This document shows positions 1 through 64,000 of a stretch of DNA of 64,000 bases, piece by piece. The position numbers and the translations under genes are program-made. Origin of the DNA: Ignavibacteriales bacterium. Lineage in GTDB: Bacteria > Bacteroidota > Ignavibacteria > UBA10030 > SZUA-254. The stretch spans positions 248,001 through 312,000 of the forward strand of contig JACRMQ010000006.1 of NCBI GenBank assembly GCA_016214905.1, in the 5' to 3' direction. Numbering within the stretch: the stretch's first letter is position 1; every line of letters starts with the position of its first letter. Below the pieces are notes generated by a model. It searched no databases and was not told where the DNA came from. It was given only the letters and a program-made list of their open reading frames with translations.

Positions 1-2
1 AT

Positions 3-1292
3 TTAACTGTAACAAATCCTGATGGGTCTGTAAGTTTAGCAAGTCCCTTAACGATAATAACAGCACCGGATATGTTCGTTTCTCTCCCTCCAGATTCACT
101 TACAATCCCCGACTCAAAAGGTGGTTTTGTAAAACCTGTTAAACGAGGTAAAGGATTATATCCGAACTGGACAAATCTGTTAGAAGAAGTTGTGGTTCAG
201 GGTGGATTCCAACCTGGTGCAACTGAAAGTGATGAAGGTGGTGGATTAAGGGTTGGTATCTCGCATATTTATGAAGCATCACCGGGGAAATGGAAACCAA
301 TAAAAGATTCCGCCAAAGTTAGGGCCTGGGTTGTAGTACGCGGATGGGATCCGAAGAAGAACGCAGGAAAAAACTGGGGTACAATTCAAAAAACATTACG
401 CAATAAAACTTACTTGCACACTGGTTTGGCAAGGGGATTTGATTCCACGGGTACACCCGGAAGTCTAAAGCGTAAATTCATGAAAGGTGAATTGAAAGGT
501 TTAGATCCGAAGAAAACACCTAACAGTTTATTTGCCGAACTTGTTGCTTTAAAGTTTAACATTGCTGCCAGTCAATTAGGTAAAACACCTCTAGGATTCG
601 GTGAATTGGAATATAGAGACGATACAAGCATCTTCGATGGTAAATCGATTCTCGATATCTCCGAGGTTGCCGATAGCGCAATGACATATTATTCGCAGGA
701 GAACCCGCTGTATAATGACGGCAGTCATCAAGGTGTGAATCCATTCTATGAAGATCTGTATCAAACTGTTCATAACATTAACCATGCTTTCATTGGTCCG
801 TTGGACACAGCATCTTTTGAAACTGGTGCAACTCTGACAGTCAACGGAGTGGTTGATCTTGCTACAGTCCCATTCTTAAAATTCCCGGATGGTGCTGTGG
901 CATTAACACAGCTAAGACCAACCACGACAGAAACATCTTCTGATTATGAATCTGCTTCAGATGAGCTTGATCAGGTTGATGTAGCAGACATGCCTGTTGC
1001 GGCAAAAATATTCCAGAACTATCCGAATCCGTTCAATCCGACGACAACAATTTCGTTTGTTATTCGAAACAACTCGTTGGTAACATTGAAAGTATTCAAC
1101 ATGCTCGGTCAGGAAGTTGCTTCATTCTTCAATAACGAAGAACTGAATGCCGGTTCATATGATAATGAATTCAATGCTGATAAGCTGGCATCAGGTATTT
1201 ATTTCTATCGATTAACAGTCGAAGAGAAAAATGCTGATGGGACAAAAGCCGGTTCGTTCACGGAAATCCATAAAATGTCTTTATTAAAGTAA
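3..1292 (+). CDS. Secreted type IX cargo protein, 5'-truncated by window edge
   Basis: The reading frame is open from the first bases of the window, so the N-terminus and signal peptide lie outside; an internal ATG at 72 is not the real start. The first visible residues (VTNPDGSVSLASPL) resemble the end of an IPT/TIG immunoglobulin-like domain. The middle of roughly 300 residues is not recognised. The last ~92 residues, from about nucleotide 1010, form a type IX secretion sorting domain: NYPNPFNPTTTISF, LKVFNMLGQEVAS, SGIYFYRLTVEE. Such domains direct export across the outer membrane and are normally cleaved. The gene lies upstream of a second cargo gene with an almost identical tail and is separated from it by a terminator. 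Cargo status is strongly supported; the function of the mature protein is unknown. Confidence 0.85.
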   Translation, partial: LTVTNPDGSVSLASPLTIITAPDMFVSLPPDSLTIPDSKGGFVKPVKRGKGLYPNWTNLLEEVVVQGGFQPGATESDEGGGLRVGISHIYEASPGKWKPIKDSAKVRAWVVVRGWDPKKNAGKNWGTIQKTLRNKTYLHTGLARGFDSTGTPGSLKRKFMKGELKGLDPKKTPNSLFAELVALKFNIAASQLGKTPLGFGELEYRDDTSIFDGKSILDISEVADSAMTYYSQENPLYNDGSHQGVNPFYEDLYQTVHNINHAFIGPLDTASFETGATLTVNGVVDLATVPFLKFPDGAVALTQLRPTTTETSSDYESASDELDQVDVADMPVAAKIFQNYPNPFNPTTTISFVIRNNSLVTLKVFNMLGQEVASFFNNEELNAGSYDNEFNADKLASGIYFYRLTVEEKNADGTKAGSFTEIHKMSLLK

Positions 1293-1312
1293 GTAATAGT
1301 TCAAATATATTT

Positions 1313-1345
1313 AGCCCCAGTTTAATCAACTGGGGCTTTTTTTTA
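1313..1345 (+). terminator. Intrinsic terminator after first cargo gene
   Basis: A perfect 10-bp stem (AGCCCCAGTT paired with AACTGGGGCT, 5-nt loop) is followed directly by a run of eight T. It begins 20 bases after the stop codon and ends 13 bases before the next ATG, so the two cargo genes are probably transcribed separately. Confidence 0.85.
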
Positions 1346-1358
1346 TAGGAAAATAAAA

Positions 1359-3497
1359 ATGAAAAAATTTGTTAATATCTTTTTGGTAATCTTAATCTTT
1401 TATAATTTGGCATCATCACAGTGGATTCAGACATCAGGTCCGGAAGGTGGTGCCGCTTTTGTAATTTATCAGGATGGAGTGAATCTATATGCAGGGATGT
1501 CGGCTGCAGGTGTTTATCGCTCCACAAATAACGGAACCACCTGGGAACAAAAAATTAACGGAATGGGTTATCAGACGGTTACAGCAATTAATAAGAGCGG
1601 CTCATGCATTCTCGCTTCAGGTACTGTCGGCGTCTACCTCTCTACTGATGATGGTGAGACATGGACAGCAGCAACCGGTTTACCCACTGCTAACGGTGTT
1701 AATAGTTTTGCTGTCATTGGATCGCATGTTTTTGCCGGTACTATGGGAAAAGGTGTCTATCACTCAACCGATAATGGAGCCACATGGATGATGGCAAGCT
1801 CAGGATTGCCGGGGGGTGGAACAAATACTTATGTTGGTAGTATCGTCGCGAATGGGACGACCATTCTCGTGAGCGCATCTGATTGGAGCAGCACAGTAAC
1901 CATGTATCGTTCGATCGATATGGGCACTTCATGGTCTGCTGCCAGCACAGGATTACCCGCCGATTATTCGATGTATTACACAATGTTTCTTGATGGATCG
2001 AATATTTATGCAGGCGGATCTTATCTGTATAAAACAACCAATAATGGGGATACGTGGACTCAATCTGAAAATGGAATTTCCAACTACTCCGGCATCAGTG
2101 GAATTGCTGCAAACGGTTCATTGGTATTTGCATCAGCTAATAATCATCTCTACCGCAGCACCAATGGTGGATCATCCTGGACACCTACATCGGGAGGATT
2201 GCCGTTAATGAACTTTACCTGTGTGAGAATTGTGGGATCCACAATATACGCAGGAACAATCGCTAATGGAATTTACAAATCAACTGACAATGGGGTAACT
2301 TGGAATCAAATAATAAACGGATTAAAAGCCAGAGACATGAGCAATTTTATTATGGACGGTTCAACATTGTATGCAAACGGTAATAGCGTTTTTAAAACAA
2401 TAGATGAAGGCAGCAGTTGGAACAATGTGCGTGGTAATCTGAAAGATTCATCAAGTATGCCAACGCTTGTGTATGTGAATGGTTCCACACTTTTTGTTAG
2501 CGACAATCCAGCCACTGGCCTTGAGCGCTCCACCGATGGCGGTGCTACATGGAATCAGGTGGGAGATGGTTTATCGACCTATGGTGGTATACAATCGATG
2601 GTTTCAAGTGGTACGAGCTTGCTAACAGCTTACAATGGCAGGATTTACAAGAGTACTAATAATGGCGATTCCTGGTTTCGCACAGATTCTGCACTGGGAC
2701 TGTTCGTGAACTTTAATTATGTAACACTCATTGGTAATACTGTTTATGCCCACGGAATGAATGTATACCGGACTACCGATGAGGGTATTTCATGGATAAA
2801 ATCTGATTCAGGAATGGCGGCATATTTTCAGGTAGATGCTATTGCTTCCAACGGATCTTATCTTTTTGCAGGAGGAATGTTTAGTTCCACACATTATCGA
2901 TCATCGAATAACGGTGATACATGGCAGCAACGAACTTCACTTCCCTCGAGTGGTACTGTGACTCAATTCCTCGGCTACGGTAAAGACATCTTTGCTTGCA
3001 GTCCGAATAATGGAATTTTTCGGAGCACAAATAACGGGAATAACTGGACAAAAATTTCTTCAGATCTTCCAAGTACCAACTATCGATATTCATTTACAAT
3101 CCATAATAACTGGATGTTTGCCGGCACTAGCGGTAATGGTGTATGGAAGCGCCCGTTAAGCGATATAGTTGGGGTTACTGACATTCAGCCAGATATTCCT
3201 GTAACATCTTCACTCAAACAAAACTATCCGAACCCTTTTAATCCAACAACAACAATTTCGTTTGATATTCGAAAAAACTCGTTGGTAACATTGAAAGTAT
3301 TCAACATGCTTGGCCAGGAAGTTGCGTCCCTCTTCAACTCTGAAGAACTTAGCGCAGGTTCTTATGACTCGGAATTTTCAGCCGATAAATTAGCATCAGG
3401 AATTTATTTCTATAGATTAACAGTCGAAGAAAAGAATTCCGATGGTTCAAGAGCCGGTTCGTTTACGGAAATCCAGAAAATGTCATTACTGAAATAA
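1359..3497 (+). CDS. Secreted Asp-box beta-propeller protein with type IX sorting domain
   Basis: A 712-residue protein starting with a clear signal peptide (MKKFVNIFLVILIFYNLASS). The body carries about 13 Asp-box/BNR motifs of the S-T-D/N-x-G-x-T/S-W type (for example STNNGTTW, STDDGETW, STDNGATW, STNNGDSW), spaced about 40-50 residues, which is typical of sialidase-like or YCF48/Vps10-like propellers. No sialidase catalytic residues were identified, so it is probably a binding or surface protein rather than a glycosidase. The last ~92 residues are a type IX sorting domain (NYPNPFNPTTTISF, LKVFNMLGQEVAS, SGIYFYRL), nearly the same as in the preceding gene. It is flanked by terminators on both sides, so it is likely monocistronic. 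Confidence 0.92.
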   Translation: MKKFVNIFLVILIFYNLASSQWIQTSGPEGGAAFVIYQDGVNLYAGMSAAGVYRSTNNGTTWEQKINGMGYQTVTAINKSGSCILASGTVGVYLSTDDGETWTAATGLPTANGVNSFAVIGSHVFAGTMGKGVYHSTDNGATWMMASSGLPGGGTNTYVGSIVANGTTILVSASDWSSTVTMYRSIDMGTSWSAASTGLPADYSMYYTMFLDGSNIYAGGSYLYKTTNNGDTWTQSENGISNYSGISGIAANGSLVFASANNHLYRSTNGGSSWTPTSGGLPLMNFTCVRIVGSTIYAGTIANGIYKSTDNGVTWNQIINGLKARDMSNFIMDGSTLYANGNSVFKTIDEGSSWNNVRGNLKDSSSMPTLVYVNGSTLFVSDNPATGLERSTDGGATWNQVGDGLSTYGGIQSMVSSGTSLLTAYNGRIYKSTNNGDSWFRTDSALGLFVNFNYVTLIGNTVYAHGMNVYRTTDEGISWIKSDSGMAAYFQVDAIASNGSYLFAGGMFSSTHYRSSNNGDTWQQRTSLPSSGTVTQFLGYGKDIFACSPNNGIFRSTNNGNNWTKISSDLPSTNYRYSFTIHNNWMFAGTSGNGVWKRPLSDIVGVTDIQPDIPVTSSLKQNYPNPFNPTTTISFDIRKNSLVTLKVFNMLGQEVASLFNSEELSAGSYDSEFSADKLASGIYFYRLTVEEKNSDGSRAGSFTEIQKMSLLK

Positions 3498-3518
3498 AAA
3501 TCACTCTCCTATAGTGAG

Positions 3519-3556
3519 GTCCGGCTGCCGGGATGATTCGGTAGTCGGACTTTTTT
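3519..3556 (+). terminator. Intrinsic terminator after propeller gene
   Basis: GTCCGGCTGCCG can pair with CGGTAGTCGGAC (12 bp including two G-U pairs, 8-nt loop) and is followed by six T. It sits 22 bases after the stop codon of the propeller gene. Confidence 0.8.
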
Positions 3557-3625
3557 GTTTACTTCCGAAGATATTCTTACATTTTCATGTCTAAATTTTT
3601 ATCATTCTAAAAATAGGAGATAGCC

Positions 3626-4357
3626 ATGTTCAGGAAAATAACCGTATTATTCTTAATCACTGCAATCTGTGCAATATTTACTCAAGCCCAAACGCTTGAT
3701 GTAATATTGAAGAAACATTATGAAGCCCGCGGCGGATTGAAGAACATCAAAGCCGTTCAAACAATTCAGACAACAGGCAAGATTAATATGATGGGGAAAG
3801 AGTATCCCACCACTATCTATCAAAAACGTTCAGGCGGATTTAGGTCGGATATGGTGATGGGTAAAGTAAATATCGTTCAGGCGTATGATGGTAAAACCGG
3901 ATGGCAAATTATTCCGATGGCTGGGACTTTAGACCCGATTGATATGAAGGCGGATGAAGTACAGAGTGTAAAAGAACAAGCCGATCTGGATGGATTTATG
4001 GTCGATTGGAAGGAAAAGAATTATAAGCTTGAGCTTGTTGGAAATGAAAAGATTGGAGAGAAATCGGTTTTTCATCTCAAGGTAATCCGGCAAGACACAA
4101 CGGAACATCATATTTACCTCGACGCAAAAACTTATCTCATCGTTCAGGAATCTGAAAAGATGAAGATGATGGGTAAGGAAACAGAAGTCGTTACCACTCT
4201 CGGTGATTACAGGAAAGTTGGTAAGCTGATGATGCCATTTTCTCAGGAAGTAGGTGGAGGGATGCCTCAAAAAATTAAGTTTGATAAGATAATTTTCAAT
4301 GAAGAGATTTCTGATTCGATATTTATAAAGCCGGCAGCAAGACCTGATCTAAGATAA
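3626..4357 (+). CDS. LolA-like outer membrane lipoprotein-sorting family protein
   Basis: A 243-residue protein with a signal peptide (MFRKITVLFLITAICAIFTQAQ) and a fold signature like COG2834 periplasmic proteins: an N-terminal helix YEARGGLKNIKAVQ, then repeated beta strands ending in IKFDKIIFNEEISDSIFI. Proteins of this type bind lipids or lipoproteins in the periplasm, but many Bacteroidota paralogues are not true LolA; substrate and partner are unknown here. The start is supported by AGGAG at 3617-3621. It is flanked by terminator-like hairpins and has no obvious operon partner. Confidence 0.75.
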   Translation: MFRKITVLFLITAICAIFTQAQTLDVILKKHYEARGGLKNIKAVQTIQTTGKINMMGKEYPTTIYQKRSGGFRSDMVMGKVNIVQAYDGKTGWQIIPMAGTLDPIDMKADEVQSVKEQADLDGFMVDWKEKNYKLELVGNEKIGEKSVFHLKVIRQDTTEHHIYLDAKTYLIVQESEKMKMMGKETEVVTTLGDYRKVGKLMMPFSQEVGGGMPQKIKFDKIIFNEEISDSIFIKPAARPDLR

Positions 4358-4378
4358 TTAAATCACTTTATTATCAAA

Positions 4379-4412
4379 GGCCATTCTGATGAATAATCGG
4401 GATGGGCTTTTG
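4379..4412 (+). terminator. Probable terminator after LolA-like gene
   Basis: GGCCATTCTGA and TCGGGATGGGC form an 11-bp imperfect stem (one mismatch, two G-U pairs) followed by TTTTGTATTT. It lies 22 bases after the stop codon. Confidence 0.6.
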
Positions 4413-4470
4413 TATTTATGAGAGTGGGAAAGGGTGGGGGGATTTAGAAGGAGTGATTAATTGTCGCTCG

Positions 4471-4583
4471 TTTCCACGCTCTGCATGGAAATGCCCAGAG
4501 TTTTCGTTCCGAAAGTCCCTTTCGGAACGAGCATCAAAGAATAATTAATTGATGCTCATTCCACTAGCCAGCGCCGCTGGTTA
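4471..4583. repeat. Cluster of four short palindromes (REP-like)
   Basis: Four inverted repeats follow one another: 4471-4491 (TTTCCA/TGGAAA), 4504-4530 (TCGTTCCGAAAG/CTTTCGGAACGA, 12 bp perfect, 3-nt loop), 4529-4557 (GAGCATCAA/TTGATGCTC, 9 bp perfect) and 4565-4583 (TAGCCAGC/GCTGGTTA with one G-U). The second and third share bases and so could be alternative folds. No reading frame runs through. It resembles dispersed intergenic palindromic repeats; copy number elsewhere cannot be judged from this window. Confidence 0.7.
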
Positions 4584-4592
4584 GAGGCCATG

Positions 4593-4994
4593 TTATTCTG
4601 AGTAATATATTGAACCAATTTGCCAACGAACAACACTCTGAAGTAACTTTGTCTTCAAGAAAGTTTTGTCTGAAAGTACTTTCGATTCCCCTGGTGCAAA
4701 ATCCGATTCAAGATGAAATTCCTCAATTTCAAAGCCATCTTTGTCTATACCTTGGAGTTCTACACCAATGTGTTTTGTTGATAACAGATTGCTTTTAACC
4801 GTTACTCTTACTGAAAACCACAACTCTTCATTCGTTGTGTACTCCTCAAGAGACTTGAATTCCACGTCTGATGCTTTGACCTCGTCAGGGCTCGGTCTCA
4901 TCTTCGTGGAGCGATTACTCGGTGAACAAGAAATCAGGTGAAGCAGAAATCCCAGCGAGATTGCAAAATATATGTACTTAGATTTCATACGCAT
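4593..4994 (-). CDS. Small lipoprotein, function unknown
   Basis: A 133-residue protein with an N-terminal hydrophobic segment ending in a lipobox (LISC, Cys about residue 23), so it is probably lipid-anchored. The mature part alternates beta-strand-like stretches (ELWFSVRVTVKSNLL, SKVLSDKTFLKT) and resembles a single immunoglobulin-like or DUF1425/YcfL-type lipoprotein fold, but no family is recognised with confidence. Start choice: ATG at 4994; a second ATG two codons later is equally possible. It is an isolated gene next to repeat-rich DNA. Confidence 0.65.
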   Translation of the reverse strand: MRMKSKYIYFAISLGFLLHLISCSPSNRSTKMRPSPDEVKASDVEFKSLEEYTTNEELWFSVRVTVKSNLLSTKHIGVELQGIDKDGFEIEEFHLESDFAPGESKVLSDKTFLKTKLLQSVVRWQIGSIYYSE

Positions 4995-5166
4995 ATGATC
5001 CTTCGAATTGCTGATATTGCACGTTAACTATAAATTATACTACAATATGGCGGGCTATCAAATCCGCCAGTGGCTGACCAGCACACAGAGTGTAAGATAG
5101 ATTCCATATTTTTTATTGGTTTAGTTCTGTTTCCCATCGTCTGCACCCATAAAATATATTCTGCAC

Positions 5167-5215
5167 ATATTACAAAAAGCTCTTGCCAAAGTCAAACTTG
5201 TTTGGGACTCATCCC
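5167..5215. repeat. Imperfect direct repeat, copy 1
   Basis: About 49 bases matching 5745-5793 with around seven differences; the last part (GTTTGGGACTCATCC and eight bases before it) is identical over 23 bases. The two copies are 578 bases apart and bracket two hairpins and the broken DUF559 gene. Similarity continues weakly to the left of both copies. Confidence 0.75.
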
Positions 5216-5219
5216 CCAG

Positions 5220-5277
5220 CCCCTTCTCTACTCGTAGAGAAGGGGAGGTATCCATCCCTCTCTAAAATTAGAGAGGG
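5220..5277. repeat. Two adjacent perfect hairpins
   Basis: 5220-5245 is CCCCTTCTCTAC, TC, GTAGAGAAGGGG: a perfect 12-bp stem with a 2-base loop. 5256-5277 is CCCTCTCTAA, AA, TTAGAGAGGG: a perfect 10-bp stem with a 2-base loop. The two sequences are related to each other. The second ends one base before the stop codon of the DUF559 pseudogene, so they may act as its terminator or mark the end of a repeat element. Confidence 0.85.
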
Positions 5278-5278
5278 A

Positions 5279-5665
5279 TTATAGGGTGAGTTCAATGTTA
5301 AGGATATCTTCTAATCTCTTCACCACGCTCGGCAAATCATTTTCAATTTCACTGCTCTTGAACCTGATTACGTTTATCCCAAGCGCGTTAATTATGTGTG
5401 TGCGAAGTTCATCATAATCTTTTTGGTAATCATGACTCTTACCATCAATTTCTATTACAAGTTTGTGTTCGCTGCAATAGAAGTCGGTTATGAAGTAAGA
5501 TGGATTATGGATGTATTAAAAAAATAGCGGGTGCTGGCGGAGAAATTTCTTTCCAAAGAACTTACGGTTACGTAAAACATTCCAAAGTTTCTCCTCCGGT
5601 GGTGTTAAACGTTTACGAAGTTCCCTGCACGTCTCAGTAGCTTTCTTATAAATGATTTTTTTCAT
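5279..5665 (-). pseudogene. DUF559 endonuclease-like gene with in-frame stop
   Basis: Reading from ATG at 5665, the frame gives MKKIIYKKATETCRELRKRL..., a TAA at codon 50 (5516-5518), then continues in the same frame through YFITDFYCSEHKLVIEIDGK and LRTHIINALGINVIRFKSSE to a stop at 5279-5281: 129 codons in total. This matches the usual length and motifs of DUF559 proteins (Vsr-like restriction-endonuclease fold; the E-x-D-G segment after ITDFYC is the catalytic core). Only the single stop, next to a run of seven A, breaks it; recent inactivation or a sequencing error are both possible. It lies between direct repeats and hairpins, as an inserted or mobile piece would. Confidence 0.85.
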
Positions 5666-5744
5666 TACTGTTTTGGTATGATATAATCCTTACCCTTATA
5701 CGATATTCCCGATTACTATGGAATCAAAAAATCTCTACTCGCAA

Positions 5745-5793
5745 ATATTACAACAAGCAGATACCAAAATCAAACTTGTTTGGGACTCATCCA
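5745..5793. repeat. Imperfect direct repeat, copy 2
   Basis: Partner of 5167-5215, same orientation. It is part of a 35-codon frame (5718-5822) that probably is not a gene. It marks the far side of the DUF559 island. Confidence 0.75.
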
Positions 5794-5818
5794 CTATACG
5801 AGTTGGTCTGAAAATCCG

Positions 5819-5973
5819 GTAGCCGCAATCTTTGCCTAAGGCATCCCTTTTCGGGACAGATTGCGTTGCTGGCTCATAAGTTTGTTCTCTCGTTACATTC
5901 TTCGACTTGTCGTCGAAGAACACTCGCCTGCCCGCCATACCTGCGGCAAGCAGCAGGCGGGAAAACCGGCTAC
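5819..5973. repeat. 155-bp nested inverted-repeat element
   Basis: An outer pair GTAGCCG (5819-5825) / CGGCTAC (5967-5973) encloses three hairpins: CGCAATCT (5824-5831) / AGATTGCG (5858-5865), itself holding TCCC/GGGA; TTCTTCGAC (5898-5906) / GTCGAAGAA (5912-5920); and CGCCTGC (5925-5931) / GCAGGCG (5953-5959). As a transcript this would fold into a closed multi-branched structure. Frames on both strands here are by-products of the palindromes. Whether it is a repeat element or a structured RNA cannot be decided from one copy. Confidence 0.65.
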
Positions 5974-6064
5974 AGATGCAGGTTCTCGAGTTAATAGTTT
6001 CATCACAGAGTATCGAGAGAACCTTTTTGGTCAGCCCCATGCTAACTAATAAATAAACGATACA

Positions 6065-6793
6065 TTATTCACCACATTCGAGTTTGAATTCGTTCGAATA
6101 ACTATTGGAGCTATAATAATCATTCTCCAGTCTGTATTCAACTTTTATTCTGTATACACCACTCTCAAGGTTATTGATCGTCCGGAGTGCCAATTGTTTA
6201 TTAAAATGCTGGTTTGGGGAAAGCTGGATGAATGGATCGGAGTCATCTCTGCAAGGACCAATGTTGATTTCAGTAAAATTACTCCAACGGAAATTGGTGA
6301 AGATTTCAATCCAATAAGTTAGCTGTAAATTGCATGCTGCAATGTATGCATTCCTATTTGTTGGATTATCGATTGTAAAAAATAGATTATCGGAACATTT
6401 ATAAGTAGATCTATCTGTTCGAACATACAGCCAGGGTAGTGGTTGAGGTGTAAATCCGAGACGATCAGCTTGACCAAGATATTTCTTTTCAATAAGGGCG
6501 AAATGTTTTGCAGCGTAGGTAGGACAACCACATGCGTCACATGTCGCGCAATATTCTATCAAAGCGTCAATGACAGGAATCCTTGCTGCATTAAGAAGTA
6601 TTTTCGTATCGGGTGGTGTGTAGTGACTTGAGGTATCGCACTGAATCCCACCGGAAAAAAACTTTGCGACCCATACCAATTGTTCGGTTGGCTGCCGTCT
6701 GATGGGAGTAACAGGCGATGAGTTGTAGTTGAGATCGCAACTTGTTAGAGCTAACAGAACCACTAACGCGAATATTCGAATAAGATTTATCAT
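6065..6793 (-). CDS. Cysteine-containing lipoprotein, function unknown
   Basis: A 242-residue protein with a lipoprotein signal peptide (MINLIRIFALVVLLALTSC). A short Cys cluster (YCATCDACGCPTYAAKH) around residues 82-98 could be disulphide-bonded or bind metal or haem-like ligands. The C-terminal half (VRTDRSTYKCSDNLFFTIDN ... FNKQLALRTINNLESGVYRI) looks like an immunoglobulin-like beta sandwich of the kind that ends many Bacteroidota lipoproteins (SGVYRIKVEY). No known family is recognised. It is monocistronic; a repeat-containing gap of 394 bases separates it from the next minus-strand lipoprotein gene. Confidence 0.7.
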   Translation of the reverse strand: MINLIRIFALVVLLALTSCDLNYNSSPVTPIRRQPTEQLVWVAKFFSGGIQCDTSSHYTPPDTKILLNAARIPVIDALIEYCATCDACGCPTYAAKHFALIEKKYLGQADRLGFTPQPLPWLYVRTDRSTYKCSDNLFFTIDNPTNRNAYIAACNLQLTYWIEIFTNFRWSNFTEINIGPCRDDSDPFIQLSPNQHFNKQLALRTINNLESGVYRIKVEYRLENDYYSSNSYSNEFKLECGE

Positions 6794-7046
6794 AAATCAG
6801 TCCTTTCGAAATTTCATCAGTAATATAAATTTTTGTTAAATCAATAACAACTGCAAGTTTTGCTTTACTGGAATATATCCTCCCCCGACGTTCAACTAAA
6901 ATTTTCCACTGGATCGGGTATAGCATTTTACGGTTTGTCCGGGATCATTTTAAGTATCCGGATTAAAAACTCAAGATAGCAATAATCCTCCTTTACTGAA
7001 TAATATATCAGAGACTTCTGAAATATTCTTTAACAAAAAGATATCT

Positions 7047-7139
7047 TGTCACGCTGAGCTTGTCGAAGCGTGAAATTGGATGAAAACGTCACGGTTCGAT
7101 CCCTCGATAAACTCGGGATAAACTTGCTCACCATGACAG
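7047..7139. repeat. Dispersed-type intergenic repeat with hairpin, in a 394-bp gap
   Basis: The gap 6794-7187 holds no gene. Its only structure is TCACGCT (7049) / AGCGTGA (to 7073) around GAGCTTGTCGA, followed by a segment ending CTCACCATGACA. The sequence CACGCTGAGCTTGTCGAAGC is recognisable as a widespread intergenic repeat in many Bacteroidota-group and other genomes. The rest of the gap is AT-rich without visible signals. Confidence 0.6.
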
Positions 7140-7187
7140 TTATTCTATTTTTCAGAGGTCTCATATCAGTCAAATCGAAAAAATATA

Positions 7188-7526
7188 TTATTTTATAATG
7201 AAATCAGGATTACTGCCTTTAGCTGTGTAATAGGCATCGTCGAGCGTGGAGCGTGAGCCATTCTGGTCACTCACAAATTTATCGAATGTCGCCCTTATCT
7301 GAGTCTTTTCTGGTACCGTAATTTGAATGCTTCGATTCATATTTACTTTATGCTCAAAATTTTTACCAGAAATAGTATAATAAATAGTGGCAGTTTCGCC
7401 ATAATAAATATAGGGGAACGCGTTAACAGGTTTCTTTTCGTACTTAATTGTAACTACAACATCGGGTGCTCTGCATCCTAAAATCAAAATTAAAGATGTG
7501 AGTATCACAGTAAACATCAGGCGCAT
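7188..7526 (-). CDS. Small lipoprotein, function unknown
   Basis: A 112-residue protein with a lipoprotein signal (MRLMFTVILTSLILILGC). The mature part is short and beta-rich (ATIYYTISGKNFEHKVNMNR, SIQITVPEKTQIRATFDKF). No family is recognised. It is transcribed away from the DUF4097 gene, with which it shares a 135-bp divergent promoter region. Confidence 0.6.
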   Translation of the reverse strand: MRLMFTVILTSLILILGCRAPDVVVTIKYEKKPVNAFPYIYYGETATIYYTISGKNFEHKVNMNRSIQITVPEKTQIRATFDKFVSDQNGSRSTLDDAYYTAKGSNPDFIIK

Positions 7527-7661
7527 AACTGTTCTTTCAAATGGTTAATAAATTATTGTGCAAGGTAATTTCGTAAAGTAGATCGAGAAAGTCAACTTTT
7601 AATTGTAACATCTTTACTTGTGTACCGTATCTAATTGACAGACTTTAGAAGGAGTTATGTG

Positions 7662-8462
7662 ATGAAAAATATTATTCTTGCAATTATGATTTTGTTGTTG
7701 GTCGGGATATCGTTTAATTTTCCCGTAATTTGCCAGGAGTCACGCACAATCAACAAAACAATCGATCTTCCACCCGATGGAAAGGTTTCCATCGATACAT
7801 ATAAGGGGTCAATTACAATATCGACATGGGATAATCCTAAAGTTGAGATTATCGCTGAAATTGTATCAGACGGTGAGGGAGATGATGAACAAGAAAAGGT
7901 TGATGATACCGAAATTAAAATTCGGGAGAGGGGAAATGAAGTGACTATCGAAACAGATTATGATAGGGTTCATGATCATCATTCCTGGTTTTTTGATTTG
8001 TTCGGAGTGAATTCGGGAAGTATGCCGTTTGTTCATTATCGAATATCGATGCCGGTTACCGCTTCACTAAAAATAAAAGATTATAAATCTGATACAAAAA
8101 TTACAGACCTCAAATCATCTTTAAAAATGGAGACATATAAAGGTAATATTGTAGTTCGACAGTTCGAAGGAGCAATTGACCTTGAGACTTACAAGGGCGA
8201 TGTTGCAGTTTATTTCGCTCAATTTTCAGATGACAGTAAATTTGAAACATACAAAGGTAAAATTGAAATTATTATACCGGAAAAAACCAACGTAACCATC
8301 GATGCAGACCTTGGCAGACGAGTTGAATTCGATTCTGATTTCGATATCAGGTTTAAATCCCACTCTCGGCATGATAGTAATGTTTTTGAAAAGATAAACG
8401 GAGGCGGGAATGTCCTGAGGATATCATCTGAAAAAGGTGAAATAAGAATTCGAAAACATTAA
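7662..8462 (+). CDS. Secreted DUF4097-family beta-helix protein
   Basis: A signal peptide (MKNIILAIMILLLVGISFNF) precedes short repeated strands of the DUF4097 type: GKVSIDTYKGSITISTWDN, LKMETYKGNIVVRQ, IDLETYKGDVAVYF, SKFETYKGKIEIII. The ETYKG motif recurs three to four times, so the fold is probably a small beta-helix/adhesin-like stack in the periplasm or at the surface. Family members often accompany anti-sigma or envelope stress genes, but none is seen here. Start: AAGGAG at 7649-7654 points to the ATG at 7662, not the upstream ATG at 7635. Confidence 0.8.
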   Translation: MKNIILAIMILLLVGISFNFPVICQESRTINKTIDLPPDGKVSIDTYKGSITISTWDNPKVEIIAEIVSDGEGDDEQEKVDDTEIKIRERGNEVTIETDYDRVHDHHSWFFDLFGVNSGSMPFVHYRISMPVTASLKIKDYKSDTKITDLKSSLKMETYKGNIVVRQFEGAIDLETYKGDVAVYFAQFSDDSKFETYKGKIEIIIPEKTNVTIDADLGRRVEFDSDFDIRFKSHSRHDSNVFEKINGGGNVLRISSEKGEIRIRKH

Positions 8463-8676
8463 AAGTTAGTAGTACATAAAATATATATTCATCCAAACAT
8501 CAAAATAATTTACACGGATAACAATCTGAGGGAAGCCGACGCAGATTTCCGATCACATTAAACCGCATTTCATAAACTCTTTTATATCTTACCAAAATAT
8601 TGTAAATTAGTTCCACGCACTTGTGTGAATCGTAAAACACAAAGTCAAACAAATATTTTATAATCGATAAACTCTG

Positions 8677-10149
8677 ATGAAGTTTGGCAGGTTGGCAGTT
8701 AACTCAAAAATTCGTTCTGATAATCTGATTATTCTTATTCTTCTGATATTTATCAGCAGAATTCCGTTTCTGCTATCAGGTTACGGATCTGATGGAGATG
8801 CCTGGAGGATTGCATACAATGCTTCGAAGATATGGGAGACATGTACCTATTCGATATCCCGCTTTCCCGGATTCCCATTGTATGAATTAATGATCACGCC
8901 TTTTGTCGCTTTGGGAGGGTCGATCTTCTCAAACACCGTGACTCTTATCGTTTTTTGTTTTGGTGTGATAATCTTCGATAAAATTCTTATTCTCTTGAAT
9001 ATTGAATCACGACGAATCATCCTCTGGACATTTGCTTTTATACCGCTTCTGTGGAAAAGTTCCACTACTACTTTGGATTACATTTGGGGGCTCACGTTCA
9101 TATTGTTTGCGTATTATTTATTTCTTAATCATAAATATGCTTCGTCGGCTGTGGTAATTGGATTGGCAGCCGCAACCCGCTTAACCAATATTATTTTTAT
9201 TTTACCTTTATTTTTCCTTATAGAACGGGAAGGAAGATGGAAAAATATTATCATCATCAGCTTTATTTCAATAGTATCGGCTTTTTTGTTTTATTTACCT
9301 GTAATATTCAGATCGGGTGCGCTGGAAGATTTGCAAATATATATTGCAGATATTCGTCATTATTTATTTATACAACAATCCGCATTTTTCATTTATAGGG
9401 GGATATATTCTGTTGGACTGTTGGGATTTATTGCCATACTTATCTGTAGTTATCTGAGCAGGAACAAAATCAAAGAATTAATTCAGGCAAGGGATAAATA
9501 TTTTATTTCAATGATGGCTGCCATTGTCATAATGTTCATATTGTTTTTTGTGCTTGCAGATGAAAGGGAATATTTGATTCCGATAATTCCATTTCTGTTA
9601 CTTGCAATAGGGATGATTTTACCCCGTAAGTATATCATTATAACATCAGTTTGTTTATTGAGTTATGCTTTTATAAATATTGATATTATTGAGCATAATT
9701 TTAGCAAACAAAAACCGCGTTTATCACTCACTGCCGGATATGTTATTAAAGATTACATTGAACGTACTAAATTACTCGATTGGCGGGTGAAAGTCGCATC
9801 CCATCCGTTCCGGGATTCATCGATTGTAATGATTGGCGCCGGACCTCTCTACTTTTATGAAAATCTTCTAGTACAACATACCGATGCTGAAAAGAAATTG
9901 TTCCCTGATCGCGATTCAACGGGTGAAATAAATATTTATAAAACCTACCCGGAGAAAAGTCCTTCCCGACTTTTATCACGAAATGTATTTTTCGTTTATG
10001 CGTTATGCCGACCGGAATCTGATACTTTTCTGGAAAGAGGGTATCATCTCTATTATCTGGCGGATAAAAAGGAATATCTTGAATCATGTGTCAGGTATGA
10101 TCTGAGTACGAAAGCTGAACCGTTGGATTTACAAATACTTGGGCAATGA
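8677..10149 (+). CDS. Multi-pass membrane protein, probable GT-C glycosyltransferase
   Basis: A 490-residue protein with about ten hydrophobic helices. An acidic motif in the first exported loop (SGYGSDGDAWRIAYNA, then SRFPGFPLYE) is placed as in GT-C glycosyltransferases of the PMT/ArnT/GT39 or GT87 kind, which use polyprenyl-phosphate sugars in the membrane. The last ~130 residues form a soluble domain (HPFRDSSIVMIGAGPLYFYE, LLSRNVFFVYALCRPESD). The exact sugar donor and acceptor are not predictable. It is the first gene of a same-direction run leading to guaA, but 105 bases separate it from the next gene. Confidence 0.65.
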   Translation: MKFGRLAVNSKIRSDNLIILILLIFISRIPFLLSGYGSDGDAWRIAYNASKIWETCTYSISRFPGFPLYELMITPFVALGGSIFSNTVTLIVFCFGVIIFDKILILLNIESRRIILWTFAFIPLLWKSSTTTLDYIWGLTFILFAYYLFLNHKYASSAVVIGLAAATRLTNIIFILPLFFLIEREGRWKNIIIISFISIVSAFLFYLPVIFRSGALEDLQIYIADIRHYLFIQQSAFFIYRGIYSVGLLGFIAILICSYLSRNKIKELIQARDKYFISMMAAIVIMFILFFVLADEREYLIPIIPFLLLAIGMILPRKYIIITSVCLLSYAFINIDIIEHNFSKQKPRLSLTAGYVIKDYIERTKLLDWRVKVASHPFRDSSIVMIGAGPLYFYENLLVQHTDAEKKLFPDRDSTGEINIYKTYPEKSPSRLLSRNVFFVYALCRPESDTFLERGYHLYYLADKKEYLESCVRYDLSTKAEPLDLQILGQ

Positions 10150-10254
10150 TCCAAAAACAAGTGGGATTATTGCCAGTTCATATTTTTACTGAAAAGATAT
10201 TTTTGTATATTCTACAACCGCAACTAAAAATATCATTAATAAGGATAATAGAAA

Positions 10255-10914
10255 ATGCTCGGTAGTATATGGAGACAATCGGTAAAGCGCATACCTCTCT
10301 TATTGTTATTGTTAATTCCGGTACTTCTCATTACCGGATTTGTGATATTGATTTCCTGGAAAACCGGACAACCAATTTATGTTCTGTTCCAGGACATATT
10401 TTTTGTAGCGCAGGTTCCGCTTTACATAGGATTTGTTTCCAATGTGGGGGCTTTTGTTTGGGCATTCGCAATTGCAATTTGCGGTTATATCGGTTTTCTA
10501 CTCTATGGCAAGCGTGAGCAAAGAGAGATCGCATTTTTTTTCCTTTATGCCTCATTTCTCGGTCTATTATTAATGCTTGATGATTATTTTATGCTTCACG
10601 AAATAATATATCCTAGATATTTCCATATTGAGTCTGAAATTATTTATCTCATATACGCTGCTCTTGGAATCACATTTGTAATCAAGTTTAAAAAGATAAT
10701 TCTTCAGAGTGATATGATCATCTTGTTTTTTGCTTTTAGTTTCTTCGCGCTATCTATATTTTTCGATGAGGTGCGAGAGTCGATGACAATGAGTGATTAT
10801 TGGATTATTGCAGAGGATGGGAGCAAGTTGATCGGAATAATATATTGGCTAACATATTTTTCCATTACCGGTAAAAAATATCTAAAATCAACAGAAATAA
10901 ATTCTCAAACATGA
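10255..10914 (+). CDS. Hypothetical six-helix membrane protein
   Basis: A 219-residue protein with about six predicted transmembrane helices (for example LLLLLLIPVLLITGFVILIS and the HEIIYPRYFH-containing loop between helices 3 and 4). Acidic and His residues (LMLDDYFMLHEII, IFFDEVRESM) recur inside or near helices, which hints at metal or proton handling but is not diagnostic. No family is recognised. Its stop overlaps the start of the thiamine-binding-like gene by four bases (ATGA), implying translational coupling. Confidence 0.6.
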   Translation: MLGSIWRQSVKRIPLLLLLLIPVLLITGFVILISWKTGQPIYVLFQDIFFVAQVPLYIGFVSNVGAFVWAFAIAICGYIGFLLYGKREQREIAFFFLYASFLGLLLMLDDYFMLHEIIYPRYFHIESEIIYLIYAALGITFVIKFKKIILQSDMIILFFAFSFFALSIFFDEVRESMTMSDYWIIAEDGSKLIGIIYWLTYFSITGKKYLKSTEINSQT

Positions 10915-11219
10915 GCATTATGAAAGTAGTCGTAGATCTTACAATAATTCCGATTGGTGTGGGAATATCGCTCTCAAAATATATCGCTGAATGCGAGAAG
11001 GTACTTTCCGCATCGAATTGTAAAACCCAGCTCCATGCCAACGGCACTAATATTGAAGGTGAGTGGGACGATGTATTTGCGGCTATCAAAAAATGTCACG
11101 AAGTTTTGCATAAAATGGGTACGCCAAGGATATTTACTACTGTTCATGCCGGCACGCGAATAGACCGCGAACAGTCGATGGAAGATAAAATAAAAAGTGT
11201 TCAAGGTAAATTAATTTGA
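10911..11219 (+). CDS. MTH1187/YkoF-type thiamine-binding family protein
   Basis: A 102-residue protein with the UPF0045/COG0011 pattern: [20 protein letters not shown], then [18 protein letters not shown], and [14 protein letters not shown]. Members form ferredoxin-like tetramers, and some bind thiamine or related pyrimidines. It starts inside the stop codon of the preceding membrane protein (ATGA) and its own stop abuts guaA, so the three are probably one transcript. A role with the membrane protein in uptake of a small heterocycle is only a suggestion; no TPP riboswitch was seen upstream. Confidence 0.85.
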
Positions 11220-11224
11220 ATAAT

Positions 11225-12766
11225 ATGGAACGGATAATTATACTCGATTTTGGTTCTCAATATTCACAGCTTATCGCTCGTAGGGTAAGAGAACTGGGTG
11301 TATTTTCAGAATTACATCCGTTCAACCTTTCAATCGAAAAAATTAAACAATTAAGTCCTTCCGGAATTATTCTTTCAGGTGGTCCTTCGAGTGTGTATGA
11401 ATCCGACGCCCCTCATCCCGACCCGAATATTTTCGGTTTAAATATTCCTATCCTTGGAATATGTTACGGACTTCAGATAATCGCGCATCACTTGGGAGGT
11501 AAAGTAGATACGCAAGCGAAACGAGAGTTTGGTCCGGCTAATTTAATTATTCAAGATGCTGCCGATCTTTTTAGAAATATCGGAAACGATATCGGTGAAA
11601 CCAAGGTGTGGATGAGTCATGGTGATGCGTTGACGAAACTTCCTGAAAATTTTAAAACAATCGCGCATTCGACAAACGCGCCCATCTGTGCCATAAGAAA
11701 CCTTGAGAAAAAGATTTACGGTGTGCAGTTTCATCCTGAAGTCGTTCATACCGATCAGGGGAAAGATATTATCTCAAATTTCATTTACCTGATTTGCGGT
11801 TGCGACGGTGGCTGGAACACCGGATATTTCATCGAAAATAAAATTGCCGAAATACGTTCGATTGTCGGAAAAGAAAATGTCATCTGTGCATTAAGCGGTG
11901 GAGTTGATTCATCCGTTCTGGCTGTATTACTCCACAAAGCAATTGGCGACCAATTGTATTGCATTCACGTGAACAACGGTCTTATGCGCAAAGATGAGAG
12001 TGATAACGTCGTACGGCTATACCGCGATACTTACCATTTCAATCTAGATTATGTTGATGCCTCCGAATTATTTTTGGAAAAATTAAAAAAGATTGAAAAT
12101 CCTGAGCGCAAACGGAAAATTATCGGTGAAACATTTGTTGAAGTATTTGAGAAGGAAGCAAAAAAAATTGGTAGTGTGGCATTCCTTGCCCAGGGTACGC
12201 TCTATCCGGATGTGATTGAATCGGTTTCATTCAGAGGACCATCTCAGACTATCAAAACTCATCACAATGTTGGCGGGTTACCCGATAAGATGAATCTGAA
12301 ACTGATCGAACCATTTCGAGAATTATTTAAAGATGAAGTGCGGCTAACCGGTAAAGCCCTCGGTCTACCGGATGAATTAATTGATCGTCATCCGTTCCCA
12401 GGTCCCGGTTTAGCTGTACGGATTTTAGGTGAAGTAATGAATGACCGCCTGCACCTTCTCCGTGAAGCGGATAAAATATTCATTGATGAAATAAAATCAG
12501 CAGGGCTGTATAATGTTATCTGGCAAGCATTTGCGGTATTTCTCCCGGTTCAGAGTGTCGGTGTTATGGGTGATCAGCGGACATATGAAAATGTTATAGC
12601 GCTGCGCGCCGTTACAAGCGTTGACGGGATGACTGCTGATTGGGCAGAAATTCCCGCAACAATTTTGAGTAAAATATCGAGCCGGATCGTTAATGAAGTG
12701 CGTGGAATTAATAGGGTGGTCTACGATATTAGTTCGAAACCACCCTCAACAATCGAGTGGGAGTAG
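11225..12766 (+). CDS. guaA: GMP synthase (glutamine-hydrolysing)
   Basis: Converts XMP to GMP with glutamine and ATP in purine synthesis. It has an N-terminal class I glutamine amidotransferase domain (nucleophile Cys about residue 80 in [20 protein letters not shown] with the His and Glu of the triad), then an ATP pyrophosphatase loop ([15 protein letters not shown]) and the C-terminal dimerisation domain ([19 protein letters not shown], ending PPSTIEWE). Full length, ~513 residues. Start: ATG at 11225 is chosen from family alignment ([15 protein letters not shown]); a TTG at 11216 overlapping the previous stop (TTGA), preceded by AAGGT, is an alternative. Confidence 0.98.
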
Positions 12767-12777
12767 TGATCGTTATT

Positions 12778-13173
12778 TTATTGAACTTTAAAATTTATCT
12801 CTTTTAAAACTTTTCCTGTATTATCTGTAACGGTAACCAACCAATCACCCGCGGTGTAGGCAGTTTTGCTTGCCCATGTCCGCCATGGAGATCCACCGAC
12901 ATTCAACTCGGTAGCATGTACCAAATCACCATGTTTCCATATTACCGTAATAGTCTGATTAGTTCCTCCGGTTACTTTGAGCCACAAGAATATCTTGGAA
13001 TTCAGATCGAAGGTTGCCGATTCATCGATCAGAGTTCGATCTTTTACATCTTTGCCTAATTTAGCGTCAATAATTTGAATACCGGACGTTACATTCGCAG
13101 CATCCTGAGCGTATGCGGCTATCGCACCAATCAGGAATAAAAATGCTGATATTATAAAAAATATTCGTTTCAT
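12778..13173 (-). CDS. Secreted DUF2914-domain protein
   Basis: A 131-residue protein with a signal peptide (MKRIFFIISAFLFLIGAIAA). The remainder matches the DUF2914 pattern: a strand-rich domain with KIFLWLKVTGG, TVIWKHGDLVHATEL, WRTWASK, YTAGDWLVTVTDNTGKVLKE and a final FKVQ. DUF2914 proteins are small periplasmic/envelope proteins of unknown function. GGAG 10-14 bases upstream supports the start. It converges with guaA with only 11 bases between stop codons. Confidence 0.8.
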   Translation of the reverse strand: MKRIFFIISAFLFLIGAIAAYAQDAANVTSGIQIIDAKLGKDVKDRTLIDESATFDLNSKIFLWLKVTGGTNQTITVIWKHGDLVHATELNVGGSPWRTWASKTAYTAGDWLVTVTDNTGKVLKEINFKVQ

Positions 13174-13249
13174 AAACCTGTTCTCCTCTTTATGTTGAAT
13201 GTTGTTGTTAATAATTAATTATAGATCGATCAAAATCTATTCGGGTTGA

Positions 13250-14110
13250 TTATCTTGCTCCTTCATCAAACCGCTTTGCTTTTCGATTCCACGTGTACCA
13301 TGTAACACCCCGGTTGGAAATGGAATCGTTGATAGTCGTTCTATGATTGAGATTGACTCGGTTGATAGTGCCGTTTTTATCTTTTTCAAAATCAATCAGA
13401 GATGTATATTGCACCGTTGAATCGCCCATGACATCATCATGAAATGTTTCGCTCCGCTCCATCGTTAAAGAGAGAAGTTCCTTGATGCCGAGTTTAGTAA
13501 TCTGGAAAAATTTTATTTTATGTTCAATAACAGAGACAGAACCGTCGCAACATGGATTCGTAGTTGACGAACCATAGTTTATACTGATTGCCGGTTCTCC
13601 GCCGATCGATAATGTATCGTCTTCTAAACCTATGTGAGTCAATTCAGAGCATTCGTTGCACGGTTTACCTGATGGGATGAATTTTAATTTCGTGGAATCG
13701 CTTTGAATCGATAACGTCAACAAACGCTCGTCGTAATACTTATCTCCGTAACCGGGTGCAGTTGAGAAACATGTTAATGCAAGAAAAACATGTTGTGCCG
13801 ATCCGGGGATATTCTTTATTGCCATAACTCTCAATACCGTTGATTCCGTTCCTTTAACAGTCGATCCCCACTTGGAAATCATTTCTTTACATCCAATTTT
13901 ATACTCTTTGGGAAGATATTTTAAAATAATTTTGCCGATACTATCGTCGAGACTGGGTGGAGGGATTTCGAGCGGATTAAAGTATGTAAAAATCTGTTTG
14001 TGGTCCTTACCAAGAATTGATTTCTCAATATTTAGTTGAGGTAAATTATTCCCGGGGAAGGTAGAGGTGATAAAGATAAAAAGTAGAAATATTACTGGTG
14101 TTATTTTCAT
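13250..14110 (-). CDS. Secreted protein of unknown function
   Basis: A 286-residue protein with a signal peptide (MKITPVIFLLFIFITSTFPG). It contains two Cys pairs likely to be oxidised or metal-binding (CNEC about residue 151, NPCCDGS about 186) and a strand-rich body with several acidic loops. No homology is recognised. It lies in the same direction as the DUF2914 gene, 76 bases upstream of it, and downstream of nrdJ beyond a terminator. Confidence 0.6.
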   Translation of the reverse strand: MKITPVIFLLFIFITSTFPGNNLPQLNIEKSILGKDHKQIFTYFNPLEIPPPSLDDSIGKIILKYLPKEYKIGCKEMISKWGSTVKGTESTVLRVMAIKNIPGSAQHVFLALTCFSTAPGYGDKYYDERLLTLSIQSDSTKLKFIPSGKPCNECSELTHIGLEDDTLSIGGEPAISINYGSSTTNPCCDGSVSVIEHKIKFFQITKLGIKELLSLTMERSETFHDDVMGDSTVQYTSLIDFEKDKNGTINRVNLNHRTTINDSISNRGVTWYTWNRKAKRFDEGAR

Positions 14111-14174
14111 AAAGACTAAATCGTTTGAATATTTTGATTAGTACTAATATACGAATTCGAAATAATATTTGCAT

Positions 14175-14210
14175 AAAAAAAGGCGTGTCGCCGATTGTGC
14201 TTCACGCCTT
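14175..14210 (-). terminator. Intrinsic terminator of nrdJ
   Basis: On the minus strand AAGGCGTG pairs with CACGCCTT (8 bp, 15-nt loop) and is followed by six or more T. It lies 24 bases past the nrdJ stop codon. Confidence 0.8.
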
Positions 14211-14233
14211 CAAGAAATTTTATTTATCCGAGA

Positions 14234-16987
14234 TTATGAACAACCTGATGTTTCGCCGCAATTTCGGCATTTATAGCATGATCCGCTCCTAATCATTATG
14301 CTCCCGCATTGATGGCAAGGGGGGGCGTCTGATTGCTGCTGAAATACTTCTTGTTCAGTTTCTTCCCGCGTTGGGGCAGTGATAATCTTGATTTCGCTGA
14401 TATCTTCCTTCCGGCTTATATCTTTCGCTTCATAAGCTCGCACTTGATCGTCGGGAAGTAAAAATTTAATATCGAGCCAGCGGAAGATATAATCCAAAAT
14501 CGATTTTGCGATCGGGATTTCTTTATTGCCTGTAAATCCACTCGGTTCAAAGCGCATATGCGAAAACTTATCGATTAAAACCCTATGTGGTACGCCATAC
14601 TGCAAAGCCATAGAAACCGATGTTGCGAATGCATCCATCAATCCGGAGATTGTGGAACCTTCCTTCGACATGGTGATGAATATTTCGCCCGGTGTACCAT
14701 CTTCGTAAAGACCGACGGTTATATACCCCTCATGGCCGGCAATTGAAAATTTATGGGTTAGTGCCTGGCGTTCATCCGGTAGCCGGCGTCTCTGAGGTTT
14801 TCTTTTGGTAACATCAGCTGTCTTATCAAGACTGGTGTTTAAAGGTTGAGTTCGTTTACACCCATCGCGGTATATTGCAATCGCTTTTAAACCCATGTGC
14901 CATGCTTCAATATAAGCATTAGAGATATCTTCTGATGAAACATCAGAAGGCATATTCACGGTTTTGGATATTGCACCTGAGATAAACGGTTGAACGGCCG
15001 CCATCATTTTAATATGACCCATGTATCCGATTGAGCGTGCACCTTTGGCAGGTTTGAATGCGCAATCAAATATCGGTAGATGGTCTTCGCGCATATGAGG
15101 GGAACTCTCGATTGTATCGTTTTTATCGATATACGCGATAATATGTTCGATCTGTTCATCGATATAACCTATTTTTTTAAGCGCAAGCGGTACGGTTTGA
15201 TTGACGATTTTAAGCATTCCTCCGCCAACTAACTTTTTATATTTTACAAGGGCGATATCGGGTTCGACACCGGTGGTGTCGCAATCCATCATAAAACCGA
15301 TTGTGCCAGTTGGTGCTAGGACGGTTGTTTGTGAATTTCGAAAACCATAATCACGACCAAAAACAAAAACATCGTCCCATACTTTTCGTGCCGCAGTCAG
15401 CATATTACTCGGAACGAGTTTATCTGAAATCTGGTCGGCTGCAAATCCATGCATTTTCATTACTCTAAGCATAGAATCACGGTTTTTCTTATAACCCTTA
15501 AACGGTCCCATTTCTTTTGAAATAAGAGCTGATTGTTTATAAGCTTGACCGGTCATCAAAGCGGTGATCGCCGCAGAATATGATCTACCTTCATCACTGT
15601 CATATGCAAGTCCCCGCGCCATTAAGAGCGCACCCAGATTTGCATATCCCAATCCCAACGGTCTGAAATGATGACTGTTCTGTTCGATCTTTTGCGTGGG
15701 GTAACTTGCGTTATCAACTTCGATCTCTTGAGCAGTTATAGAGATAGAAACTGCCTGACAAAAAGATTCGATATTGAATTCGCCTTCTTCATTCCGGAAT
15801 TTCATCAGATTCAACGAAGCTAGATTACATGCCGAATCGTCGAGGAACATATATTCGCTGCAAGGATTTGAAGCATTAATTGGCGCTGTTTGCGGACATG
15901 TGTGCCACTTATTAATAGTCGTGTGGAATTGCATGCCCGGATCTCCGCAAATCCATGCCGCGTCAGCCATCTCTTTCATGATATCGCGCGCGCGTAATCG
16001 TTCCATAGGTTGACCGCCGTGAACCGCACGAGTTGTCCACTCACGGTCTTCAATTACACAACGCATGAATTCATCAGATGCTCTAATGGAATGATTCGCA
16101 TTTTGATAAAAAACGGAATCGTAAGCACCACCAGGTACGTTGAATCCACCGTCGTAACCAACATCAATCAGAGACCATGCTTTTTTCTCTTCATTCGCTT
16201 TGCACTGTATAAATTCTTTTATATCCGGATGGTCTGCGTTAAGGATTACCATCTTGGCAGCTCTGCGGGTTTTTCCGCCTGATTTAATAACACCTGCAAA
16301 AGCATCATAACCTTTCATAAACGATACAGGTCCCGAAGCTGTTCCTCCGCCAGATAAACCTTCTTTAGATGATCTCAATGATGAAAGGTTTGATCCTGTA
16401 CCCGATCCCCATTTGAAAAGTTTTCCTTCGGTTTTGGCTAATTCGAGTATAGAATCCATAGTATCCTCTACCGAATTTATAAAACATGCCGAACATTGTG
16501 GCTTTTCTTCAATTCCAACATTGAACCATACCGGACTATTAAAGGCTAGGTATTGATGCACTAACAAATAGCAAAGTTCATTGTAAAATATATCGCCATC
16601 TTCCACAGAGGCAAAATAGCCTGCTTCTTTACCCCAAACAGTGATAGTGCGCGCAACCCGCTCAATTAGCTGTTTAACGCTCGTTTCGCGCTGAGGGGTG
16701 CCCATCTTTCCGTGAAAATATTTTGAAACAACAACGTTCGTGGCAGTCATCGACCAAAATTTTGGAACTTCGACATTCTTCTGTTCGAATATAATTTCAC
16801 CCTTTTCAGTCGTTATATTAGCGGTACGCGTTTCCCACTCAATCAGATCAAATGGGTGAATACCTTCTTTAGTATAATAACGTCTGAATTTTAATCCATG
16901 CTTTTGTTTTAATTGCTGATTTACTTCTAATTCGTTTGATTTATTATCCTCCGGATTCGCAAATAACATTTTCTCTGATAGTGTCAT
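14234..16987 (-). CDS. nrdJ: Adenosylcobalamin-dependent (class II) ribonucleotide reductase
   Basis: Makes deoxyribonucleotides with a B12 radical and so works with or without oxygen. The 917-residue protein has the class II pattern: FNSPVWFNVGIEEKPQCSAC, WGSGTGSNLSSLRS, active-site segment NPCSEYMFLDDSACNLASLN, LAPTGTIGFMMDCDTTGVEP. After the barrel comes the TSCPD-type domain (GHEGYITVGLYEDGTPGEIF) and a C-terminal Cys cluster (CHQCG ... CYKCRNCGE) that acts as redox tail or zinc ribbon. GGAG lies 8 bases before the ATG. No ATP-cone is apparent at the N-terminus, so activity regulation may be limited. No partner subunit gene is present, as expected for class II. Confidence 0.97.
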   Translation of the reverse strand: MTLSEKMLFANPEDNKSNELEVNQQLKQKHGLKFRRYYTKEGIHPFDLIEWETRTANITTEKGEIIFEQKNVEVPKFWSMTATNVVVSKYFHGKMGTPQRETSVKQLIERVARTITVWGKEAGYFASVEDGDIFYNELCYLLVHQYLAFNSPVWFNVGIEEKPQCSACFINSVEDTMDSILELAKTEGKLFKWGSGTGSNLSSLRSSKEGLSGGGTASGPVSFMKGYDAFAGVIKSGGKTRRAAKMVILNADHPDIKEFIQCKANEEKKAWSLIDVGYDGGFNVPGGAYDSVFYQNANHSIRASDEFMRCVIEDREWTTRAVHGGQPMERLRARDIMKEMADAAWICGDPGMQFHTTINKWHTCPQTAPINASNPCSEYMFLDDSACNLASLNLMKFRNEEGEFNIESFCQAVSISITAQEIEVDNASYPTQKIEQNSHHFRPLGLGYANLGALLMARGLAYDSDEGRSYSAAITALMTGQAYKQSALISKEMGPFKGYKKNRDSMLRVMKMHGFAADQISDKLVPSNMLTAARKVWDDVFVFGRDYGFRNSQTTVLAPTGTIGFMMDCDTTGVEPDIALVKYKKLVGGGMLKIVNQTVPLALKKIGYIDEQIEHIIAYIDKNDTIESSPHMREDHLPIFDCAFKPAKGARSIGYMGHIKMMAAVQPFISGAISKTVNMPSDVSSEDISNAYIEAWHMGLKAIAIYRDGCKRTQPLNTSLDKTADVTKRKPQRRRLPDERQALTHKFSIAGHEGYITVGLYEDGTPGEIFITMSKEGSTISGLMDAFATSVSMALQYGVPHRVLIDKFSHMRFEPSGFTGNKEIPIAKSILDYIFRWLDIKFLLPDDQVRAYEAKDISRKEDISEIKIITAPTREETEQEVFQQQSDAPPCHQCGSIMIRSGSCYKCRNCGETSGCS

Positions 16988-17374
16988 TAATAATTCTCCG
17001 TCTTCTAATCAATTCTGTTATATTATCGATTAAACATTTAAAAACAAATAATCGTTCGTTGTAGACATATGGAACATTATCTCCTCCCAATTCGAGCGTC
17101 GTCAAAGTTCGGTTAATCGGTTCTTCATAATTCAGTGACGATGCTGGTTCAAAATATATGGAGATATGAGAAAGAAGTCAAGTAAAAAATTATTAAATTT
17201 TTGATAAAAAAAATATTTTTTTAATTGTTAATCTTTTCTCTTGACATGAAACAAAAAATGACGTTTTTGAACACCTCTCAACCGTTTTAAAAGATTCATC
17301 AATCAGGTGGTTTGCTTTTTTCAAAGGGATAGATTATTATATATTTGACCATTTCCACAAATCAAAGGTAATTT
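16988..17374. other. Divergent intergenic region between nrdJ and acyl-CoA synthetase gene
   Basis: 387 bases without a gene. It is very AT-rich, with a poly-A/T stretch near 17180-17225. A TTGACA at 17241-17246 has no convincing -10 at normal spacing. TATATTTG at 17340-17347 fits the Bacteroidota -7 motif TAnnTTTG and lies 28 bases before the ATG at 17375, but the nearest TTTG upstream (17311) is spaced too far for the consensus. No B12-box or cobalamin-riboswitch core was seen on the nrdJ side. Confidence 0.4.
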
Positions 17375-19192
17375 ATGGCGACTGTCATCGAATTTTCCAC
17401 AGTTGTTGAGATGTTTGATAACATCACACAAAAATATCTCACGGATTCTCGCCCGATGCTGATGCATAAGATAGAAGGTGCTTATGTGAATTTTTCTTAC
17501 AATCAGGTGCGTGAAATGGTTCGTACCTTCGCTCTGGGATTAGCGGCAATCGGTGTGAAACGGGGTGATCATGTTGCCGTGATATCCGAGAACCGCCCTG
17601 AATGGGTTGTTGCGGATATGGCGATTATGAAATTGGGAGCCGTAAACATCTCAATCTATCCCACTCTCACACCAAAACAAATTGAATATATCCTTAACGA
17701 TGCGGATGTGAAATTTGCGATCGCATCCAACCAACTCCAGCTTAACAAAGTTCTTAAAATCTTTCATGAAGTAGCGTCGCTTAAACGTGCGATAGTTCTC
17801 TCCGATAAAGTTATAACACAGGAAAAAAAGGTGATGAATTATTCTCATGTAATCGAGATGGGGAAAGAGTTCGATCAACTTTATCCGGGTTATCTTGAGA
17901 ATGAGCAAAAGAGAATCAAGCTGGATGATCTGATGACGCTGATCTATACTTCCGGTACAACAGGTAATCCTAAAGGGGTAATGTTGACTCATAATAATTT
18001 AGTAAGTAACATGAAGGCATGTGCCTCAGTCATTCATTTCGGCAGTGAAGATATTCTTCTGTCCTTTTTACCCCTTTCACATTCTTATGAGCGACTTGGA
18101 GGTTATTACACTGCGATGTCGTGCGGTACAACAATCGCTTATGCCGAAAGCATTGATACTTTGCGCGATAATCTTTTAGAAGTAAAACCCACTATTGTCA
18201 CGACAGTTCCGCGATTATTTGAAAGATTGTATAATCGTATCATGAAACAGATGAGTGAAGAATCGAAAATAAAACAGACAATTTTTAATTGGGCAATTAA
18301 CGTTGGAAAGACTTACAGGTATTCGAAACGAAAGAATGTCATAGCCACCGGATTATCGCTCCAACATAAAATTGCAGATAAGCTTGTATTTAAAAAAATA
18401 AGAGAACGGACCGGCGGGCGGATAAAATTTTTCGTATCAGGTGGAGCTGCTCTATCAGCCGAACTCGGCGAATTCTTCGATGCGATTGGAATTGTTGTGA
18501 TAGAAGGATATGGCATGACCGAAGCTTCACCCGTCATTTGCGCAAATCTGGAGCAACATTATAAATTCGGAACTGTCGGTCCGCCATTGCCCGGTGTTCA
18601 GGTGAAGATTGCGGAGGATGGTGAAATTCTTGCAAAGGGTCCGAATGTTATGAGAGGATATTGGAAAAATCCGGAAGCCACAAAAGAAGCAATCGATGAA
18701 GATGGGTGGCTGCACACCGGAGATATCGGACAGTTCGATTCGGATGGATTTCTAAAAATCACTGATAGAAAAAAACATCTGTTTGTCAGTTCCGGCGGAA
18801 AAAATATCGCTCCCCAACATATTGAAGGATTGTTTCTTCAATGTCCATTCATTGAACAAGTTGTCCTGATCGGTGACGGAAGGATGTATCTTACCGCGCT
18901 GATTGTACCGAATTTTGATATGTTAAGAGAGTATGCAAAAAAACATCACATACAATTTCAATCTAATGAAGATTTAGCTCAACATCCCGAGATTTACAAA
19001 TTGTTCGAAGGTGAGATATCAAAATTTCAAAAAGATCTCGCAAATTATGAACGAGTCCGGAAATTTACAATTCTAAACAGTCCACTGACAATCGAAAACG
19101 ATGAACTCACTCCCACAATGAAAGTTAAGCGCCGGGTTGTTGAAGCTAAATTCAAAGATGTTATCGATAAAATGTATGCCGATTTAGTTTAA
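17375..19192 (+). CDS. Long-chain fatty acid-CoA ligase (AMP-forming)
   Basis: A 605-residue ANL-superfamily enzyme that activates long-chain fatty acids to acyl-CoA via acyl-AMP. Motifs: P-loop [16 protein letters not shown] about residues 190-205, [12 protein letters not shown] (A5) about 376-387, hinge region [16 protein letters not shown] and [20 protein letters not shown], with a C-terminal Lys in TPTMKVKRR. The length and the SGGKNIAPQ motif are typical of the COG1022 eukaryote-like acyl-CoA synthetases (FAA1 family) rather than enteric FadD. It is transcribed divergently from nrdJ and followed 44 bases later by a pseudouridine synthase gene. Confidence 0.93.
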
Positions 19193-19236
19193 TTTCCATT
19201 TCTAAAAGATCTGAAACCAATCGAATTGTCTGTTCC

Positions 19237-19968
19237 ATGAAGAAAATTCCTCTGAAAGACAGACGCGTATCTTTAGCCCGGGCACTTTCTAAACTTGGTT
19301 TCTGTTCCCGTTCGTCATCCGAAAAAATGATATTAGCAGGACGTGTTGATGTGAATGGGAAGCCGTGTTTAAATCCATCATACCGTTGTGACCTCTCCTC
19401 GGATAAAATTAGCGTTGATAAAAAAGCGATTTTTAAAGAAGTACTTAATTATATCATATTGAATAAACCGGTTGGTGTGGTTACCACGAGATCAGATGAG
19501 ATGGGGAGAAGTACAGTCTATGATTTATTAGGCGAAAACAGCCGGTGGATTTTCCCTGTCGGAAGATTGGATAAAGATACGTCTGGCTTACTAATTATGA
19601 CTAATGATACTCAACTCGGTAATTTCCTAACAAATCCTGAAACCAAAATCCCTAAATCCTACGAAGTTACGATCAATAAAAAAATTACACCCGATGATAT
19701 TACAAAACTTGAGTCGGGGATTGTAATTGGAGAAGAAAAATTTTTGCCAGCGATTATTCATCGGAGAAATGAGAGAGAGATTGAGGTAATCATAGTTGAA
19801 GGTAAAAATCGGCAAATACGGCGAATGTTTCAATCGTTAGGATACAAAGTCACCTCATTAACCCGTACAAAAATTGGAGGATTGACGATGATGGATTTAA
19901 AACCTGGTGAGTGGAAATATCTCACGCATGAGGAAATAAAACTTTTAAGTGTTAAGCGGATGAAATAA
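19237..19968 (+). CDS. RsuA/RluB-family pseudouridine synthase
   Basis: A 243-residue enzyme with an N-terminal S4 RNA-binding domain ([20 protein letters not shown] ... GRVDVNG) and the pseudouridine synthase catalytic loop [19 protein letters not shown], whose Asp is the nucleophile; also [16 protein letters not shown]. Such enzymes modify one or a few rRNA uridines. A paralogue lies at 37646-38389 next to scpAB, where RluB normally sits, so this copy is more likely RsuA, RluE or RluF-like; the target cannot be set from sequence alone. Confidence 0.92.
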
Positions 19969-20026
19969 TTCAAACCGACATTACAAATCAAACTCACAAC
20001 TCATAATTCATAACTCAATTAAAACC

Positions 20027-20494
20027 ATGTCCAAGATAAGCAGTTCTATTGTGGAGCTTTGTGTTTTTAAAAAAGAGATTTTGGAAACAAAATATTTGCT
20101 TCTGCATCGAACCCCGGATGAAAAAGTATATCCAAACCTCTGGCAGTTTATTACAGGTTCTATCGAAGAAAATGAAAAAGCAAGAGATGCTGCTATCCGA
20201 GAATTGGCAGAAGAAACCGGTTTAAAACCAAAGTCATTGTGGGTTGTTCCTTACGTTCTTTCATTTTATAATGCCGAATGGGATTCGGTGAACTTGTGTC
20301 CGTTTTTTGCCGCCGAGGTAGCCGGTGATAGTGTGATCACACTATCGGAGGAACATGATGATTACGAATGGTTTACATACGACGCAGCGATTCAGAAATT
20401 GGTTTGGCCCAGTTGGCGGGAAGGGCTGAAAATTGTCAATGAATATATCATTCCCGGTAAGGAAATTCAATCAGATATTCACCGGATATTTTGA
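20027..20494 (+). CDS. Nudix hydrolase
   Basis: A 155-residue protein with a complete Nudix box, G-x5-E-x7-R-E-L-x-E-E-x-G-L, at residues ~44-66 (GSIEENEKARDAAIRE, LAEETGL). These enzymes cleave nucleoside diphosphates linked to another moiety, using Mg2+ held by the REXXEE core. The architecture (SSIVELCVFKK ... LLHRTPDEKVYPNLWQFITG) resembles dihydroneopterin-triphosphate or dATP pyrophosphohydrolases, but the substrate is not determined. It follows the pseudouridine synthase gene by 58 bases. Confidence 0.9.
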   Translation: MSKISSSIVELCVFKKEILETKYLLLHRTPDEKVYPNLWQFITGSIEENEKARDAAIRELAEETGLKPKSLWVVPYVLSFYNAEWDSVNLCPFFAAEVAGDSVITLSEEHDDYEWFTYDAAIQKLVWPSWREGLKIVNEYIIPGKEIQSDIHRIF

Positions 20495-20574
20495 AGAATA
20501 CAAGTCAACCGATTCCGAACTGGGATGTCTAATATTTAAATCAAAATGTATAATAATTCTAAGGGGTTTCAAAT

Positions 20575-21582
20575 ATGAAACAGAGAATAATTTTAGCATT
20601 GGTGCTCATGCTTGGTTTGAGTATTCTGCCGAATCCGGGATGGGGGCAAATCAAGAAAGAAGTAATCAAGATTGAAAGCAAAGGTAAACAAGGATATTTG
20701 GGAGTTCAAATCCTGGATGTGAATAAGAAGTTAAAGGATAAGAAAAATCTTTCCGTCGAGCGTGGTGCTTTCGTTCAGGAAGTTGTCGATGACAGTCCTG
20801 CCGAAGAAGCAGGAATCGAAAAAGGTGATGTTATATTGAAATTCGCTGATGAGATGATTGATGATGGTGAAGATTTGACCGATGCTGTTCGCGCAACGAA
20901 ACCGAAGACAGAAGTATCCATAGAAGTCAATCGTAATGGAGAGAAAAAAACAATCAAAGCGGTTATCGGGAAGATGAAAACTCCGCAGGCGTACGCATTT
21001 AATTTTGATGACGAAGGAATGAAATGGAGCTCACCGTCTCCTAATATTTCAAATCTCAGAAAGAAATTAAATATCCGTGTTTTCTCTGAAAGTGAATTCC
21101 ACGGAGCACAGATGCAGTCACTCACCAAACAGCTCGGTGAATATTTCGGTGCACCCTCCGGGAAAGGTTTACTTGTGACAGAGGTTGAGAAATCGAGCGA
21201 AGCTGAGAAAGCAGGTTTTAAAGCTGGTGATGTGATAACCAAAGCTAACGGAAACAAAGTAAAAGATGTTGGTGATCTGCAAGAAGAAATTTCCGATTCT
21301 GATGGAAAAAGTATCCCAATCGAAATTATGCGAGACAAGAAGTCGTTGATTCTTAACATGAAGATTGAAAAAGAGGATGATGAGTATGATGACGACGAAT
21401 GGTCGGGTAATATTATTGTAAGTCCGGGTGGAAATTGTGCGAAATCATCTTGCATTCAGATACCCAGTCATAGAGTTGAGAAAGGACATTTGCAGCATAA
21501 ATTGCATGACCTTCGAAAAGGGATAGAAAAAGGGATGCTTAAAATCAAACAGGCAATCAGGCGCGAGTTTCAAGAGTCGTAA
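20575..21582 (+). CDS. Exported protein with two PDZ domains
   Basis: A 335-residue protein with a signal peptide ending near NPGWGQ. PDZ 1 spans about residues 35-130 (GYLGVQILDV ... DDSPAEEAGIEKGDVILKFA) and PDZ 2 about 190-265 (GLLVTEVEKSSEAEKAGFKAGDVITKANG). There is no trypsin-like protease domain, so it is not HtrA; it probably acts as a periplasmic adaptor that binds C-terminal peptides. The C-terminal 60 residues are charged and include an acidic stretch (KEDDEYDDDEW) and a helix. AAGGGG lies upstream of the ATG, and a strong terminator follows. Confidence 0.85.
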   Translation: MKQRIILALVLMLGLSILPNPGWGQIKKEVIKIESKGKQGYLGVQILDVNKKLKDKKNLSVERGAFVQEVVDDSPAEEAGIEKGDVILKFADEMIDDGEDLTDAVRATKPKTEVSIEVNRNGEKKTIKAVIGKMKTPQAYAFNFDDEGMKWSSPSPNISNLRKKLNIRVFSESEFHGAQMQSLTKQLGEYFGAPSGKGLLVTEVEKSSEAEKAGFKAGDVITKANGNKVKDVGDLQEEISDSDGKSIPIEIMRDKKSLILNMKIEKEDDEYDDDEWSGNIIVSPGGNCAKSSCIQIPSHRVEKGHLQHKLHDLRKGIEKGMLKIKQAIRREFQES

Positions 21583-21612
21583 AATATTATAAGTAGATAC
21601 TTTCCTCATTTG

Positions 21613-21656
21613 AAAGTACAAGATTGTTCGATGAATCGGACAAACTTGTACTTTTT
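21613..21656 (+). terminator. Intrinsic terminator after PDZ gene
   Basis: AAAGTACAAG pairs with CTTGTACTTT (10 bp), with an inner GTTCG/CGGAC helix, followed by TTTTTA. It starts 30 bases after the stop codon. Confidence 0.85.
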
Positions 21657-21757
21657 ATTTATATTGTTATATTTTAAATACAAATAACCCGCAGATCTGT
21701 TCTCTTTCATAAAGTGTGAACCGATCTCGAACATTTTAAATATTCGGTTTAGCTTTA

Positions 21758-23152
21758 ATGAAATATTATTTATTTCCGGCTCTACTTTGTTTAATTTTAT
21801 TCTTTTCTTTTGTAGCCCTCCCACAAGACGCTCCACAATCTTCAATAAAACCGTACGAAGATGATGCAAGGAAAATCATTTCGGAAGGATTGCAATCTTG
21901 CAAGGCATTTTCAATACTTCAGGATTTATGTTTGAATGTCGGTCCGCGGTTAGTTGGTTCACCTGAAGCCGCGAAAGCCGTAATATGGGGTGAAGAATTA
22001 ATGACAAGATTAGGTTTTCAAAATGTACATACTGAGGTTTGTACCGTACCGCACTGGGTCAGAGGCGGTGTTGAAAAAGGGACGATTAAAAATTCCGGGG
22101 GGAAACTAATTCCGATAAATATTTGCGCACTTGGTGGAAGCATCGGAACTGCCGGCGATGGAATCGAAGCAGAAGTATTAGAAGTGAAATCATTTGAAGA
22201 GTTGCAATCTCTGAAAGATAAAGCACGTGGAAAGATTATATTTTTCAATCGTGCAATGGATAAAAGTAAAATAAATCCAGGCGAGGCATATGGCGGTGCG
22301 GTAAATCAGCGCGGAAGCGGTGCGGTTGAAGCGGCGAAAGTCGGCGGTGTTGCCGCACTTGTGAGATCAATGACGATGCAATTAGATAATGTACCGCACA
22401 CAGGTTCAATGCATTATGTTGATACTATTCCAAAAGTTCCTGCAGCATCAATCAGTACGCTTGATGCAGATTTATTGGCCAGTTTATTGTCGGTTGATAA
22501 AAAACTGAAAATAAAAATTCAACTATTTTGCCAAACCTTTCCCGATGTTGAATCGGCAAATGTGATTGGTGAAATAAAGGGAAGTGAAAAACCTGATGAA
22601 GTAATTGTTATCGGTTGTCATCTTGATAGCTGGGATAAAGGTCACTGTGCTCATGATGATGGTGCCGGAACTGTTCATGTGATTGAAGCATTACGGCTTA
22701 TAAAAGATGTCGGACTAAAACCCAAGCGGACGATTCGTGCTGTTTTGTTTATGAATGAAGAATTTGGATTGAACGGTGGAATCGCATACGCCAAAAAAGA
22801 TCGCCCCGGTGAGAAACATATTTGTGCTATAGAGACTGACGCAGGTGGATTCACCCCGCGAGGTTTTGGAGTCGGCGCAGATTCGATAACATTTCCGAAA
22901 TTTTCTAAATGGTCGTATCTTCTCGATCCGATAGATGCCGGACGTATAACGCGAGGCGGTGGTGGTGCTGATATTTCTGAATTGGCGAAACTTGGCGTAA
23001 TTACAATCGGATTGAGAGTGGATGGACAGAAATATTTCGATTATCATCATTCCGATAACGACACGTTTGATAAAGTTCATCCGCGCGAACTGGAGCTCGG
23101 CGCTATCGCCATCGCAATTTTTAGTTATGTGATTGCACAAGAAGGTATATGA
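21758..23152 (+). CDS. Secreted M28-family metallopeptidase (carboxypeptidase Q-like)
   Basis: A 464-residue protein with a signal peptide (MKYYLFPALLCLILFFSFVA). The catalytic M28 domain shows the two-zinc ligand pattern: VIGCHLDSWDKGHCAHDDGA (His and bridging Asp), FMNEEFGLNG (catalytic Glu-Glu), ICAIETDAGG (Asp) and YFDYHHSDNDTFD (His). A PA-like insert lies between (GKIIFFNRAMDK ... RGSGAVEAAKVGGVAALV). It resembles plasma glutamate carboxypeptidase/carboxypeptidase Q, which trims dipeptides. It is followed 39 bases later by a second M28 gene of the same type, suggesting a peptide-scavenging pair. Confidence 0.93.
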   Translation: MKYYLFPALLCLILFFSFVALPQDAPQSSIKPYEDDARKIISEGLQSCKAFSILQDLCLNVGPRLVGSPEAAKAVIWGEELMTRLGFQNVHTEVCTVPHWVRGGVEKGTIKNSGGKLIPINICALGGSIGTAGDGIEAEVLEVKSFEELQSLKDKARGKIIFFNRAMDKSKINPGEAYGGAVNQRGSGAVEAAKVGGVAALVRSMTMQLDNVPHTGSMHYVDTIPKVPAASISTLDADLLASLLSVDKKLKIKIQLFCQTFPDVESANVIGEIKGSEKPDEVIVIGCHLDSWDKGHCAHDDGAGTVHVIEALRLIKDVGLKPKRTIRAVLFMNEEFGLNGGIAYAKKDRPGEKHICAIETDAGGFTPRGFGVGADSITFPKFSKWSYLLDPIDAGRITRGGGGADISELAKLGVITIGLRVDGQKYFDYHHSDNDTFDKVHPRELELGAIAIAIFSYVIAQEGI

Positions 23153-23191
23153 TAAAATTCATTATTAATCACTAAATAATGTGAGGTCCGC

Positions 23192-24781
23192 ATGAGATAT
23201 TTTTGTTACATCTTCGTTTTAATAGTGCTTCTTTTCAATCTCCTGCCCGCGCAATTTGTGCAGGAGAAATTCGATTCAGCCGCTGTTGCGCAAATCAGAG
23301 ACGAAGGGATGAATCGTTCCAAAGTAATGGAATATTTAAGTTATCTGACTGATGTTTATGGTCCGCGGCTCACGGGTACTCCCGGTTATATGGAAGCAGC
23401 GAAGTGGGCAAAAAGCCAGTTGACATCCATTGGACTTGAAAACGCGCATCTTGAAGCTTGGGGACCTTGGGGTAAGGGATGGACTTTGAAAAATTATTCG
23501 GCAACTGTTTTTGGCAGACAAAATTTTCCGCTCGTATCATATCCAAAAGCTTGGTCACCCGAAATCAGCGAAGCAGTTGCGGATTTGATTTTGTTTGATG
23601 CAAAAACAGATAGTGCAGTAAATACTTTCAGAGGAAAATTGAGAGGAAAATTTGTGCTGCTCAGCGACTCTCGCGAGCTTAAACCTCCATTTGAACCTTA
23701 CGCAGAGCGTGATGCCGATTCAAGTTTGTTGAAACTTGCAAATTCTGATGGTCAGAGACGTGGAGGAAGAAGATTTGAAATGACCCCCGAGATGAAACAA
23801 CGCCAACTGATTTCTTATAAAAAAATGCAGCTTTGTTTTGATGAAGGTGCGAAAGCAATTTTAACAATAAGCCAGGGAGATGGCGGGAATGTATTCGTCG
23901 GAGCAGCATCTTATCCACAGCACCCCGATTCCGGCTGGTCCAGCGGAGCCAAAGTGTACGACGTCAAAGCCCCAAAATTAATTCCACAAATTTCAGTCGG
24001 TGCCGAACATTACAATCGGCTTGTTCGGATGATCCAAAAAGGTGAGAAACCAAAATTAGAATTGGAGATCGATGCTGAATTCAACAAAGCTGATTCAGGA
24101 TATAACATCATCGCTGAAATTCCCGGGACAGATCTGAAAGATGAGGTAGTAATGATCGGCGGTCATTTCGATTCATGGCATGGAGGCACAGGTGCCGCAG
24201 ATAACGCTACCGGCTGTTCGGTTGCGATGGAAGCAATGCGAATCATTAAAACTTTAGATTTAAAACCACGCCGGACTATCCGCATCGGATTTTGGGATGC
24301 TGAAGAACATGGATTTCTTGGTTCCCGTGGATACATCAACAAACATTTTGCGAACCGTGAAGGAGGATCGTCGGATCGGGACGGGAAAATAGTCTATACT
24401 CCAGAGGGTGAAAAATTTTCTGTTTATTTTAACGATGATAACGGAGCCGGAAAATTCAGAGGAATTTATTTGCAAGGCAATGAAGCATGCAGAACGATTT
24501 TCAGATCATGGCTTAAACCGTTCAACGACCTTGGCGCTTCAACAGTAACTGTGGCAAACACAGGTGGAACGGATCATCAGGCATTTGACGGATATAATTT
24601 GCCGGGCTTCCAATTCATACAGGATGAACTTGATTACGGTTCACGTGTGCACCACGCAACAATGGATCTTTACGACAGATGCCCGCCTGAAGATATGAAA
24701 CAGGCGGCGGTCATCATGGCGGCATTTGCGTATAACGCCGCGATGAGGGATGAGAAGATACCGAGGAAAGTTCAAAAATAA
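23192..24781 (+). CDS. Secreted M28-family metallopeptidase, second of tandem pair
   Basis: A 529-residue protein with a signal peptide (MRYFCYIFVLIVLLFNLLPA). A PA-like domain (about residues 120-260) precedes the M28 core: MIGGHFDSWHGGTGAADNAT (zinc His and Asp), FWDAEEHGFLGSRGY (Glu-Glu), YFNDDNGAGK (Asp) and SRVHHATMDLYD (His). It is probably exported to the periplasm and cleaves small peptides. N-terminal similarity to the upstream gene (YLTDVYGPRLTGTPGYMEAA versus LCLNVGPRLVGSPEAAKAV) shows the two are paralogues that diverged by insertions. AGGAT 18 bases past its stop codon likely starts the next lipoprotein gene. Confidence 0.94.
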   Translation: MRYFCYIFVLIVLLFNLLPAQFVQEKFDSAAVAQIRDEGMNRSKVMEYLSYLTDVYGPRLTGTPGYMEAAKWAKSQLTSIGLENAHLEAWGPWGKGWTLKNYSATVFGRQNFPLVSYPKAWSPEISEAVADLILFDAKTDSAVNTFRGKLRGKFVLLSDSRELKPPFEPYAERDADSSLLKLANSDGQRRGGRRFEMTPEMKQRQLISYKKMQLCFDEGAKAILTISQGDGGNVFVGAASYPQHPDSGWSSGAKVYDVKAPKLIPQISVGAEHYNRLVRMIQKGEKPKLELEIDAEFNKADSGYNIIAEIPGTDLKDEVVMIGGHFDSWHGGTGAADNATGCSVAMEAMRIIKTLDLKPRRTIRIGFWDAEEHGFLGSRGYINKHFANREGGSSDRDGKIVYTPEGEKFSVYFNDDNGAGKFRGIYLQGNEACRTIFRSWLKPFNDLGASTVTVANTGGTDHQAFDGYNLPGFQFIQDELDYGSRVHHATMDLYDRCPPEDMKQAAVIMAAFAYNAAMRDEKIPRKVQK

Positions 24782-24799
24782 TTCTGAAGGATTAATACA

Positions 24800-25144
24800 A
24801 TGAAAAAGATAATCAATATTATACTTACAGTGATTTTTAGTTATTTGATCTACGGATGCTCTGATGAACCACCAAGCGTTCGTGTTTATAACCAGCATAC
24901 CGAAAAAGCAAATGTGCAGATAAAGACAGCAAACGGGAATACAATCAACCATAATGATGTTTCTCCCGGAACAACTACCGGTTACCGAGACGTTGCAGAA
25001 GGTAATTGCGTGGCGACTGCAGTCATTCAGAAGGATAGTGCGGCCCCATCGGTAACCTTCAAAGCCGTTAACGATTATAATTACACGGTTGTAGTGGTTC
25101 AGGGTAATCCGTCCTATTTAAGGATCGATTCAAAAAGCAAATAA
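24800..25144 (+). CDS. Small lipoprotein, function unknown
   Basis: A 114-residue protein with a lipobox (YLIYGC, Cys about residue 21). The mature part (SVRVYNQHTEKANVQIKTAN ... YNYTVVVVQGNP) has the strand pattern of one DUF4397-like or transthyretin-like domain; assignment is weak. AAGGA at 24786-24790 supports the start. It is only 18 bases downstream of the second M28 peptidase gene, so it is probably cotranscribed. Confidence 0.65.
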   Translation: MKKIINIILTVIFSYLIYGCSDEPPSVRVYNQHTEKANVQIKTANGNTINHNDVSPGTTTGYRDVAEGNCVATAVIQKDSAAPSVTFKAVNDYNYTVVVVQGNPSYLRIDSKSK

Positions 25145-25326
25145 TACTAATTCGATGAATGGATTGCATAAATCGTTACTAGTGGAATCAATCCGGAAGA
25201 AGTTTGAAATTAATGATGCAATTATAAGATTCAGGATTTAAATTGGATAATGCTTTTGGTAATATCTCTTTGGCAGTTATTATATATTCTCCTGCCAAAT
25301 TAGAATAAATTTTTCTATCAATAACG

Positions 25327-25367
25327 AATCACAAAGTGTCAGAATCAACATCTGACATTTTGTGATT
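25327..25367. repeat. Long hairpin (17-bp stem, 7-nt loop)
   Basis: AATCACAAAGTGTCAGA (25327-25343) pairs with TCTGACATTTTGTGATT (25351-25367) with one G-U. There is no T run directly after it on either strand, so it is not a textbook terminator. It lies in the 769-base gap 25145-25913, which otherwise holds only a broken sorting domain and two more hairpins. Confidence 0.7.
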
Positions 25368-25603
25368 TATTCCCGATGCTATCGGAATCACATCGCTTGA
25401 AGGAGCCGTCAATATAATATCATACAAAATTGAATCAATTTCCGTCTGCGGAATATACAGCAGGACCGATAACCCTTCTGAAAGTGAATCGTTGTAAATT
25501 GTAGGGTATGTAGAAATGCCGCTACTCCGTGATTGATTCTGGTATTCTAAAATAAAATCAGTGTACTGCTTCTCTATCGGTCCTGTTCTTATATCTATTT
25601 TGG

Positions 25604-25783
25604 GTGAAAATAAAAATTTATAATCTTCTCGGTCAGGAAGTGGCAACGCTTGTTGATGAGATGCAAGATGCAGGATACAAGTCGGTTGAATGGAATGCAA
25701 GCTCGCTGTCGAGTGGTGTTTATATATATCGTTTGTCGGCAGGTTCATTCACGGATTTGAAGAAGTTAGTGCTGGTGAAGTAA
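25604..25783 (+). pseudogene. Orphan type IX sorting-domain fragment
   Basis: The frame reads VKIKIYNLLGQEVATLVDEM, then GYKSVEWNASSLSSGVYIYR and a final KKLVLVK before TAA at 25781-25783. This is the last ~60 residues of a type IX sorting domain. The conserved NYPNPFNP start of the domain and any cargo body upstream are missing, and the frame upstream is not coding-like. It is a relic of a deleted or rearranged cargo gene. Its sequence is closer to the common consensus (LLGQEVATLVDE) than to the two cargo genes at the left of the window. Confidence 0.85.
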
Positions 25784-25798
25784 AACCTAAGTAGTGTT

Positions 25799-25908
25799 GC
25801 GAAGGTTCTAAAGAATTTATCGAGAAACCTTCGCAAGGTTTTCAGACTTATGCGGTTTGCGCCATGATGAATTTTTCGTCGTGTGGATTAGGTCGATGCG
25901 AACCGCAT
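25799..25908. repeat. Two hairpins after the sorting-domain relic
   Basis: GCGAAGGTT (25799-25807) pairs with AACCTTCGC (25826-25834). ATGCGGTTTGC (25850-25860) pairs with GCGAACCGCAT (25898-25908; 11 bp with one G-U, long loop), followed by TTTATTTATTT. Either could be the old terminator of the lost cargo gene or act against the converging minus-strand gene. Confidence 0.55.
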
Positions 25909-25913
25909 TTTAT

Positions 25914-26321
25914 TTATTTACAATTTTTATCAAACATCTCTTGAAGCATGCGGGCAACATTTTCAGGTGTGTTATGTTGAATGCTTGAACGATGTATAAT
26001 GCCCGCGAATTTCCCATCCTTCAATATCGCAAATGAGGGTGATGATGGAGGTTCAGTGGCAAAATACGATCTTGCTTTTGCAGTCGCTTCCCGATCTGTG
26101 GTTGCAAAAATTGTTGTGAAATAGTTCGGTAATTTGTTATGCTTCATCGCTATTTCCAAGGCCGGAACGGCAACCCCTGAGGCACAACCGCATGCCGAGT
26201 TTATGTAAACAAGCATAGTCCCGCGGTGATTGTTGAATGTCTGCTCAACTTCTACTGTTGTGCGTAATTCTTTCAATCCCATTTTGCGTATCTCTGCTCT
26301 TAAATCGTCGTTGGTAATCAT
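25914..26321 (-). CDS. BrxA/BrxB-family bacilliredoxin
   Basis: A 135-residue thioredoxin-fold protein of the YphP/YqiW family with the hallmark CGC motif (NSACGCASG, Cys44 and Cys46). These proteins remove bacillithiol from proteins in Bacillus and in Bacteroidota-type bacteria that make bacillithiol. The full pattern is present: MLVYINSACGCASGVAVPAL, FATTDREATAKARSYF, PPSSPSFAILKDGKFAGIIH, RSSIQ. The organism therefore probably makes bacillithiol or a similar thiol. It is followed upstream (32 bases) by a VOC gene in the same direction. Confidence 0.93.
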   Translation of the reverse strand: MITNDDLRAEIRKMGLKELRTTVEVEQTFNNHRGTMLVYINSACGCASGVAVPALEIAMKHNKLPNYFTTIFATTDREATAKARSYFATEPPSSPSFAILKDGKFAGIIHRSSIQHNTPENVARMLQEMFDKNCK

Positions 26322-26353
26322 AATTTTCTCGAATAGATTTATTATTTAATTAG

Positions 26354-26737
26354 TTAGTGATTTGAGTGAAGTGCTAAACGGTTTCCCTCGGTATCTTCGA
26401 AGACCGCCATATACCCATATTCTGGTGTTATTATTGTTTTTGCAACTAATATCTTACCGCCATGCATTATTATTCTGTCGAGTATCAGTTGCAAATCGGG
26501 ATTGGCGCTCATATAAACCAAAACTCCTTCGTGTCCCGGTTTGTAAAATTCGTGATGCTCACAAAGCGCACCGCCAATTGTTTTATCTCCAGCGGGGAAT
26601 AACGCCATCTTCAGCCCGTTCGGCAGTGTAATATCCTGAAATTGGATATCGAAAACCGAACCATAAAATTGTTTTGACCGTGTGAGATCATTTGCCGGTA
26701 TTTCGAACCAGCCGATTGTTTTTTCCATTACTGCCAT
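26354..26737 (-). CDS. VOC-superfamily (glyoxalase-like) protein
   Basis: A 127-residue protein with two beta-alpha-beta-beta-beta halves: IGWFEIPANDLTRSKQFY ... ALFPAGDKTIGGALCEH and GVLVYMSANPDLQLILDRII ... MAVFEDTEGNRLALHS. It fits small VOC proteins of the PhnB/glyoxalase/bleomycin-resistance type (COG3324). The substrate is unknown, and the metal ligands are only partly conserved. ATG at 26737 or at 26728 (MEKTIGW) could be the start; family alignment favours 26728. It is likely cotranscribed with the bacilliredoxin gene. Confidence 0.88.
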   Translation of the reverse strand: MAVMEKTIGWFEIPANDLTRSKQFYGSVFDIQFQDITLPNGLKMALFPAGDKTIGGALCEHHEFYKPGHEGVLVYMSANPDLQLILDRIIMHGGKILVAKTIITPEYGYMAVFEDTEGNRLALHSNH

Positions 26738-26893
26738 AATTATTTGTCTTCCTTATGTAACTTTTGAAACAAATGTTTTGATGAGAACGTTTCCCACGTC
26801 ATATAAAAATTATATTGAATTTAAAGTAATGTTTTGCACTTCCCTCATCAATTTCGTAAATTATGCAGTTCAAATTAATATAAAGGTATTAGC

Positions 26894-27823
26894 ATGAGTT
26901 TGCTGGTAGTTGGATCGCTTGCGATTGATACAATTGAAACTCCATTCGGCAGGGTGGAAAATGTTTTGGGTGGTTCATCCACATATATATCCATTGCGGC
27001 AAGTTATTTTATCAAGCCCATACGTTTGGTAGGAGTGGTGGGTGATGATTTTTCGAGTGAATATATAAAAATGCTTGAAGATCGTGAAATTGATCTGGAA
27101 GGTATGCAGGTTATCGCGGGCGGTAAAACTTTCAGATGGGGAGGGAGGTATCATTACGATCTCAATGTGCGCGATACCCTCTATACGGATTTAAATGTTT
27201 TTCAACACTTCAATCCGGTTATACCAAAATCGTACAAGAAGACAACTTACGTATGCCTCGGCAATATCGATCCTGTTCTACAGCAGCGTGTTTTAGAGCA
27301 AATAGAAAAACCGCGCCTTGTTGTTGGCGACACGATGAACTTCTGGATTAAAGGTAAAAATTCTGAACTGAAAAAAACACTCAAGCTGTTAGACGTTCTA
27401 ATATTAAACGAATCGGAGGCACGCGAGTTAACTAACGAACCAAATCTAATCAAAGCAGGGAAAGCTGTGAGAGATTTGGGTCCACGGATTGTCGTGATAA
27501 AAAAAGGAGAACATGGCGCACTTCTCTTCACTCCTGCTACGATATTTTCTGCGCCGGCATATCCACTGGAAAATATTTACGATCCTACCGGTGCCGGTGA
27601 TACATTCGCGGGCGGATTTATCGGTTGGATTGCGAAAACCGATGATATCTCGGATGATAATCTGAAACGAGCCGTGATTTACGGAAGTACAATGGCATCG
27701 TTTTGTGTGGAAAAATTCAGCTTAGATAGGTTCGAAAATTTAACAACTCTTGAAATACACGATCGCTTTCATTCGTTCCGCGAGTTGTCTCATTTTGATG
27801 AAGATTTTTCAGATAAAAAATAA
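26894..27823 (+). CDS. PfkB/ribokinase-family kinase
   Basis: A 309-residue protein with the PfkB pattern: an N-terminal substrate-side segment (VVGSLAIDTIETPFGRVENV, LGGSSTYISIAASYF), LNESEARELTNEPN, VIKKGEHGALLF and the catalytic signature DPTGAGDTFAGGFIG, with the anion hole and Asp236. Substrates of the family are sugars and nucleosides. Its stop overlaps the start of mtnA by one base (TAATG), so it is translationally coupled to the methionine-salvage isomerase. A role phosphorylating 5-methylthioribose, or a related ribosyl compound, is a reasonable guess; no MtnK-like or MtnP-like gene is in the window. Confidence 0.9.
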   Translation: MSLLVVGSLAIDTIETPFGRVENVLGGSSTYISIAASYFIKPIRLVGVVGDDFSSEYIKMLEDREIDLEGMQVIAGGKTFRWGGRYHYDLNVRDTLYTDLNVFQHFNPVIPKSYKKTTYVCLGNIDPVLQQRVLEQIEKPRLVVGDTMNFWIKGKNSELKKTLKLLDVLILNESEARELTNEPNLIKAGKAVRDLGPRIVVIKKGEHGALLFTPATIFSAPAYPLENIYDPTGAGDTFAGGFIGWIAKTDDISDDNLKRAVIYGSTMASFCVEKFSLDRFENLTTLEIHDRFHSFRELSHFDEDFSDKK

Positions 27824-28836
27824 TGATTAGATCGATTGAGTGGTTAGGTGATTCTGTAAAATATATAGACCAGACCAAACTGCCTTTGGATGAAGTTTAC
27901 ATCAAGACTTCTGATTACAGAGATATTGCCGGTGCTATCAGAAAACTTGAAATTCGCGGTGCACCATTAATCGGCATCGCCGCTGCATATGGTGTGGCAC
28001 TTTCGGCGATCGAATCGAGAAAGAGCGAGATATCACAATTCGTAAATGAAATTAATAAAGCTGTCGATCTACTCGCCTCCACCAGACCCACTGCTGTAAA
28101 TTTATTTTGGGCTTTGAAAAGAATGAAAGCAATTTTAAATTTGAACCGCGATATTGAAATTGTTCGAAGAGCTTTAATCGATGAAGCTATTACGATTCAC
28201 TCTGAAGATATCAAGATGTGCAAAGAGATTGGAGAACACGGCTCAACTTTGATTCCCGATAACGCAACGATACTTACACACTGCAATACAGGCGCGCTCG
28301 CCACAGGTGGAGATGGAACGGCACAAAGCGTGATTACAACGGCTCATTCGCAGGGGAAACGGATCAATGTTTTTGCAGATGAAACACGTCCGTTGTTGCA
28401 GGGCGCAAGATTAACGGTATGGGAATTAATGAAGCATGGAATCGATGTAAAACTAATAACAGATAATGTAGCGCCTTATCTAATGCAAAGAAATAAAATC
28501 ACGCTCGCAATCACGGGTGCCGATCGTATTGCCGTTAACGGGGATGTTGCAAACAAAATCGGAACTTACAGTATCGCGGTAAACGCGAAACATCATGGAA
28601 TTCCATTTTACATCGCGGCACCTACTTCAACAATAGATGTTTCCATTAAATCAGGTTCCGAGATTTCAATTGAAGAAAGAAATATTGAAGAAGTGACATT
28701 AATTAACGGGAGAAGAATTGTGCCTAATGGTGTTAAAGTTTACTCACCTGCTTTCGATGTTACACCTGCTTCATTGGTAACCGCAATCATCACCGATCGT
28801 GGTTTGTTTTACCCACCATTTGATTTTAGTAAATGA
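27823..28836 (+). CDS. mtnA: S-methyl-5-thioribose-1-phosphate isomerase
   Basis: Isomerises 5-methylthioribose-1-phosphate to methylthioribulose-1-phosphate in methionine salvage. It has the eIF2B-like fold with the family motifs KLEIRGAPLIGIAAAYGVAL, STRPTAVNLFWALKRM, the catalytic Cys154 in LTHCNTGALATGGDGT, and the catalytic Asp region ITGADRIAVNGDVANKIGTY. Full length (337 residues). It overlaps recO by four bases (ATGA) and the PfkB kinase gene by one. Homologues may act on 5-deoxyribose-1-phosphate as well. Confidence 0.97.
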   Translation: MIRSIEWLGDSVKYIDQTKLPLDEVYIKTSDYRDIAGAIRKLEIRGAPLIGIAAAYGVALSAIESRKSEISQFVNEINKAVDLLASTRPTAVNLFWALKRMKAILNLNRDIEIVRRALIDEAITIHSEDIKMCKEIGEHGSTLIPDNATILTHCNTGALATGGDGTAQSVITTAHSQGKRINVFADETRPLLQGARLTVWELMKHGIDVKLITDNVAPYLMQRNKITLAITGADRIAVNGDVANKIGTYSIAVNAKHHGIPFYIAAPTSTIDVSIKSGSEISIEERNIEEVTLINGRRIVPNGVKVYSPAFDVTPASLVTAIITDRGLFYPPFDFSK

Positions 28837-29609
28837 GCGTCATCGAAAAAACGGAGGCGATCGTTTTAAGATCGGTTGATTTTCGCGAATCGAGTAAGAT
28901 AGTTACTTTCTACACAAAAAAGTTCGGCAAAATCGCGGGGATAGTCAAAGGGGCGAAGCAGACGAAAAATAAATTCGGATCATCGCTCGAGCCGATGTCT
29001 TATGTTTCACTTGTATTTTACTTTAAGGAGGGCAGAGATGTTCAAACAGTGTCGAGCTGTGATATCGTAAAACCGTTTCGCAAGTTGTTCGATGATATTG
29101 ATAAAATGACCGTGGGTATGGGAATTATTGAACTGCTCAACAATGTAACTCTCGACCGTCACGAGAACATACAATTATTTACTCACGTGGTAAATAGTTT
29201 GAATTCCATCAATTCTGCAACCAAAAATGCGAAGAATTTGTTCTTTTATTTTGAATATCATCTTGCTCGGTTATTGGGCTTTGGACTTCAATTCGATCAT
29301 TGTGTCCAATGCGATAAGATATTGAGTCATGTAGTAGACGGCAATCGATATCATTACAGCATCGACCGGGGAGGATTGATATGTTCAAAATGTTCCGGTA
29401 TGACAGGTACTCAATTTGAAATATCATCGGAACTATTAAAAATCTTTCGCGAGATTTTCTCATCTAATAATATAGATTTGATTATCGAGACCGAGATTGC
29501 AAGTGTGAATGGTGAGATGATTCAGAATTTTTTATGGACTTATCTTCAATATCATCTGCCAAATCTTCATTCACTGAAGACTTTAACCGTCTTGGGTAAG
29601 ATTGTTTAA
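28833..29609 (+). CDS. recO: DNA repair protein RecO
   Basis: Recombination mediator of the RecFOR pathway that loads RecA on SSB-coated DNA and anneals strands. The N-terminal OB fold shows EAIVLRSVDFRESSKIVTFY and GIVKGAKQTKNKFGSSLEPM. A helical C-terminal domain with a Cys4 zinc-binding pattern (CVQCDK ... GGLICSKCSG) follows. The length (258 residues) is typical. Its start overlaps the mtnA stop, a grouping that is not functional in any obvious way. Confidence 0.93.
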   Translation: MSVIEKTEAIVLRSVDFRESSKIVTFYTKKFGKIAGIVKGAKQTKNKFGSSLEPMSYVSLVFYFKEGRDVQTVSSCDIVKPFRKLFDDIDKMTVGMGIIELLNNVTLDRHENIQLFTHVVNSLNSINSATKNAKNLFFYFEYHLARLLGFGLQFDHCVQCDKILSHVVDGNRYHYSIDRGGLICSKCSGMTGTQFEISSELLKIFREIFSSNNIDLIIETEIASVNGEMIQNFLWTYLQYHLPNLHSLKTLTVLGKIV

Positions 29610-29714
29610 CTAGAATTTCGAATTTAAAATAAATTAATATTGAAAATGTAACAATCAAGCAAATTAAAAGTATAATTCAGATAAAACAATGTTAAACTTG
29701 GAGTAATTCTAATT

Positions 29715-31232
29715 ATGTCAAAAAAATCAATTATCGCTTCTGCTCTTCTTATAGTAATGGGTGTTGTATTCAGTTTTGTTTTAGGTCCGCGTTTAGCGTG
29801 TGAATCTCAAATAAAATTAGGAGGCGCTCCACCGATTAACAATCCCGATTATAAATCGCTGAGCAAAGCATTCATCGATGTCAGCAAAGCAGTTTCACCG
29901 ACAGTTGTTTCCATTACGATAACCACAAAAGTCAAGAATGAAAAAGATCAAAAGGATAGCGAATGGTTTTTCCATTTCTTCGGACCCGAAGGTCAGCGGC
30001 AGCCACAAGTACCTCAAATGGAAGGTGGTTCCGGTTTTGTAATCAGTCCTGATGGTTATATCATGACAAATAATCACGTCGTAGTAGAAGCGGATGAAAA
30101 GAAAATTGAAGTGACTTTCAGTGATGGGAAAAAAGAGAAGGCGAAAATAATTGGAACAGATCCTACAACCGATCTTGCCATCATTAAAGTGGAAAGAAAA
30201 GATTTAAGCGTGGCGGCATTGGGAAATTCGGATGATGTGGAAATCGGTGAGATGGTCATGGCTGTCGGAAATCCGCTGGGATTAGAAGGCACAGTAACAT
30301 CCGGTATCGTAAGTGCAACAGGAAGATCGATTGGAATTTTGAGGCAAGAAGGTGTTGGAAATTTAGGGATCGAAAATTTCATTCAAACCGATGCGGCAAT
30401 TAATCCCGGAAACAGCGGTGGTCCGCTTGTTAACCTTCGTGGTGAAGTTGTTGGGATAAACTCGGCGATCGCTACAACGAATCAAAGATACCAGGGATAT
30501 GGATTTGCCATTCCAATTAATCTCGCTAAAGTAGTCGCGGAAGATTTAATCAAGAACGGAAAAGTTCGCAGAGGTTATCTCGGAGTCATGATTTCTCCGA
30601 TAGACGATAAGATGGCAAAAGCATTGGGATTGGAAAAACCGGAAGGTGCATTGATTCAGGAAGTCCAAAAAGATGGTGCCGCTGAAGAGGCGGGTATTAA
30701 AGCTGGTGATGTCGTAATTTCCATCGACGGTAAAAACGTGAAAGCATCGAACGAATTACAATCATTGATCGCCCGAAAACATCCCGGCGAAAAAGTATCT
30801 CTGAAAATTTTCAGAGACGGAAAAAATATTGAAAAATCGGTAACCCTCCGTGCAAGAGATGAAGATAAAGATATCGCGAAGAATGCTGACGACGAAAAAT
30901 CGAAAGAAGATGAAAATTCAGAAACAGCTTCATCAAAGACGGTAACATTTGAGAATTTAGGATTATCCGTTCAAGCATTAACAAGTGATATCAAAAAGCA
31001 ATCGAAAGTTGATAATGGAATCATCGTTTCGAATGTTGTTCCAATGGGTGAAGCATTCAATAACGGACTCGCTCAGGGCGATATCATTCTTCAGGCAGAT
31101 AAAAAAGATATTAACTCAACCAAAGATTTAAAAAGTATTATCGAAAAGAAAAAAGGGGGAGACGCGATTCTCCTTAGAATAAAAAGAGGTGAGACCGTGT
31201 CCTTTATCGCTCTTCAACTGCCTAAAGAATAA
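29715..31232 (+). CDS. HtrA/DegP-family periplasmic serine protease
   Basis: A 505-residue trypsin-like protease with an N-terminal membrane or signal segment (SIIASALLIVMGVVFSFVLG). Catalytic triad: His121 (MTNNHVVVEA), Asp153 (TTDLAIIKV) and Ser234 (NPGNSGGPLV). Two PDZ domains follow, about residues 285-385 (RGYLGVMISPID ... AEEAGIKAGDVVISIDGKNV) and 415-505, separated by an acidic linker (DEDKDIAKNADDEKSKEDEN). The architecture is that of Do-like proteases that degrade misfolded envelope proteins. No RseP-like or sigma gene is near. A terminator follows. Confidence 0.95.
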   Translation: MSKKSIIASALLIVMGVVFSFVLGPRLACESQIKLGGAPPINNPDYKSLSKAFIDVSKAVSPTVVSITITTKVKNEKDQKDSEWFFHFFGPEGQRQPQVPQMEGGSGFVISPDGYIMTNNHVVVEADEKKIEVTFSDGKKEKAKIIGTDPTTDLAIIKVERKDLSVAALGNSDDVEIGEMVMAVGNPLGLEGTVTSGIVSATGRSIGILRQEGVGNLGIENFIQTDAAINPGNSGGPLVNLRGEVVGINSAIATTNQRYQGYGFAIPINLAKVVAEDLIKNGKVRRGYLGVMISPIDDKMAKALGLEKPEGALIQEVQKDGAAEEAGIKAGDVVISIDGKNVKASNELQSLIARKHPGEKVSLKIFRDGKNIEKSVTLRARDEDKDIAKNADDEKSKEDENSETASSKTVTFENLGLSVQALTSDIKKQSKVDNGIIVSNVVPMGEAFNNGLAQGDIILQADKKDINSTKDLKSIIEKKKGGDAILLRIKRGETVSFIALQLPKE

Positions 31233-31256
31233 GTAAACCATAATCTATTTATAGAA

Positions 31257-31283
31257 GCCCTGCCGTTTAGCGGGGCTTTTTTA
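31257..31283 (+). terminator. Intrinsic terminator after htrA-like gene
   Basis: AGCCCTGC pairs with GCGGGGCT (8 bp with one G-U, 6-nt loop) and runs straight into six T. It lies 24 bases after the stop codon. Confidence 0.85.
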
Positions 31284-31399
31284 TTTCTATACCGTTGATC
31301 ATATATTTAAATTTTCATTTTTGCATCTAACCTTGCAAATTGTTAGATTCACAGATCAAAATCAACCCATTTTAATCATTAATCATGGAGTAACTCTCA

Positions 31400-32746
31400 A
31401 TGAAAGTTTTACTCGCAATTTTATTTTTGGTGATATTTATGAATATATCCACCATAGCGCAAATAGATGTTAAGTTTGAGCAGTATAATCTGGATAACGG
31501 ATTGACTGTAATCCTTCATGAAGATCATAACGCGCCGGTTGCTTCGGTGACGGTTATGTATCATGTCGGCTCGAAAAACGAGAAACCTAAACGGACAGGT
31601 TTCGCTCACCTGTTCGAGCATATGATGTTCCAAGGGTCGCAGCACGTTGGCGACAATGAACATTTTAAATTGCTTCAGGAAGTTGGGGCAAACGTAAACG
31701 GATTCACACAGCAAGATGGCACAACATATTTCGAAGTTTTGCCGAGCAATTTCGTCGAGCTTGGTTTGTATCTTGAGGCAGACCGAATGGGATTCCTGCT
31801 GTCGGCGATGACGCAGGAAAAATTAGACAACCAGCGCGACGTAGTGAAAAACGAACGCCGGCAAAATTACGAGAACCGTCCGTACGGGCTTGCGGATGAA
31901 AAAATTGCTAAAGCTCTTTACCCCGCAACTCATCCTTATAGCTGGCCCGTGATAGGATATATGGAAGATTTATCTGCCGCTTCTTTGGATGATGTGAAAG
32001 ATTTTTTTAAAACATATTACGCGCCGAACAATGCCTGTTTGGTTGTTTCAGGCGATATCAATCCGGAAGATGTGAAACCGATGATTCAAAAATATTTTGG
32101 ATCAATACCCAAGGGCAATTCATTCGATCGTCCGCAGGCAGTCCCTGTTTCTCTGGAAAAAGAGGCAAGAATATTTTACGAAGACAAAGTCCAATTACCA
32201 AGATTAAATCTCACCTGGCACAGTGCTGCCGGAAACACGCGAGATGATGCTGTGATGTCGGTATTCTCAGATATACTCACAAACGGCAAGAGCTCTCGCT
32301 TCTATAAATCATTGGTCTATGATAAGCAGATTGCTCAATCGGTTCGGGCATCTCAGGGTGGATCGGAAATAGCAGGAGAATTCCAGATCCAGATTACACC
32401 GAAACCCGGTAAGAATCTCACCGAAATGGAGAAAGCCATCGACGAAATTCTCTCCGATGTTTTTAAAAATGGTGTAACTCAAGACGAAATCGATAAATCT
32501 GTCACAGGAACTGAAGTGCAGATTGTGAATCGCAGTGCAACAGTTCTTGGCAAAGGGAATACTTTAGCCGCCAGTTACTTCCTTACCGGTGATGCGAACA
32601 ATATTAACCGCCAGATGGAATTTTATAAAAACATCACACCTAAGGAAGTTATAGAAGTTGCAAAAAAATATTTACAACAGCCGAAAGTTGTGTTAAGCGT
32701 TGTACCGCTCGGTAAACCCGAACTAGCCGCGAAGAAAGGAGAATGA
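31400..32746 (+). CDS. M16-family zinc peptidase, active subunit
   Basis: A 448-residue secreted protein (signal MKVLLAILFLVIFMNISTIA) with the inverted zinc motif HxxEH: His70, Glu73, His74 in FAHLFEHMMF, and the third ligand Glu152 in KNERRQNYENRPYG. The family degrades peptides inside a clam-like chamber and often needs a second, inactive half. The next gene encodes exactly that, overlapping by four bases (ATGA). Together they form the typical bacterial M16B pair acting in the periplasm. Confidence 0.95.
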   Translation: MKVLLAILFLVIFMNISTIAQIDVKFEQYNLDNGLTVILHEDHNAPVASVTVMYHVGSKNEKPKRTGFAHLFEHMMFQGSQHVGDNEHFKLLQEVGANVNGFTQQDGTTYFEVLPSNFVELGLYLEADRMGFLLSAMTQEKLDNQRDVVKNERRQNYENRPYGLADEKIAKALYPATHPYSWPVIGYMEDLSAASLDDVKDFFKTYYAPNNACLVVSGDINPEDVKPMIQKYFGSIPKGNSFDRPQAVPVSLEKEARIFYEDKVQLPRLNLTWHSAAGNTRDDAVMSVFSDILTNGKSSRFYKSLVYDKQIAQSVRASQGGSEIAGEFQIQITPKPGKNLTEMEKAIDEILSDVFKNGVTQDEIDKSVTGTEVQIVNRSATVLGKGNTLAASYFLTGDANNINRQMEFYKNITPKEVIEVAKKYLQQPKVVLSVVPLGKPELAAKKGE

Positions 32747-34197
32747 GTGCCATGAAATATTTATTGAACTTTTTCTTGATTGGACTAATCGTCATGATAT
32801 TTCTTTCAACAGTTTCGAATGCTCAGGATGTAGATCGCACCAAACGACCCGAAGGTAAAGCCACACCAACGGTTCAGCTTCCTGATATTCAAAAAGAAAA
32901 ATTGAAAAACGGATTGCAGGTTTGGTTGGTTGAACGGCATAATTTACCAACGGTTGCGTTCAATCTTGTGTTTCAGGCAGGCTCCGATCATGACCCGCTG
33001 AATATGACAGGATTAGCTTCGATGACTGCCGATGTAATTGACGAAGGAACCAAGACTCGCGATGCATTGAAGATCTCGGATGAGATAGAATCTATCGGTG
33101 CTTCTTTCAATGTAGGATCGAGCTGGGATGGTTCATTTATGTCGTTAAGTTGTTTATCGAAATATGTCGATAAAGGACTTGATGTCTTTGTCGATGTTTT
33201 GGTGAATCCTGTTTTTCCGCAGAAGGAATTTGACCGGTTACAAAAACAACGACTTACATCATTGCTGCAGCAAAAAGATCAAGCTGTAATGATTGCCAAC
33301 AACGCGTTTTCAACAATTCTTTACGGTTCAAATCATCCTTATGGAAATAATCCGTCGGGCACGGAAGTATCTGTGAAAGCAATGACAACAAGCGATCTGC
33401 AGAAATTTTATCAAACATATTACCGTCCAAATAATGCAACCCTCATTATTGTCGGCGATGTTAAGATGAATAATATTCTCCCTCTGCTGGAGAAATTGTT
33501 CGCCGACTGGAAACCTGCAGACATTCCAACATTTTCTGTCCCGGCTCCTCCAACGGTTGAGAAAAGAAAAATTTATCTTATCGATAAACCAGGCGCGGCG
33601 CAATCCGAAATTCGCATCGGTTATCCTGCCTTGCCAAGGAGCACACCGGAATTTTTCCAGGTGCAAGTGATGAACCGAATGTTGGGCGGGCAATTCATGA
33701 GTCGAATAAATTTGAATCTTCGCGAGAAACACGGATTCACTTACGGCGCGCGTTCGTCGTTCAATTTTCAAAAAGGTGTCGGACCATTCACTGCCTCTGC
33801 AGGAGTTCACACCGCAAAGACCGACAGCTCGGTGCAGGAATTTCTTGCAGAAATTAAATTAATGTACGATAAAGGTATGACTGCTGAGGAATTGGAATTC
33901 GTGAAGAAAGGATTGATCGGTGGTTTTGCTCTCTCTTTTGAAACATCATCCCAAATCGCCGGCGCTCTACAAAGTATTGTGCTGTACGGATTACCTGATG
34001 ATTATTTCAATAAATATCTTCAAAACTATGAGAATGTGACTCTTCAAGATGTCGCAGATGTTTCAAAAAAATACCTCGACACTTCACGAATGGCAGTGGT
34101 GGTTGTTGGGGATGTAGAAAAAATTAAAGAAGGAATAAAAGCTTTAAATACGGGCGATGTTGTTTTCTGTGATTTAGACGGGAAAGAAATCAAATAA
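32743..34197 (+). CDS. M16-family peptidase, inactive partner subunit
   Basis: A 484-residue secreted protein with a signal segment (LLNFFLIGLIVMIFLSTVSN). It has the M16 fold (KLKNGLQVWLVERHNLPTVA ... YYRPNNATLIIVGDVK ... REKHGFTYGARSSF) but the zinc motif is lost: the HxxEH position reads LASMTADVI. The substrate-binding Arg/Tyr region GFTYGARSSF is kept. It overlaps the active-subunit gene by four bases (ATGA). The start could be ATG 32743 or 32752; GGAG at 32737-32740 fits the second better. Confidence 0.94.
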   Translation: MSAMKYLLNFFLIGLIVMIFLSTVSNAQDVDRTKRPEGKATPTVQLPDIQKEKLKNGLQVWLVERHNLPTVAFNLVFQAGSDHDPLNMTGLASMTADVIDEGTKTRDALKISDEIESIGASFNVGSSWDGSFMSLSCLSKYVDKGLDVFVDVLVNPVFPQKEFDRLQKQRLTSLLQQKDQAVMIANNAFSTILYGSNHPYGNNPSGTEVSVKAMTTSDLQKFYQTYYRPNNATLIIVGDVKMNNILPLLEKLFADWKPADIPTFSVPAPPTVEKRKIYLIDKPGAAQSEIRIGYPALPRSTPEFFQVQVMNRMLGGQFMSRINLNLREKHGFTYGARSSFNFQKGVGPFTASAGVHTAKTDSSVQEFLAEIKLMYDKGMTAEELEFVKKGLIGGFALSFETSSQIAGALQSIVLYGLPDDYFNKYLQNYENVTLQDVADVSKKYLDTSRMAVVVVGDVEKIKEGIKALNTGDVVFCDLDGKEIK

Positions 34198-34206
34198 GAA
34201 TCTTTT

Positions 34207-34250
34207 TGCGCCTTGGTTTTTTTGAATTATTTCAAAAAAGCTAAGGCGCA
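34207..34250. repeat. Hairpin downstream of M16 pair
   Basis: TGCGCCTT (34207-34214) pairs with AAGGCGCA (34243-34250), and an inner TTTTTTGAA/TTCAAAAAA helix extends it. No T run follows on the plus strand. It may help end transcription or protect the mRNA 3' end. Confidence 0.6.
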
Positions 34251-34452
34251 GTAATTTATATATCTGCGGATTATCGGATCGACCTTTTCAGGGATGATCT
34301 ATAAGATCATCAATTCTTGACAAATGGCTGAAATTCTGTTATATTTTTTAAGTATAATTATCGGTTTTTCACTATTTACACTAAAACAAAAGGAGTAATC
34401 AGTCTTCAGTGCGCAGTATACCCATAAATCGAACGGTAAACTGAACAGCAAA

Positions 34453-34944
34453 GTGCTCATTCTCAATCAAAATTACGAACCAATGAGCGTTTGCAATGTT
34501 AAGAAAGCTATTATATTATTATACCTTGGAAAAGCTGAACTCATAGAAGCCTCGAATGGTCAGTTGGTTCATTCTGTATCTATGAACATGCCTTTCCCAA
34601 GCATTGTACGGCTTGGTATCTACGTTCATATTCCTTATAAGAAAATTATACTCTCGCGTAAAAACATTCTTCGCCGGGATGGACATCGGTGTCAATATTG
34701 CGGCAGGACAGATCTGCCGCTGACGGTTGATCATATCATCCCCAAATCGCACTTGGGTGAAGATTCGTGGGAGAATCTAGTTGCAGCTTGCGTACACTGC
34801 AATAATAAAAAGGGAGATCGCACACCGGAAGAGTCGCATCTCAAACTGTTGCGAAAACCGTTACGTCCCAATCATGTTTCGTTCATCCGTCATTTTGTCG
34901 GCACTGTTGATGATGGATGGAAGCCATATCTTTATATGAATTAA
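34453..34944 (+). CDS. HNH endonuclease-family protein
   Basis: A 163-residue protein with the HNH signature: zinc Cys pair CQYCGRTD, core VDHIIPKSHLGEDSWENLV and second Cys pair CVHCNNKKGDRTPEE. The N-terminal VLILNQNYEPMSVCNVKKAI matches a family of stand-alone HNH proteins (COG1403) widespread in Bacteroidota and Chlorobi, of unknown housekeeping role. Start: GTG 34453 is preferred by alignment. AAAAGGAG at 34388-34395 lies 58 bases upstream, and the frame is open back to TAA at 34396 without any ATG/GTG/TTG; a CTG at 34441 is a possible alternative. Start is uncertain. Confidence 0.85.
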   Translation: MLILNQNYEPMSVCNVKKAIILLYLGKAELIEASNGQLVHSVSMNMPFPSIVRLGIYVHIPYKKIILSRKNILRRDGHRCQYCGRTDLPLTVDHIIPKSHLGEDSWENLVAACVHCNNKKGDRTPEESHLKLLRKPLRPNHVSFIRHFVGTVDDGWKPYLYMN

Positions 34945-34964
34945 CCGCAAAGGACAAAGTAGTA

Positions 34965-35948
34965 TTGCAAAATAAAAAAAGAATTTTAAGTGGAATGCGC
35001 CCGACAGGCAAACTTCACCTCGGTCATCTTGTGGGCGCACTCGAAAATTGGGTGGCTTTGCAAAACGATTACGAAAATTATCACCTCATAGCAGATTATC
35101 ACGCCTTAACGACAAATCTCGATACCAAAGATCTATATCAGAATTCAATAGATATGATGATAGATTGGTTGGCAGCGGGTATAGATCCGGGAAAAAGTCC
35201 GATGTTCCGTCAATCTCAAATAAAAGAGCACGCGGAATTATTTATGATATTTTCCATGCTCATCACAACTGCCCGGCTTGAAAGAAATCCAACTCTCAAA
35301 GATCAGGTACGTGATCTGAATATCGAAAATGTTATCTATGGACATTTGGGTTATCCAGTACTTCAATCGGCAGATATTCTATTGTATAAAGGGAATGCTG
35401 TACCGGTTGGTGAAGATCAGGTTCCTCATATTGAAATCACGAGGGAAATCGCACGCCGTTTTAATCAACAATACGGCGATGTGTTCCCAGAACCGGAGGC
35501 GAAGCTGACAAAATTTGCCCGGCTTCCCGGTCTTGACGGAAATATAAAAATGAGCAAGTCAGCCGGCAACACAATTCTTTTATCCGAATCACCAGAAGAA
35601 ATCAAATCGAAATTAAAGAAAGCCGTAACAGATCCGCAAAAAATTCGCAAGGGTGATCCGGGCAGACCCGAAGTATGTTTGGTCTTTACATATCATCAAA
35701 AATTCAATCCGACAGAAACCCCAGAAATCGATGCCGGATGCCGCAGTGGTGTGCTCGGCTGTGTTGATTGTAAAATGAAAGCTGCCGCTGAAATTTCGGA
35801 ATACCTGAATCCATTCAGGGAGAAAAGAATGTACTATGAATCTCATCAAGAGGAAGTTAAAGAGATTTTAAGCAGTGGAGAGGTGAAGGCAAAAAAGCTT
35901 GCCGCTCAAACTATGTCTGAAGTTCGCACTGCTATGAAGTTGGGATGA
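34965..35948 (+). CDS. trpS: Tryptophanyl-tRNA synthetase
   Basis: Class I synthetase that charges tRNA-Trp. It shows ILSGMRPTGKLHLGHLVGAL (HIGH motif as HLGH), the adenylate pocket YHLIADYHALTTN, VGEDQVPHIEITREIARRFN and the KMSKS loop KMSKSAGNTILLSE. Length is ~327 residues with a TTG start at 34965 (AAAGGA 11 bases upstream, 20 bases after the HNH stop). An in-frame ATG at 34917 would add 16 residues and overlap the HNH gene by 28 bases; no ribosome site precedes it. It heads a run to scpA. Confidence 0.96.
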   Translation: MQNKKRILSGMRPTGKLHLGHLVGALENWVALQNDYENYHLIADYHALTTNLDTKDLYQNSIDMMIDWLAAGIDPGKSPMFRQSQIKEHAELFMIFSMLITTARLERNPTLKDQVRDLNIENVIYGHLGYPVLQSADILLYKGNAVPVGEDQVPHIEITREIARRFNQQYGDVFPEPEAKLTKFARLPGLDGNIKMSKSAGNTILLSESPEEIKSKLKKAVTDPQKIRKGDPGRPEVCLVFTYHQKFNPTETPEIDAGCRSGVLGCVDCKMKAAAEISEYLNPFREKRMYYESHQEEVKEILSSGEVKAKKLAAQTMSEVRTAMKLG

Positions 35949-36012
35949 AAATATATTTGATTTAAATTATCTAATTTTTACTTTTATCTTTTTAATTTTG
36001 AATTGAACTGAT

Positions 36013-36741
36013 TTGCCATACCGTATAAATCTGCCGACATTTGAAGGCCCGCTCGATCTTCTGTTGTTCTTCATTAAACGTGACGAATTGGATATCTATG
36101 ATATTCCGATCTCACGGATTACGAAGGAATTTCTGAATTATATACAGATGCTGCAGGAACTCGATTTAGAAGTTGCGGGAGATTTCATCGTGATGGCGGC
36201 AGAATTGATGCAAATAAAAGTTAGAATGCTTCTTCCAAGAGAACCGGGAGAGGAAGAAGAAGCTGATCCGCGTGCCGACCTTGTAAAACGACTCCTCGAA
36301 TATAAAAGATACAAAGAAGCCAGCGCTGTGCTTTCGGTCCTTGAAGGTGAATCTGGAAAATTATTTTATAGGATGGGATTCCATTCCGATTCGAAAAAAG
36401 TAACACTCGAAGATCAAGAAGTCAGTTTGAAAAATGTGACCATGTTCAATCTTATCGCATCTTTCAAAAGGGTGTTGGATAATGTTCCGAAAAAAATATA
36501 CCATGATATCGAACTGCTGAATGTGACAATCGATGAGCAGATGAGCTATATCGCTGATGTTTTCAGATTAAGGGAAGAGATATCGTTTTTCGAACTTGTT
36601 TCGCACATGACTGAAAAAATTCGTATAATAGTTACAATCATCGCGATGTTGGAGATGGTGAAAAATAAAATTATCGGATTTAAACAAACCGATCTTGAAG
36701 ATGATTTCATAATTTACAAATTACGCTCGGATGCAATTTGA
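36013..36741 (+). CDS. scpA: Segregation and condensation protein A (kleisin)
   Basis: A 242-residue kleisin of the Smc-ScpAB condensin. The N-terminal Smc-neck-binding segment INLPTFEGPLDLLLFFIKRD and the following DIYDIPISRITKEFLNYIQM are canonical; the middle links to ScpB; the C-terminal winged helix (EISFFELVSHMTEKIRIIVT) binds the Smc head. Start is TTG at 36013 (no ATG in frame fits). It is coupled to scpB through TGATG. Confidence 0.95.
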   Translation: MPYRINLPTFEGPLDLLLFFIKRDELDIYDIPISRITKEFLNYIQMLQELDLEVAGDFIVMAAELMQIKVRMLLPREPGEEEEADPRADLVKRLLEYKRYKEASAVLSVLEGESGKLFYRMGFHSDSKKVTLEDQEVSLKNVTMFNLIASFKRVLDNVPKKIYHDIELLNVTIDEQMSYIADVFRLREEISFFELVSHMTEKIRIIVTIIAMLEMVKNKIIGFKQTDLEDDFIIYKLRSDAI

Positions 36742-37487
36742 TGGAACCGATTTCGGAAAATAAGAGGCAAATTATCGAAGCAGTGATTTTTGGATCTGAT
36801 GAACCGCTCACAATTCGTCAGATTCAGGATATCTTTTGGCAGGCGGATAATAACGGTCCTCGCTTCCGTGTTAAGGAGGAAGAAATATTAAATACGATTC
36901 GCGAGTTGAACGCCGAGTATGTTCAAACAAATCGTCCATTCAGAATTATTCAGGTTGCGGGTGGTTTTCAGTATGCGACAATGCCCGAATTCGCCGAGTG
37001 GCTCGGCCGAATGATCAAAGAAAAATCGAGACGCAAATTGACCCAGGCGACTATTGAAACACTTTCGGTAATTGCCTATAAACAACCGGTAACGAAACCG
37101 GAAATCGAGGCGATACGTGGAGTTAACGCAGACTATGCGATTCAAAAATTGATGGAGCGGGGTTTGGTAACCATTGTTGGAAGAGCGGCAACACCGGGGA
37201 GACCACTGCTGTACGGAACAACTCAGGATTTCTTAAAACATTTTGGAATTAATGATTTATCAGAGTTACCCAAACCGCGCGAGATAGATGAGATAATGGC
37301 TGAGCAGGGGATGGACATGGAGCGTGAGCTGCTTCGCCGGATGGGAAAAACAGACGAAGAAATTGAGGAGAGGTTAGGCACCACTGTGGTTAGCGAAAAC
37401 GGTCAACTGGAAGAATTACCACCGCCGCCCGAGCAGCAAGCGGAAACTGATTCGAATATTCAAACAGATGTTCCGCCACAAGAGTAA
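36741..37487 (+). CDS. scpB: Segregation and condensation protein B
   Basis: A 248-residue protein with the two winged-helix domains of ScpB: KRQIIEAVIFGSDEPLTIRQ and RRKLTQATIETLSVIAYKQP, VTKPEIEAIRGVNADYAI, GRAATPGRPLLYGTTQDFL. It forms a dimer that embraces ScpA. The C-terminal tail is proline- and acid-rich and probably disordered. The start ATG overlaps the scpA stop (TGATG). The next gene, a pseudouridine synthase, is the common neighbour of scpAB. Confidence 0.95.
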   Translation: MEPISENKRQIIEAVIFGSDEPLTIRQIQDIFWQADNNGPRFRVKEEEILNTIRELNAEYVQTNRPFRIIQVAGGFQYATMPEFAEWLGRMIKEKSRRKLTQATIETLSVIAYKQPVTKPEIEAIRGVNADYAIQKLMERGLVTIVGRAATPGRPLLYGTTQDFLKHFGINDLSELPKPREIDEIMAEQGMDMERELLRRMGKTDEEIEERLGTTVVSENGQLEELPPPPEQQAETDSNIQTDVPPQE

Positions 37488-37645
37488 GCGTTTACAACGC
37501 TCTTTCTTCCAGTCGATTTAGCCAGTCCACCCATAGTTTTAGATTTTATCTCTCTGCTTAATATCCGCTTCCCTATTATTCTTGGATCGATATTAATTCA
37601 CGATTCTCGGTAATATTTTATTATTTATATCAGGAAAGTTCAAAA

Positions 37646-38389
37646 ATGAAAACACAGGTTGATGAAAAAATAAGGATAAATAAATTTTTAGCTAACGCAG
37701 GGGTCGCTTCACGGCGCCAAGCCGATATCTTGATTACGGAAGGAAGAGTTAAAGTCAATAGAGAAACAATCTTTGATCTCGGAGTAAAAATCGATCCGCA
37801 AAAAGATAAAATATTTGTTGACGATAAACAGATAGTGATACTCGATGAGAAGGTTTATATTTTATTGAACAAACCGAAAGATTCTATTGCTACTGCCCGC
37901 GATGAAAGAGGAAGAACAACCGTAATGGATTATATTAACGCTAAAGAACGTGTATTTCCGGTAGGGCGATTAGACAGAAACACAACCGGTGTATTGTTGT
38001 TTACGAATGATGGTGATTTTGCGAACAAACTCATGCATCCGAAATATGAAGTTAAAAAAGCATATAAAGTTACAATCGATAAACCGATTAAACTGGAAGA
38101 TGTTAGAAAATTAAAAGAAGGTGTGCGTTTATACGACGGAAAAACAAAACCGGCAGAAATATATATTGTCCCGAGAGAGAAAAATAAAGTTGTCGGTGTT
38201 ATTATTCATGAAGGAAGGAATCGTCAGATTCATCGGATGTTTGAATCGTTGGGATATGAGGTCCACAAGCTTGACCGTATAGCTTATGGCGATATCTCTT
38301 ACGAAGGTTTGCCGCGCGGTCATTGGCGTCATTTGACTAAAACAGAAGTCAGAAAATTAAAAAATACTGCAGGAATTTTAGAAGGATAG
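37646..38389 (+). CDS. rluB: RluB-like 23S rRNA pseudouridine synthase
   Basis: A 247-residue protein with an S4 domain (RINKFLANAGVASRRQADIL, EGRVKVN) and the catalytic motif FPVGRLDRNTTGVLLFTNDG with the nucleophilic Asp, then EGRNRQIHRMFESLGYEV. RluB acts on the 23S rRNA at the peptidyl transferase region (U2605 in E. coli). The position after scpAB, as in many bacteria, supports RluB over its paralogue at 19237-19968. The gene is 158 bases after scpB. Confidence 0.93.
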   Translation: MKTQVDEKIRINKFLANAGVASRRQADILITEGRVKVNRETIFDLGVKIDPQKDKIFVDDKQIVILDEKVYILLNKPKDSIATARDERGRTTVMDYINAKERVFPVGRLDRNTTGVLLFTNDGDFANKLMHPKYEVKKAYKVTIDKPIKLEDVRKLKEGVRLYDGKTKPAEIYIVPREKNKVVGVIIHEGRNRQIHRMFESLGYEVHKLDRIAYGDISYEGLPRGHWRHLTKTEVRKLKNTAGILEG

Positions 38390-38563
38390 ATGAAACTAAG
38401 AATCGAGATTCAATAGTCAAAAGCGGAGAACCGTGGAATTAAACTTAAACCTGATAACTTAAAACCATGCTTGTTATGAGATATGAGTTATGAAAATATA
38501 ATATTTCCACAATCTTGCTTCAATCCTATTTTTTACGTAAATTTATAGCGCTTTTAAATCCCG

Positions 38564-38608
38564 ACGCCGGTCCCGAACCCTCGAAAATTGAGCGGGATGG
38601 CGTTTTTT
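38564..38608 (+). terminator. Probable intrinsic terminator before ffh
   Basis: ACGCC (38564-38568) pairs with GGCGT (38599-38603) and TCCCG (38571-38575) with CGGGA (38593-38597), separated by a small internal bulge, with six T from 38603. It sits in front of the ffh start and may end the rluB transcript or attenuate ffh. It overlaps the in-frame extension of ffh, an argument against the longer start. Confidence 0.6.
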
Positions 38609-38647
38609 ATCTCAATCTTGCAGGTTAATACTAATTTACTGCTTCCT

Positions 38648-39973
38648 GTGTTTGAAGAATTAACACAAAAACTAGAAGGTGTTTTTAAAAAACTCCGCGG
38701 GCAGGGGAGAATCAGTGAGGCAAATGTTGCTGAATCTCTTCGTGAAGTTCGTCGTGTTCTGCTTGACGCCGATGTGAACTACAAAGTGGTGAAGCAATTC
38801 ATCGATGATGTTCAGAAGCGGTCAGTCGGACAAGAAGTATTAACGAGTATAACCCCCGGTCAGCTTGTCGTAAAGATTATTTTCGATGAGCTTGTAAAAT
38901 TAATGGGAACTGCACAAACAGAGATGCGCTATGCATCGATGCCACCGACAGTAATAATGGTTGCAGGATTGCAGGGATCGGGTAAAACAACTTTTTGTGC
39001 CAAGCTGGCAAACCACTTAAAAAGCAAAGGCCGCTATCCGATGCTTGTTGCCGCAGACGTTTACAGACCGGCGGCAATCGACCAACTGGAAATGTTAGGC
39101 AAACAGATTCAAGTGCCGGTTGTAGCAGAACGTGGTCGTACTGCTGTTGACATCGCGGTTGATTCGATTGACAAGGCACGAAAAGCCGCACGTGATGTAG
39201 TGATTATTGATACTGCCGGGCGCATGCATATCGATGAAGAGATGATGCGCGAGGTTGAAACGATCAAAACAAAAATCTCTCCGCACGAGATTTTGTTCGT
39301 GGTCGATTCGATGACAGGTCAGGATGCTGTCAATACCGCTAAGGCATTCCATGACAGGTTGAATTTTGATGGTGTGGTTCTCACAAAACTTGATGGTGAT
39401 ACACGTGGCGGTGCGGCAATATCGATTCGTGCAGTGGTATCCAAACCGATAAAGTTTGTTGGAGTTGGTGAAAAATTAGATGCTCTTGAAATATTTCATC
39501 CCGACAGAATGGCGACAAGAATTCTGGGGATGGGAGATATCGTATCGTTCGTAGAGAAAGCTCAGGAAAGATACGATGAGCATAAAGTGAAAAAATTAGA
39601 AGAGAAGATCAGGAAATCGCAATTCACATTTGAAGATTTTTTAGATCAGCTTCATGAAATTAAAAAGATGGGATCGTTGCAACAACTGATGAGCATGATA
39701 CCCGGAATGAACCGATTGCCGTCTAATGTTGCGCTAGATGATAAAGCGCTCGTAGGTGTTGAGGCGGTAATTCAATCGATGACGCGTGAAGAGAGACAGA
39801 AGCCCCAGATAATAAACGGCGAACGAAGGAAGCGGATTGCCTCAGGAAGCGGAACGTCGATACAGGAAGTGAACAAAGTACTGAAGCAATTCAGCGAAAT
39901 GCAGCGCATGATGAAAACATTTTCAAAGGGTAAAATGCCCAAAATGTTACGCGGCATGCAAGCACCGAGATAG
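38648..39973 (+). CDS. ffh: Signal recognition particle protein Ffh
   Basis: SRP54 GTPase that targets nascent membrane proteins to FtsY/SecYEG. From GTG 38648 it is 441 residues, the usual length: N domain (VFEELTQKLEGVFKKLRGQG), G domain with P-loop GLQGSGKTTFCAKL about residues 107-120, DTAGR (IIDTAGRMHID), TKLDGDTRGGAA, and the methionine-rich M domain (MGSLQQLMSMIPGM ... MQRMMKTF). A TTG-started extension from 38588 would add 20 residues not typical of the family and would overlap a terminator-like hairpin. It leads the ffh-rpsP-khpA-rimM-trmD-rplS cluster. Confidence 0.96.
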   Translation: MFEELTQKLEGVFKKLRGQGRISEANVAESLREVRRVLLDADVNYKVVKQFIDDVQKRSVGQEVLTSITPGQLVVKIIFDELVKLMGTAQTEMRYASMPPTVIMVAGLQGSGKTTFCAKLANHLKSKGRYPMLVAADVYRPAAIDQLEMLGKQIQVPVVAERGRTAVDIAVDSIDKARKAARDVVIIDTAGRMHIDEEMMREVETIKTKISPHEILFVVDSMTGQDAVNTAKAFHDRLNFDGVVLTKLDGDTRGGAAISIRAVVSKPIKFVGVGEKLDALEIFHPDRMATRILGMGDIVSFVEKAQERYDEHKVKKLEEKIRKSQFTFEDFLDQLHEIKKMGSLQQLMSMIPGMNRLPSNVALDDKALVGVEAVIQSMTREERQKPQIINGERRKRIASGSGTSIQEVNKVLKQFSEMQRMMKTFSKGKMPKMLRGMQAPR

Positions 39974-40016
39974 AATTTAATTACATAATAATCAATTAAA
40001 AGATAGGAGTAAAAAA

Positions 40017-40457
40017 TTGGTAAAGTTACGATTACGGCGCATAGGAAAGAAAAAGAAGCCGATATATAAGATCGTAGCGGCAGATTCCCGAACATCACGT
40101 AGCGGGAGATTTCTTGAGGCAGTTGGTATGTATAATCCGCTCCTCAGTCCGATCGGTTTAGAGATCAACGAAACGCGGCTCTTTACATGGTTAAAGCGCG
40201 GCGCTGAACCGACCGATACTGTCCGAAGTTTATTAAAACGAAAAGGTCTCTGGTTCAAGTGGCGATTGCTAAAAAAGGGTGTAGACGAACCGACCATGAT
40301 CGCCGAATTAGAGAAATGGCAAGTTCTGCAAGGTGAAAAGCTTACGCGTGAAACGGCAAAGAAAGCCCGGCGCAAAGAAGTTCTCAAGAGAAAACGTAAG
40401 CCGGTTGAAACACCGGTAGCAGCTCCGGCACCTGTTGCAGAAACCCAGGCGTCTTAA
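40017..40457 (+). CDS. rpsP: 30S ribosomal protein S16
   Basis: Binds 16S rRNA early in 30S assembly. N-terminal VKLRLRRIGKKKKPIYKIVA, then DSRTSRSGRFLEAVGMYNPL are the family signature. Start is TTG at 40017 with AGGAG at 40006-40010. The protein is 146 residues, longer than the usual ~80-90: the extra tail is a charged Lys/Arg segment followed by Pro/Ala-rich residues (VETPVAAPAPVAETQ), as seen in Bacteroidota-group S16. Confidence 0.97.
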   Translation: MVKLRLRRIGKKKKPIYKIVAADSRTSRSGRFLEAVGMYNPLLSPIGLEINETRLFTWLKRGAEPTDTVRSLLKRKGLWFKWRLLKKGVDEPTMIAELEKWQVLQGEKLTRETAKKARRKEVLKRKRKPVETPVAAPAPVAETQAS

Positions 40458-40533
40458 ATAACTGAACAACGAGTTTTGTAACTATAATTCATTAACTCAT
40501 AACTGAAACCATCCCGCAGTTGTCGGTGCGAGG

Positions 40534-40609
40534 GATCTCGTGGATACGATGGTGCTTAGTAAAATGATATCGTAGAGATTCGATGGCGTGAACCACGACT
40601 GGAGATCTC
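40534..40609 (+). promoter_or_regulatory. Structured khpA leader that can hide its ribosome binding site
   Basis: GATCTCGTGG (40534-40543) can pair with CCAC (40593-40596) and GAGATC (40602-40607); the bulge between is GACTG. This encloses an inner ACGAT/ATCGT helix (near 40546 and 40569) and an unpaired stretch. The GGAG ribosome site (40601-40604) lies largely in the closing stem, 5 bases before the ATG at 40610. The 152-base spacer after rpsP is unusually long for this cluster. It is a predicted fold only. Confidence 0.5.
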
Positions 40610-40840
40610 ATGAAAGAATTCGTAGAGTACATTGCAAAACAGTTGGTTGATCAACCTGATGGAGTGGTGATTGAGGAAGAAATGAAGAATGATAAACTCA
40701 TCATCAAGCTCAAGGTACAACAACCTGATATCGGAAAAGTTATTGGTAAAAGAGGAAGAACAGCTTTTGCCTTGCGGACATTGGCCGCGGCTGTTGGCAA
40801 GAAGTACGGAAAAAAAGTCGCCGTTGAAGTTGTCGATTAA
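40610..40840 (+). CDS. khpA: KH-domain RNA-binding protein KhpA
   Basis: A 76-residue type II KH protein (YlqC family). The GxxG loop is GKRG at residues 46-49 in KVIGKRGRTAFALRTLAAAV. KhpA, with KhpB, binds RNA and affects cell elongation and division in Gram-positive bacteria; here it lies in its usual place between rpsP and rimM. The ribosome site GGAG lies 5 bases before the ATG and is inside a predicted stem (see 40534-40609). Confidence 0.95.
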   Translation: MKEFVEYIAKQLVDQPDGVVIEEEMKNDKLIIKLKVQQPDIGKVIGKRGRTAFALRTLAAAVGKKYGKKVAVEVVD

Positions 40841-40873
40841 GTTCCGCCAAGATATATATTCATCGAGCAGACT

Positions 40874-41425
40874 TTGAGCGAAGTTAAATTCCATTCTGCC
40901 GATGAAAATGCTGATCAGCAGTTATTAGCTGTTGCCAAAATTACCGGTTGCTTCGGGGTAAAAGGTAAATTGAAAATTCAATTATTTTCAAATGAACACC
41001 CTAACCTGAAGGACATTCGCGATGTAAAGATCGGTATGCATGATTTTGACGCGAAACCGGTTTTGATTGAAGATCTGGAAGAGCAACATAAATCGGTAGT
41101 TATATCGATAAGCGGAATTTCCGATAAGAATACCGCTTCGGCTTTCATCGGGCAGTTGATTTTTGTCGATGAAAAAAATATTTGTTCACCTAAGCAGGGC
41201 AAATATTTTGTGCATGAAGTGATCGGATGTAAAGTGTATTCAACGCGTGGTGAAATGTTAGGTGTTGTGGAAGATGTTCTTAAACTTCCCGCTCAGGATA
41301 TCTGGGTGATAAATCGAGGACAGGATAGTTTTTATCTGCCGGTTGTGAAAGAGTTTATTCGTGATGTGGATATTGATATGAAAAAAATAATTATTGATCC
41401 GATTGAAGGATTAATGAATGAATGA
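40874..41425 (+). CDS. rimM: Ribosome maturation factor RimM
   Basis: A 183-residue protein that helps assemble the 30S head through S19 and 16S rRNA. N-terminal RimM domain with LLAVAKITGCFGVKGKLKIQ and the C-terminal PRC-barrel (KYFVHEVIGCKVYSTRGEML, DVLKLPAQDIWVINRG, LPVVKEFIRDVDIDMKKIII). Start is TTG at 40874. It overlaps trmD by eight bases. Confidence 0.96.
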   Translation: MSEVKFHSADENADQQLLAVAKITGCFGVKGKLKIQLFSNEHPNLKDIRDVKIGMHDFDAKPVLIEDLEEQHKSVVISISGISDKNTASAFIGQLIFVDEKNICSPKQGKYFVHEVIGCKVYSTRGEMLGVVEDVLKLPAQDIWVINRGQDSFYLPVVKEFIRDVDIDMKKIIIDPIEGLMNE

Positions 41426-42098
41426 ATCTTCGATCTGCATCGATATCGTTACCGGTTTACCGAAGTTATTGAGAAGTCCGCTTGGCGAAAGTATAATACG
41501 GCAAGCGAAAAAGAAAAAATTAGTCACAATCCGCGTGCACGACCTGAGAAAGTATACGCACGACAAACATAGGACAATCGACGGTACACCCTATGGCGGC
41601 GGAGCCGGAATGATATTAAAACCGGAACCGATATTTGAATGTATCGAATCGCTTCAGTCTAAACGCAGCTACGATGAAGTGATCTATTTATCGGCAGATG
41701 GCGAGAAATTTAACCAATCGCTTGCAAATAATTTGTCGATGAAGAAAAATTTGCTGTTTTTATGCGGACACTATAAAGGAATCGACCACCGGGTTCGCCA
41801 GAAATTGATCACTAAAGAAATATCAATAGGTGATTATGTGCTCACCGGCGGTGAGCTTGCCGCAGCGGTTGTTGTAGATGCTTTAGTACGTTTGATTCCC
41901 GGTGTTTTAGGCGATGGAGAATCGATGTTAACCGATTCATTTCAGGATGGATTGTTCGATTGTCCGCATTACACAAAACCGGCTGTTTACCGCGATTTGC
42001 GTGTACCCGATGTTTTACTTTCGGGTGATCACAAAGCGATTGCGAACTGGCGAAAAGAACAACGCGTAAGCCGGACAAATGAGAGAAAAAAAGTTTAA
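41418..42098 (+). CDS. trmD: tRNA (guanine-N1)-methyltransferase TrmD
   Basis: Methylates G37 in tRNAs using SAM, preventing +1 frameshifting. It carries the SPOUT trefoil-knot motifs VIYLSADGEKFNQSLANNLS, LFLCGHYKGIDHRVRQKLI, EISIGDYVLTGGELAAAVVV and PGVLGDGESMLTDSFQDGLF. Length 226 residues is normal. The sequence RTIDGTPYGGGAGMILKPEP is the substrate-binding loop. It overlaps rimM by eight bases, so expression is coupled. Confidence 0.97.
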   Translation: MNESSICIDIVTGLPKLLRSPLGESIIRQAKKKKLVTIRVHDLRKYTHDKHRTIDGTPYGGGAGMILKPEPIFECIESLQSKRSYDEVIYLSADGEKFNQSLANNLSMKKNLLFLCGHYKGIDHRVRQKLITKEISIGDYVLTGGELAAAVVVDALVRLIPGVLGDGESMLTDSFQDGLFDCPHYTKPAVYRDLRVPDVLLSGDHKAIANWRKEQRVSRTNERKKV

Positions 42099-42125
42099 TT
42101 AAATATTTATGAAGGAGAAATAAAG

Positions 42126-42470
42126 ATGGACAAACTTAAATTAGTAGAAGCTACTCAAATGAAATCGGATCTCCCCCAATTTAAGGCGGGTGATACGATT
42201 AACGTTCATGTGCGTGTTATCGAAGGAGATAAAGAACGCATCCAGCAGTTTCAGGGTGTAGTTATCGGACGGCACGGCTCCGGTTTGCGTGCAACATTTA
42301 CAGTTCGAAAGATTTCAAATGGTGTTGGTGTGGAAAGAATATTCCCGCTTCATTCCCCGCGAATATCAAAAATCGATCTGATGAAAGAAGGCAGAGTGAG
42401 ACGTGCTAAGATGTATTACCTGCGCACTCTCGCGGCTAAACAAATCCGCTTGAAAACATCAGCAGATTAA
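42126..42470 (+). CDS. rplS: 50S ribosomal protein L19
   Basis: A 114-residue protein at the 30S-50S interface. Motifs: [75 protein letters not shown] lies 8 bases before the ATG. It closes the ffh-rplS cluster; the next gene starts five bases later. Confidence 0.98.
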
Positions 42471-42474
42471 TAAG

Positions 42475-43197
42475 GTGCAAAAACGACTCGGCATAATCGC
42501 AGATGCTTATGCTCAGCCGCTTTTTGCCGCGCTGAAGAATAACGGAACATTTTCCCTAGTCTGCGATTCTTCCGCTCAACTTGCTATAAAGCTCCGCGCG
42601 AAAAATATCGACGGAGCTTTTCTATCTCCAATCGATTATGCAAAAGATTATTCTTTGTATAAAATTCTACCAGAAGCTGCAGCCGTTTCTGGAGAAAATA
42701 GTAATTCAATCTTTTTGTTCTTCAACGAGAATATACAAGAGATAAACTCGATCGCTTTCGATCCTTCTTCTGCATCCGAAATCGTTCTTGCCGGCATCAT
42801 TTTTTCTGAAAAGTATGATACGAAACCCAAACTTATTCCTGTTTCAATGGACTCACTAACTGCGCTCAAACATTACGACTCATTCCTCGCTGTTGGCGAT
42901 ATTGCTCTCAGCTTGAAAGATAAGACGAACAAAATCGATCTTGTTGATGAATGGTTGGATATATCAGGTTTGCCGTTCGTGCATGGATTCTGGGTTGGCA
43001 GGGAGGATCAGCTTACGCATGAGGAAATAAAAATTATAATCGAAGCAGAGAGGAACAAAGCCGCAGCCAAAGGGAACATTCAGCAATTTCAGTACGAGCT
43101 GACGGAAGAGGCAATCGAATCGATCAAAGAATTTTTCGGTATGGCATACTATCATGGTATTTTAAAAGATATACCGGATGTGAAGTTTTTCACCTAA
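42475..43197 (+). CDS. MqnA/MqnD-family (menaquinone futalosine pathway-like) protein
   Basis: A 240-residue protein that resembles chorismate dehydratase MqnA or the related MqnD: a periplasmic-binding-protein-like fold with DGAFLSPIDYAKD, FDPSSASEIVLAGIIF and the diagnostic DEWLDISGLPFVHGFWVGRE. MqnA removes water from chorismate to start the futalosine route. The low identity in the N-terminal segment leaves room for a paralogue with another substrate. Start is GTG at 42475, five bases past rplS, so it is cotranscribed with the ribosomal cluster. Confidence 0.75.
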   Translation: MQKRLGIIADAYAQPLFAALKNNGTFSLVCDSSAQLAIKLRAKNIDGAFLSPIDYAKDYSLYKILPEAAAVSGENSNSIFLFFNENIQEINSIAFDPSSASEIVLAGIIFSEKYDTKPKLIPVSMDSLTALKHYDSFLAVGDIALSLKDKTNKIDLVDEWLDISGLPFVHGFWVGREDQLTHEEIKIIIEAERNKAAAKGNIQQFQYELTEEAIESIKEFFGMAYYHGILKDIPDVKFFT

Positions 43198-43308
43198 TAA
43201 ATTTTGATAAATCAACCTTTCTAATTTCTTGAATATTCAAGAAAATTCATTAAATTGATAACAATTATTACAAATGGAATAGCCATTTGGTAGATTGACT
43301 TCATAAGT

Positions 43309-43341
43309 CGGCTAACGCGTCGAATTATTAGCCGGATTTTT
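43309..43341 (+). terminator. Terminator-like hairpin before recN
   Basis: CGGCTAA (43309-43315) pairs with TTAGCCG (43328-43334), followed by GATTTTT. It lies ~110 bases after the MqnA-like stop codon and 14 bases before recN; it may end the ribosomal-cluster transcript or attenuate recN. Confidence 0.6.
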
Positions 43342-43354
43342 ACAATCTTTTTCT

Positions 43355-45088
43355 ATGCTTAAATCCCTCTTCATAAAAAACTACGCGCTGATTGAAGAAC
43401 TGAATGTAGAGTTCGAGCGCGGATTGATTATAATTACAGGTGAAACCGGTGCCGGTAAATCGATTATCATCGATGCGCTGAGTCTGGTTCTTGGTGAACG
43501 CGCCGAAACAGATGCTGTGCGAAAAGGTGCTGACAAAGCTATTGTTGAAGGATTGTTCCATGTTTCCGGAAATCAAAAACTAAAAACATTCCTCACTCAA
43601 AACGAAATTGAATTTTCGGATGAACTTATCCTCCGACGTGAAGTCTCAGTTAAAGGACAAAGCCGCTCGTTTATAAACGATACACCAACCACAACCGCAA
43701 CACTCAAAGAAGTTGGAGATATGTTAGTCGATTTGCACGGTCAGCACGAGCATCAATCTCTTCTTCGAACAGAAACACACATAGATTTACTTGATGATTA
43801 CGGAAGGTTGGAAAGTTTAGTTGAAGAATACTCACACTCCCATTCAATCGCCAATAAAGTATTGAATGATCTGAAAGAATTAAAATCAAAAGAACTGCAG
43901 TTGATGGAAAAGAAGACGTTGTATGAATTTCAGATTAACGAAATCGATGCTTTAAATCCACGGCAGAATGAGGAGGATGATCTTGAGAACGAACTTCGAA
44001 TTTTAGAAAACTCTGAGAAACTATTCAGTGCTACCGAACGATTGTACCAAATGTTGTATGAGGGAGATAACGCCGTCCACGATCAAATCATTCTTGCCCG
44101 TAATGAATTGGAAACTCTTGCATCAATAGATTCATCGTTCAGCGATATTAAAAATGAAGCGAATTCAGCTGCGGCAATCGTTGATGAACTTGCGAAATTT
44201 ATCCAGCGGTATAATTCCAAAATCGAATTTAAGCCGGAGCGGCTGGAAGAAATACGTAATCGCCTTGGCAACCTTACATTATTGAAAAAGAAATACGGCG
44301 GATCGTTGAACGCTGTAATCGAATACCGCCAGAAAATCGGCAGGGAGTTTGAACTGGCGAACAATTTCCAGACTGAAATATCGGCTTATCAAAATAAATT
44401 CGAATCGGAAAGAAAAACGTTATCAGAAATCGCTCAGCGGCTTTCAATGAAACGCCATGAAGTTGCGAAGAAAGCCAATAAAGCGATTGCCCTTGCTTTA
44501 GTCGACCTCGGAATTCTGAACGCGCAATTTGAAACTCAATTAACATTTTCTCCTGCTAAAGATAAAACCGACGCCTTGGTCAAGCTCGGCAAAGATTATT
44601 ATGAATCGACTTCTAAAGGAATGGATCTAGTCGAATTTTATATTTCTATGAACATAGGCGAAGATCCGAAGCCGCTGGTGAAGGTTGCGTCGGGCGGTGA
44701 AATATCGCGTATAATGCTCGCGTTGAAAATGATTCTTGCTAAATCAGATCGTCTGCCGCTTCTTATATTTGATGAGATCGATGTCGGAGTTAGCGGTAGA
44801 ATTGCTCAAGCGGTGGGGCAGAGTTTAAAAAAATTGTCTCAGTTTCATCAGGTTATCGCAATCACCCATCTTCCGCAAATTGCCGGACTTGCCGATAATC
44901 ATTTTGTTGTTGAGAAGATTGAGAATAAACAGCGTGCTTCAACACAGATGCGAAAACTCGATCTTGAAGAGCGGGTGGAAGAAGTCGCGAAACTCATGAG
45001 CGGTGAAGAGATAACAATCAGCGGGCTTGAGAGTGCGAGGGAGTTGATGGGTATAGAAAATAAGTCAAAATTAAAAAGTAAAAAGTAA
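43355..45088 (+). CDS. recN: DNA repair protein RecN
   Basis: SMC-like ATPase acting early in double-strand break repair. A 577-residue protein: Walker A at residues 29-36 (TGETGAGKSIIIDAL), a long coiled coil with a short turn in the middle, an ABC-type signature (VKVASGGEISRIMLALKM) and Walker B (PLLIFDEIDVGVSGR), then VIAITHLPQIAGLADNHFVV. The length is the family norm. Whether it is SOS-regulated cannot be seen: no LexA box was recognised. Confidence 0.97.
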   Translation: MLKSLFIKNYALIEELNVEFERGLIIITGETGAGKSIIIDALSLVLGERAETDAVRKGADKAIVEGLFHVSGNQKLKTFLTQNEIEFSDELILRREVSVKGQSRSFINDTPTTTATLKEVGDMLVDLHGQHEHQSLLRTETHIDLLDDYGRLESLVEEYSHSHSIANKVLNDLKELKSKELQLMEKKTLYEFQINEIDALNPRQNEEDDLENELRILENSEKLFSATERLYQMLYEGDNAVHDQIILARNELETLASIDSSFSDIKNEANSAAAIVDELAKFIQRYNSKIEFKPERLEEIRNRLGNLTLLKKKYGGSLNAVIEYRQKIGREFELANNFQTEISAYQNKFESERKTLSEIAQRLSMKRHEVAKKANKAIALALVDLGILNAQFETQLTFSPAKDKTDALVKLGKDYYESTSKGMDLVEFYISMNIGEDPKPLVKVASGGEISRIMLALKMILAKSDRLPLLIFDEIDVGVSGRIAQAVGQSLKKLSQFHQVIAITHLPQIAGLADNHFVVEKIENKQRASTQMRKLDLEERVEEVAKLMSGEEITISGLESARELMGIENKSKLKSKK

Positions 45089-45151
45089 TTAGTTAAAATT
45101 AATAATTTAAAAGTATAAATTAAAAAAAAAGAATAGTAAGAAGGTGTTTAG

Positions 45152-47275
45152 ATGAAAAAAATAATCTTTATTTTATCTTTGATTGTATTATTGTTCGCAT
45201 CAATAATCATTCTGAATGCACAATCGGTTGCTCCGCTTGCCCCGGTTGCGAAGATCGTTCCTAAGTACGACACACTTCATAATGATGTGAGAGTTGATAA
45301 TTATTATTGGATAAGAGACGTGAATCGCTCGAATCCTGAAGTGATTGAATATCTGAAATCTGAAAATGCTTATACTGAAGCGATAATGAAATCGACGGAA
45401 GCTTTTCAGGAAACTCTTTATAATGAGATGGTTGGCAGAATAAAAGAAACCGATCAGGATCCGGCATACCGCGATGGAGAATATTTTTATTATTCACGAA
45501 CTGAGAAAGGGAAACAATACCCGATTTATTGCCGCAAGAGCGGAAGTCTGAATGCTGCCGAGGAAATTTATTTCGATCAGAACGAAATGTCGAAAGGATA
45601 TAAATTCTATCGTCTTAACGCTATGGAATTAAGCCCCGATCATAACCTTCTCGCATTTTCGGTAGATACAAATGGAGCCGAGTCATATATTCTTTTTGTG
45701 AAAGATTTGAGAAACGGAAAAATACTTACCGATCGTGCTGAAAATACACAATCGATCGCTTGGGGGAATGATAACAAAACTATCTTCTACACGGTTGAAG
45801 ATAATTCAAAACGACCATATAAGCTATACCGTCATACACTCGGAGCAGATTTATCGAACGATGCATTATTGTTCGAGGAGAAAAATGAATTATACAATCT
45901 CGGTGTAGGAAAAACAAGAAGCGACAAGTTCATACTGATTCAATCATCGGCAAGTAACTCGGATGAGTGGCAATTTATTTCTGCAGATAATCCGGCTGAA
46001 GAACCAAAGATGATAGTTCCGCGGTCGAGCGAACATGAATACAGCGTAGATCATCACGGTGAATATTTCTATATCAGAACAAATAAAGATGCAAAAACTT
46101 TCAAGTTGATTAAAGCACCGGTAACAAATCCCGGTGAAAAGCATTGGACCGATTATTTACCTTTTAGAGATGGAATTACAATTGAGGGAACAGATTTCTT
46201 TAACAATTATTCAATCGTGTATGAGAGGGAAAAAGGTTTGCAAAAAATGCGTGTAACTGATATGCAATCGGGTCAAACCCATTATATCGATTTCCCGGAT
46301 CCAGTATACACGGCATATCCGAATGTAAACCGCATTTATGATACGAAAGTATTTCGTTTCAGTTACCAATCGTTAACAACTCCCTCATCAATCTATGACT
46401 ACAATCTTGAAACTAAAGAAGAAAAATTGATAAAACAGCAAGAAGTTGTAGGTGGCTATGATCCAAACGAATATAAATCGGAGCGGATTTACGCAAAAGC
46501 TCCGGATGGAGTTGAGGTTCCTATCTCGCTTGTTTATAAAAAGGGAGTGAAATTAGACGGCACATCACCGCTACATATGACGGGCTACGGTTCTTATGGA
46601 TCACCAAGTCAGCCGACTTTCAGTTCATCACGTTTAAGTTATCTTAACCGCGGAGTTATTTTCGCGATTGCGCACGTCCGCGGCGGCGGTGATATGGGCA
46701 AAGATTGGTATGAGAATGGTAAACTTCTGCACAAGAAAAACACATTTACAGATTTTATTGCCTGCGCGGAATATATAATAAAAGAAAATTATACAAGCAA
46801 AGAAAAACTCACAATCTCAGGCGGCAGCGCGGGCGGATTGTTAATGGGTGCGGTTACAACCATGCGACCTGATTTGTTTAAAGCCGTTATCGCGTCTGTT
46901 CCATTTGTGGATGTTATTAATACAATGCTCGATCCCACACTTATGTACACAACTACAGAATATTTAGAGTGGGGCAATCCAAACGAAAAAGTATCTTATG
47001 ATTATATGAAATCGTACGACCCGTACAATAATGTTAAGCCCGTAAATTATCCTAACATTTTGGTGAAAGTCGGATTCAACGATCCGCGTGTAAATTATTG
47101 GGAAGGGACAAAGTGGGCTGCGAAGATTAGAGCAATGAAAACCGATAACAACATAGTTCTTGTAAAAGTAAACATGGGTGCCGGCCATATGGGAGCTTCC
47201 GGGCGATACGAACGGTTAAAAGAAGCGTCATTTGATTATGCATATATTTTAAATCAATCTGGAATTACAAAGTAA
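45152..47275 (+). CDS. Secreted prolyl oligopeptidase (S9A)
   Basis: A 707-residue protein with a signal segment (MKKIIFILSLIVLLFASIII). A seven-bladed propeller (residues ~70-430) precedes an alpha/beta hydrolase domain with Ser559 in ISGGSAGGLLMG, Asp644 in VGFNDPRVNYW and His679 in GAGHMGASGRY. The PRDVHGGGDMG-like loop reads IAHVRGGGDMGKDWYENGKL, as in oligopeptidase B/PtrB-type S9A enzymes. It probably degrades short periplasmic peptides. AAGG lies 10 bases before the ATG. cysS starts five bases after its stop. Confidence 0.96.
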   Translation: MKKIIFILSLIVLLFASIIILNAQSVAPLAPVAKIVPKYDTLHNDVRVDNYYWIRDVNRSNPEVIEYLKSENAYTEAIMKSTEAFQETLYNEMVGRIKETDQDPAYRDGEYFYYSRTEKGKQYPIYCRKSGSLNAAEEIYFDQNEMSKGYKFYRLNAMELSPDHNLLAFSVDTNGAESYILFVKDLRNGKILTDRAENTQSIAWGNDNKTIFYTVEDNSKRPYKLYRHTLGADLSNDALLFEEKNELYNLGVGKTRSDKFILIQSSASNSDEWQFISADNPAEEPKMIVPRSSEHEYSVDHHGEYFYIRTNKDAKTFKLIKAPVTNPGEKHWTDYLPFRDGITIEGTDFFNNYSIVYEREKGLQKMRVTDMQSGQTHYIDFPDPVYTAYPNVNRIYDTKVFRFSYQSLTTPSSIYDYNLETKEEKLIKQQEVVGGYDPNEYKSERIYAKAPDGVEVPISLVYKKGVKLDGTSPLHMTGYGSYGSPSQPTFSSSRLSYLNRGVIFAIAHVRGGGDMGKDWYENGKLLHKKNTFTDFIACAEYIIKENYTSKEKLTISGGSAGGLLMGAVTTMRPDLFKAVIASVPFVDVINTMLDPTLMYTTTEYLEWGNPNEKVSYDYMKSYDPYNNVKPVNYPNILVKVGFNDPRVNYWEGTKWAAKIRAMKTDNNIVLVKVNMGAGHMGASGRYERLKEASFDYAYILNQSGITK

Positions 47276-47279
47276 ACTT

Positions 47280-48743
47280 ATGTCACTAAAAATCTACAAC
47301 ACACTCGTTCGTCAAAAAGAAGAATTCAAACCGCTCGTCGAAGGGCGCGTTAATATGTATGTCTGCGGACCAACTGTTTACGGACATTCTCATATCGGTC
47401 ATGCAAAAAGCTACGTCTCATTCGATATTATCGTAAGATATCTCCGATATCTTGGATACAAAACTCTTTACGTGCAAAACATAACCGATGTCGGGCATCT
47501 GACCGACGATGCCGATGAGGGCGAAGATAAGATTGCAAAGCAATCAAAGAAAGATCGTGTTCATCCGATGCAAGTAGTTGAATCGTACACGCGCAGTTAT
47601 TTTGAAGATATGGATGCGCTTGGCGTAGTTCGTCCCGATATTTCACCGCGGGCAACCGGTCATATCATCGAACAAATTGAAATGGCACGCGACCTGATTA
47701 AAAAAGGGTTCGCTTACGAGAAAAACGGTTCAGTATATTTTAATGTTGCCAAATTTAAGGAGTACGGTAAGTTGTCCCGGCGTCCGCTGGAAGAAATGGA
47801 AGCAGGCGCACGTGTTGAAGTGAATAAAGAGAAGAAAAATCCGGCAGATTTTGCTTTATGGAAAAAAGCCGAAGCAGAGCATATCATGCAGTGGCAAAGT
47901 CCGTGGGGGACAGGTTTCCCCGGCTGGCACCTTGAATGTTCCGCGATGTCGATGAAATATCTTGGAGAAACATTCGATGTACATGGCGGCGGAATGGAGA
48001 ACCAGTTCCCGCATCACGAGTGCGAAATTGCTCAGAGTGAATGCTCAACAGGAAAACAGTTCGTGAAGTATTGGATTCACAATAACATGGTTACAGTTGG
48101 CGGACAGAAGATGGGGAAGTCTCTCGGCAACGTAATTAATTTGAAAGACTCTTTCAAGAAATATTCGCCACTTGTTGTAAGGTTCTTCATACTTCAAAGC
48201 CATTACCGCAGTACTCTTGATTTTACAGATGAAGCGCTTGAAGGTGCTTCAAAGGGATTGGAAAAATTGTCAAACACCGTTAGAAATGTTAGGGTGGAGA
48301 TTGAGAAGTTAAGAAAATCGGAAGATGGAAAAGTTTTTGACAGTTCAATCTTTGTTGATCTTGCGGGATTTAAGAAAGCATTTATTGAAGCGATGGATGA
48401 TGATTTTAATACTCCGCAGGCAATCGGGATTTTATTTGATCTTAACCGCGAAGTCAATACAATTCTGTCTTCGGGGAAAATAAATATTAAAATATTACAG
48501 CAAATCAACGACCTTTACAATGAGTTAGGTGGAACGGTCCTTGGTATAATACCTGAGCATTTCGATGCCGGATCAACTGCAGGAGGCGATGAGAACGATT
48601 TGATTCAATTCATAATCGAATTGAGAACTGAGGCGCGTGCACAAAAGCTCTGGGCAATGTCCGATAAAATCCGGGATGGGGTAAAAAATCTTGGAATTGT
48701 TATCGAAGACAAAAAGGACGGAACAAGTTGGCGGCGGGGGTAA
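47280..48743 (+). CDS. cysS: Cysteinyl-tRNA synthetase
   Basis: Class Ia synthetase for tRNA-Cys. Motifs: N-terminal CGPTVYGHSHIGHAKSYVSF (HIGH motif, zinc Cys), FPGWHLECSAMSMKYLGETF, GGGMENQFPHHECEIAQSEC (zinc site) and the KMSKS-like QKMGKSLGNVINL. Full length (487 residues), with the helical DALR-type and mini-hairpin C-terminus. Start ATG 47280 lies four bases after the S9 peptidase stop, a tight but functionally unclear coupling. Confidence 0.98.
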   Translation: MSLKIYNTLVRQKEEFKPLVEGRVNMYVCGPTVYGHSHIGHAKSYVSFDIIVRYLRYLGYKTLYVQNITDVGHLTDDADEGEDKIAKQSKKDRVHPMQVVESYTRSYFEDMDALGVVRPDISPRATGHIIEQIEMARDLIKKGFAYEKNGSVYFNVAKFKEYGKLSRRPLEEMEAGARVEVNKEKKNPADFALWKKAEAEHIMQWQSPWGTGFPGWHLECSAMSMKYLGETFDVHGGGMENQFPHHECEIAQSECSTGKQFVKYWIHNNMVTVGGQKMGKSLGNVINLKDSFKKYSPLVVRFFILQSHYRSTLDFTDEALEGASKGLEKLSNTVRNVRVEIEKLRKSEDGKVFDSSIFVDLAGFKKAFIEAMDDDFNTPQAIGILFDLNREVNTILSSGKINIKILQQINDLYNELGGTVLGIIPEHFDAGSTAGGDENDLIQFIIELRTEARAQKLWAMSDKIRDGVKNLGIVIEDKKDGTSWRRG

Positions 48744-48799
48744 AAATAAATTATTTTAATATTTGTGCGATAACATAAACTTAAAATGGTGAGGTGTTT

Positions 48800-50386
48800 G
48801 TGAAGAATTTTGTAATATTATTATTTGTAGATGTACTTCTTACGATAATCTTAACATGCTTTGTATTCTCTCAGAAGAATCAAAACATGTTCACCAATCA
48901 TTCGCTCAAGCCGGAATCTTTAATGGGTGGCAAGCATGGGAATCTTGCTTCTTTATTAGAGGAAAAAGAAAGATGCGATGATGAGGAGTCACTTGATGTA
49001 TCAGAACGACTGATCATCGAAAAAATCGGCAATGATACAATATTTATCCGTATTGCCTATCTTAGAGAAATCTGGAGTCCGGAAAAAAGTATTTGGGATT
49101 CGGCTGGCATAGGAATTTCTTTATATGATGTAAATGGAAATCTAACTGAATATTTATATCAAATCCGTGACTCAGTCAGCTGGATTAATGATTATAAATA
49201 CAATTATTCTTATGATGAATATGGAAATCAGATAGAGTACAACCATCAGATTTGGGATGGAAGTACGTGGTACACTGATTTCAAGATTACTTCGACTTAT
49301 GATTTGATTGGTAATCTAACGGAACAAATCTATCAAAATTGGGATGGCAGTATGTTAGTAAACACTTCCAAAATCTCTTCTGTTTTCGACTTGAACGGTA
49401 ATCAAACTGAATATTTATATCAGAATTGGGACGTAATCGGCTGGATAAATATTGAAAAGTTCACATACACTTACAATTCAAATAACAAACAAATCGAATG
49501 GTTTCACCATAACTGGGATAGCATAAAATGGGTTGAGAGTGAGAAGGGACAAAATATTTATGATGAAAATAATAACATTGTAGAGTCTATTGATTATCAA
49601 ATGCTTGACAGCTTATGGGTTAATCATAATAAAACAAATTATAATTATAATCAGGCAGGTAAACGAACGGAGCTTACATCACAAATTTGGGAAGATAGTA
49701 CCTGGGTGAATGATAGGAATACTCTTTATTCATACGACATCAACGGAAATCGAACAGAGGTCTTGAACCGATATTGGATTAACCAATGGATAAATAATTA
49801 TAAATACACTTATGCTTATGATTTAAATGGCAAAAGGGTAGAGTATTATTATCAGAGATGGTATGGAAATACACTGCAAAATATAAAAAAAAGCATTTAC
49901 GTTTATGACACCACTGGCATTCGGATAGAATATATTCGTCAAACGGGATTTGATAGCACTTGGGTAAATTCGAGTAAATCCAGTTACTTCTATGGCGAAA
50001 ATGGTAAGCTGACAACCTATCTATCTCAGGATTGGAACGGTATTGAATGGGTAAACTACACCAGAAATAATTATACTTGGCAAGTGCTTCTAACTGATAT
50101 GAACGAACAATCAAATATTATTTCTAGCTTCAAACTATCGTCTAATTATCCCAATCCTTTCAACCCACAAACAAAAATATCGTTCTCAATTCCAAAAGAA
50201 AGTTACGTTACTTTAAAAGTCTATGATTTACTTGGAAGAGAAGTGGCAATACTTGTCCAAGAAAAGAAACAGCAAGGTGAATATTCTGTAACTTGGAATG
50301 CCGATAATGTTCCTAGTGGTGTGTACTTCTACAAATTATTAGCAGGCGGTCTTGCAGAAACAAAAAAAATGATTTTGATGAGATAG
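48800..50386 (+). CDS. Secreted repeat protein with type IX sorting domain
   Basis: From GTG 48800 (GGTGAGG 7 bases upstream; GTG 48794 is the alternative) a signal peptide (KNFVILLFVDVLLTIILTCF) leads to about eleven repeats of ~32 residues. The unit is YDxNGNxTEYxYQxWDxSxWVNxxK, for example YDVNGNLTEYLYQ, YDEYGNQIEYNHQIW, FDLNGNQTEYLYQNW, YDINGNRTEV. It resembles YD/RHS-like repeats but lacks the usual RHS spacing. The last ~85 residues are a sorting domain (NYPNPFNPQTKISFS, YDLLGREVAILVQE, SGVYFYKLLAGG). Exported by the type IX route; ligand unknown. Confidence 0.9.
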   Translation: MKNFVILLFVDVLLTIILTCFVFSQKNQNMFTNHSLKPESLMGGKHGNLASLLEEKERCDDEESLDVSERLIIEKIGNDTIFIRIAYLREIWSPEKSIWDSAGIGISLYDVNGNLTEYLYQIRDSVSWINDYKYNYSYDEYGNQIEYNHQIWDGSTWYTDFKITSTYDLIGNLTEQIYQNWDGSMLVNTSKISSVFDLNGNQTEYLYQNWDVIGWINIEKFTYTYNSNNKQIEWFHHNWDSIKWVESEKGQNIYDENNNIVESIDYQMLDSLWVNHNKTNYNYNQAGKRTELTSQIWEDSTWVNDRNTLYSYDINGNRTEVLNRYWINQWINNYKYTYAYDLNGKRVEYYYQRWYGNTLQNIKKSIYVYDTTGIRIEYIRQTGFDSTWVNSSKSSYFYGENGKLTTYLSQDWNGIEWVNYTRNNYTWQVLLTDMNEQSNIISSFKLSSNYPNPFNPQTKISFSIPKESYVTLKVYDLLGREVAILVQEKKQQGEYSVTWNADNVPSGVYFYKLLAGGLAETKKMILMR

Positions 50387-50467
50387 TTAACTGCTATAAA
50401 TATTTTTAGAATCATTATCATTTATTTATTACAAGTGGGGATTAAGGACTAACTGTTAGTTCGTGCG

Positions 50468-50488
50468 GAGCGAGGTATCACCTCGCTC
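50468..50488. repeat. Short hairpin of GAGCGAGGT type
   Basis: GAGCGAGGT, ATC, ACCTCGCTC: a perfect 9-bp stem with a 3-base loop between converging genes. No T run follows. It resembles dispersed intergenic palindromes. Confidence 0.7.
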
Positions 50489-50505
50489 TACGATCAAGCG
50501 TAATT

Positions 50506-51519
50506 TTATTTATCTAACGCTTTTTTCCACTCATACACTTCATATCCATCCACCATTCTACCGGATGGTTCAAAACCGACACGTTCGTTAAGCGGTTCAA
50601 TTGTCGGTTTGGCTATGCAAACAGTGTTTGGCAGTGCGTTCTTCTGCATATGTCCAGCGATATCAATTACTCTGTCGCTTATCTCTTCTAGTGGAATAGA
50701 TTCATCAAAATAAACGAATCCTGAATTTACACCCGCGCGGACAAGAAAATCGCGCCGCATCCCTTTTACAGTTTTGTTGAAATTATCCAATCCGTTAATA
50801 ACTTCACGTGCTGCCCTTACTGCAGCGTCTACGGTGTTGAAACAACTCATCACGCCATCAGGTGTCCATGTAGATTTCAAACAACCATACGTGGCAAAAC
50901 ATTTCTCGACGAATCGTTTATACTCTTTGAAATCATGTTCAATTATCGCTTTTTCCTCTCCTTCCTTCATGCCTGTGGAATCGACGACATCGATCGCGAG
51001 AAAAGCGAGATCGCGCCCCATTTCATCCAACTTCTTTTTAGTTTCGATGAATTCTTTCAACAATTGCTCGCGGTCTTTCTTCTTGGCATTTTTAAATTGT
51101 TCTAATTTTTCATTCAACGGTGTCAAAACTATCGCGTTATCCGATAGGTGCATCTGCTTTTTCCACGAATCGACATTATCCTTATATTTAAAATACTCAG
51201 ATTTATCTTTTAACTTTTCACTCATCCTCGTCAACGACCCGCTGAGGATGAATAATCCGACTATTGATATCCATCTCGACATATCTTTGCCGGCGATCTT
51301 TGTGGGTATATTATCTTTTACCAGCACTAAAAGATTTTTATCGGTGTCGATAATCCATTTTGCAAATCGATAAGATGCCGCGTCTTCAACATATTGTAAT
51401 ATAAGAGGAGCGATGAAAAGAAGCATCAGTAACATCAGAAATACACCGCAAGCCCGGATGATTCTTGAAGTGATCGATAAACTAAGTACCCGAAACGATT
51501 TATGTTCAGTTTTCATTTT
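50506..51519 (-). CDS. Membrane protein with degenerate class III nucleotidyl cyclase domain
   Basis: A 337-residue protein with two transmembrane helices (about 20-42 and 82-98), a linker with coiled-coil tendency and a class III cyclase homology domain (~165-330). The two metal-binding Asp are kept: Asp176 (AFLAIDVVDSTGM) and Asp220 (STWTPDGVMSCFN). The transition-state pair Asn and Arg of active cyclases (VNxAAR) is replaced by Asp285 and His289 (VIDIAGHMQ). It is therefore probably inactive as a cyclase or binds nucleotide as a regulator. Start: ATG 51519 (MKTEHK); an ATG at 51552 would overlap the histone-deacetylase-family gene. Confidence 0.75.
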   Translation of the reverse strand, partial: KMKTEHKSFRVLSLSITSRIIRACGVFLMLLMLLFIAPLILQYVEDAASYRFAKWIIDTDKNLLVLVKDNIPTKIAGKDMSRWISIVGLFILSGSLTRMSEKLKDKSEYFKYKDNVDSWKKQMHLSDNAIVLTPLNEKLEQFKNAKKKDREQLLKEFIETKKKLDEMGRDLAFLAIDVVDSTGMKEGEEKAIIEHDFKEYKRFVEKCFATYGCLKSTWTPDGVMSCFNTVDAAVRAAREVINGLDNFNKTVKGMRRDFLVRAGVNSGFVYFDESIPLEEISDRVIDIAGHMQKNALPNTVCIAKPTIEPLNERVGFEPSGRMVDGYEVYEWKKALDK

Positions 51520-51529
51520 TAGATTATAT

Positions 51530-52489
51530 TTAATGTGAATTATTTTGTCCAATTAAAGCAAGAAGATGCGCTTCAACACTTAATGTTAACGCGCCGAAAT
51601 TGTATCCGCCTTCCAGCACCGAAACAATCCGACCGTTGCAAATCTTTTCTGCTTTATCAGTCAGCATCGATGTCAATATTCCAAACGAACTCTCTGTCAG
51701 ATTTAAATCAGCTAGCGGATCGTCTTTATGTGCATCGAATCCGGCAGAGATAAAAATTATATCGGGCAGATAATTATCGAGTGAAGGCAGTATCTCTCCG
51801 GTAAACGCTTCCATATATGATTTTTCTCCACTGCCAGCCGTGAGCGGGATGTTAATGGTAAAACCAAGACCTTTACCAATGCCTTGTTCACCTCTGCTGC
51901 CTGTGCCGGGGTAAAAAGGAAATTGATGCAAGCTGATGTAAAGCACCGAATCGTCATCATAAAAAATATTCTGGGTTCCGTTGCCGTGATGAACATCCCA
52001 ATCGATTATCGCGACACGCTTGGTACCATATTTTTGCTGAGCATAACGTGCTGCTATAGCAACGTTATTGAACAAACAAAAACCCATCGGTTTATTTCTT
52101 TCGGCGTGATGCCCTGGTGGTCGGACTGCACAAAAAGCGTTTTTTAAAATTCCACTCATTACTGAATCGGTTGCAGCCAAAACTCCGCCAACCGCTATCA
52201 GCGCCGCATTATAAGAGGATTCAGATACACGAGTATCTCCTTCATCAACAGTCTGCAATCCCTGCCTGCATGCCTGACGCAAATATTTCGAATGTTCAGG
52301 TGTATGCACTTTGGTTATCCAATCTTCGGGTGCCTCATCGATGATAAGGTGCTTGAGTTTGTGCCAAAGTTTTGTCTGCTGAAGATGCGATACAATTGCC
52401 TTCAACCGTTCAGGACTCTCCGGGTGTCCGGGTCCGGTATCGTGCTTCAGAAAATATTCGTTATAAACAAAACCTGTTCTTGAACTCAA
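51530..52489 (-). CDS. Histone deacetylase/acetoin utilisation (AcuC-like) family protein
   Basis: A 319-residue protein with the arginase-deacetylase fold: [17 protein letters not shown], the His pair [10 protein letters not shown] (127-128), zinc ligands in [16 protein letters not shown] (Asp165, His167) and the third Asp in [12 protein letters not shown]. Such bacterial enzymes remove acetyl or other acyl groups from proteins or small amines (AcuC, polyamine deacetylases). The active-site Tyr lies in [10 protein letters not shown]. It ends 10 bases before the cyclase-like gene. Confidence 0.93.
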
Positions 52490-52618
52490 TGTAATTTACC
52501 TGTTCTGTATTCTTATGAAGATAATGATACTTTTCTTATTCGTCAAATCATAAGAAATCGTTGCTCAGATGATGGGGATTTTGTATATTATAACTCATCA
52601 CAAACAAATTAATCATTA

Positions 52619-53734
52619 ATGAACGAAAACAGTTTTACCGGTATCTTTGAATTAGACCGGAAAATCGGGGGGTTCCTTCGACAAATATCACTTGAGATAG
52701 AACCTAAAACAGGCGATCCATTCATTCGTCCCGATTTGGTGAGGGGATTTAATCTTCGTGAAGGTTGTTACATCGAAGTGAAAGTCCAACGCGGCAGGCG
52801 CGGCGGACATGAAGCCGCTTCGATAATTCACGTTAATGGAATGAAGCCGGAGAAATGGAGAGATGTAACGGAGTTCTCTGGTCGCACCGCAATCGATCCG
52901 AACGAAAGAATTAAACTAACCGTCGCCCCATCAGATACTTCTATGCGCGTGGTTGATCTTTTATGTCCTCTTGGAAAAGGACAACGCGCTTTGATTGTCT
53001 CTCCACCGAAAGCGGGGAAAACAATGTTGATGCAGCAATTCGCGCATGCTATCAGCGCGAATCATCCTGAAATTGAGTTGATAGTTTTGCTCGTGGATGA
53101 ACGACCCGAAGAAGTAACCGAGATGCGGAGATCAATCAAGGGACAAGTATTCGGCAGTTCGAACGACAGTAACGCACAAAGTCATGTGAGGTTGGCGCGA
53201 TTGGTTCTTGAGTTTGCAAAACGAAAAGTTGAAGCGGGTGCTGAAGTTGTGCTGCTGGTCGATTCGCTTACACGAATGGGCAGAGCATTCAACGCTTCCC
53301 AACGCAGCAGCGGAAGAACCATGTCTGGCGGTGTGGATATCCGCGCGCTTGAAATTCCGAAAAAAATATTCGGTGCGGCACGCGCTTTGGAAGGAGAAGG
53401 ATCGTTAACAATACTCGCAACCGCGCTCATAGAAACGAATTCGCGCATGGATGAGCTGATCTTTCAGGAGTTTAAAGGTACGGGTAACATGGAATTGGTA
53501 TTAGACCGCGAGCTCGCCGATCTGCGGATATTTCCCGCCATTAATATTCCGAAATCTGGAACTCGGAGGGAAGAATTGCTCTTTGGTGCCGATACGGGAA
53601 AGTATCAGTTGCTGAGACGTTCGCTCCACCGGATGAAACCGAAAGACGCGATGCTTACATTTTTGAAAGCGCTGCAAAAATTCCCCACCAATCAGAAACT
53701 ATTATCACACATTTCCGATATCATATCTGAGTAA
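52619..53734 (+). CDS. rho: Transcription termination factor Rho, short form
   Basis: A 371-residue Rho without the N-terminal helical extension, ~50 residues below E. coli Rho. RNA-binding OB-fold traces: GGFLRQISLEIEP and FNLREGCYIEVKV. The hexameric ATPase core has Walker A PPKAGKTMLMQQFA (129-136), DERPEEVTEM, Walker B VVLLVDSLTRMGRAF and GTGNMELVLDRELADLRIF. The Q-loop/R-loop region reads GSSNDSNAQSHVRLAR, different from E. coli (STFDEP), so RNA gripping may differ. The TAATG overlap couples it to the glycosylase gene. Confidence 0.93.
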   Translation: MNENSFTGIFELDRKIGGFLRQISLEIEPKTGDPFIRPDLVRGFNLREGCYIEVKVQRGRRGGHEAASIIHVNGMKPEKWRDVTEFSGRTAIDPNERIKLTVAPSDTSMRVVDLLCPLGKGQRALIVSPPKAGKTMLMQQFAHAISANHPEIELIVLLVDERPEEVTEMRRSIKGQVFGSSNDSNAQSHVRLARLVLEFAKRKVEAGAEVVLLVDSLTRMGRAFNASQRSSGRTMSGGVDIRALEIPKKIFGAARALEGEGSLTILATALIETNSRMDELIFQEFKGTGNMELVLDRELADLRIFPAINIPKSGTRREELLFGADTGKYQLLRRSLHRMKPKDAMLTFLKALQKFPTNQKLLSHISDIISE

Positions 53735-54630
53735 TGGAATTCAGTATAAACGTCCCGGACAATTTTTCATTATGGCCGACTGTTTATAGCCACGGATGGT
53801 GCATCCTACCTCCATTTAAAGTCGATAAAGAAAATAAATCACTTGAAAGAATATTTAAATTAGGATCGGGGAAACACCTTGCCATCATGATTAAAGATGG
53901 CAAGAAGGGAAAAGTGAATATCTTTTCTAGATCAAAATTGAATAGTGTTGAGAAAAAGGATTTGATATCCCAGTTGAAATCGTGTTTAAGGATGGATGAA
54001 GATTATTCGGAATTTTATAAAGAGGCGCGTAATTATAAAGAATACTGTTGGATTCCGAAAATTGGCGCAGGGCGTTTGCTCCGGACTCCGACGGTTTTCG
54101 AGGACGTTGTAAAAATGATATGCACAACCAATTGCAGTTGGGCGCTTACCGAAATCATGGTAAATAATCTCTGCACGAAATTAGGGATGAAAGTTGAAGA
54201 TTCCCGATTCATGTTCCCAACACCTGAAACGATTGGAGATTGTTCAGAAAAATATCTTAGGAGAGAGATTCGTGCCGGTTATCGCGCGCCATACATTCTT
54301 GAATTATCGCGAAGAATAACAGAGGGAAATATTGTTATTGAACAATGGCGTACAAGCGGTTTATCAACAGAAGAATTATTTAAAGAAGTTCGTTCTGTGA
54401 AGGGAATTGGTCCTTATGCCGCAGGGAATATTTTAAAACTTTTGGGACGTTACGATTATCTTGGTATTGATAGCTGGTGCCGGGGAAAATATTTTGAGAT
54501 TCATCGAAACGGAAAAAAGTGCAGCGATAAAGTAATAGAAAATTATTATAAGCATTTCGGCAGGTGGAGGGGGCTATTTTTCTGGATGGATGTAACGAAA
54601 GATTGGTATTCTCAGGAATTCCCGTTCTGA
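53734..54630 (+). CDS. HhH-GPD DNA glycosylase (AlkA/OGG-like, monofunctional type)
   Basis: A 298-residue protein with an N-terminal TBP-like domain (~1-110) and the HhH-GPD domain: SVKGIGPYAAGNILKLLG with GIG at 224-226 and catalytic Asp246 in LGIDSWCR. Tyr228 takes the place of the Lys that gives OGG1 lyase activity, so it is predicted to be a monofunctional alkylbase-type glycosylase as in AlkA. No C-terminal iron-sulphur Cys set is visible. Its start overlaps the rho stop (TAATG). Confidence 0.88.
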   Translation: MEFSINVPDNFSLWPTVYSHGWCILPPFKVDKENKSLERIFKLGSGKHLAIMIKDGKKGKVNIFSRSKLNSVEKKDLISQLKSCLRMDEDYSEFYKEARNYKEYCWIPKIGAGRLLRTPTVFEDVVKMICTTNCSWALTEIMVNNLCTKLGMKVEDSRFMFPTPETIGDCSEKYLRREIRAGYRAPYILELSRRITEGNIVIEQWRTSGLSTEELFKEVRSVKGIGPYAAGNILKLLGRYDYLGIDSWCRGKYFEIHRNGKKCSDKVIENYYKHFGRWRGLFFWMDVTKDWYSQEFPF

Positions 54631-54661
54631 TGGCTGATTTTCAAGGTTTCTTTTAAAGAAA

Positions 54662-55528
54662 ATGACAATGATTGAAGAATACAGACTTTCGTTGAAGATG
54701 CCCGAAGTGGAAGAGATTTTCGATCTCATTTTCTACAGACCGTTAGCTTTTCTTTTTGTTCAATCAATAAAGCGTTTCTCCATCACTCCGAACCAAATTA
54801 CTTTTATCTCTATGATGTTCGGATTTTTTGCCGCATGGCAATTTAGCCACGGCACTTCTGAAGCATTAATTATTGGCGGTGCATTATTTGTTGTATCAAA
54901 TGTATTAGATTGCGCGGATGGACAGCTTGCCAGAATACAAAAAAGCGGTTCATTGCTGGGGCGGGTTATAGACGGTGTGGCAGATTATATAGTCGGGCTT
55001 GCCGTTTTCATCAGTATAGGATTTGGGTTTGCTGCCATAAATCACGAGATGTGGATTCTTGTTATTCTCGCCGGATTTAGCACTGCTATGCATGCAATAT
55101 TCTTCGATCATTATCAAAACGAATTTATGTCAACCGTAAGATCGGAGATCAATTTTCTCGATAAGGAAATTGAACAATTCAGCAGCGAAGTTGAAAGAAT
55201 GAGGATTGAAAAAAGTAACAGTACGAAAATTATCTTTCTGATTCTTTATCTCAAATATTTAAATATACAAAAACAATTCGGTAAGAGATCGGATAATATT
55301 GGTTATGCTCCAGACCAATACAAAAAAGAAAATTCTGTTCTTATACGCTTTTGGAGTTTTATTGGTCCCACAACAAATAGAACAATTTTAATATTCTTTG
55401 CCTTTCTCGGAAGGATAGATATTTATCTCTGGGTAATTCTGATTGCAGGAAACTTATGGCTAATATTCTGTCGTGTTTACCAGTACAGTATTGATAATAA
55501 AAAGAAAACGTCTTCAGTCAATGCCTAA
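54662..55528 (+). CDS. CDP-alcohol phosphatidyltransferase, first of tandem pair
   Basis: A 288-residue membrane enzyme with the complete motif D-x2-D-G-x2-A-R-x8-G-x3-D-x3-D: Asp83, Asp86, Gly87, Ala90, Arg91, Gly100, Asp104, Asp108 (LDCADGQLARIQ ... GRVIDGVADYI). These enzymes join CDP-linked lipids or alcohols with a phosphoalcohol (for example inositol, glycerol or choline). A charged loop of ~70 residues (EIEQFSSEVERMRIEKSN) between helices is unlike the minimal family. The next gene encodes a paralogue with its start eight bases inside this stop. Confidence 0.92.
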   Translation: MTMIEEYRLSLKMPEVEEIFDLIFYRPLAFLFVQSIKRFSITPNQITFISMMFGFFAAWQFSHGTSEALIIGGALFVVSNVLDCADGQLARIQKSGSLLGRVIDGVADYIVGLAVFISIGFGFAAINHEMWILVILAGFSTAMHAIFFDHYQNEFMSTVRSEINFLDKEIEQFSSEVERMRIEKSNSTKIIFLILYLKYLNIQKQFGKRSDNIGYAPDQYKKENSVLIRFWSFIGPTTNRTILIFFAFLGRIDIYLWVILIAGNLWLIFCRVYQYSIDNKKKTSSVNA

Positions 55529-56390
55529 ACAGGATCCGATTACATTTTTCAAACAATCGTTAAAGTCAGAATCATACTTTGCAGATGAGTTGGTGAACAT
55601 TTATTTATTACGTCCGATTGCGGCGGTTATTGTTTGGATTTTTTATCCGACCAGAATCACTCCAAATCAGGTTACTCTGATGGCTATTCTTCTCGGACTG
55701 GCGAGCGCGGCTGCATACTCTTTTGGAACAGCGGCGGCAATTGCAACGGGCGGTGTTCTCATTGTAGCCAAAGATATTTTTGATGATGCTGATGGACAAC
55801 TAGCGCGGGCTAAGAAGATTTATTCCCGCCGCGGACGCTTTCTGGATTCTATCGGCGATTTTATTGTTGATGTGGCACTATTTTCTTCAATAACTTACAT
55901 CGTTTATATAGCGGAGCCAACCGGCTGGATAATGTTTCTTGGCATATTATCTTTTATCGGGATTACATTGAGAGTTTCGTATCATGTCTATTATCAGGTT
56001 TCTTTCTTTCATCTGGAAAATCAATACCCGCTCAACCGTACAGCAGAAGAAATAACCGAGGAAGATTTAGAAGGTGATCGTTTAGCCCTGAGGCTTCAGA
56101 AAATATTTATTTTAATTTATGGATGGCAGGATAAATTAATGCTCCGGATAGACCGGTGGTGTAAGGGAAGAAATTTTGATAAAAAGTTATTAGCAACCTG
56201 GTATTCAGACCGGTTGGCATTAAGAATATCCGGGCTATTAGGATTTGGTACAGAGTTTATGCTTATGTGTATTTGTTCATGGATCAATGAACTCCAGGCT
56301 TATCTGATTATTAATGTTATTGTTATGAATGGGATATGGATGGTAAGTATATTTTATCGCCGTTTTATACTTGCCAGAAATTTAGCATGA
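55521..56390 (+). CDS. CDP-alcohol phosphatidyltransferase, second of tandem pair
   Basis: A 289-residue membrane protein with the full CDP-AP motif: Asp88, Asp91, Gly92, Ala95, Arg96, Gly105, Asp109, Asp113 (DDADGQLARAKK ... GRFLDSIGDFI). Start ATG 55521 (MPKQDPITFF) overlaps the upstream gene by eight bases; an upstream ATG at 55473 is unlikely. The two enzymes share ~30% identity by eye in the core. They may work as a heterodimer or act in turn on one polar lipid such as an inositol- or choline-containing one. Substrates are not predictable. Confidence 0.92.
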   Translation: MPKQDPITFFKQSLKSESYFADELVNIYLLRPIAAVIVWIFYPTRITPNQVTLMAILLGLASAAAYSFGTAAAIATGGVLIVAKDIFDDADGQLARAKKIYSRRGRFLDSIGDFIVDVALFSSITYIVYIAEPTGWIMFLGILSFIGITLRVSYHVYYQVSFFHLENQYPLNRTAEEITEEDLEGDRLALRLQKIFILIYGWQDKLMLRIDRWCKGRNFDKKLLATWYSDRLALRISGLLGFGTEFMLMCICSWINELQAYLIINVIVMNGIWMVSIFYRRFILARNLA

Positions 56391-56416
56391 TGAAATTTTG
56401 ATCATCCTGTTTAACG

Positions 56417-57178
56417 TCAATTACCATCGCTTATATTCTTTAGTGCTTTTATAGATTCTTCGATATGTTTTTCAGCTTGCATCTGTGAGTTAAAAGTGTG
56501 AACCACAATTCCTTGTTTATCCACGATATAAGTAACCCTGCCGGCTATTAATCCGAAAAGATTAGATGGCACACCGAATAAATTTCGCACTTTATTCCCA
56601 TCATCGCTCAATAAGATGTAATTTAAGTTGTGCTTTTTGGCGAACTGTTTATGACTTTCCACATTGTCGGAACTGATGCCGATGATTTCCGCATCTGCCA
56701 TACGGAAAATCTCATACTGATCTCTGAAACTGCAAGCTTCTTTTGTGCATCCCGGACTGTCGTCTTTGGGATAAAAGTAAATAACCATATTTTTCTTACC
56801 AATTATAGCAGAGATATCAATCATTCTCCCGTTTTGGTCGGGGAGAGTGAATGCCGGGATACGACTGCCAATATCTATCTTATTCATACTGTTGCCTGAG
56901 AATAAATTTATATCACTGTTAAAAAAGAAATAAAGAAAAAATAAAATAAAATACACGGAGAGGTAAAAACGGTAAAAATTCCGCTGTCGGATGTAAAGTG
57001 TATTATCGGGATAGATGTTTCCCAATAATCCTTTGATCTCTCTGATAAAAACCGGTTTAATGTTAATGAGCCATCGATCAGTTTGGTAAACGGTTTTACG
57101 GAATCTACTTCGGTAATAACCCAAAGGCAGACCCCAAACCATAAACAATATCAACCATATGTTTTCGAGCCATTGCAT
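56417..57178 (-). CDS. Membrane-anchored PrxQ/BCP-type peroxiredoxin
   Basis: A 253-residue fusion. Residues 1-97 carry two transmembrane helices (~6-22 and 70-87) around a loop full of Arg/Lys (RSRFRK, RQRNFYR). From Met98 a full PrxQ domain follows, with peroxidatic Cys144 and resolving Cys149 in SPGCTKEACSFRD, as in E. coli BCP, then SSDNVESHKQFAKKHNLNYI and RVTYIVDKQGIVVHTF. The positive-inside rule puts the loop in the cytoplasm and so the peroxidase in the periplasm. Met98 could also serve as a separate start for a soluble form. Third gene of a minus-strand operon. Confidence 0.88.
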   Translation of the reverse strand: MQWLENIWLILFMVWGLPLGYYRSRFRKTVYQTDRWLINIKPVFIREIKGLLGNIYPDNTLYIRQRNFYRFYLSVYFILFFLYFFFNSDINLFSGNSMNKIDIGSRIPAFTLPDQNGRMIDISAIIGKKNMVIYFYPKDDSPGCTKEACSFRDQYEIFRMADAEIIGISSDNVESHKQFAKKHNLNYILLSDDGNKVRNLFGVPSNLFGLIAGRVTYIVDKQGIVVHTFNSQMQAEKHIEESIKALKNISDGN

Positions 57179-57184
57179 AGTTTA

Positions 57185-57970
57185 TCAATTATTTTTTGGA
57201 AACCATGGAATAAAAGTACTTGTTTTCTTCACATATTCTCTGTATTGTGGCTTGGTTTCTTTGAGTGTCTTTTCTAATAATGTCACCCCCGAAACTTTAA
57301 TAATGAGAGTAGTCATAAGGAGTGAACCAAAAAAGGGCACATAGCTGCCGCCTGATATAGAAATTAAACCATATCCCAACCAGACTGCAGCGTCACCGAA
57401 ATAGTTTGGATGTCGGGTGTATCGCCATAAACCGGTGTTGAGCACTTTTCCTTTATTCATAGGATTTGATTTGAATTTTGCTAATTGGTAATCACCAATC
57501 GTTTCAAATATAATACCAATAATCCAAAAGAAGATTCCGATAATATCTAAGATATTGAGCGAGGGGTCGGTTGTATAATACTGTGCTCCGAGGAGTGGTA
57601 CGGAAATCAGCCACATGAGAATCCCTTGCAGGAGAAATGTCTGAAAAAAGCTTATCCACCAGTAACGGTGTTCACCGTAATTTTTTCGAAATTGCCGGTA
57701 ACGAAAATCTTCTCCCTTGCCGATATTTCTCAATGCGAGATATATTGACAGGCGAAATCCCCAAACTGAGACAAGCGTTGTAATGAGAATCTTACGTATT
57801 ATATATCCATCGGTAAGGAAGAAATATAACCATGCTGAGATTATAAAACCGATGCCCCAGAAAAGATCGACAATACTGACATTTTTAATAATTACACTTA
57901 TTATCCAGAGCAATGTCATCATGACAAGAATGAATAACAGTGCTTGAAAATATATCTCGAAAAATGTCAT
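57185..57970 (-). CDS. DUF1295/isoprenylcysteine methyltransferase-like membrane protein
   Basis: A 261-residue protein with about six transmembrane helices and the C-terminal motif RYTRHPNYFGDAAVWLGYGL (from residue 183) shared by the steroid-5-alpha-reductase/ICMT/NnrU superfamily, followed by a conserved Glu (TLLEKTLKETKPQYREYVKK). Such enzymes methylate or reduce hydrophobic substrates with SAM or NADPH; the group close to DUF1295 is poorly understood. AAGGAG fits the ATG at 57970 (8 bases) rather than 57976. Gaps to both neighbours are 6-12 bases, so one operon. Confidence 0.85.
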   Translation of the reverse strand: MTFFEIYFQALLFILVMMTLLWIISVIIKNVSIVDLFWGIGFIISAWLYFFLTDGYIIRKILITTLVSVWGFRLSIYLALRNIGKGEDFRYRQFRKNYGEHRYWWISFFQTFLLQGILMWLISVPLLGAQYYTTDPSLNILDIIGIFFWIIGIIFETIGDYQLAKFKSNPMNKGKVLNTGLWRYTRHPNYFGDAAVWLGYGLISISGGSYVPFFGSLLMTTLIIKVSGVTLLEKTLKETKPQYREYVKKTSTFIPWFPKNN

Positions 57971-57981
57971 TGGCATTCTCC

Positions 57982-59778
57982 TTATTCAAACATAAATGAA
58001 ACTGCCGCTGCGCCTATGCCCGCATTCATTCCAATGACCGGTGAAATGTTAACGGTATCGACCGGTGTTTTTCCTGTGAGTATTTTCATCTGATCGGTGT
58101 ACCAATTAGCGGCATCTTCGTTGCCGGCGTGTAGAATGATGTAATTCCAGATATCCTTCCCATTGCTGAGGTCGCGGATGTGTTCCATAATTTTTTTCAT
58201 ATTGGATTGCTGGTTAAAAGTTTTGCCAAATAATATTGATTTTCCATCTTCATCAAGTGAAACGATCGGATTTATATTAAGTAATCGTGCCAGTAAACCT
58301 TTTACCTGAGAAACTCGCCCCCCACGAACCATGTATTCAAGTGTTTGAACACTGACGAATATTTTAGTTTGCCTGAGCCATCGGTCAGACGCCTCCAGAA
58401 TTTCAGAATGTGTCCTGCCTGATTCTATCGCGCGGGCGATTCGAAGTGCTAGCAAGCCGAGACCGCCTGAGAGGTTTCTTGAGTCGATTACTGAAATCTG
58501 TTTATTGAATTCTTTACTCACTTTTTCTGCTGCTTTCCGGCTGCTGTTCAGTGTCCCGCTGAATTTACCAGTGAGATGTACAGCAATAATTGAATCATAG
58601 TGAGAAGCAAGCTGTGAATAGAGATTGAGAAACGCTGTGTCATTCACTTGGGATGTTGAAGGAAAAGCCTGCATCTCATCTAAAAGCGTGTAGAACTGTT
58701 TCGGTGTTATTGTGATTTTGTCGAGATAATGGTTTTCGCCGAAGTGGATATTAATCGGTAGCATATGAATTTGATGATAATCCATTAATTTTTCAGATAG
58801 GTCACAGGTAGAATCGGTTACTAGCGCGATTTTCCATTTTCTGTTGTATGCCGCCTCACTTTGACGGATCATGTCTTCAGCTTTTTGATTGGTGAGGATT
58901 CCGACTCTCCGCAACCGGGTAAATAAATCTGCGGGCGTATTCGTGTGAAGGTGAAAGTGTGTAATTTTTTGGGAACCTGCAACAACAACGGAATTGCCAA
59001 ATTCATACAGAATATTTTGTAATGAATGACTATCGATGGCTGAATGTTTTATTGTTGCTTCGGTGCAGAACCTATGGGTTACAATCTCGGGGACAATCTC
59101 CTGGACTTTCTGTATGTCGATGGTTTCTATTTTCGAATGCAGAAGTCGCTTAATATTTTTCGACTTAATAAGATCGATGATGCCTTCAATGAATAGAACG
59201 AACCCTTTTGCACCAGCATCGACAACATTTGCTTTAGCAAGAACCGCAAGCTTCGATGTTGTTTCCTCTAATGATCGCCGTATAATTTCGTGTGAACCAA
59301 TGATAAGCTGGGCAAAATCCCGGGCCTTTTCTTTGTTGTTATGAATATATTCAGCCCAGTCATTGATCACGGTGAGCATGGTCCCTTCGACAGGATTGGC
59401 AATCGCATCGAATAAATGTTTTACAGATCGTTTGATGATCTCAGCAAATTCAATAGGAGAGAGTGCGACCGAGTTTCCAGCTTCGGTGCTCATTCCGTAT
59501 AGGAACTGGGCGAAAATGATGCCGGAATTCCCACGTGCTCCTGCTAGAGCGGCATCGGCAATTTTATCTGCGGTTATCTTGAATGACCTATCGGGATGTA
59601 TTTGTTCCAGAACAGAGCGGATTGTAGAAGTAAGATTTGTTCCGGTGTCGCCGTCTCTAACAGGGAATACATTAATACGGTTTAACTCAATCTGATTTTC
59701 GAACACCCTTTGCGCGCCTGCTCTAAAAACGTAATAAAGCATCCGTCCATCAAGTTTTGATATAGAGCTGTCTTTCAT
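57982..59778 (-). CDS. FakA-FakB fusion: DhaL kinase plus DegV fatty-acid-binding protein
   Basis: A 598-residue protein. Residues 1-205 form a DhaL/DAK2 kinase domain (RINVFPVRDGDTGTNLTST with the DGDTGTN metal/ATP motif at 42-48, ARGNSGIIFAQFL, EGTMLTVINDWAEY, VDAGAKGFVLFIEG). Residues ~230-305 match the middle domain of FakA (FCTEATIKHSA, HFHLHTNTPADLF). Residues 316-598 are a full DegV/FakB domain (LVTDSTCDLSEKLM, AFPSTSQVND, HLTGKFSGTLNSSR). FakA phosphorylates fatty acids held by FakB for phospholipid synthesis. The C-terminal FakB-binding domain of FakA is absent; FakB itself is attached instead. Confidence 0.9.
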   Translation of the reverse strand: MKDSSISKLDGRMLYYVFRAGAQRVFENQIELNRINVFPVRDGDTGTNLTSTIRSVLEQIHPDRSFKITADKIADAALAGARGNSGIIFAQFLYGMSTEAGNSVALSPIEFAEIIKRSVKHLFDAIANPVEGTMLTVINDWAEYIHNNKEKARDFAQLIIGSHEIIRRSLEETTSKLAVLAKANVVDAGAKGFVLFIEGIIDLIKSKNIKRLLHSKIETIDIQKVQEIVPEIVTHRFCTEATIKHSAIDSHSLQNILYEFGNSVVVAGSQKITHFHLHTNTPADLFTRLRRVGILTNQKAEDMIRQSEAAYNRKWKIALVTDSTCDLSEKLMDYHQIHMLPINIHFGENHYLDKITITPKQFYTLLDEMQAFPSTSQVNDTAFLNLYSQLASHYDSIIAVHLTGKFSGTLNSSRKAAEKVSKEFNKQISVIDSRNLSGGLGLLALRIARAIESGRTHSEILEASDRWLRQTKIFVSVQTLEYMVRGGRVSQVKGLLARLLNINPIVSLDEDGKSILFGKTFNQQSNMKKIMEHIRDLSNGKDIWNYIILHAGNEDAANWYTDQMKILTGKTPVDTVNISPVIGMNAGIGAAAVSFMFE

Positions 59779-59862
59779 TGATATGCGCCGATAAATTTTA
59801 ATCTATGTCCGTGTTCCTAAAATACAACTTATGATTAGGTAATATCGTTCCTTGAATCGAAT

Positions 59863-60387
59863 TTATCTTTTTCTGCTGTGAAATCCTAAAATAATACCCA
59901 GAACTACCGACCATATTGCAGCGAGACCGATCTGATATGGTTTCGGCAAAATAAACGTAATAGTGTGCGCGGGGATCCAAAACCAAAGCAAAGATAGCAT
60001 GCCTTTATGAATATTGTCCCAATTCTTTTCGCGCGCGATTATGTTATCTAAAACTCTGTGCATTATCACGAGGAATGGACCGAACTGTAAATTCATAGAA
60101 ACTGAAACGGCAAAAGATCTGCCGAACAAATCAAGCGACGGCAGGAGGTCGTGTTGTATTAAACTATCAACAAATCCTTGAAATCCCGTGAAAGCGTATT
60201 TGATGCACACAGCGAGCAAAGCCCACTCAAGCATTTTCAATAAAAGTGTCAAAGGGGAAAACGGGAAGGAAATCTTTTTCTGAATCAACCACTTGGATAC
60301 GATATCACCAAACGTCCCGAGTATTGCAAACTGAACCATTGCGGTTGTTAGCGGATATTCCGAGACTAAAGAGATATACCAAGTCAT
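59863..60387 (-). CDS. Mpv17-like membrane protein
   Basis: A 174-residue protein with about four hydrophobic helices. The first, FAILGTFGDIVSKWLIQKKI, matches the Mpv17/PMP22 entry motif (gD..Q), and the end (WFWIPAHTITFILPKPYQIG, LAAIWSVVLGIILGF) matches its C-terminal signature. Eukaryotic Mpv17 forms a channel in mitochondria; the bacterial role is unknown. It is separated from the FakA-FakB fusion gene by 84 bases in the same direction. Confidence 0.7.
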   Translation of the reverse strand: MTWYISLVSEYPLTTAMVQFAILGTFGDIVSKWLIQKKISFPFSPLTLLLKMLEWALLAVCIKYAFTGFQGFVDSLIQHDLLPSLDLFGRSFAVSVSMNLQFGPFLVIMHRVLDNIIAREKNWDNIHKGMLSLLWFWIPAHTITFILPKPYQIGLAAIWSVVLGIILGFHSRKR

Positions 60388-60480
60388 ACCGGTAGATTTA
60401 TTTGTTCATTAAAAATTATTTTTAGATATTCAGGCAACGGCAGAGAGGAAACCGCGGGTTGAATAATTTTTAGGAACAGG

Positions 60481-60849
60481 TTAAGATGTTAAAATACGAT
60501 TCATCAGAGCGAGCAGTTCATCGACATCGCACGGCTTATCGATAAAAGCTTCGGCTCCGTTGCGTTTGGCTTCAACGGCGTTCGACAAATCGGCAAAGGC
60601 AGTCAGTATAATGACTTTTGTAACCGGATAATGCTTCTTGATATATTTCAAAACTTCCAGACCGTTCATCTTGGGCATCTTGATGTCAAGAATAGCGAGG
60701 TCGAATTGTTTTTTCTGAACACGGGCAACGGCTTCAACTCCGTCGTAAGCTACAGTCACGTCGTATCCTGCCCTGGCTATTTCTTTTGAGAGGAGATCGA
60801 GCAGACTCACATCGTCGTCAACAGCGAGAATTTTATATTTTGGTTCCAT
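60481..60849 (-). CDS. Single-domain response regulator
   Basis: A 122-residue receiver domain only, with the acidic pocket (ILAVDDDVSLL), phosphoacceptor Asp55 in LAILDIKMPKM, Thr83 and Lys105 in AFIDKPCDVDEL. No output domain follows, so it is CheY/Spo0F-like and signals by protein binding. No histidine kinase gene is adjacent; the partner is elsewhere. Confidence 0.95.
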   Translation of the reverse strand: MEPKYKILAVDDDVSLLDLLSKEIARAGYDVTVAYDGVEAVARVQKKQFDLAILDIKMPKMNGLEVLKYIKKHYPVTKVIILTAFADLSNAVEAKRNGAEAFIDKPCDVDELLALMNRILTS

Positions 60850-61021
60850 AATAGTCCAATTTTGCCATTAATATACGAATAATTTTTTGAAGAGCAAATG
60901 TAGGAAATAATTCGATAATGGAAATCGGAAACGTCTCTTATAATTTGATTTTAGTTTGATTTTGTGTTTCGATTTCATTTGTTTACCTTAACTATAAATT
61001 ATTTTTGTTCGATAGTTCAAT

Positions 61022-61408
61022 ATGTCAATTCAATTAATACTCTCTACTGTTCTCATCTCATTAGCCCTCATCTTTTACTCAATCGGTGTTTGGTCTGAAC
61101 GAATTGCCAAATATCTTAAACCGTGGCATGTGGTTACCTTTTGGACGGGATTTACTTTTGATGTTTTGGGGACATTAGCAATGCATCAGTTGGCTAAAGG
61201 ACCATTCAATATTCTGGAACCGCACACCTTTACCGGTCAGGTTGCTTTATGGCTTATGTTCGTTCATGCAATCTGGGCTACAATTGTAACGCGGAAGGGG
61301 AGTGAGGAATTGCGAATTAAATTTCACCGTTACAGTTTGGTGGTTTGGTTGATATGGCTGGTTCCGTATTTTGGCGGGATGTATATCGGCATGACGAATC
61401 GTTCTTAG
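61022..61408 (+). CDS. HsmA-family membrane protein
   Basis: A 128-residue protein with four transmembrane helices and the HsmA (TIGR03987) pattern: ALIFYSIGVWSERIAKYLKP, WTGFTFDVLGTLAMHQLAKG, HTFTGQVALWLMFVHAIWAT, FHRYSLVVWLIWLVPYFGGM. The function is not established. It is monocistronic and flanked by minus-strand genes. Confidence 0.88.
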   Translation: MSIQLILSTVLISLALIFYSIGVWSERIAKYLKPWHVVTFWTGFTFDVLGTLAMHQLAKGPFNILEPHTFTGQVALWLMFVHAIWATIVTRKGSEELRIKFHRYSLVVWLIWLVPYFGGMYIGMTNRS

Positions 61409-61484
61409 AAGTCTTTGCAACTGTCATCCTTCAACGGGTTCGTCATACTCACCGCATGCAATCTCAGGTTTACGTTGCGCGATA

Positions 61485-62141
61485 TTATTCGTGATTGCAA
61501 CTACAGTGTTTATTGTTTTTTGATTTTTCGAAGCACTCTTTTCCTTCTCTCAGCGAATAATAGGCGAGTGCAAGCGAACCAATTGCGTCTATGTAAGGTA
61601 TTTTCACAATCTCGTATATCGCGCTGGCGGCAAGCAGTACAATCGACATGTTCACGCAGACTCTTGTGCATTCAGCATCGGCGAGTATAGCTTCTGAGTT
61701 GAGCGCTTTACCCATCCGCCGCTTCCAATAAATTAAGATCAGCATCACCGCAATTGAAATTATCGAAATAACAACTCCCCAGAATGTCGATTCCGGTTTG
61801 TGTCCGATATAGAGGTTGTAGATACCGGTTGCAACAAGACCGGCAGTAAGAATATAAAAAGCCGATCCGGTAATGCGTAATGCGGTGCGCTCAAAATTAT
61901 CCCTGCAGGTATCTGGTTTCATATGAATGCGGATCACCATATGCGCGATGCCAAGTCCTGAGATCGCTTCGATGAAACTATCAACACCGAAACCGAAAAG
62001 AGTGAAACTCTCATCCTGGTAACCGAAGTAAATTGAAATAACTCCTTCGATTATGTTGTAAGCAATCGTAAAAATTGCCAGACCGAATGTTATCTTATAA
62101 AGCTTATCGGTATCGATCCTGGCGTCTGAAGAGGAGTTCAT
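61485..62141 (-). CDS. CDF-type cation transporter lacking the C-terminal domain
   Basis: A 218-residue membrane protein with the six-helix core of cation diffusion facilitators: YNIIEGVISIYFGYQDESFT, GFGVDSFIEAISGLGIAHMV, a Cys-containing loop (DTCRDNF), and SEAILADAECTRVCVNMSIV. Metal-site residues lie in helix 2 (FGVDSFIE) and helix 5 (ADAECTRV). The cytoplasmic metal-binding domain of ~90 residues found in standard CDFs is missing; instead there is a Cys/His tail (NNKHCSCNHE). Probably a metal or cation exporter; the ion is unknown. It lies 30 bases downstream of the nitronate monooxygenase-like gene in the same direction. Confidence 0.85.
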   Translation of the reverse strand: MNSSSDARIDTDKLYKITFGLAIFTIAYNIIEGVISIYFGYQDESFTLFGFGVDSFIEAISGLGIAHMVIRIHMKPDTCRDNFERTALRITGSAFYILTAGLVATGIYNLYIGHKPESTFWGVVISIISIAVMLILIYWKRRMGKALNSEAILADAECTRVCVNMSIVLLAASAIYEIVKIPYIDAIGSLALAYYSLREGKECFEKSKNNKHCSCNHE

Positions 62142-62171
62142 TTTATTTGCAAAATTAATCGCGGAAGGTGT

Positions 62172-63239
62172 TTACTCTACCGCTTTAAATTCTGAGATAA
62201 GAGATTGGATTAATTCTTTTACGGAAGTGATACGTGTAGCTTTGAAAGCGTTCGCGCCGGCGAATGCGTATCCTTTTTCAAAATTTCCTTTTAGAGCATT
62301 TATCAGCGCGGTGATAATGCAATATGGACTGCTGGAAATTTCACATGTCTTAATGCACTGGAATGGGCATTGAAGCGGTTGCTTTTTCCCTTGTTTAACT
62401 TTCTCTAAAAAATTACTCATGATCGCGCGTCCCGGCATGCCAACCGGACTTTTAATAATCTCAATATCTTCGCTTTTAGCATCGATGTAAGATTGCTTGA
62501 ATGCGTCCGAAGCATCGCATTCATCTGTGGTTACGAAGCGTGTACCCATTTGCACACCCGAAGCGCCTAACTGCATAATATCATAAATATCTTTACCGGT
62601 GTAAATACCGCCGGCTGCGATAACGGGTATCGGCTGATTGTACATTTCTTCTATTTGCCTAACTTCGTGAACAACTTCCGGTATCAATTTTTCGAGTGAG
62701 TAATCTTTATCTTCGATCTGTTCAGGTTTGAAACCAAGGTGCCCGCCGGCTTTTGGACCTTCAACTACGATAGCATCTGGAAGGTAGTCGTAATTCTTTT
62801 TCCACTTTTCACAAATGATTTTGGCGGCACGTGCTGATGAGACAATTGGCGCTAATTTTGTGACGCTGTCTTTTTTTAGAAAACCCGGAAGGTCTAAAGG
62901 AAGACCCGCTCCGGCAAAAATTATATCGGTTTTTTCGGCAATAGCTGTCTTAACCATATCGGCAAAATTGGACATCGCCACCATGATATTAACTCCGATT
63001 ACACCGCCGGTTTTTTCACGGGCTTTCCGTAACTCTTCGCGCAAACCAAGGATGCTTGCCTCTAAAAAATCTTTTGATGATTCTTTGTATAAAAGTCCGA
63101 GACCTGCGCTGGAAATCACGCCGATTCCCCCTTCGTTAGCTACAGCTGCTGCTAAGCCCGATAGTGATATTCCGACACCCATTCCACCCTGTATTACTGG
63201 AACCGGTATATGTAAATTGCCAATTTGTAATGATTTCAT
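62172..63239 (-). CDS. Nitronate monooxygenase-like FMN enzyme
   Basis: A 355-residue TIM-barrel flavoprotein of COG2070: VIQGGMGVGISLSGLAAAVA, NEGGIGVISSAGLG, VEGPKAGGHLGF, IPVIAAGGIYTGKDIYDIMQ, LGASGVQMGTRFVTTDEC. It could be a nitronate monooxygenase, an enoyl-ACP reductase II (FabK) homologue or another 2-nitropropane dioxygenase-family enzyme; no FabK-specific feature was found. The C-terminal part has an extra Cys set (CPFQCIKTCEISSSPYC), which could bind a metal or an iron-sulphur cluster. It forms an operon with the CDF gene. Confidence 0.9.
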   Translation of the reverse strand: MKSLQIGNLHIPVPVIQGGMGVGISLSGLAAAVANEGGIGVISSAGLGLLYKESSKDFLEASILGLREELRKAREKTGGVIGVNIMVAMSNFADMVKTAIAEKTDIIFAGAGLPLDLPGFLKKDSVTKLAPIVSSARAAKIICEKWKKNYDYLPDAIVVEGPKAGGHLGFKPEQIEDKDYSLEKLIPEVVHEVRQIEEMYNQPIPVIAAGGIYTGKDIYDIMQLGASGVQMGTRFVTTDECDASDAFKQSYIDAKSEDIEIIKSPVGMPGRAIMSNFLEKVKQGKKQPLQCPFQCIKTCEISSSPYCIITALINALKGNFEKGYAFAGANAFKATRITSVKELIQSLISEFKAVE

Positions 63240-63347
63240 TTCGTCTTTAAAATATTCTTCTTTACAAGATAGTCATAATATTTCAGAATAAATAATTTAT
63301 TGGATAAAAGTGGACAATTTGGATAAATTAGAATTAATCGCATCATC

Positions 63348-64000
63348 TCAACGTTCTACATTATGCTTTGCACGCAAGCGAGTATACACCATTGAGATTA
63401 TCAAGAGTACTACTCCGAGTATAATGAATGAGAGGATCCGATAGGTTGGTTCAAGATTGCTAGTTCCCATAATAAGAACGTAACCGACAGTGAGAAGAAG
63501 AGTAAAAACTGCCATCCAACGATATTTCTGTTTTTTCAAAATGAGATTAAGTAAATAATAAATCATTGCAACTGCAACCCATGAGAGGGCAACATACTCC
63601 CTTGGAAGGATATGATAAAGTGTATATGGAAAGAATACAAATGCTGCTGCGAGATATGCGCTCCGCATCACTTCGGTTTTCAACTCAAGCCGATCCTGCT
63701 TGGCATTCATAATTCGTGCGCTTAATAATGCCACAATCCCGAAGCTAAGACTCATCACACCTATGACTTCTTCAGTCGCCATGTACACGATAAGAATGAT
63801 GAGATAGATACCAAAGTTAGCAACGACAATGTACTTTGATCGGTACCATATTGCAGTTGTGATGACTAGTAGACTTTGCCATGATAACCATACCAGCGAT
63901 GCGGGCAGTCCAAACCAATACACAATTCCCACAGTCAACGCAAGATAACCGGTCATGACGTAGAAAAACGTTATTAACTTCGTTTTATCTCTCAGCCAAA
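63348..64000 (-). CDS. Multi-pass membrane protein, 5' end beyond the window
   Basis: The frame (about 202 residues from an internal ATG at 63956) stays open to the window edge, reading WLRDKTKLITFFYVMTGYLA, so the true start is outside. About eight hydrophobic helices alternate with short loops (for example LVITTAIWYRSKYIVVANFG, VMSLSFGIVALLSARIMNAK). The C-terminal helix is followed by RLRAKHNVER. It resembles DUF2339/DUF2157-like membrane proteins in its composition, but no family is assigned. Confidence 0.7.
   Translation of the reverse strand, partial: WLRDKTKLITFFYVMTGYLALTVGIVYWFGLPASLVWLSWQSLLVITTAIWYRSKYIVVANFGIYLIILIVYMATEEVIGVMSLSFGIVALLSARIMNAKQDRLELKTEVMRSAYLAAAFVFFPYTLYHILPREYVALSWVAVAMIYYLLNLILKKQKYRWMAVFTLLLTVGYVLIMGTSNLEPTYRILSFIILGVVLLIISMVYTRLRAKHNVER

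Follow-up and report, generated by a model that had tools for sequence, protein, structure and literature searches.

Can a fatty acid kinase and its acyl carrier, FakA and FakB, work as a single chain? A gene in the 64,000-nucleotide stretch of an Ignavibacteriales genome analysed here (the window) raises this question, as an earlier note had read it as a FakA in which FakB replaces the C-terminal domain. The gene lies on the minus strand, its ATG at 59778 and its stop codon ending at 57982.

57982..59778, minus strand: FakA(N+M)-FakB fusion CDS, 598 aa, from the open reading frame, family profiles, and FakA and FakB structure matches in the respective halves
59176..59664, minus strand: Dak2 kinase domain, residues 39-201, with N36 just ahead of it (Pfam, E 9e-32)
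58855..59076, minus strand: FakA middle (dimerisation/catalytic) domain, FakA_M, residues 235-308 (Pfam, 2.5e-14)
57991..58833, minus strand: FakB/DegV domain, residues 316-596 (Pfam, E 9e-75)

The FakB domain is complete and a separate FakA_C domain is absent. In agreement with the earlier note, the Pfam DegV match follows FakA_M, starts at residue 316 and covers 278 of the 280 profile positions. FakA_C (PF13684) was not found as a domain of its own: it gives only a weak score that overlies the DegV domain, and since the same weak score recurs on a stand-alone FakB we do not count it as a separate FakA_C. By sequence comparison the kinase half matches the solved FakA structures 7w7h, 8vip and 7rm7, and the C-terminal half matches the FakB/DegV structures 2dt8, 4x9x and 3fys. 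The reading frame is uninterrupted and other phyla have full-length homologues, so the fusion is neither a product of chance nor an assembly joint. Structure prediction from the window and Lederbergia (L003) sequences gave an unusable model (mean pLDDT 37, pTM 0.23).

Next, we mapped the residues with known roles onto the fusion, using for the kinase half the roles and saFakA numbering of PMC9136124, and for the carrier half the roles in saFakB1 numbering of PMC8892158 and PMC9136124.

N36, D42, D44, T45, N84, D187, Dak2 domain: saFakA N32, D38, D40, T41, N82, D185
C238, H276, H278, FakA middle domain: saFakA C240, H282, H284
T375, S407, R488, FakB/DegV domain: saFakB1 T62, S95, R173, all kept

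All nine tested catalytic or metal residues of FakA are intact in 25 of 25 fusions (the window and 24 homologues); the fusion has both the Mg/ATP residues of a Dak2 domain and the Cys/His residues of the middle domain. The earlier note had made its reading depend on the metal Asp residues and the FakB Ser, and these are all present. The likeness to FakA (YloV/VfrB; S. aureus, S. suis 7w7h) thus extends over Dak2, FakA_M and the nine residues. However, the FakA_C docking domain of FakA proper is missing, with a full FakB in its place, and the scores are below the NCBIfam cut-offs both for YloV (242 vs 396) and for FakA_VfrB (155 vs 975). An active enzyme without FakA_C is plausible, since S. 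aureus FakA_NL, which lacks FakA_C, is active (PMC9136124). The dihydroxyacetone kinase fusions of DhaK and DhaL share a Dak2/DhaL-type kinase domain with the protein studied here; in contrast to them it has no DhaK domain, and DhaL models match it weakly.

The carrier half shows both conservation and change. As in saFakB1 (5woo), saFakB2 (4x9x) and DegV (3fys), there is a complete DegV domain with Thr62, Ser95 and Arg173; Ser95 and the catalytic Arg173 are kept in all 25 fusions, while position 62 is Thr or Ser. The difference from a stand-alone FakB/DegV protein is that the carrier is tethered covalently and that two residues are replaced: the docking residue Arg205 by Phe521, and His270, which in FakB1 belongs to the hydrogen-bond network around the carboxylate, by Asn585. 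In the 14-member clade that contains the window copy, Arg205 is never found (nine Phe, four Leu, one Lys), and the His270 position is Asn in eight, Ser in five and His in one, so that 13 of 14 have Asn or Ser. In contrast, Arg205 and His270 are each present in nine of nine bona fide stand-alone FakBs. Among the 11 fusions outside this clade, the Arg205 position holds Arg (5), Ile (4) or Val (2), and the His270 position His (8) or Tyr (3); as five of the 11 keep Arg205, fusion does not in itself entail losing it.

In FakB, Arg205 serves in docking to FakA and to the membrane and is called completely conserved (PMC8892158). It is also a membrane-contact residue of FakB1 (PMC8892158), and therefore loading of the fusion from the membrane may differ. 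The loss of this contact and the change of His270 to Asn both count against an active kinase. Further, the spacing between the HxH motif and the first FakB strand is nearly constant, 42-46 aa in 25 of 25 fusions, while in stand-alone FakA 69-104 aa lie between HxH and a FakA_C motif. From the loss of Arg205 in the clade together with this near-constant linker, we infer that the carrier is fixed to its own kinase, a claim of the earlier note that is thereby favoured. As that note also proposed, such a fixed carrier might confine the enzyme to a single fatty-acid specificity and permit handover inside a dimer. In stand-alone DegV proteins from the window's phylum (L019, L020, L025-L028), Arg173 and the TSQ motif have disappeared, and these proteins may not be carriers of a fatty acid kinase.

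How many Fak proteins does the organism have? A search of its 3.3-Mb, 99.6%-complete assembly gave one match for Dak2 and one for DegV, both in the fusion gene. A duplicate FakA elsewhere in the genome is ruled out, the fusion being the only Dak2 match; the intact separate FakA that the earlier note had named as a possible objection is absent, and so is a separate FakB. Users of acyl-phosphate are present, one PlsX and two PlsY. These counts bear on the idea that the fused FakB stands in for FakA_C, in structure or in regulation, without presenting the substrate itself, while a separate FakB docks on the fusion and delivers the fatty acid. In favour of this, FakA_C is a structural relative of FakB that also binds FakB (PMC9136124), Lederbergia has three separate FakBs besides its fusion, and His270 is altered in the window's clade. 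However, the window's genome holds no other DegV protein, and hence no docking partner, and a scaffold would not need the Ser95, Arg173 and Thr/Ser62 that all 25 fusions keep. We regard such a stand-in as quite improbable.

The fusion is rare and scattered. In the window's phylum it is found in 12 of 148 genomes, the window's included; it is absent from the genomes of the same order and class among those listed in this survey. Within its own family only one of 15 genomes has it, and one genome of the same genus has a lone FakB in place of the fusion. In this phylum, a separate FakA was not found in any genome that carries the fusion. In Bacillota, the phylum of Lederbergia, eight of 299 genomes have the full-length fusion; stand-alone FakA makes up most of the best matches among those listed in that survey, and at least five of the eight have one in addition to the fusion. 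Further copies are found in Listeria, in Enterococcus raffinosus (on a megaplasmid) and in Acetoanaerobium.

To place these copies we used unrooted trees. In the tree of the kinase and middle domains one branch splits 25 fusions (from Bacillota and the window's phylum) from 25 stand-alone FakAs (support 100/100), and in the tree of the FakB part the fusions split off likewise from stand-alone FakBs, with weaker support (SH-aLRT 87). Judged by these trees, the fusions are one old lineage, scattered but kept over large distances. The window copy lies inside the 14-member clade with Bacillota copies (100/99), apart from the rest of its own phylum; the simplest reading of this grouping is that it was probably acquired horizontally. 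As the trees are unrooted, they give no direction to the order of events, be it FakB replacing FakA_C or the reverse. A profile comparison, asking whether FakA_C is a decayed FakB derived from a fusion, showed weak similarity of FakA_C to all DegV sets.

Descent is also relevant to the view that this is an ordinary gene fusion, functionally no different from FakA plus FakB. Known domains throughout and intact catalytic residues fit that view, but a single old lineage retained over such distances does not, and neither do the systematic replacements of the docking Arg and of the His in the carboxylate network or the conserved operon partner described below. It is in our opinion a rather unlikely explanation.

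Among the viral contigs scanned there was one partial relative and no fusion. One record of Enterococcus phage IME_EF3 (L039, PQ520375.1), marked UNVERIFIED, contains DUF2177 and the fusion, and unannotated Listeria 'phage' records give full-length fusion matches too. Carriage by phages is not claimed here: L039, the one such record examined, reads like bacterial host DNA.

Next, we studied the surroundings of the gene.

57185..57976, minus strand: DUF1295 membrane protein of the steroid 5-alpha-reductase-like superfamily, the conserved partner, 5 bp downstream of the fusion
56417..57178, minus strand: N-terminally extended peroxiredoxin (AhpC/TSA), 6 bp downstream of the DUF1295 gene
59863..60387, minus strand: membrane protein of 174 aa, unmatched in Pfam and NCBIfam, on the strand of the fusion and 84 bp upstream of it

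A Shine-Dalgarno-like AAGGAG of the DUF1295 gene lies at the stop codon of the fusion. The peroxiredoxin is probably on the same transcript as these two genes, while it is uncertain whether the upstream membrane protein belongs to the operon. DUF1295 is directly downstream of the fusion in 13 of the 13 clade copies with sequence there (the window, Lederbergia, two Listeria, E. raffinosus, Acetoanaerobium and seven sampled Bacillota). Nine clade members have DUF2177 upstream or downstream of the fusion; it was not found in the window's genome. Two Bacillota loci also have peroxiredoxin genes a short way downstream, although the open frames read there begin within the domain. A photolyase gene is just upstream in Listeria, and the neighbours in single clade members include a 2-thiouracil-desulfurase/DUF1722 gene or a tocopherol-cyclase-like one. 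Outside the clade, three related genomes that belong to a single family (f20) have plsY immediately following the fusion, a pointer to acyl-phosphate. In Chlamydomonas, genes for DUF1365, DUF2177 and DUF1295 are among the singlet-oxygen genes that require SAK1 (PMC4067076). By association only, such neighbours suggest a possible tie between the clade operon and membrane or oxidative stress.

Some further observations concern gene order. Two loci without a detected DUF2177 have a small DUF1475-like membrane protein directly after DUF1295 (L075:3177-3509 and L078:7403-7732), which perhaps replaces DUF2177 there. Near the fusion, on the plus strand, two overlapping tandem genes (54662-55528 and 55473-56390) are CDP-alcohol phosphatidyltransferase-like. 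Elsewhere in the window there are an FMN-dependent nitronate monooxygenase/FabK-like protein (62172-63239, minus strand) and a 530-aa YD/RHS-like repeat protein with a C-terminal secretion-sorting-type domain containing SNYPNPFNPQT (48794-50386, plus strand).

Among the nearest known systems is the lmo0590 type in Listeria, with the same architecture and DUF1295 directly downstream, in an operon DUF2177-fusion-DUF1295; the difference is the upstream DUF2177, which the window's genome lacks. We equate lmo0590 with the Listeria gene of locus L035 by common description and gene order. The product of lmo0590, described as a 'hypothetical DAK2/DegV domain-containing protein', is uncharacterised except for one insertion mutant from a screen, whose replication in Caco-2 cells was 9.6-fold lower and may reflect a polar effect (PMC3091722), and lmo0591 is among the sigma-B-regulated predicted membrane proteins (PMC2248587). 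Deletion studies of fakB in E. faecalis list one FakA and four FakB genes (PMC12594616, PMC12288450); as neither text has a fused protein among these, they do not appear to be a test of the fusion. Open-access papers yielded no work on the function of the fusion. In databases it is named only 'DegV family protein'. The architecture is thus already in databases, while the family, the residue changes and the operon appear undescribed.

The neighbours also bear on the substrate. Instead of ordinary fatty acids, the fusion might phosphorylate some other carboxylate, namely an oxidised, hydroxylated or isoprenoid acid that the DUF1295 enzyme either supplies or uses. This would fit the change of His270 to Asn or Ser in 13 of 14 clade members versus His in nine of nine stand-alone FakBs, the invariable DUF1295 partner, and the peroxiredoxin, photolyase, DUF2177 and tocopherol-cyclase-like neighbours of various members. 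It would also fit that most sampled Bacillota use stand-alone FakA without the fusion and that at least five of eight fusion carriers have both. On the other hand, the fusion is the sole Fak protein in the window's genome, which suits general recycling, and it adjoins plsY in family f20. We hold this alternative to be doubtful.

The reading that we prefer is that the fusion is probably a working single-chain fatty acid kinase, which forms acyl-phosphate and has a built-in carrier. The FakB domain would hold a free fatty acid, whose carboxylate would be phosphorylated by the Dak2 domain with Mg-ATP, aided by Cys238, His276, His278 and Arg488, and the acyl-phosphate would be passed on to PlsY or PlsX. 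The short tether after the dimerisation domain would make FakA_C and the contact of FakB Arg205 dispensable for the carrier. In the window's clade the fusion would act within a small membrane-lipid operon, with the DUF1295 enzyme and, here, the peroxiredoxin; given this setting, the enzyme probably acts on acyl chains, perhaps modified or oxidised ones, that the cell recovers from its own membrane, as in a putative membrane repair.

A more far-reaching idea, which we put forward only tentatively, is that the members of the clade are single-protein kinases devoted to fatty acids that have been modified or oxidised. The loss of Arg205 docking and the altered carboxylate site would be their adaptations, and they would act with DUF1295, a reductase-like enzyme of the membrane, in a so far undescribed pathway for damage and salvage of membrane lipids that moves between phyla.

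We know of no solved structure of an active FakA-FakB complex, and the fusion is a ready-made 1:1 complex for structure work. How FakB hands over to FakA is disputed, by direct presentation to the kinase domain or by transfer through FakA_C (PMC11617999). A natural protein without FakA_C but with its own FakB is a direct test of this dispute: if the fusion is active, FakA_C is not needed as an acceptor. Further, through the conserved DUF1295 partner, a family of membrane proteins without a known function becomes open to a first biochemical approach.
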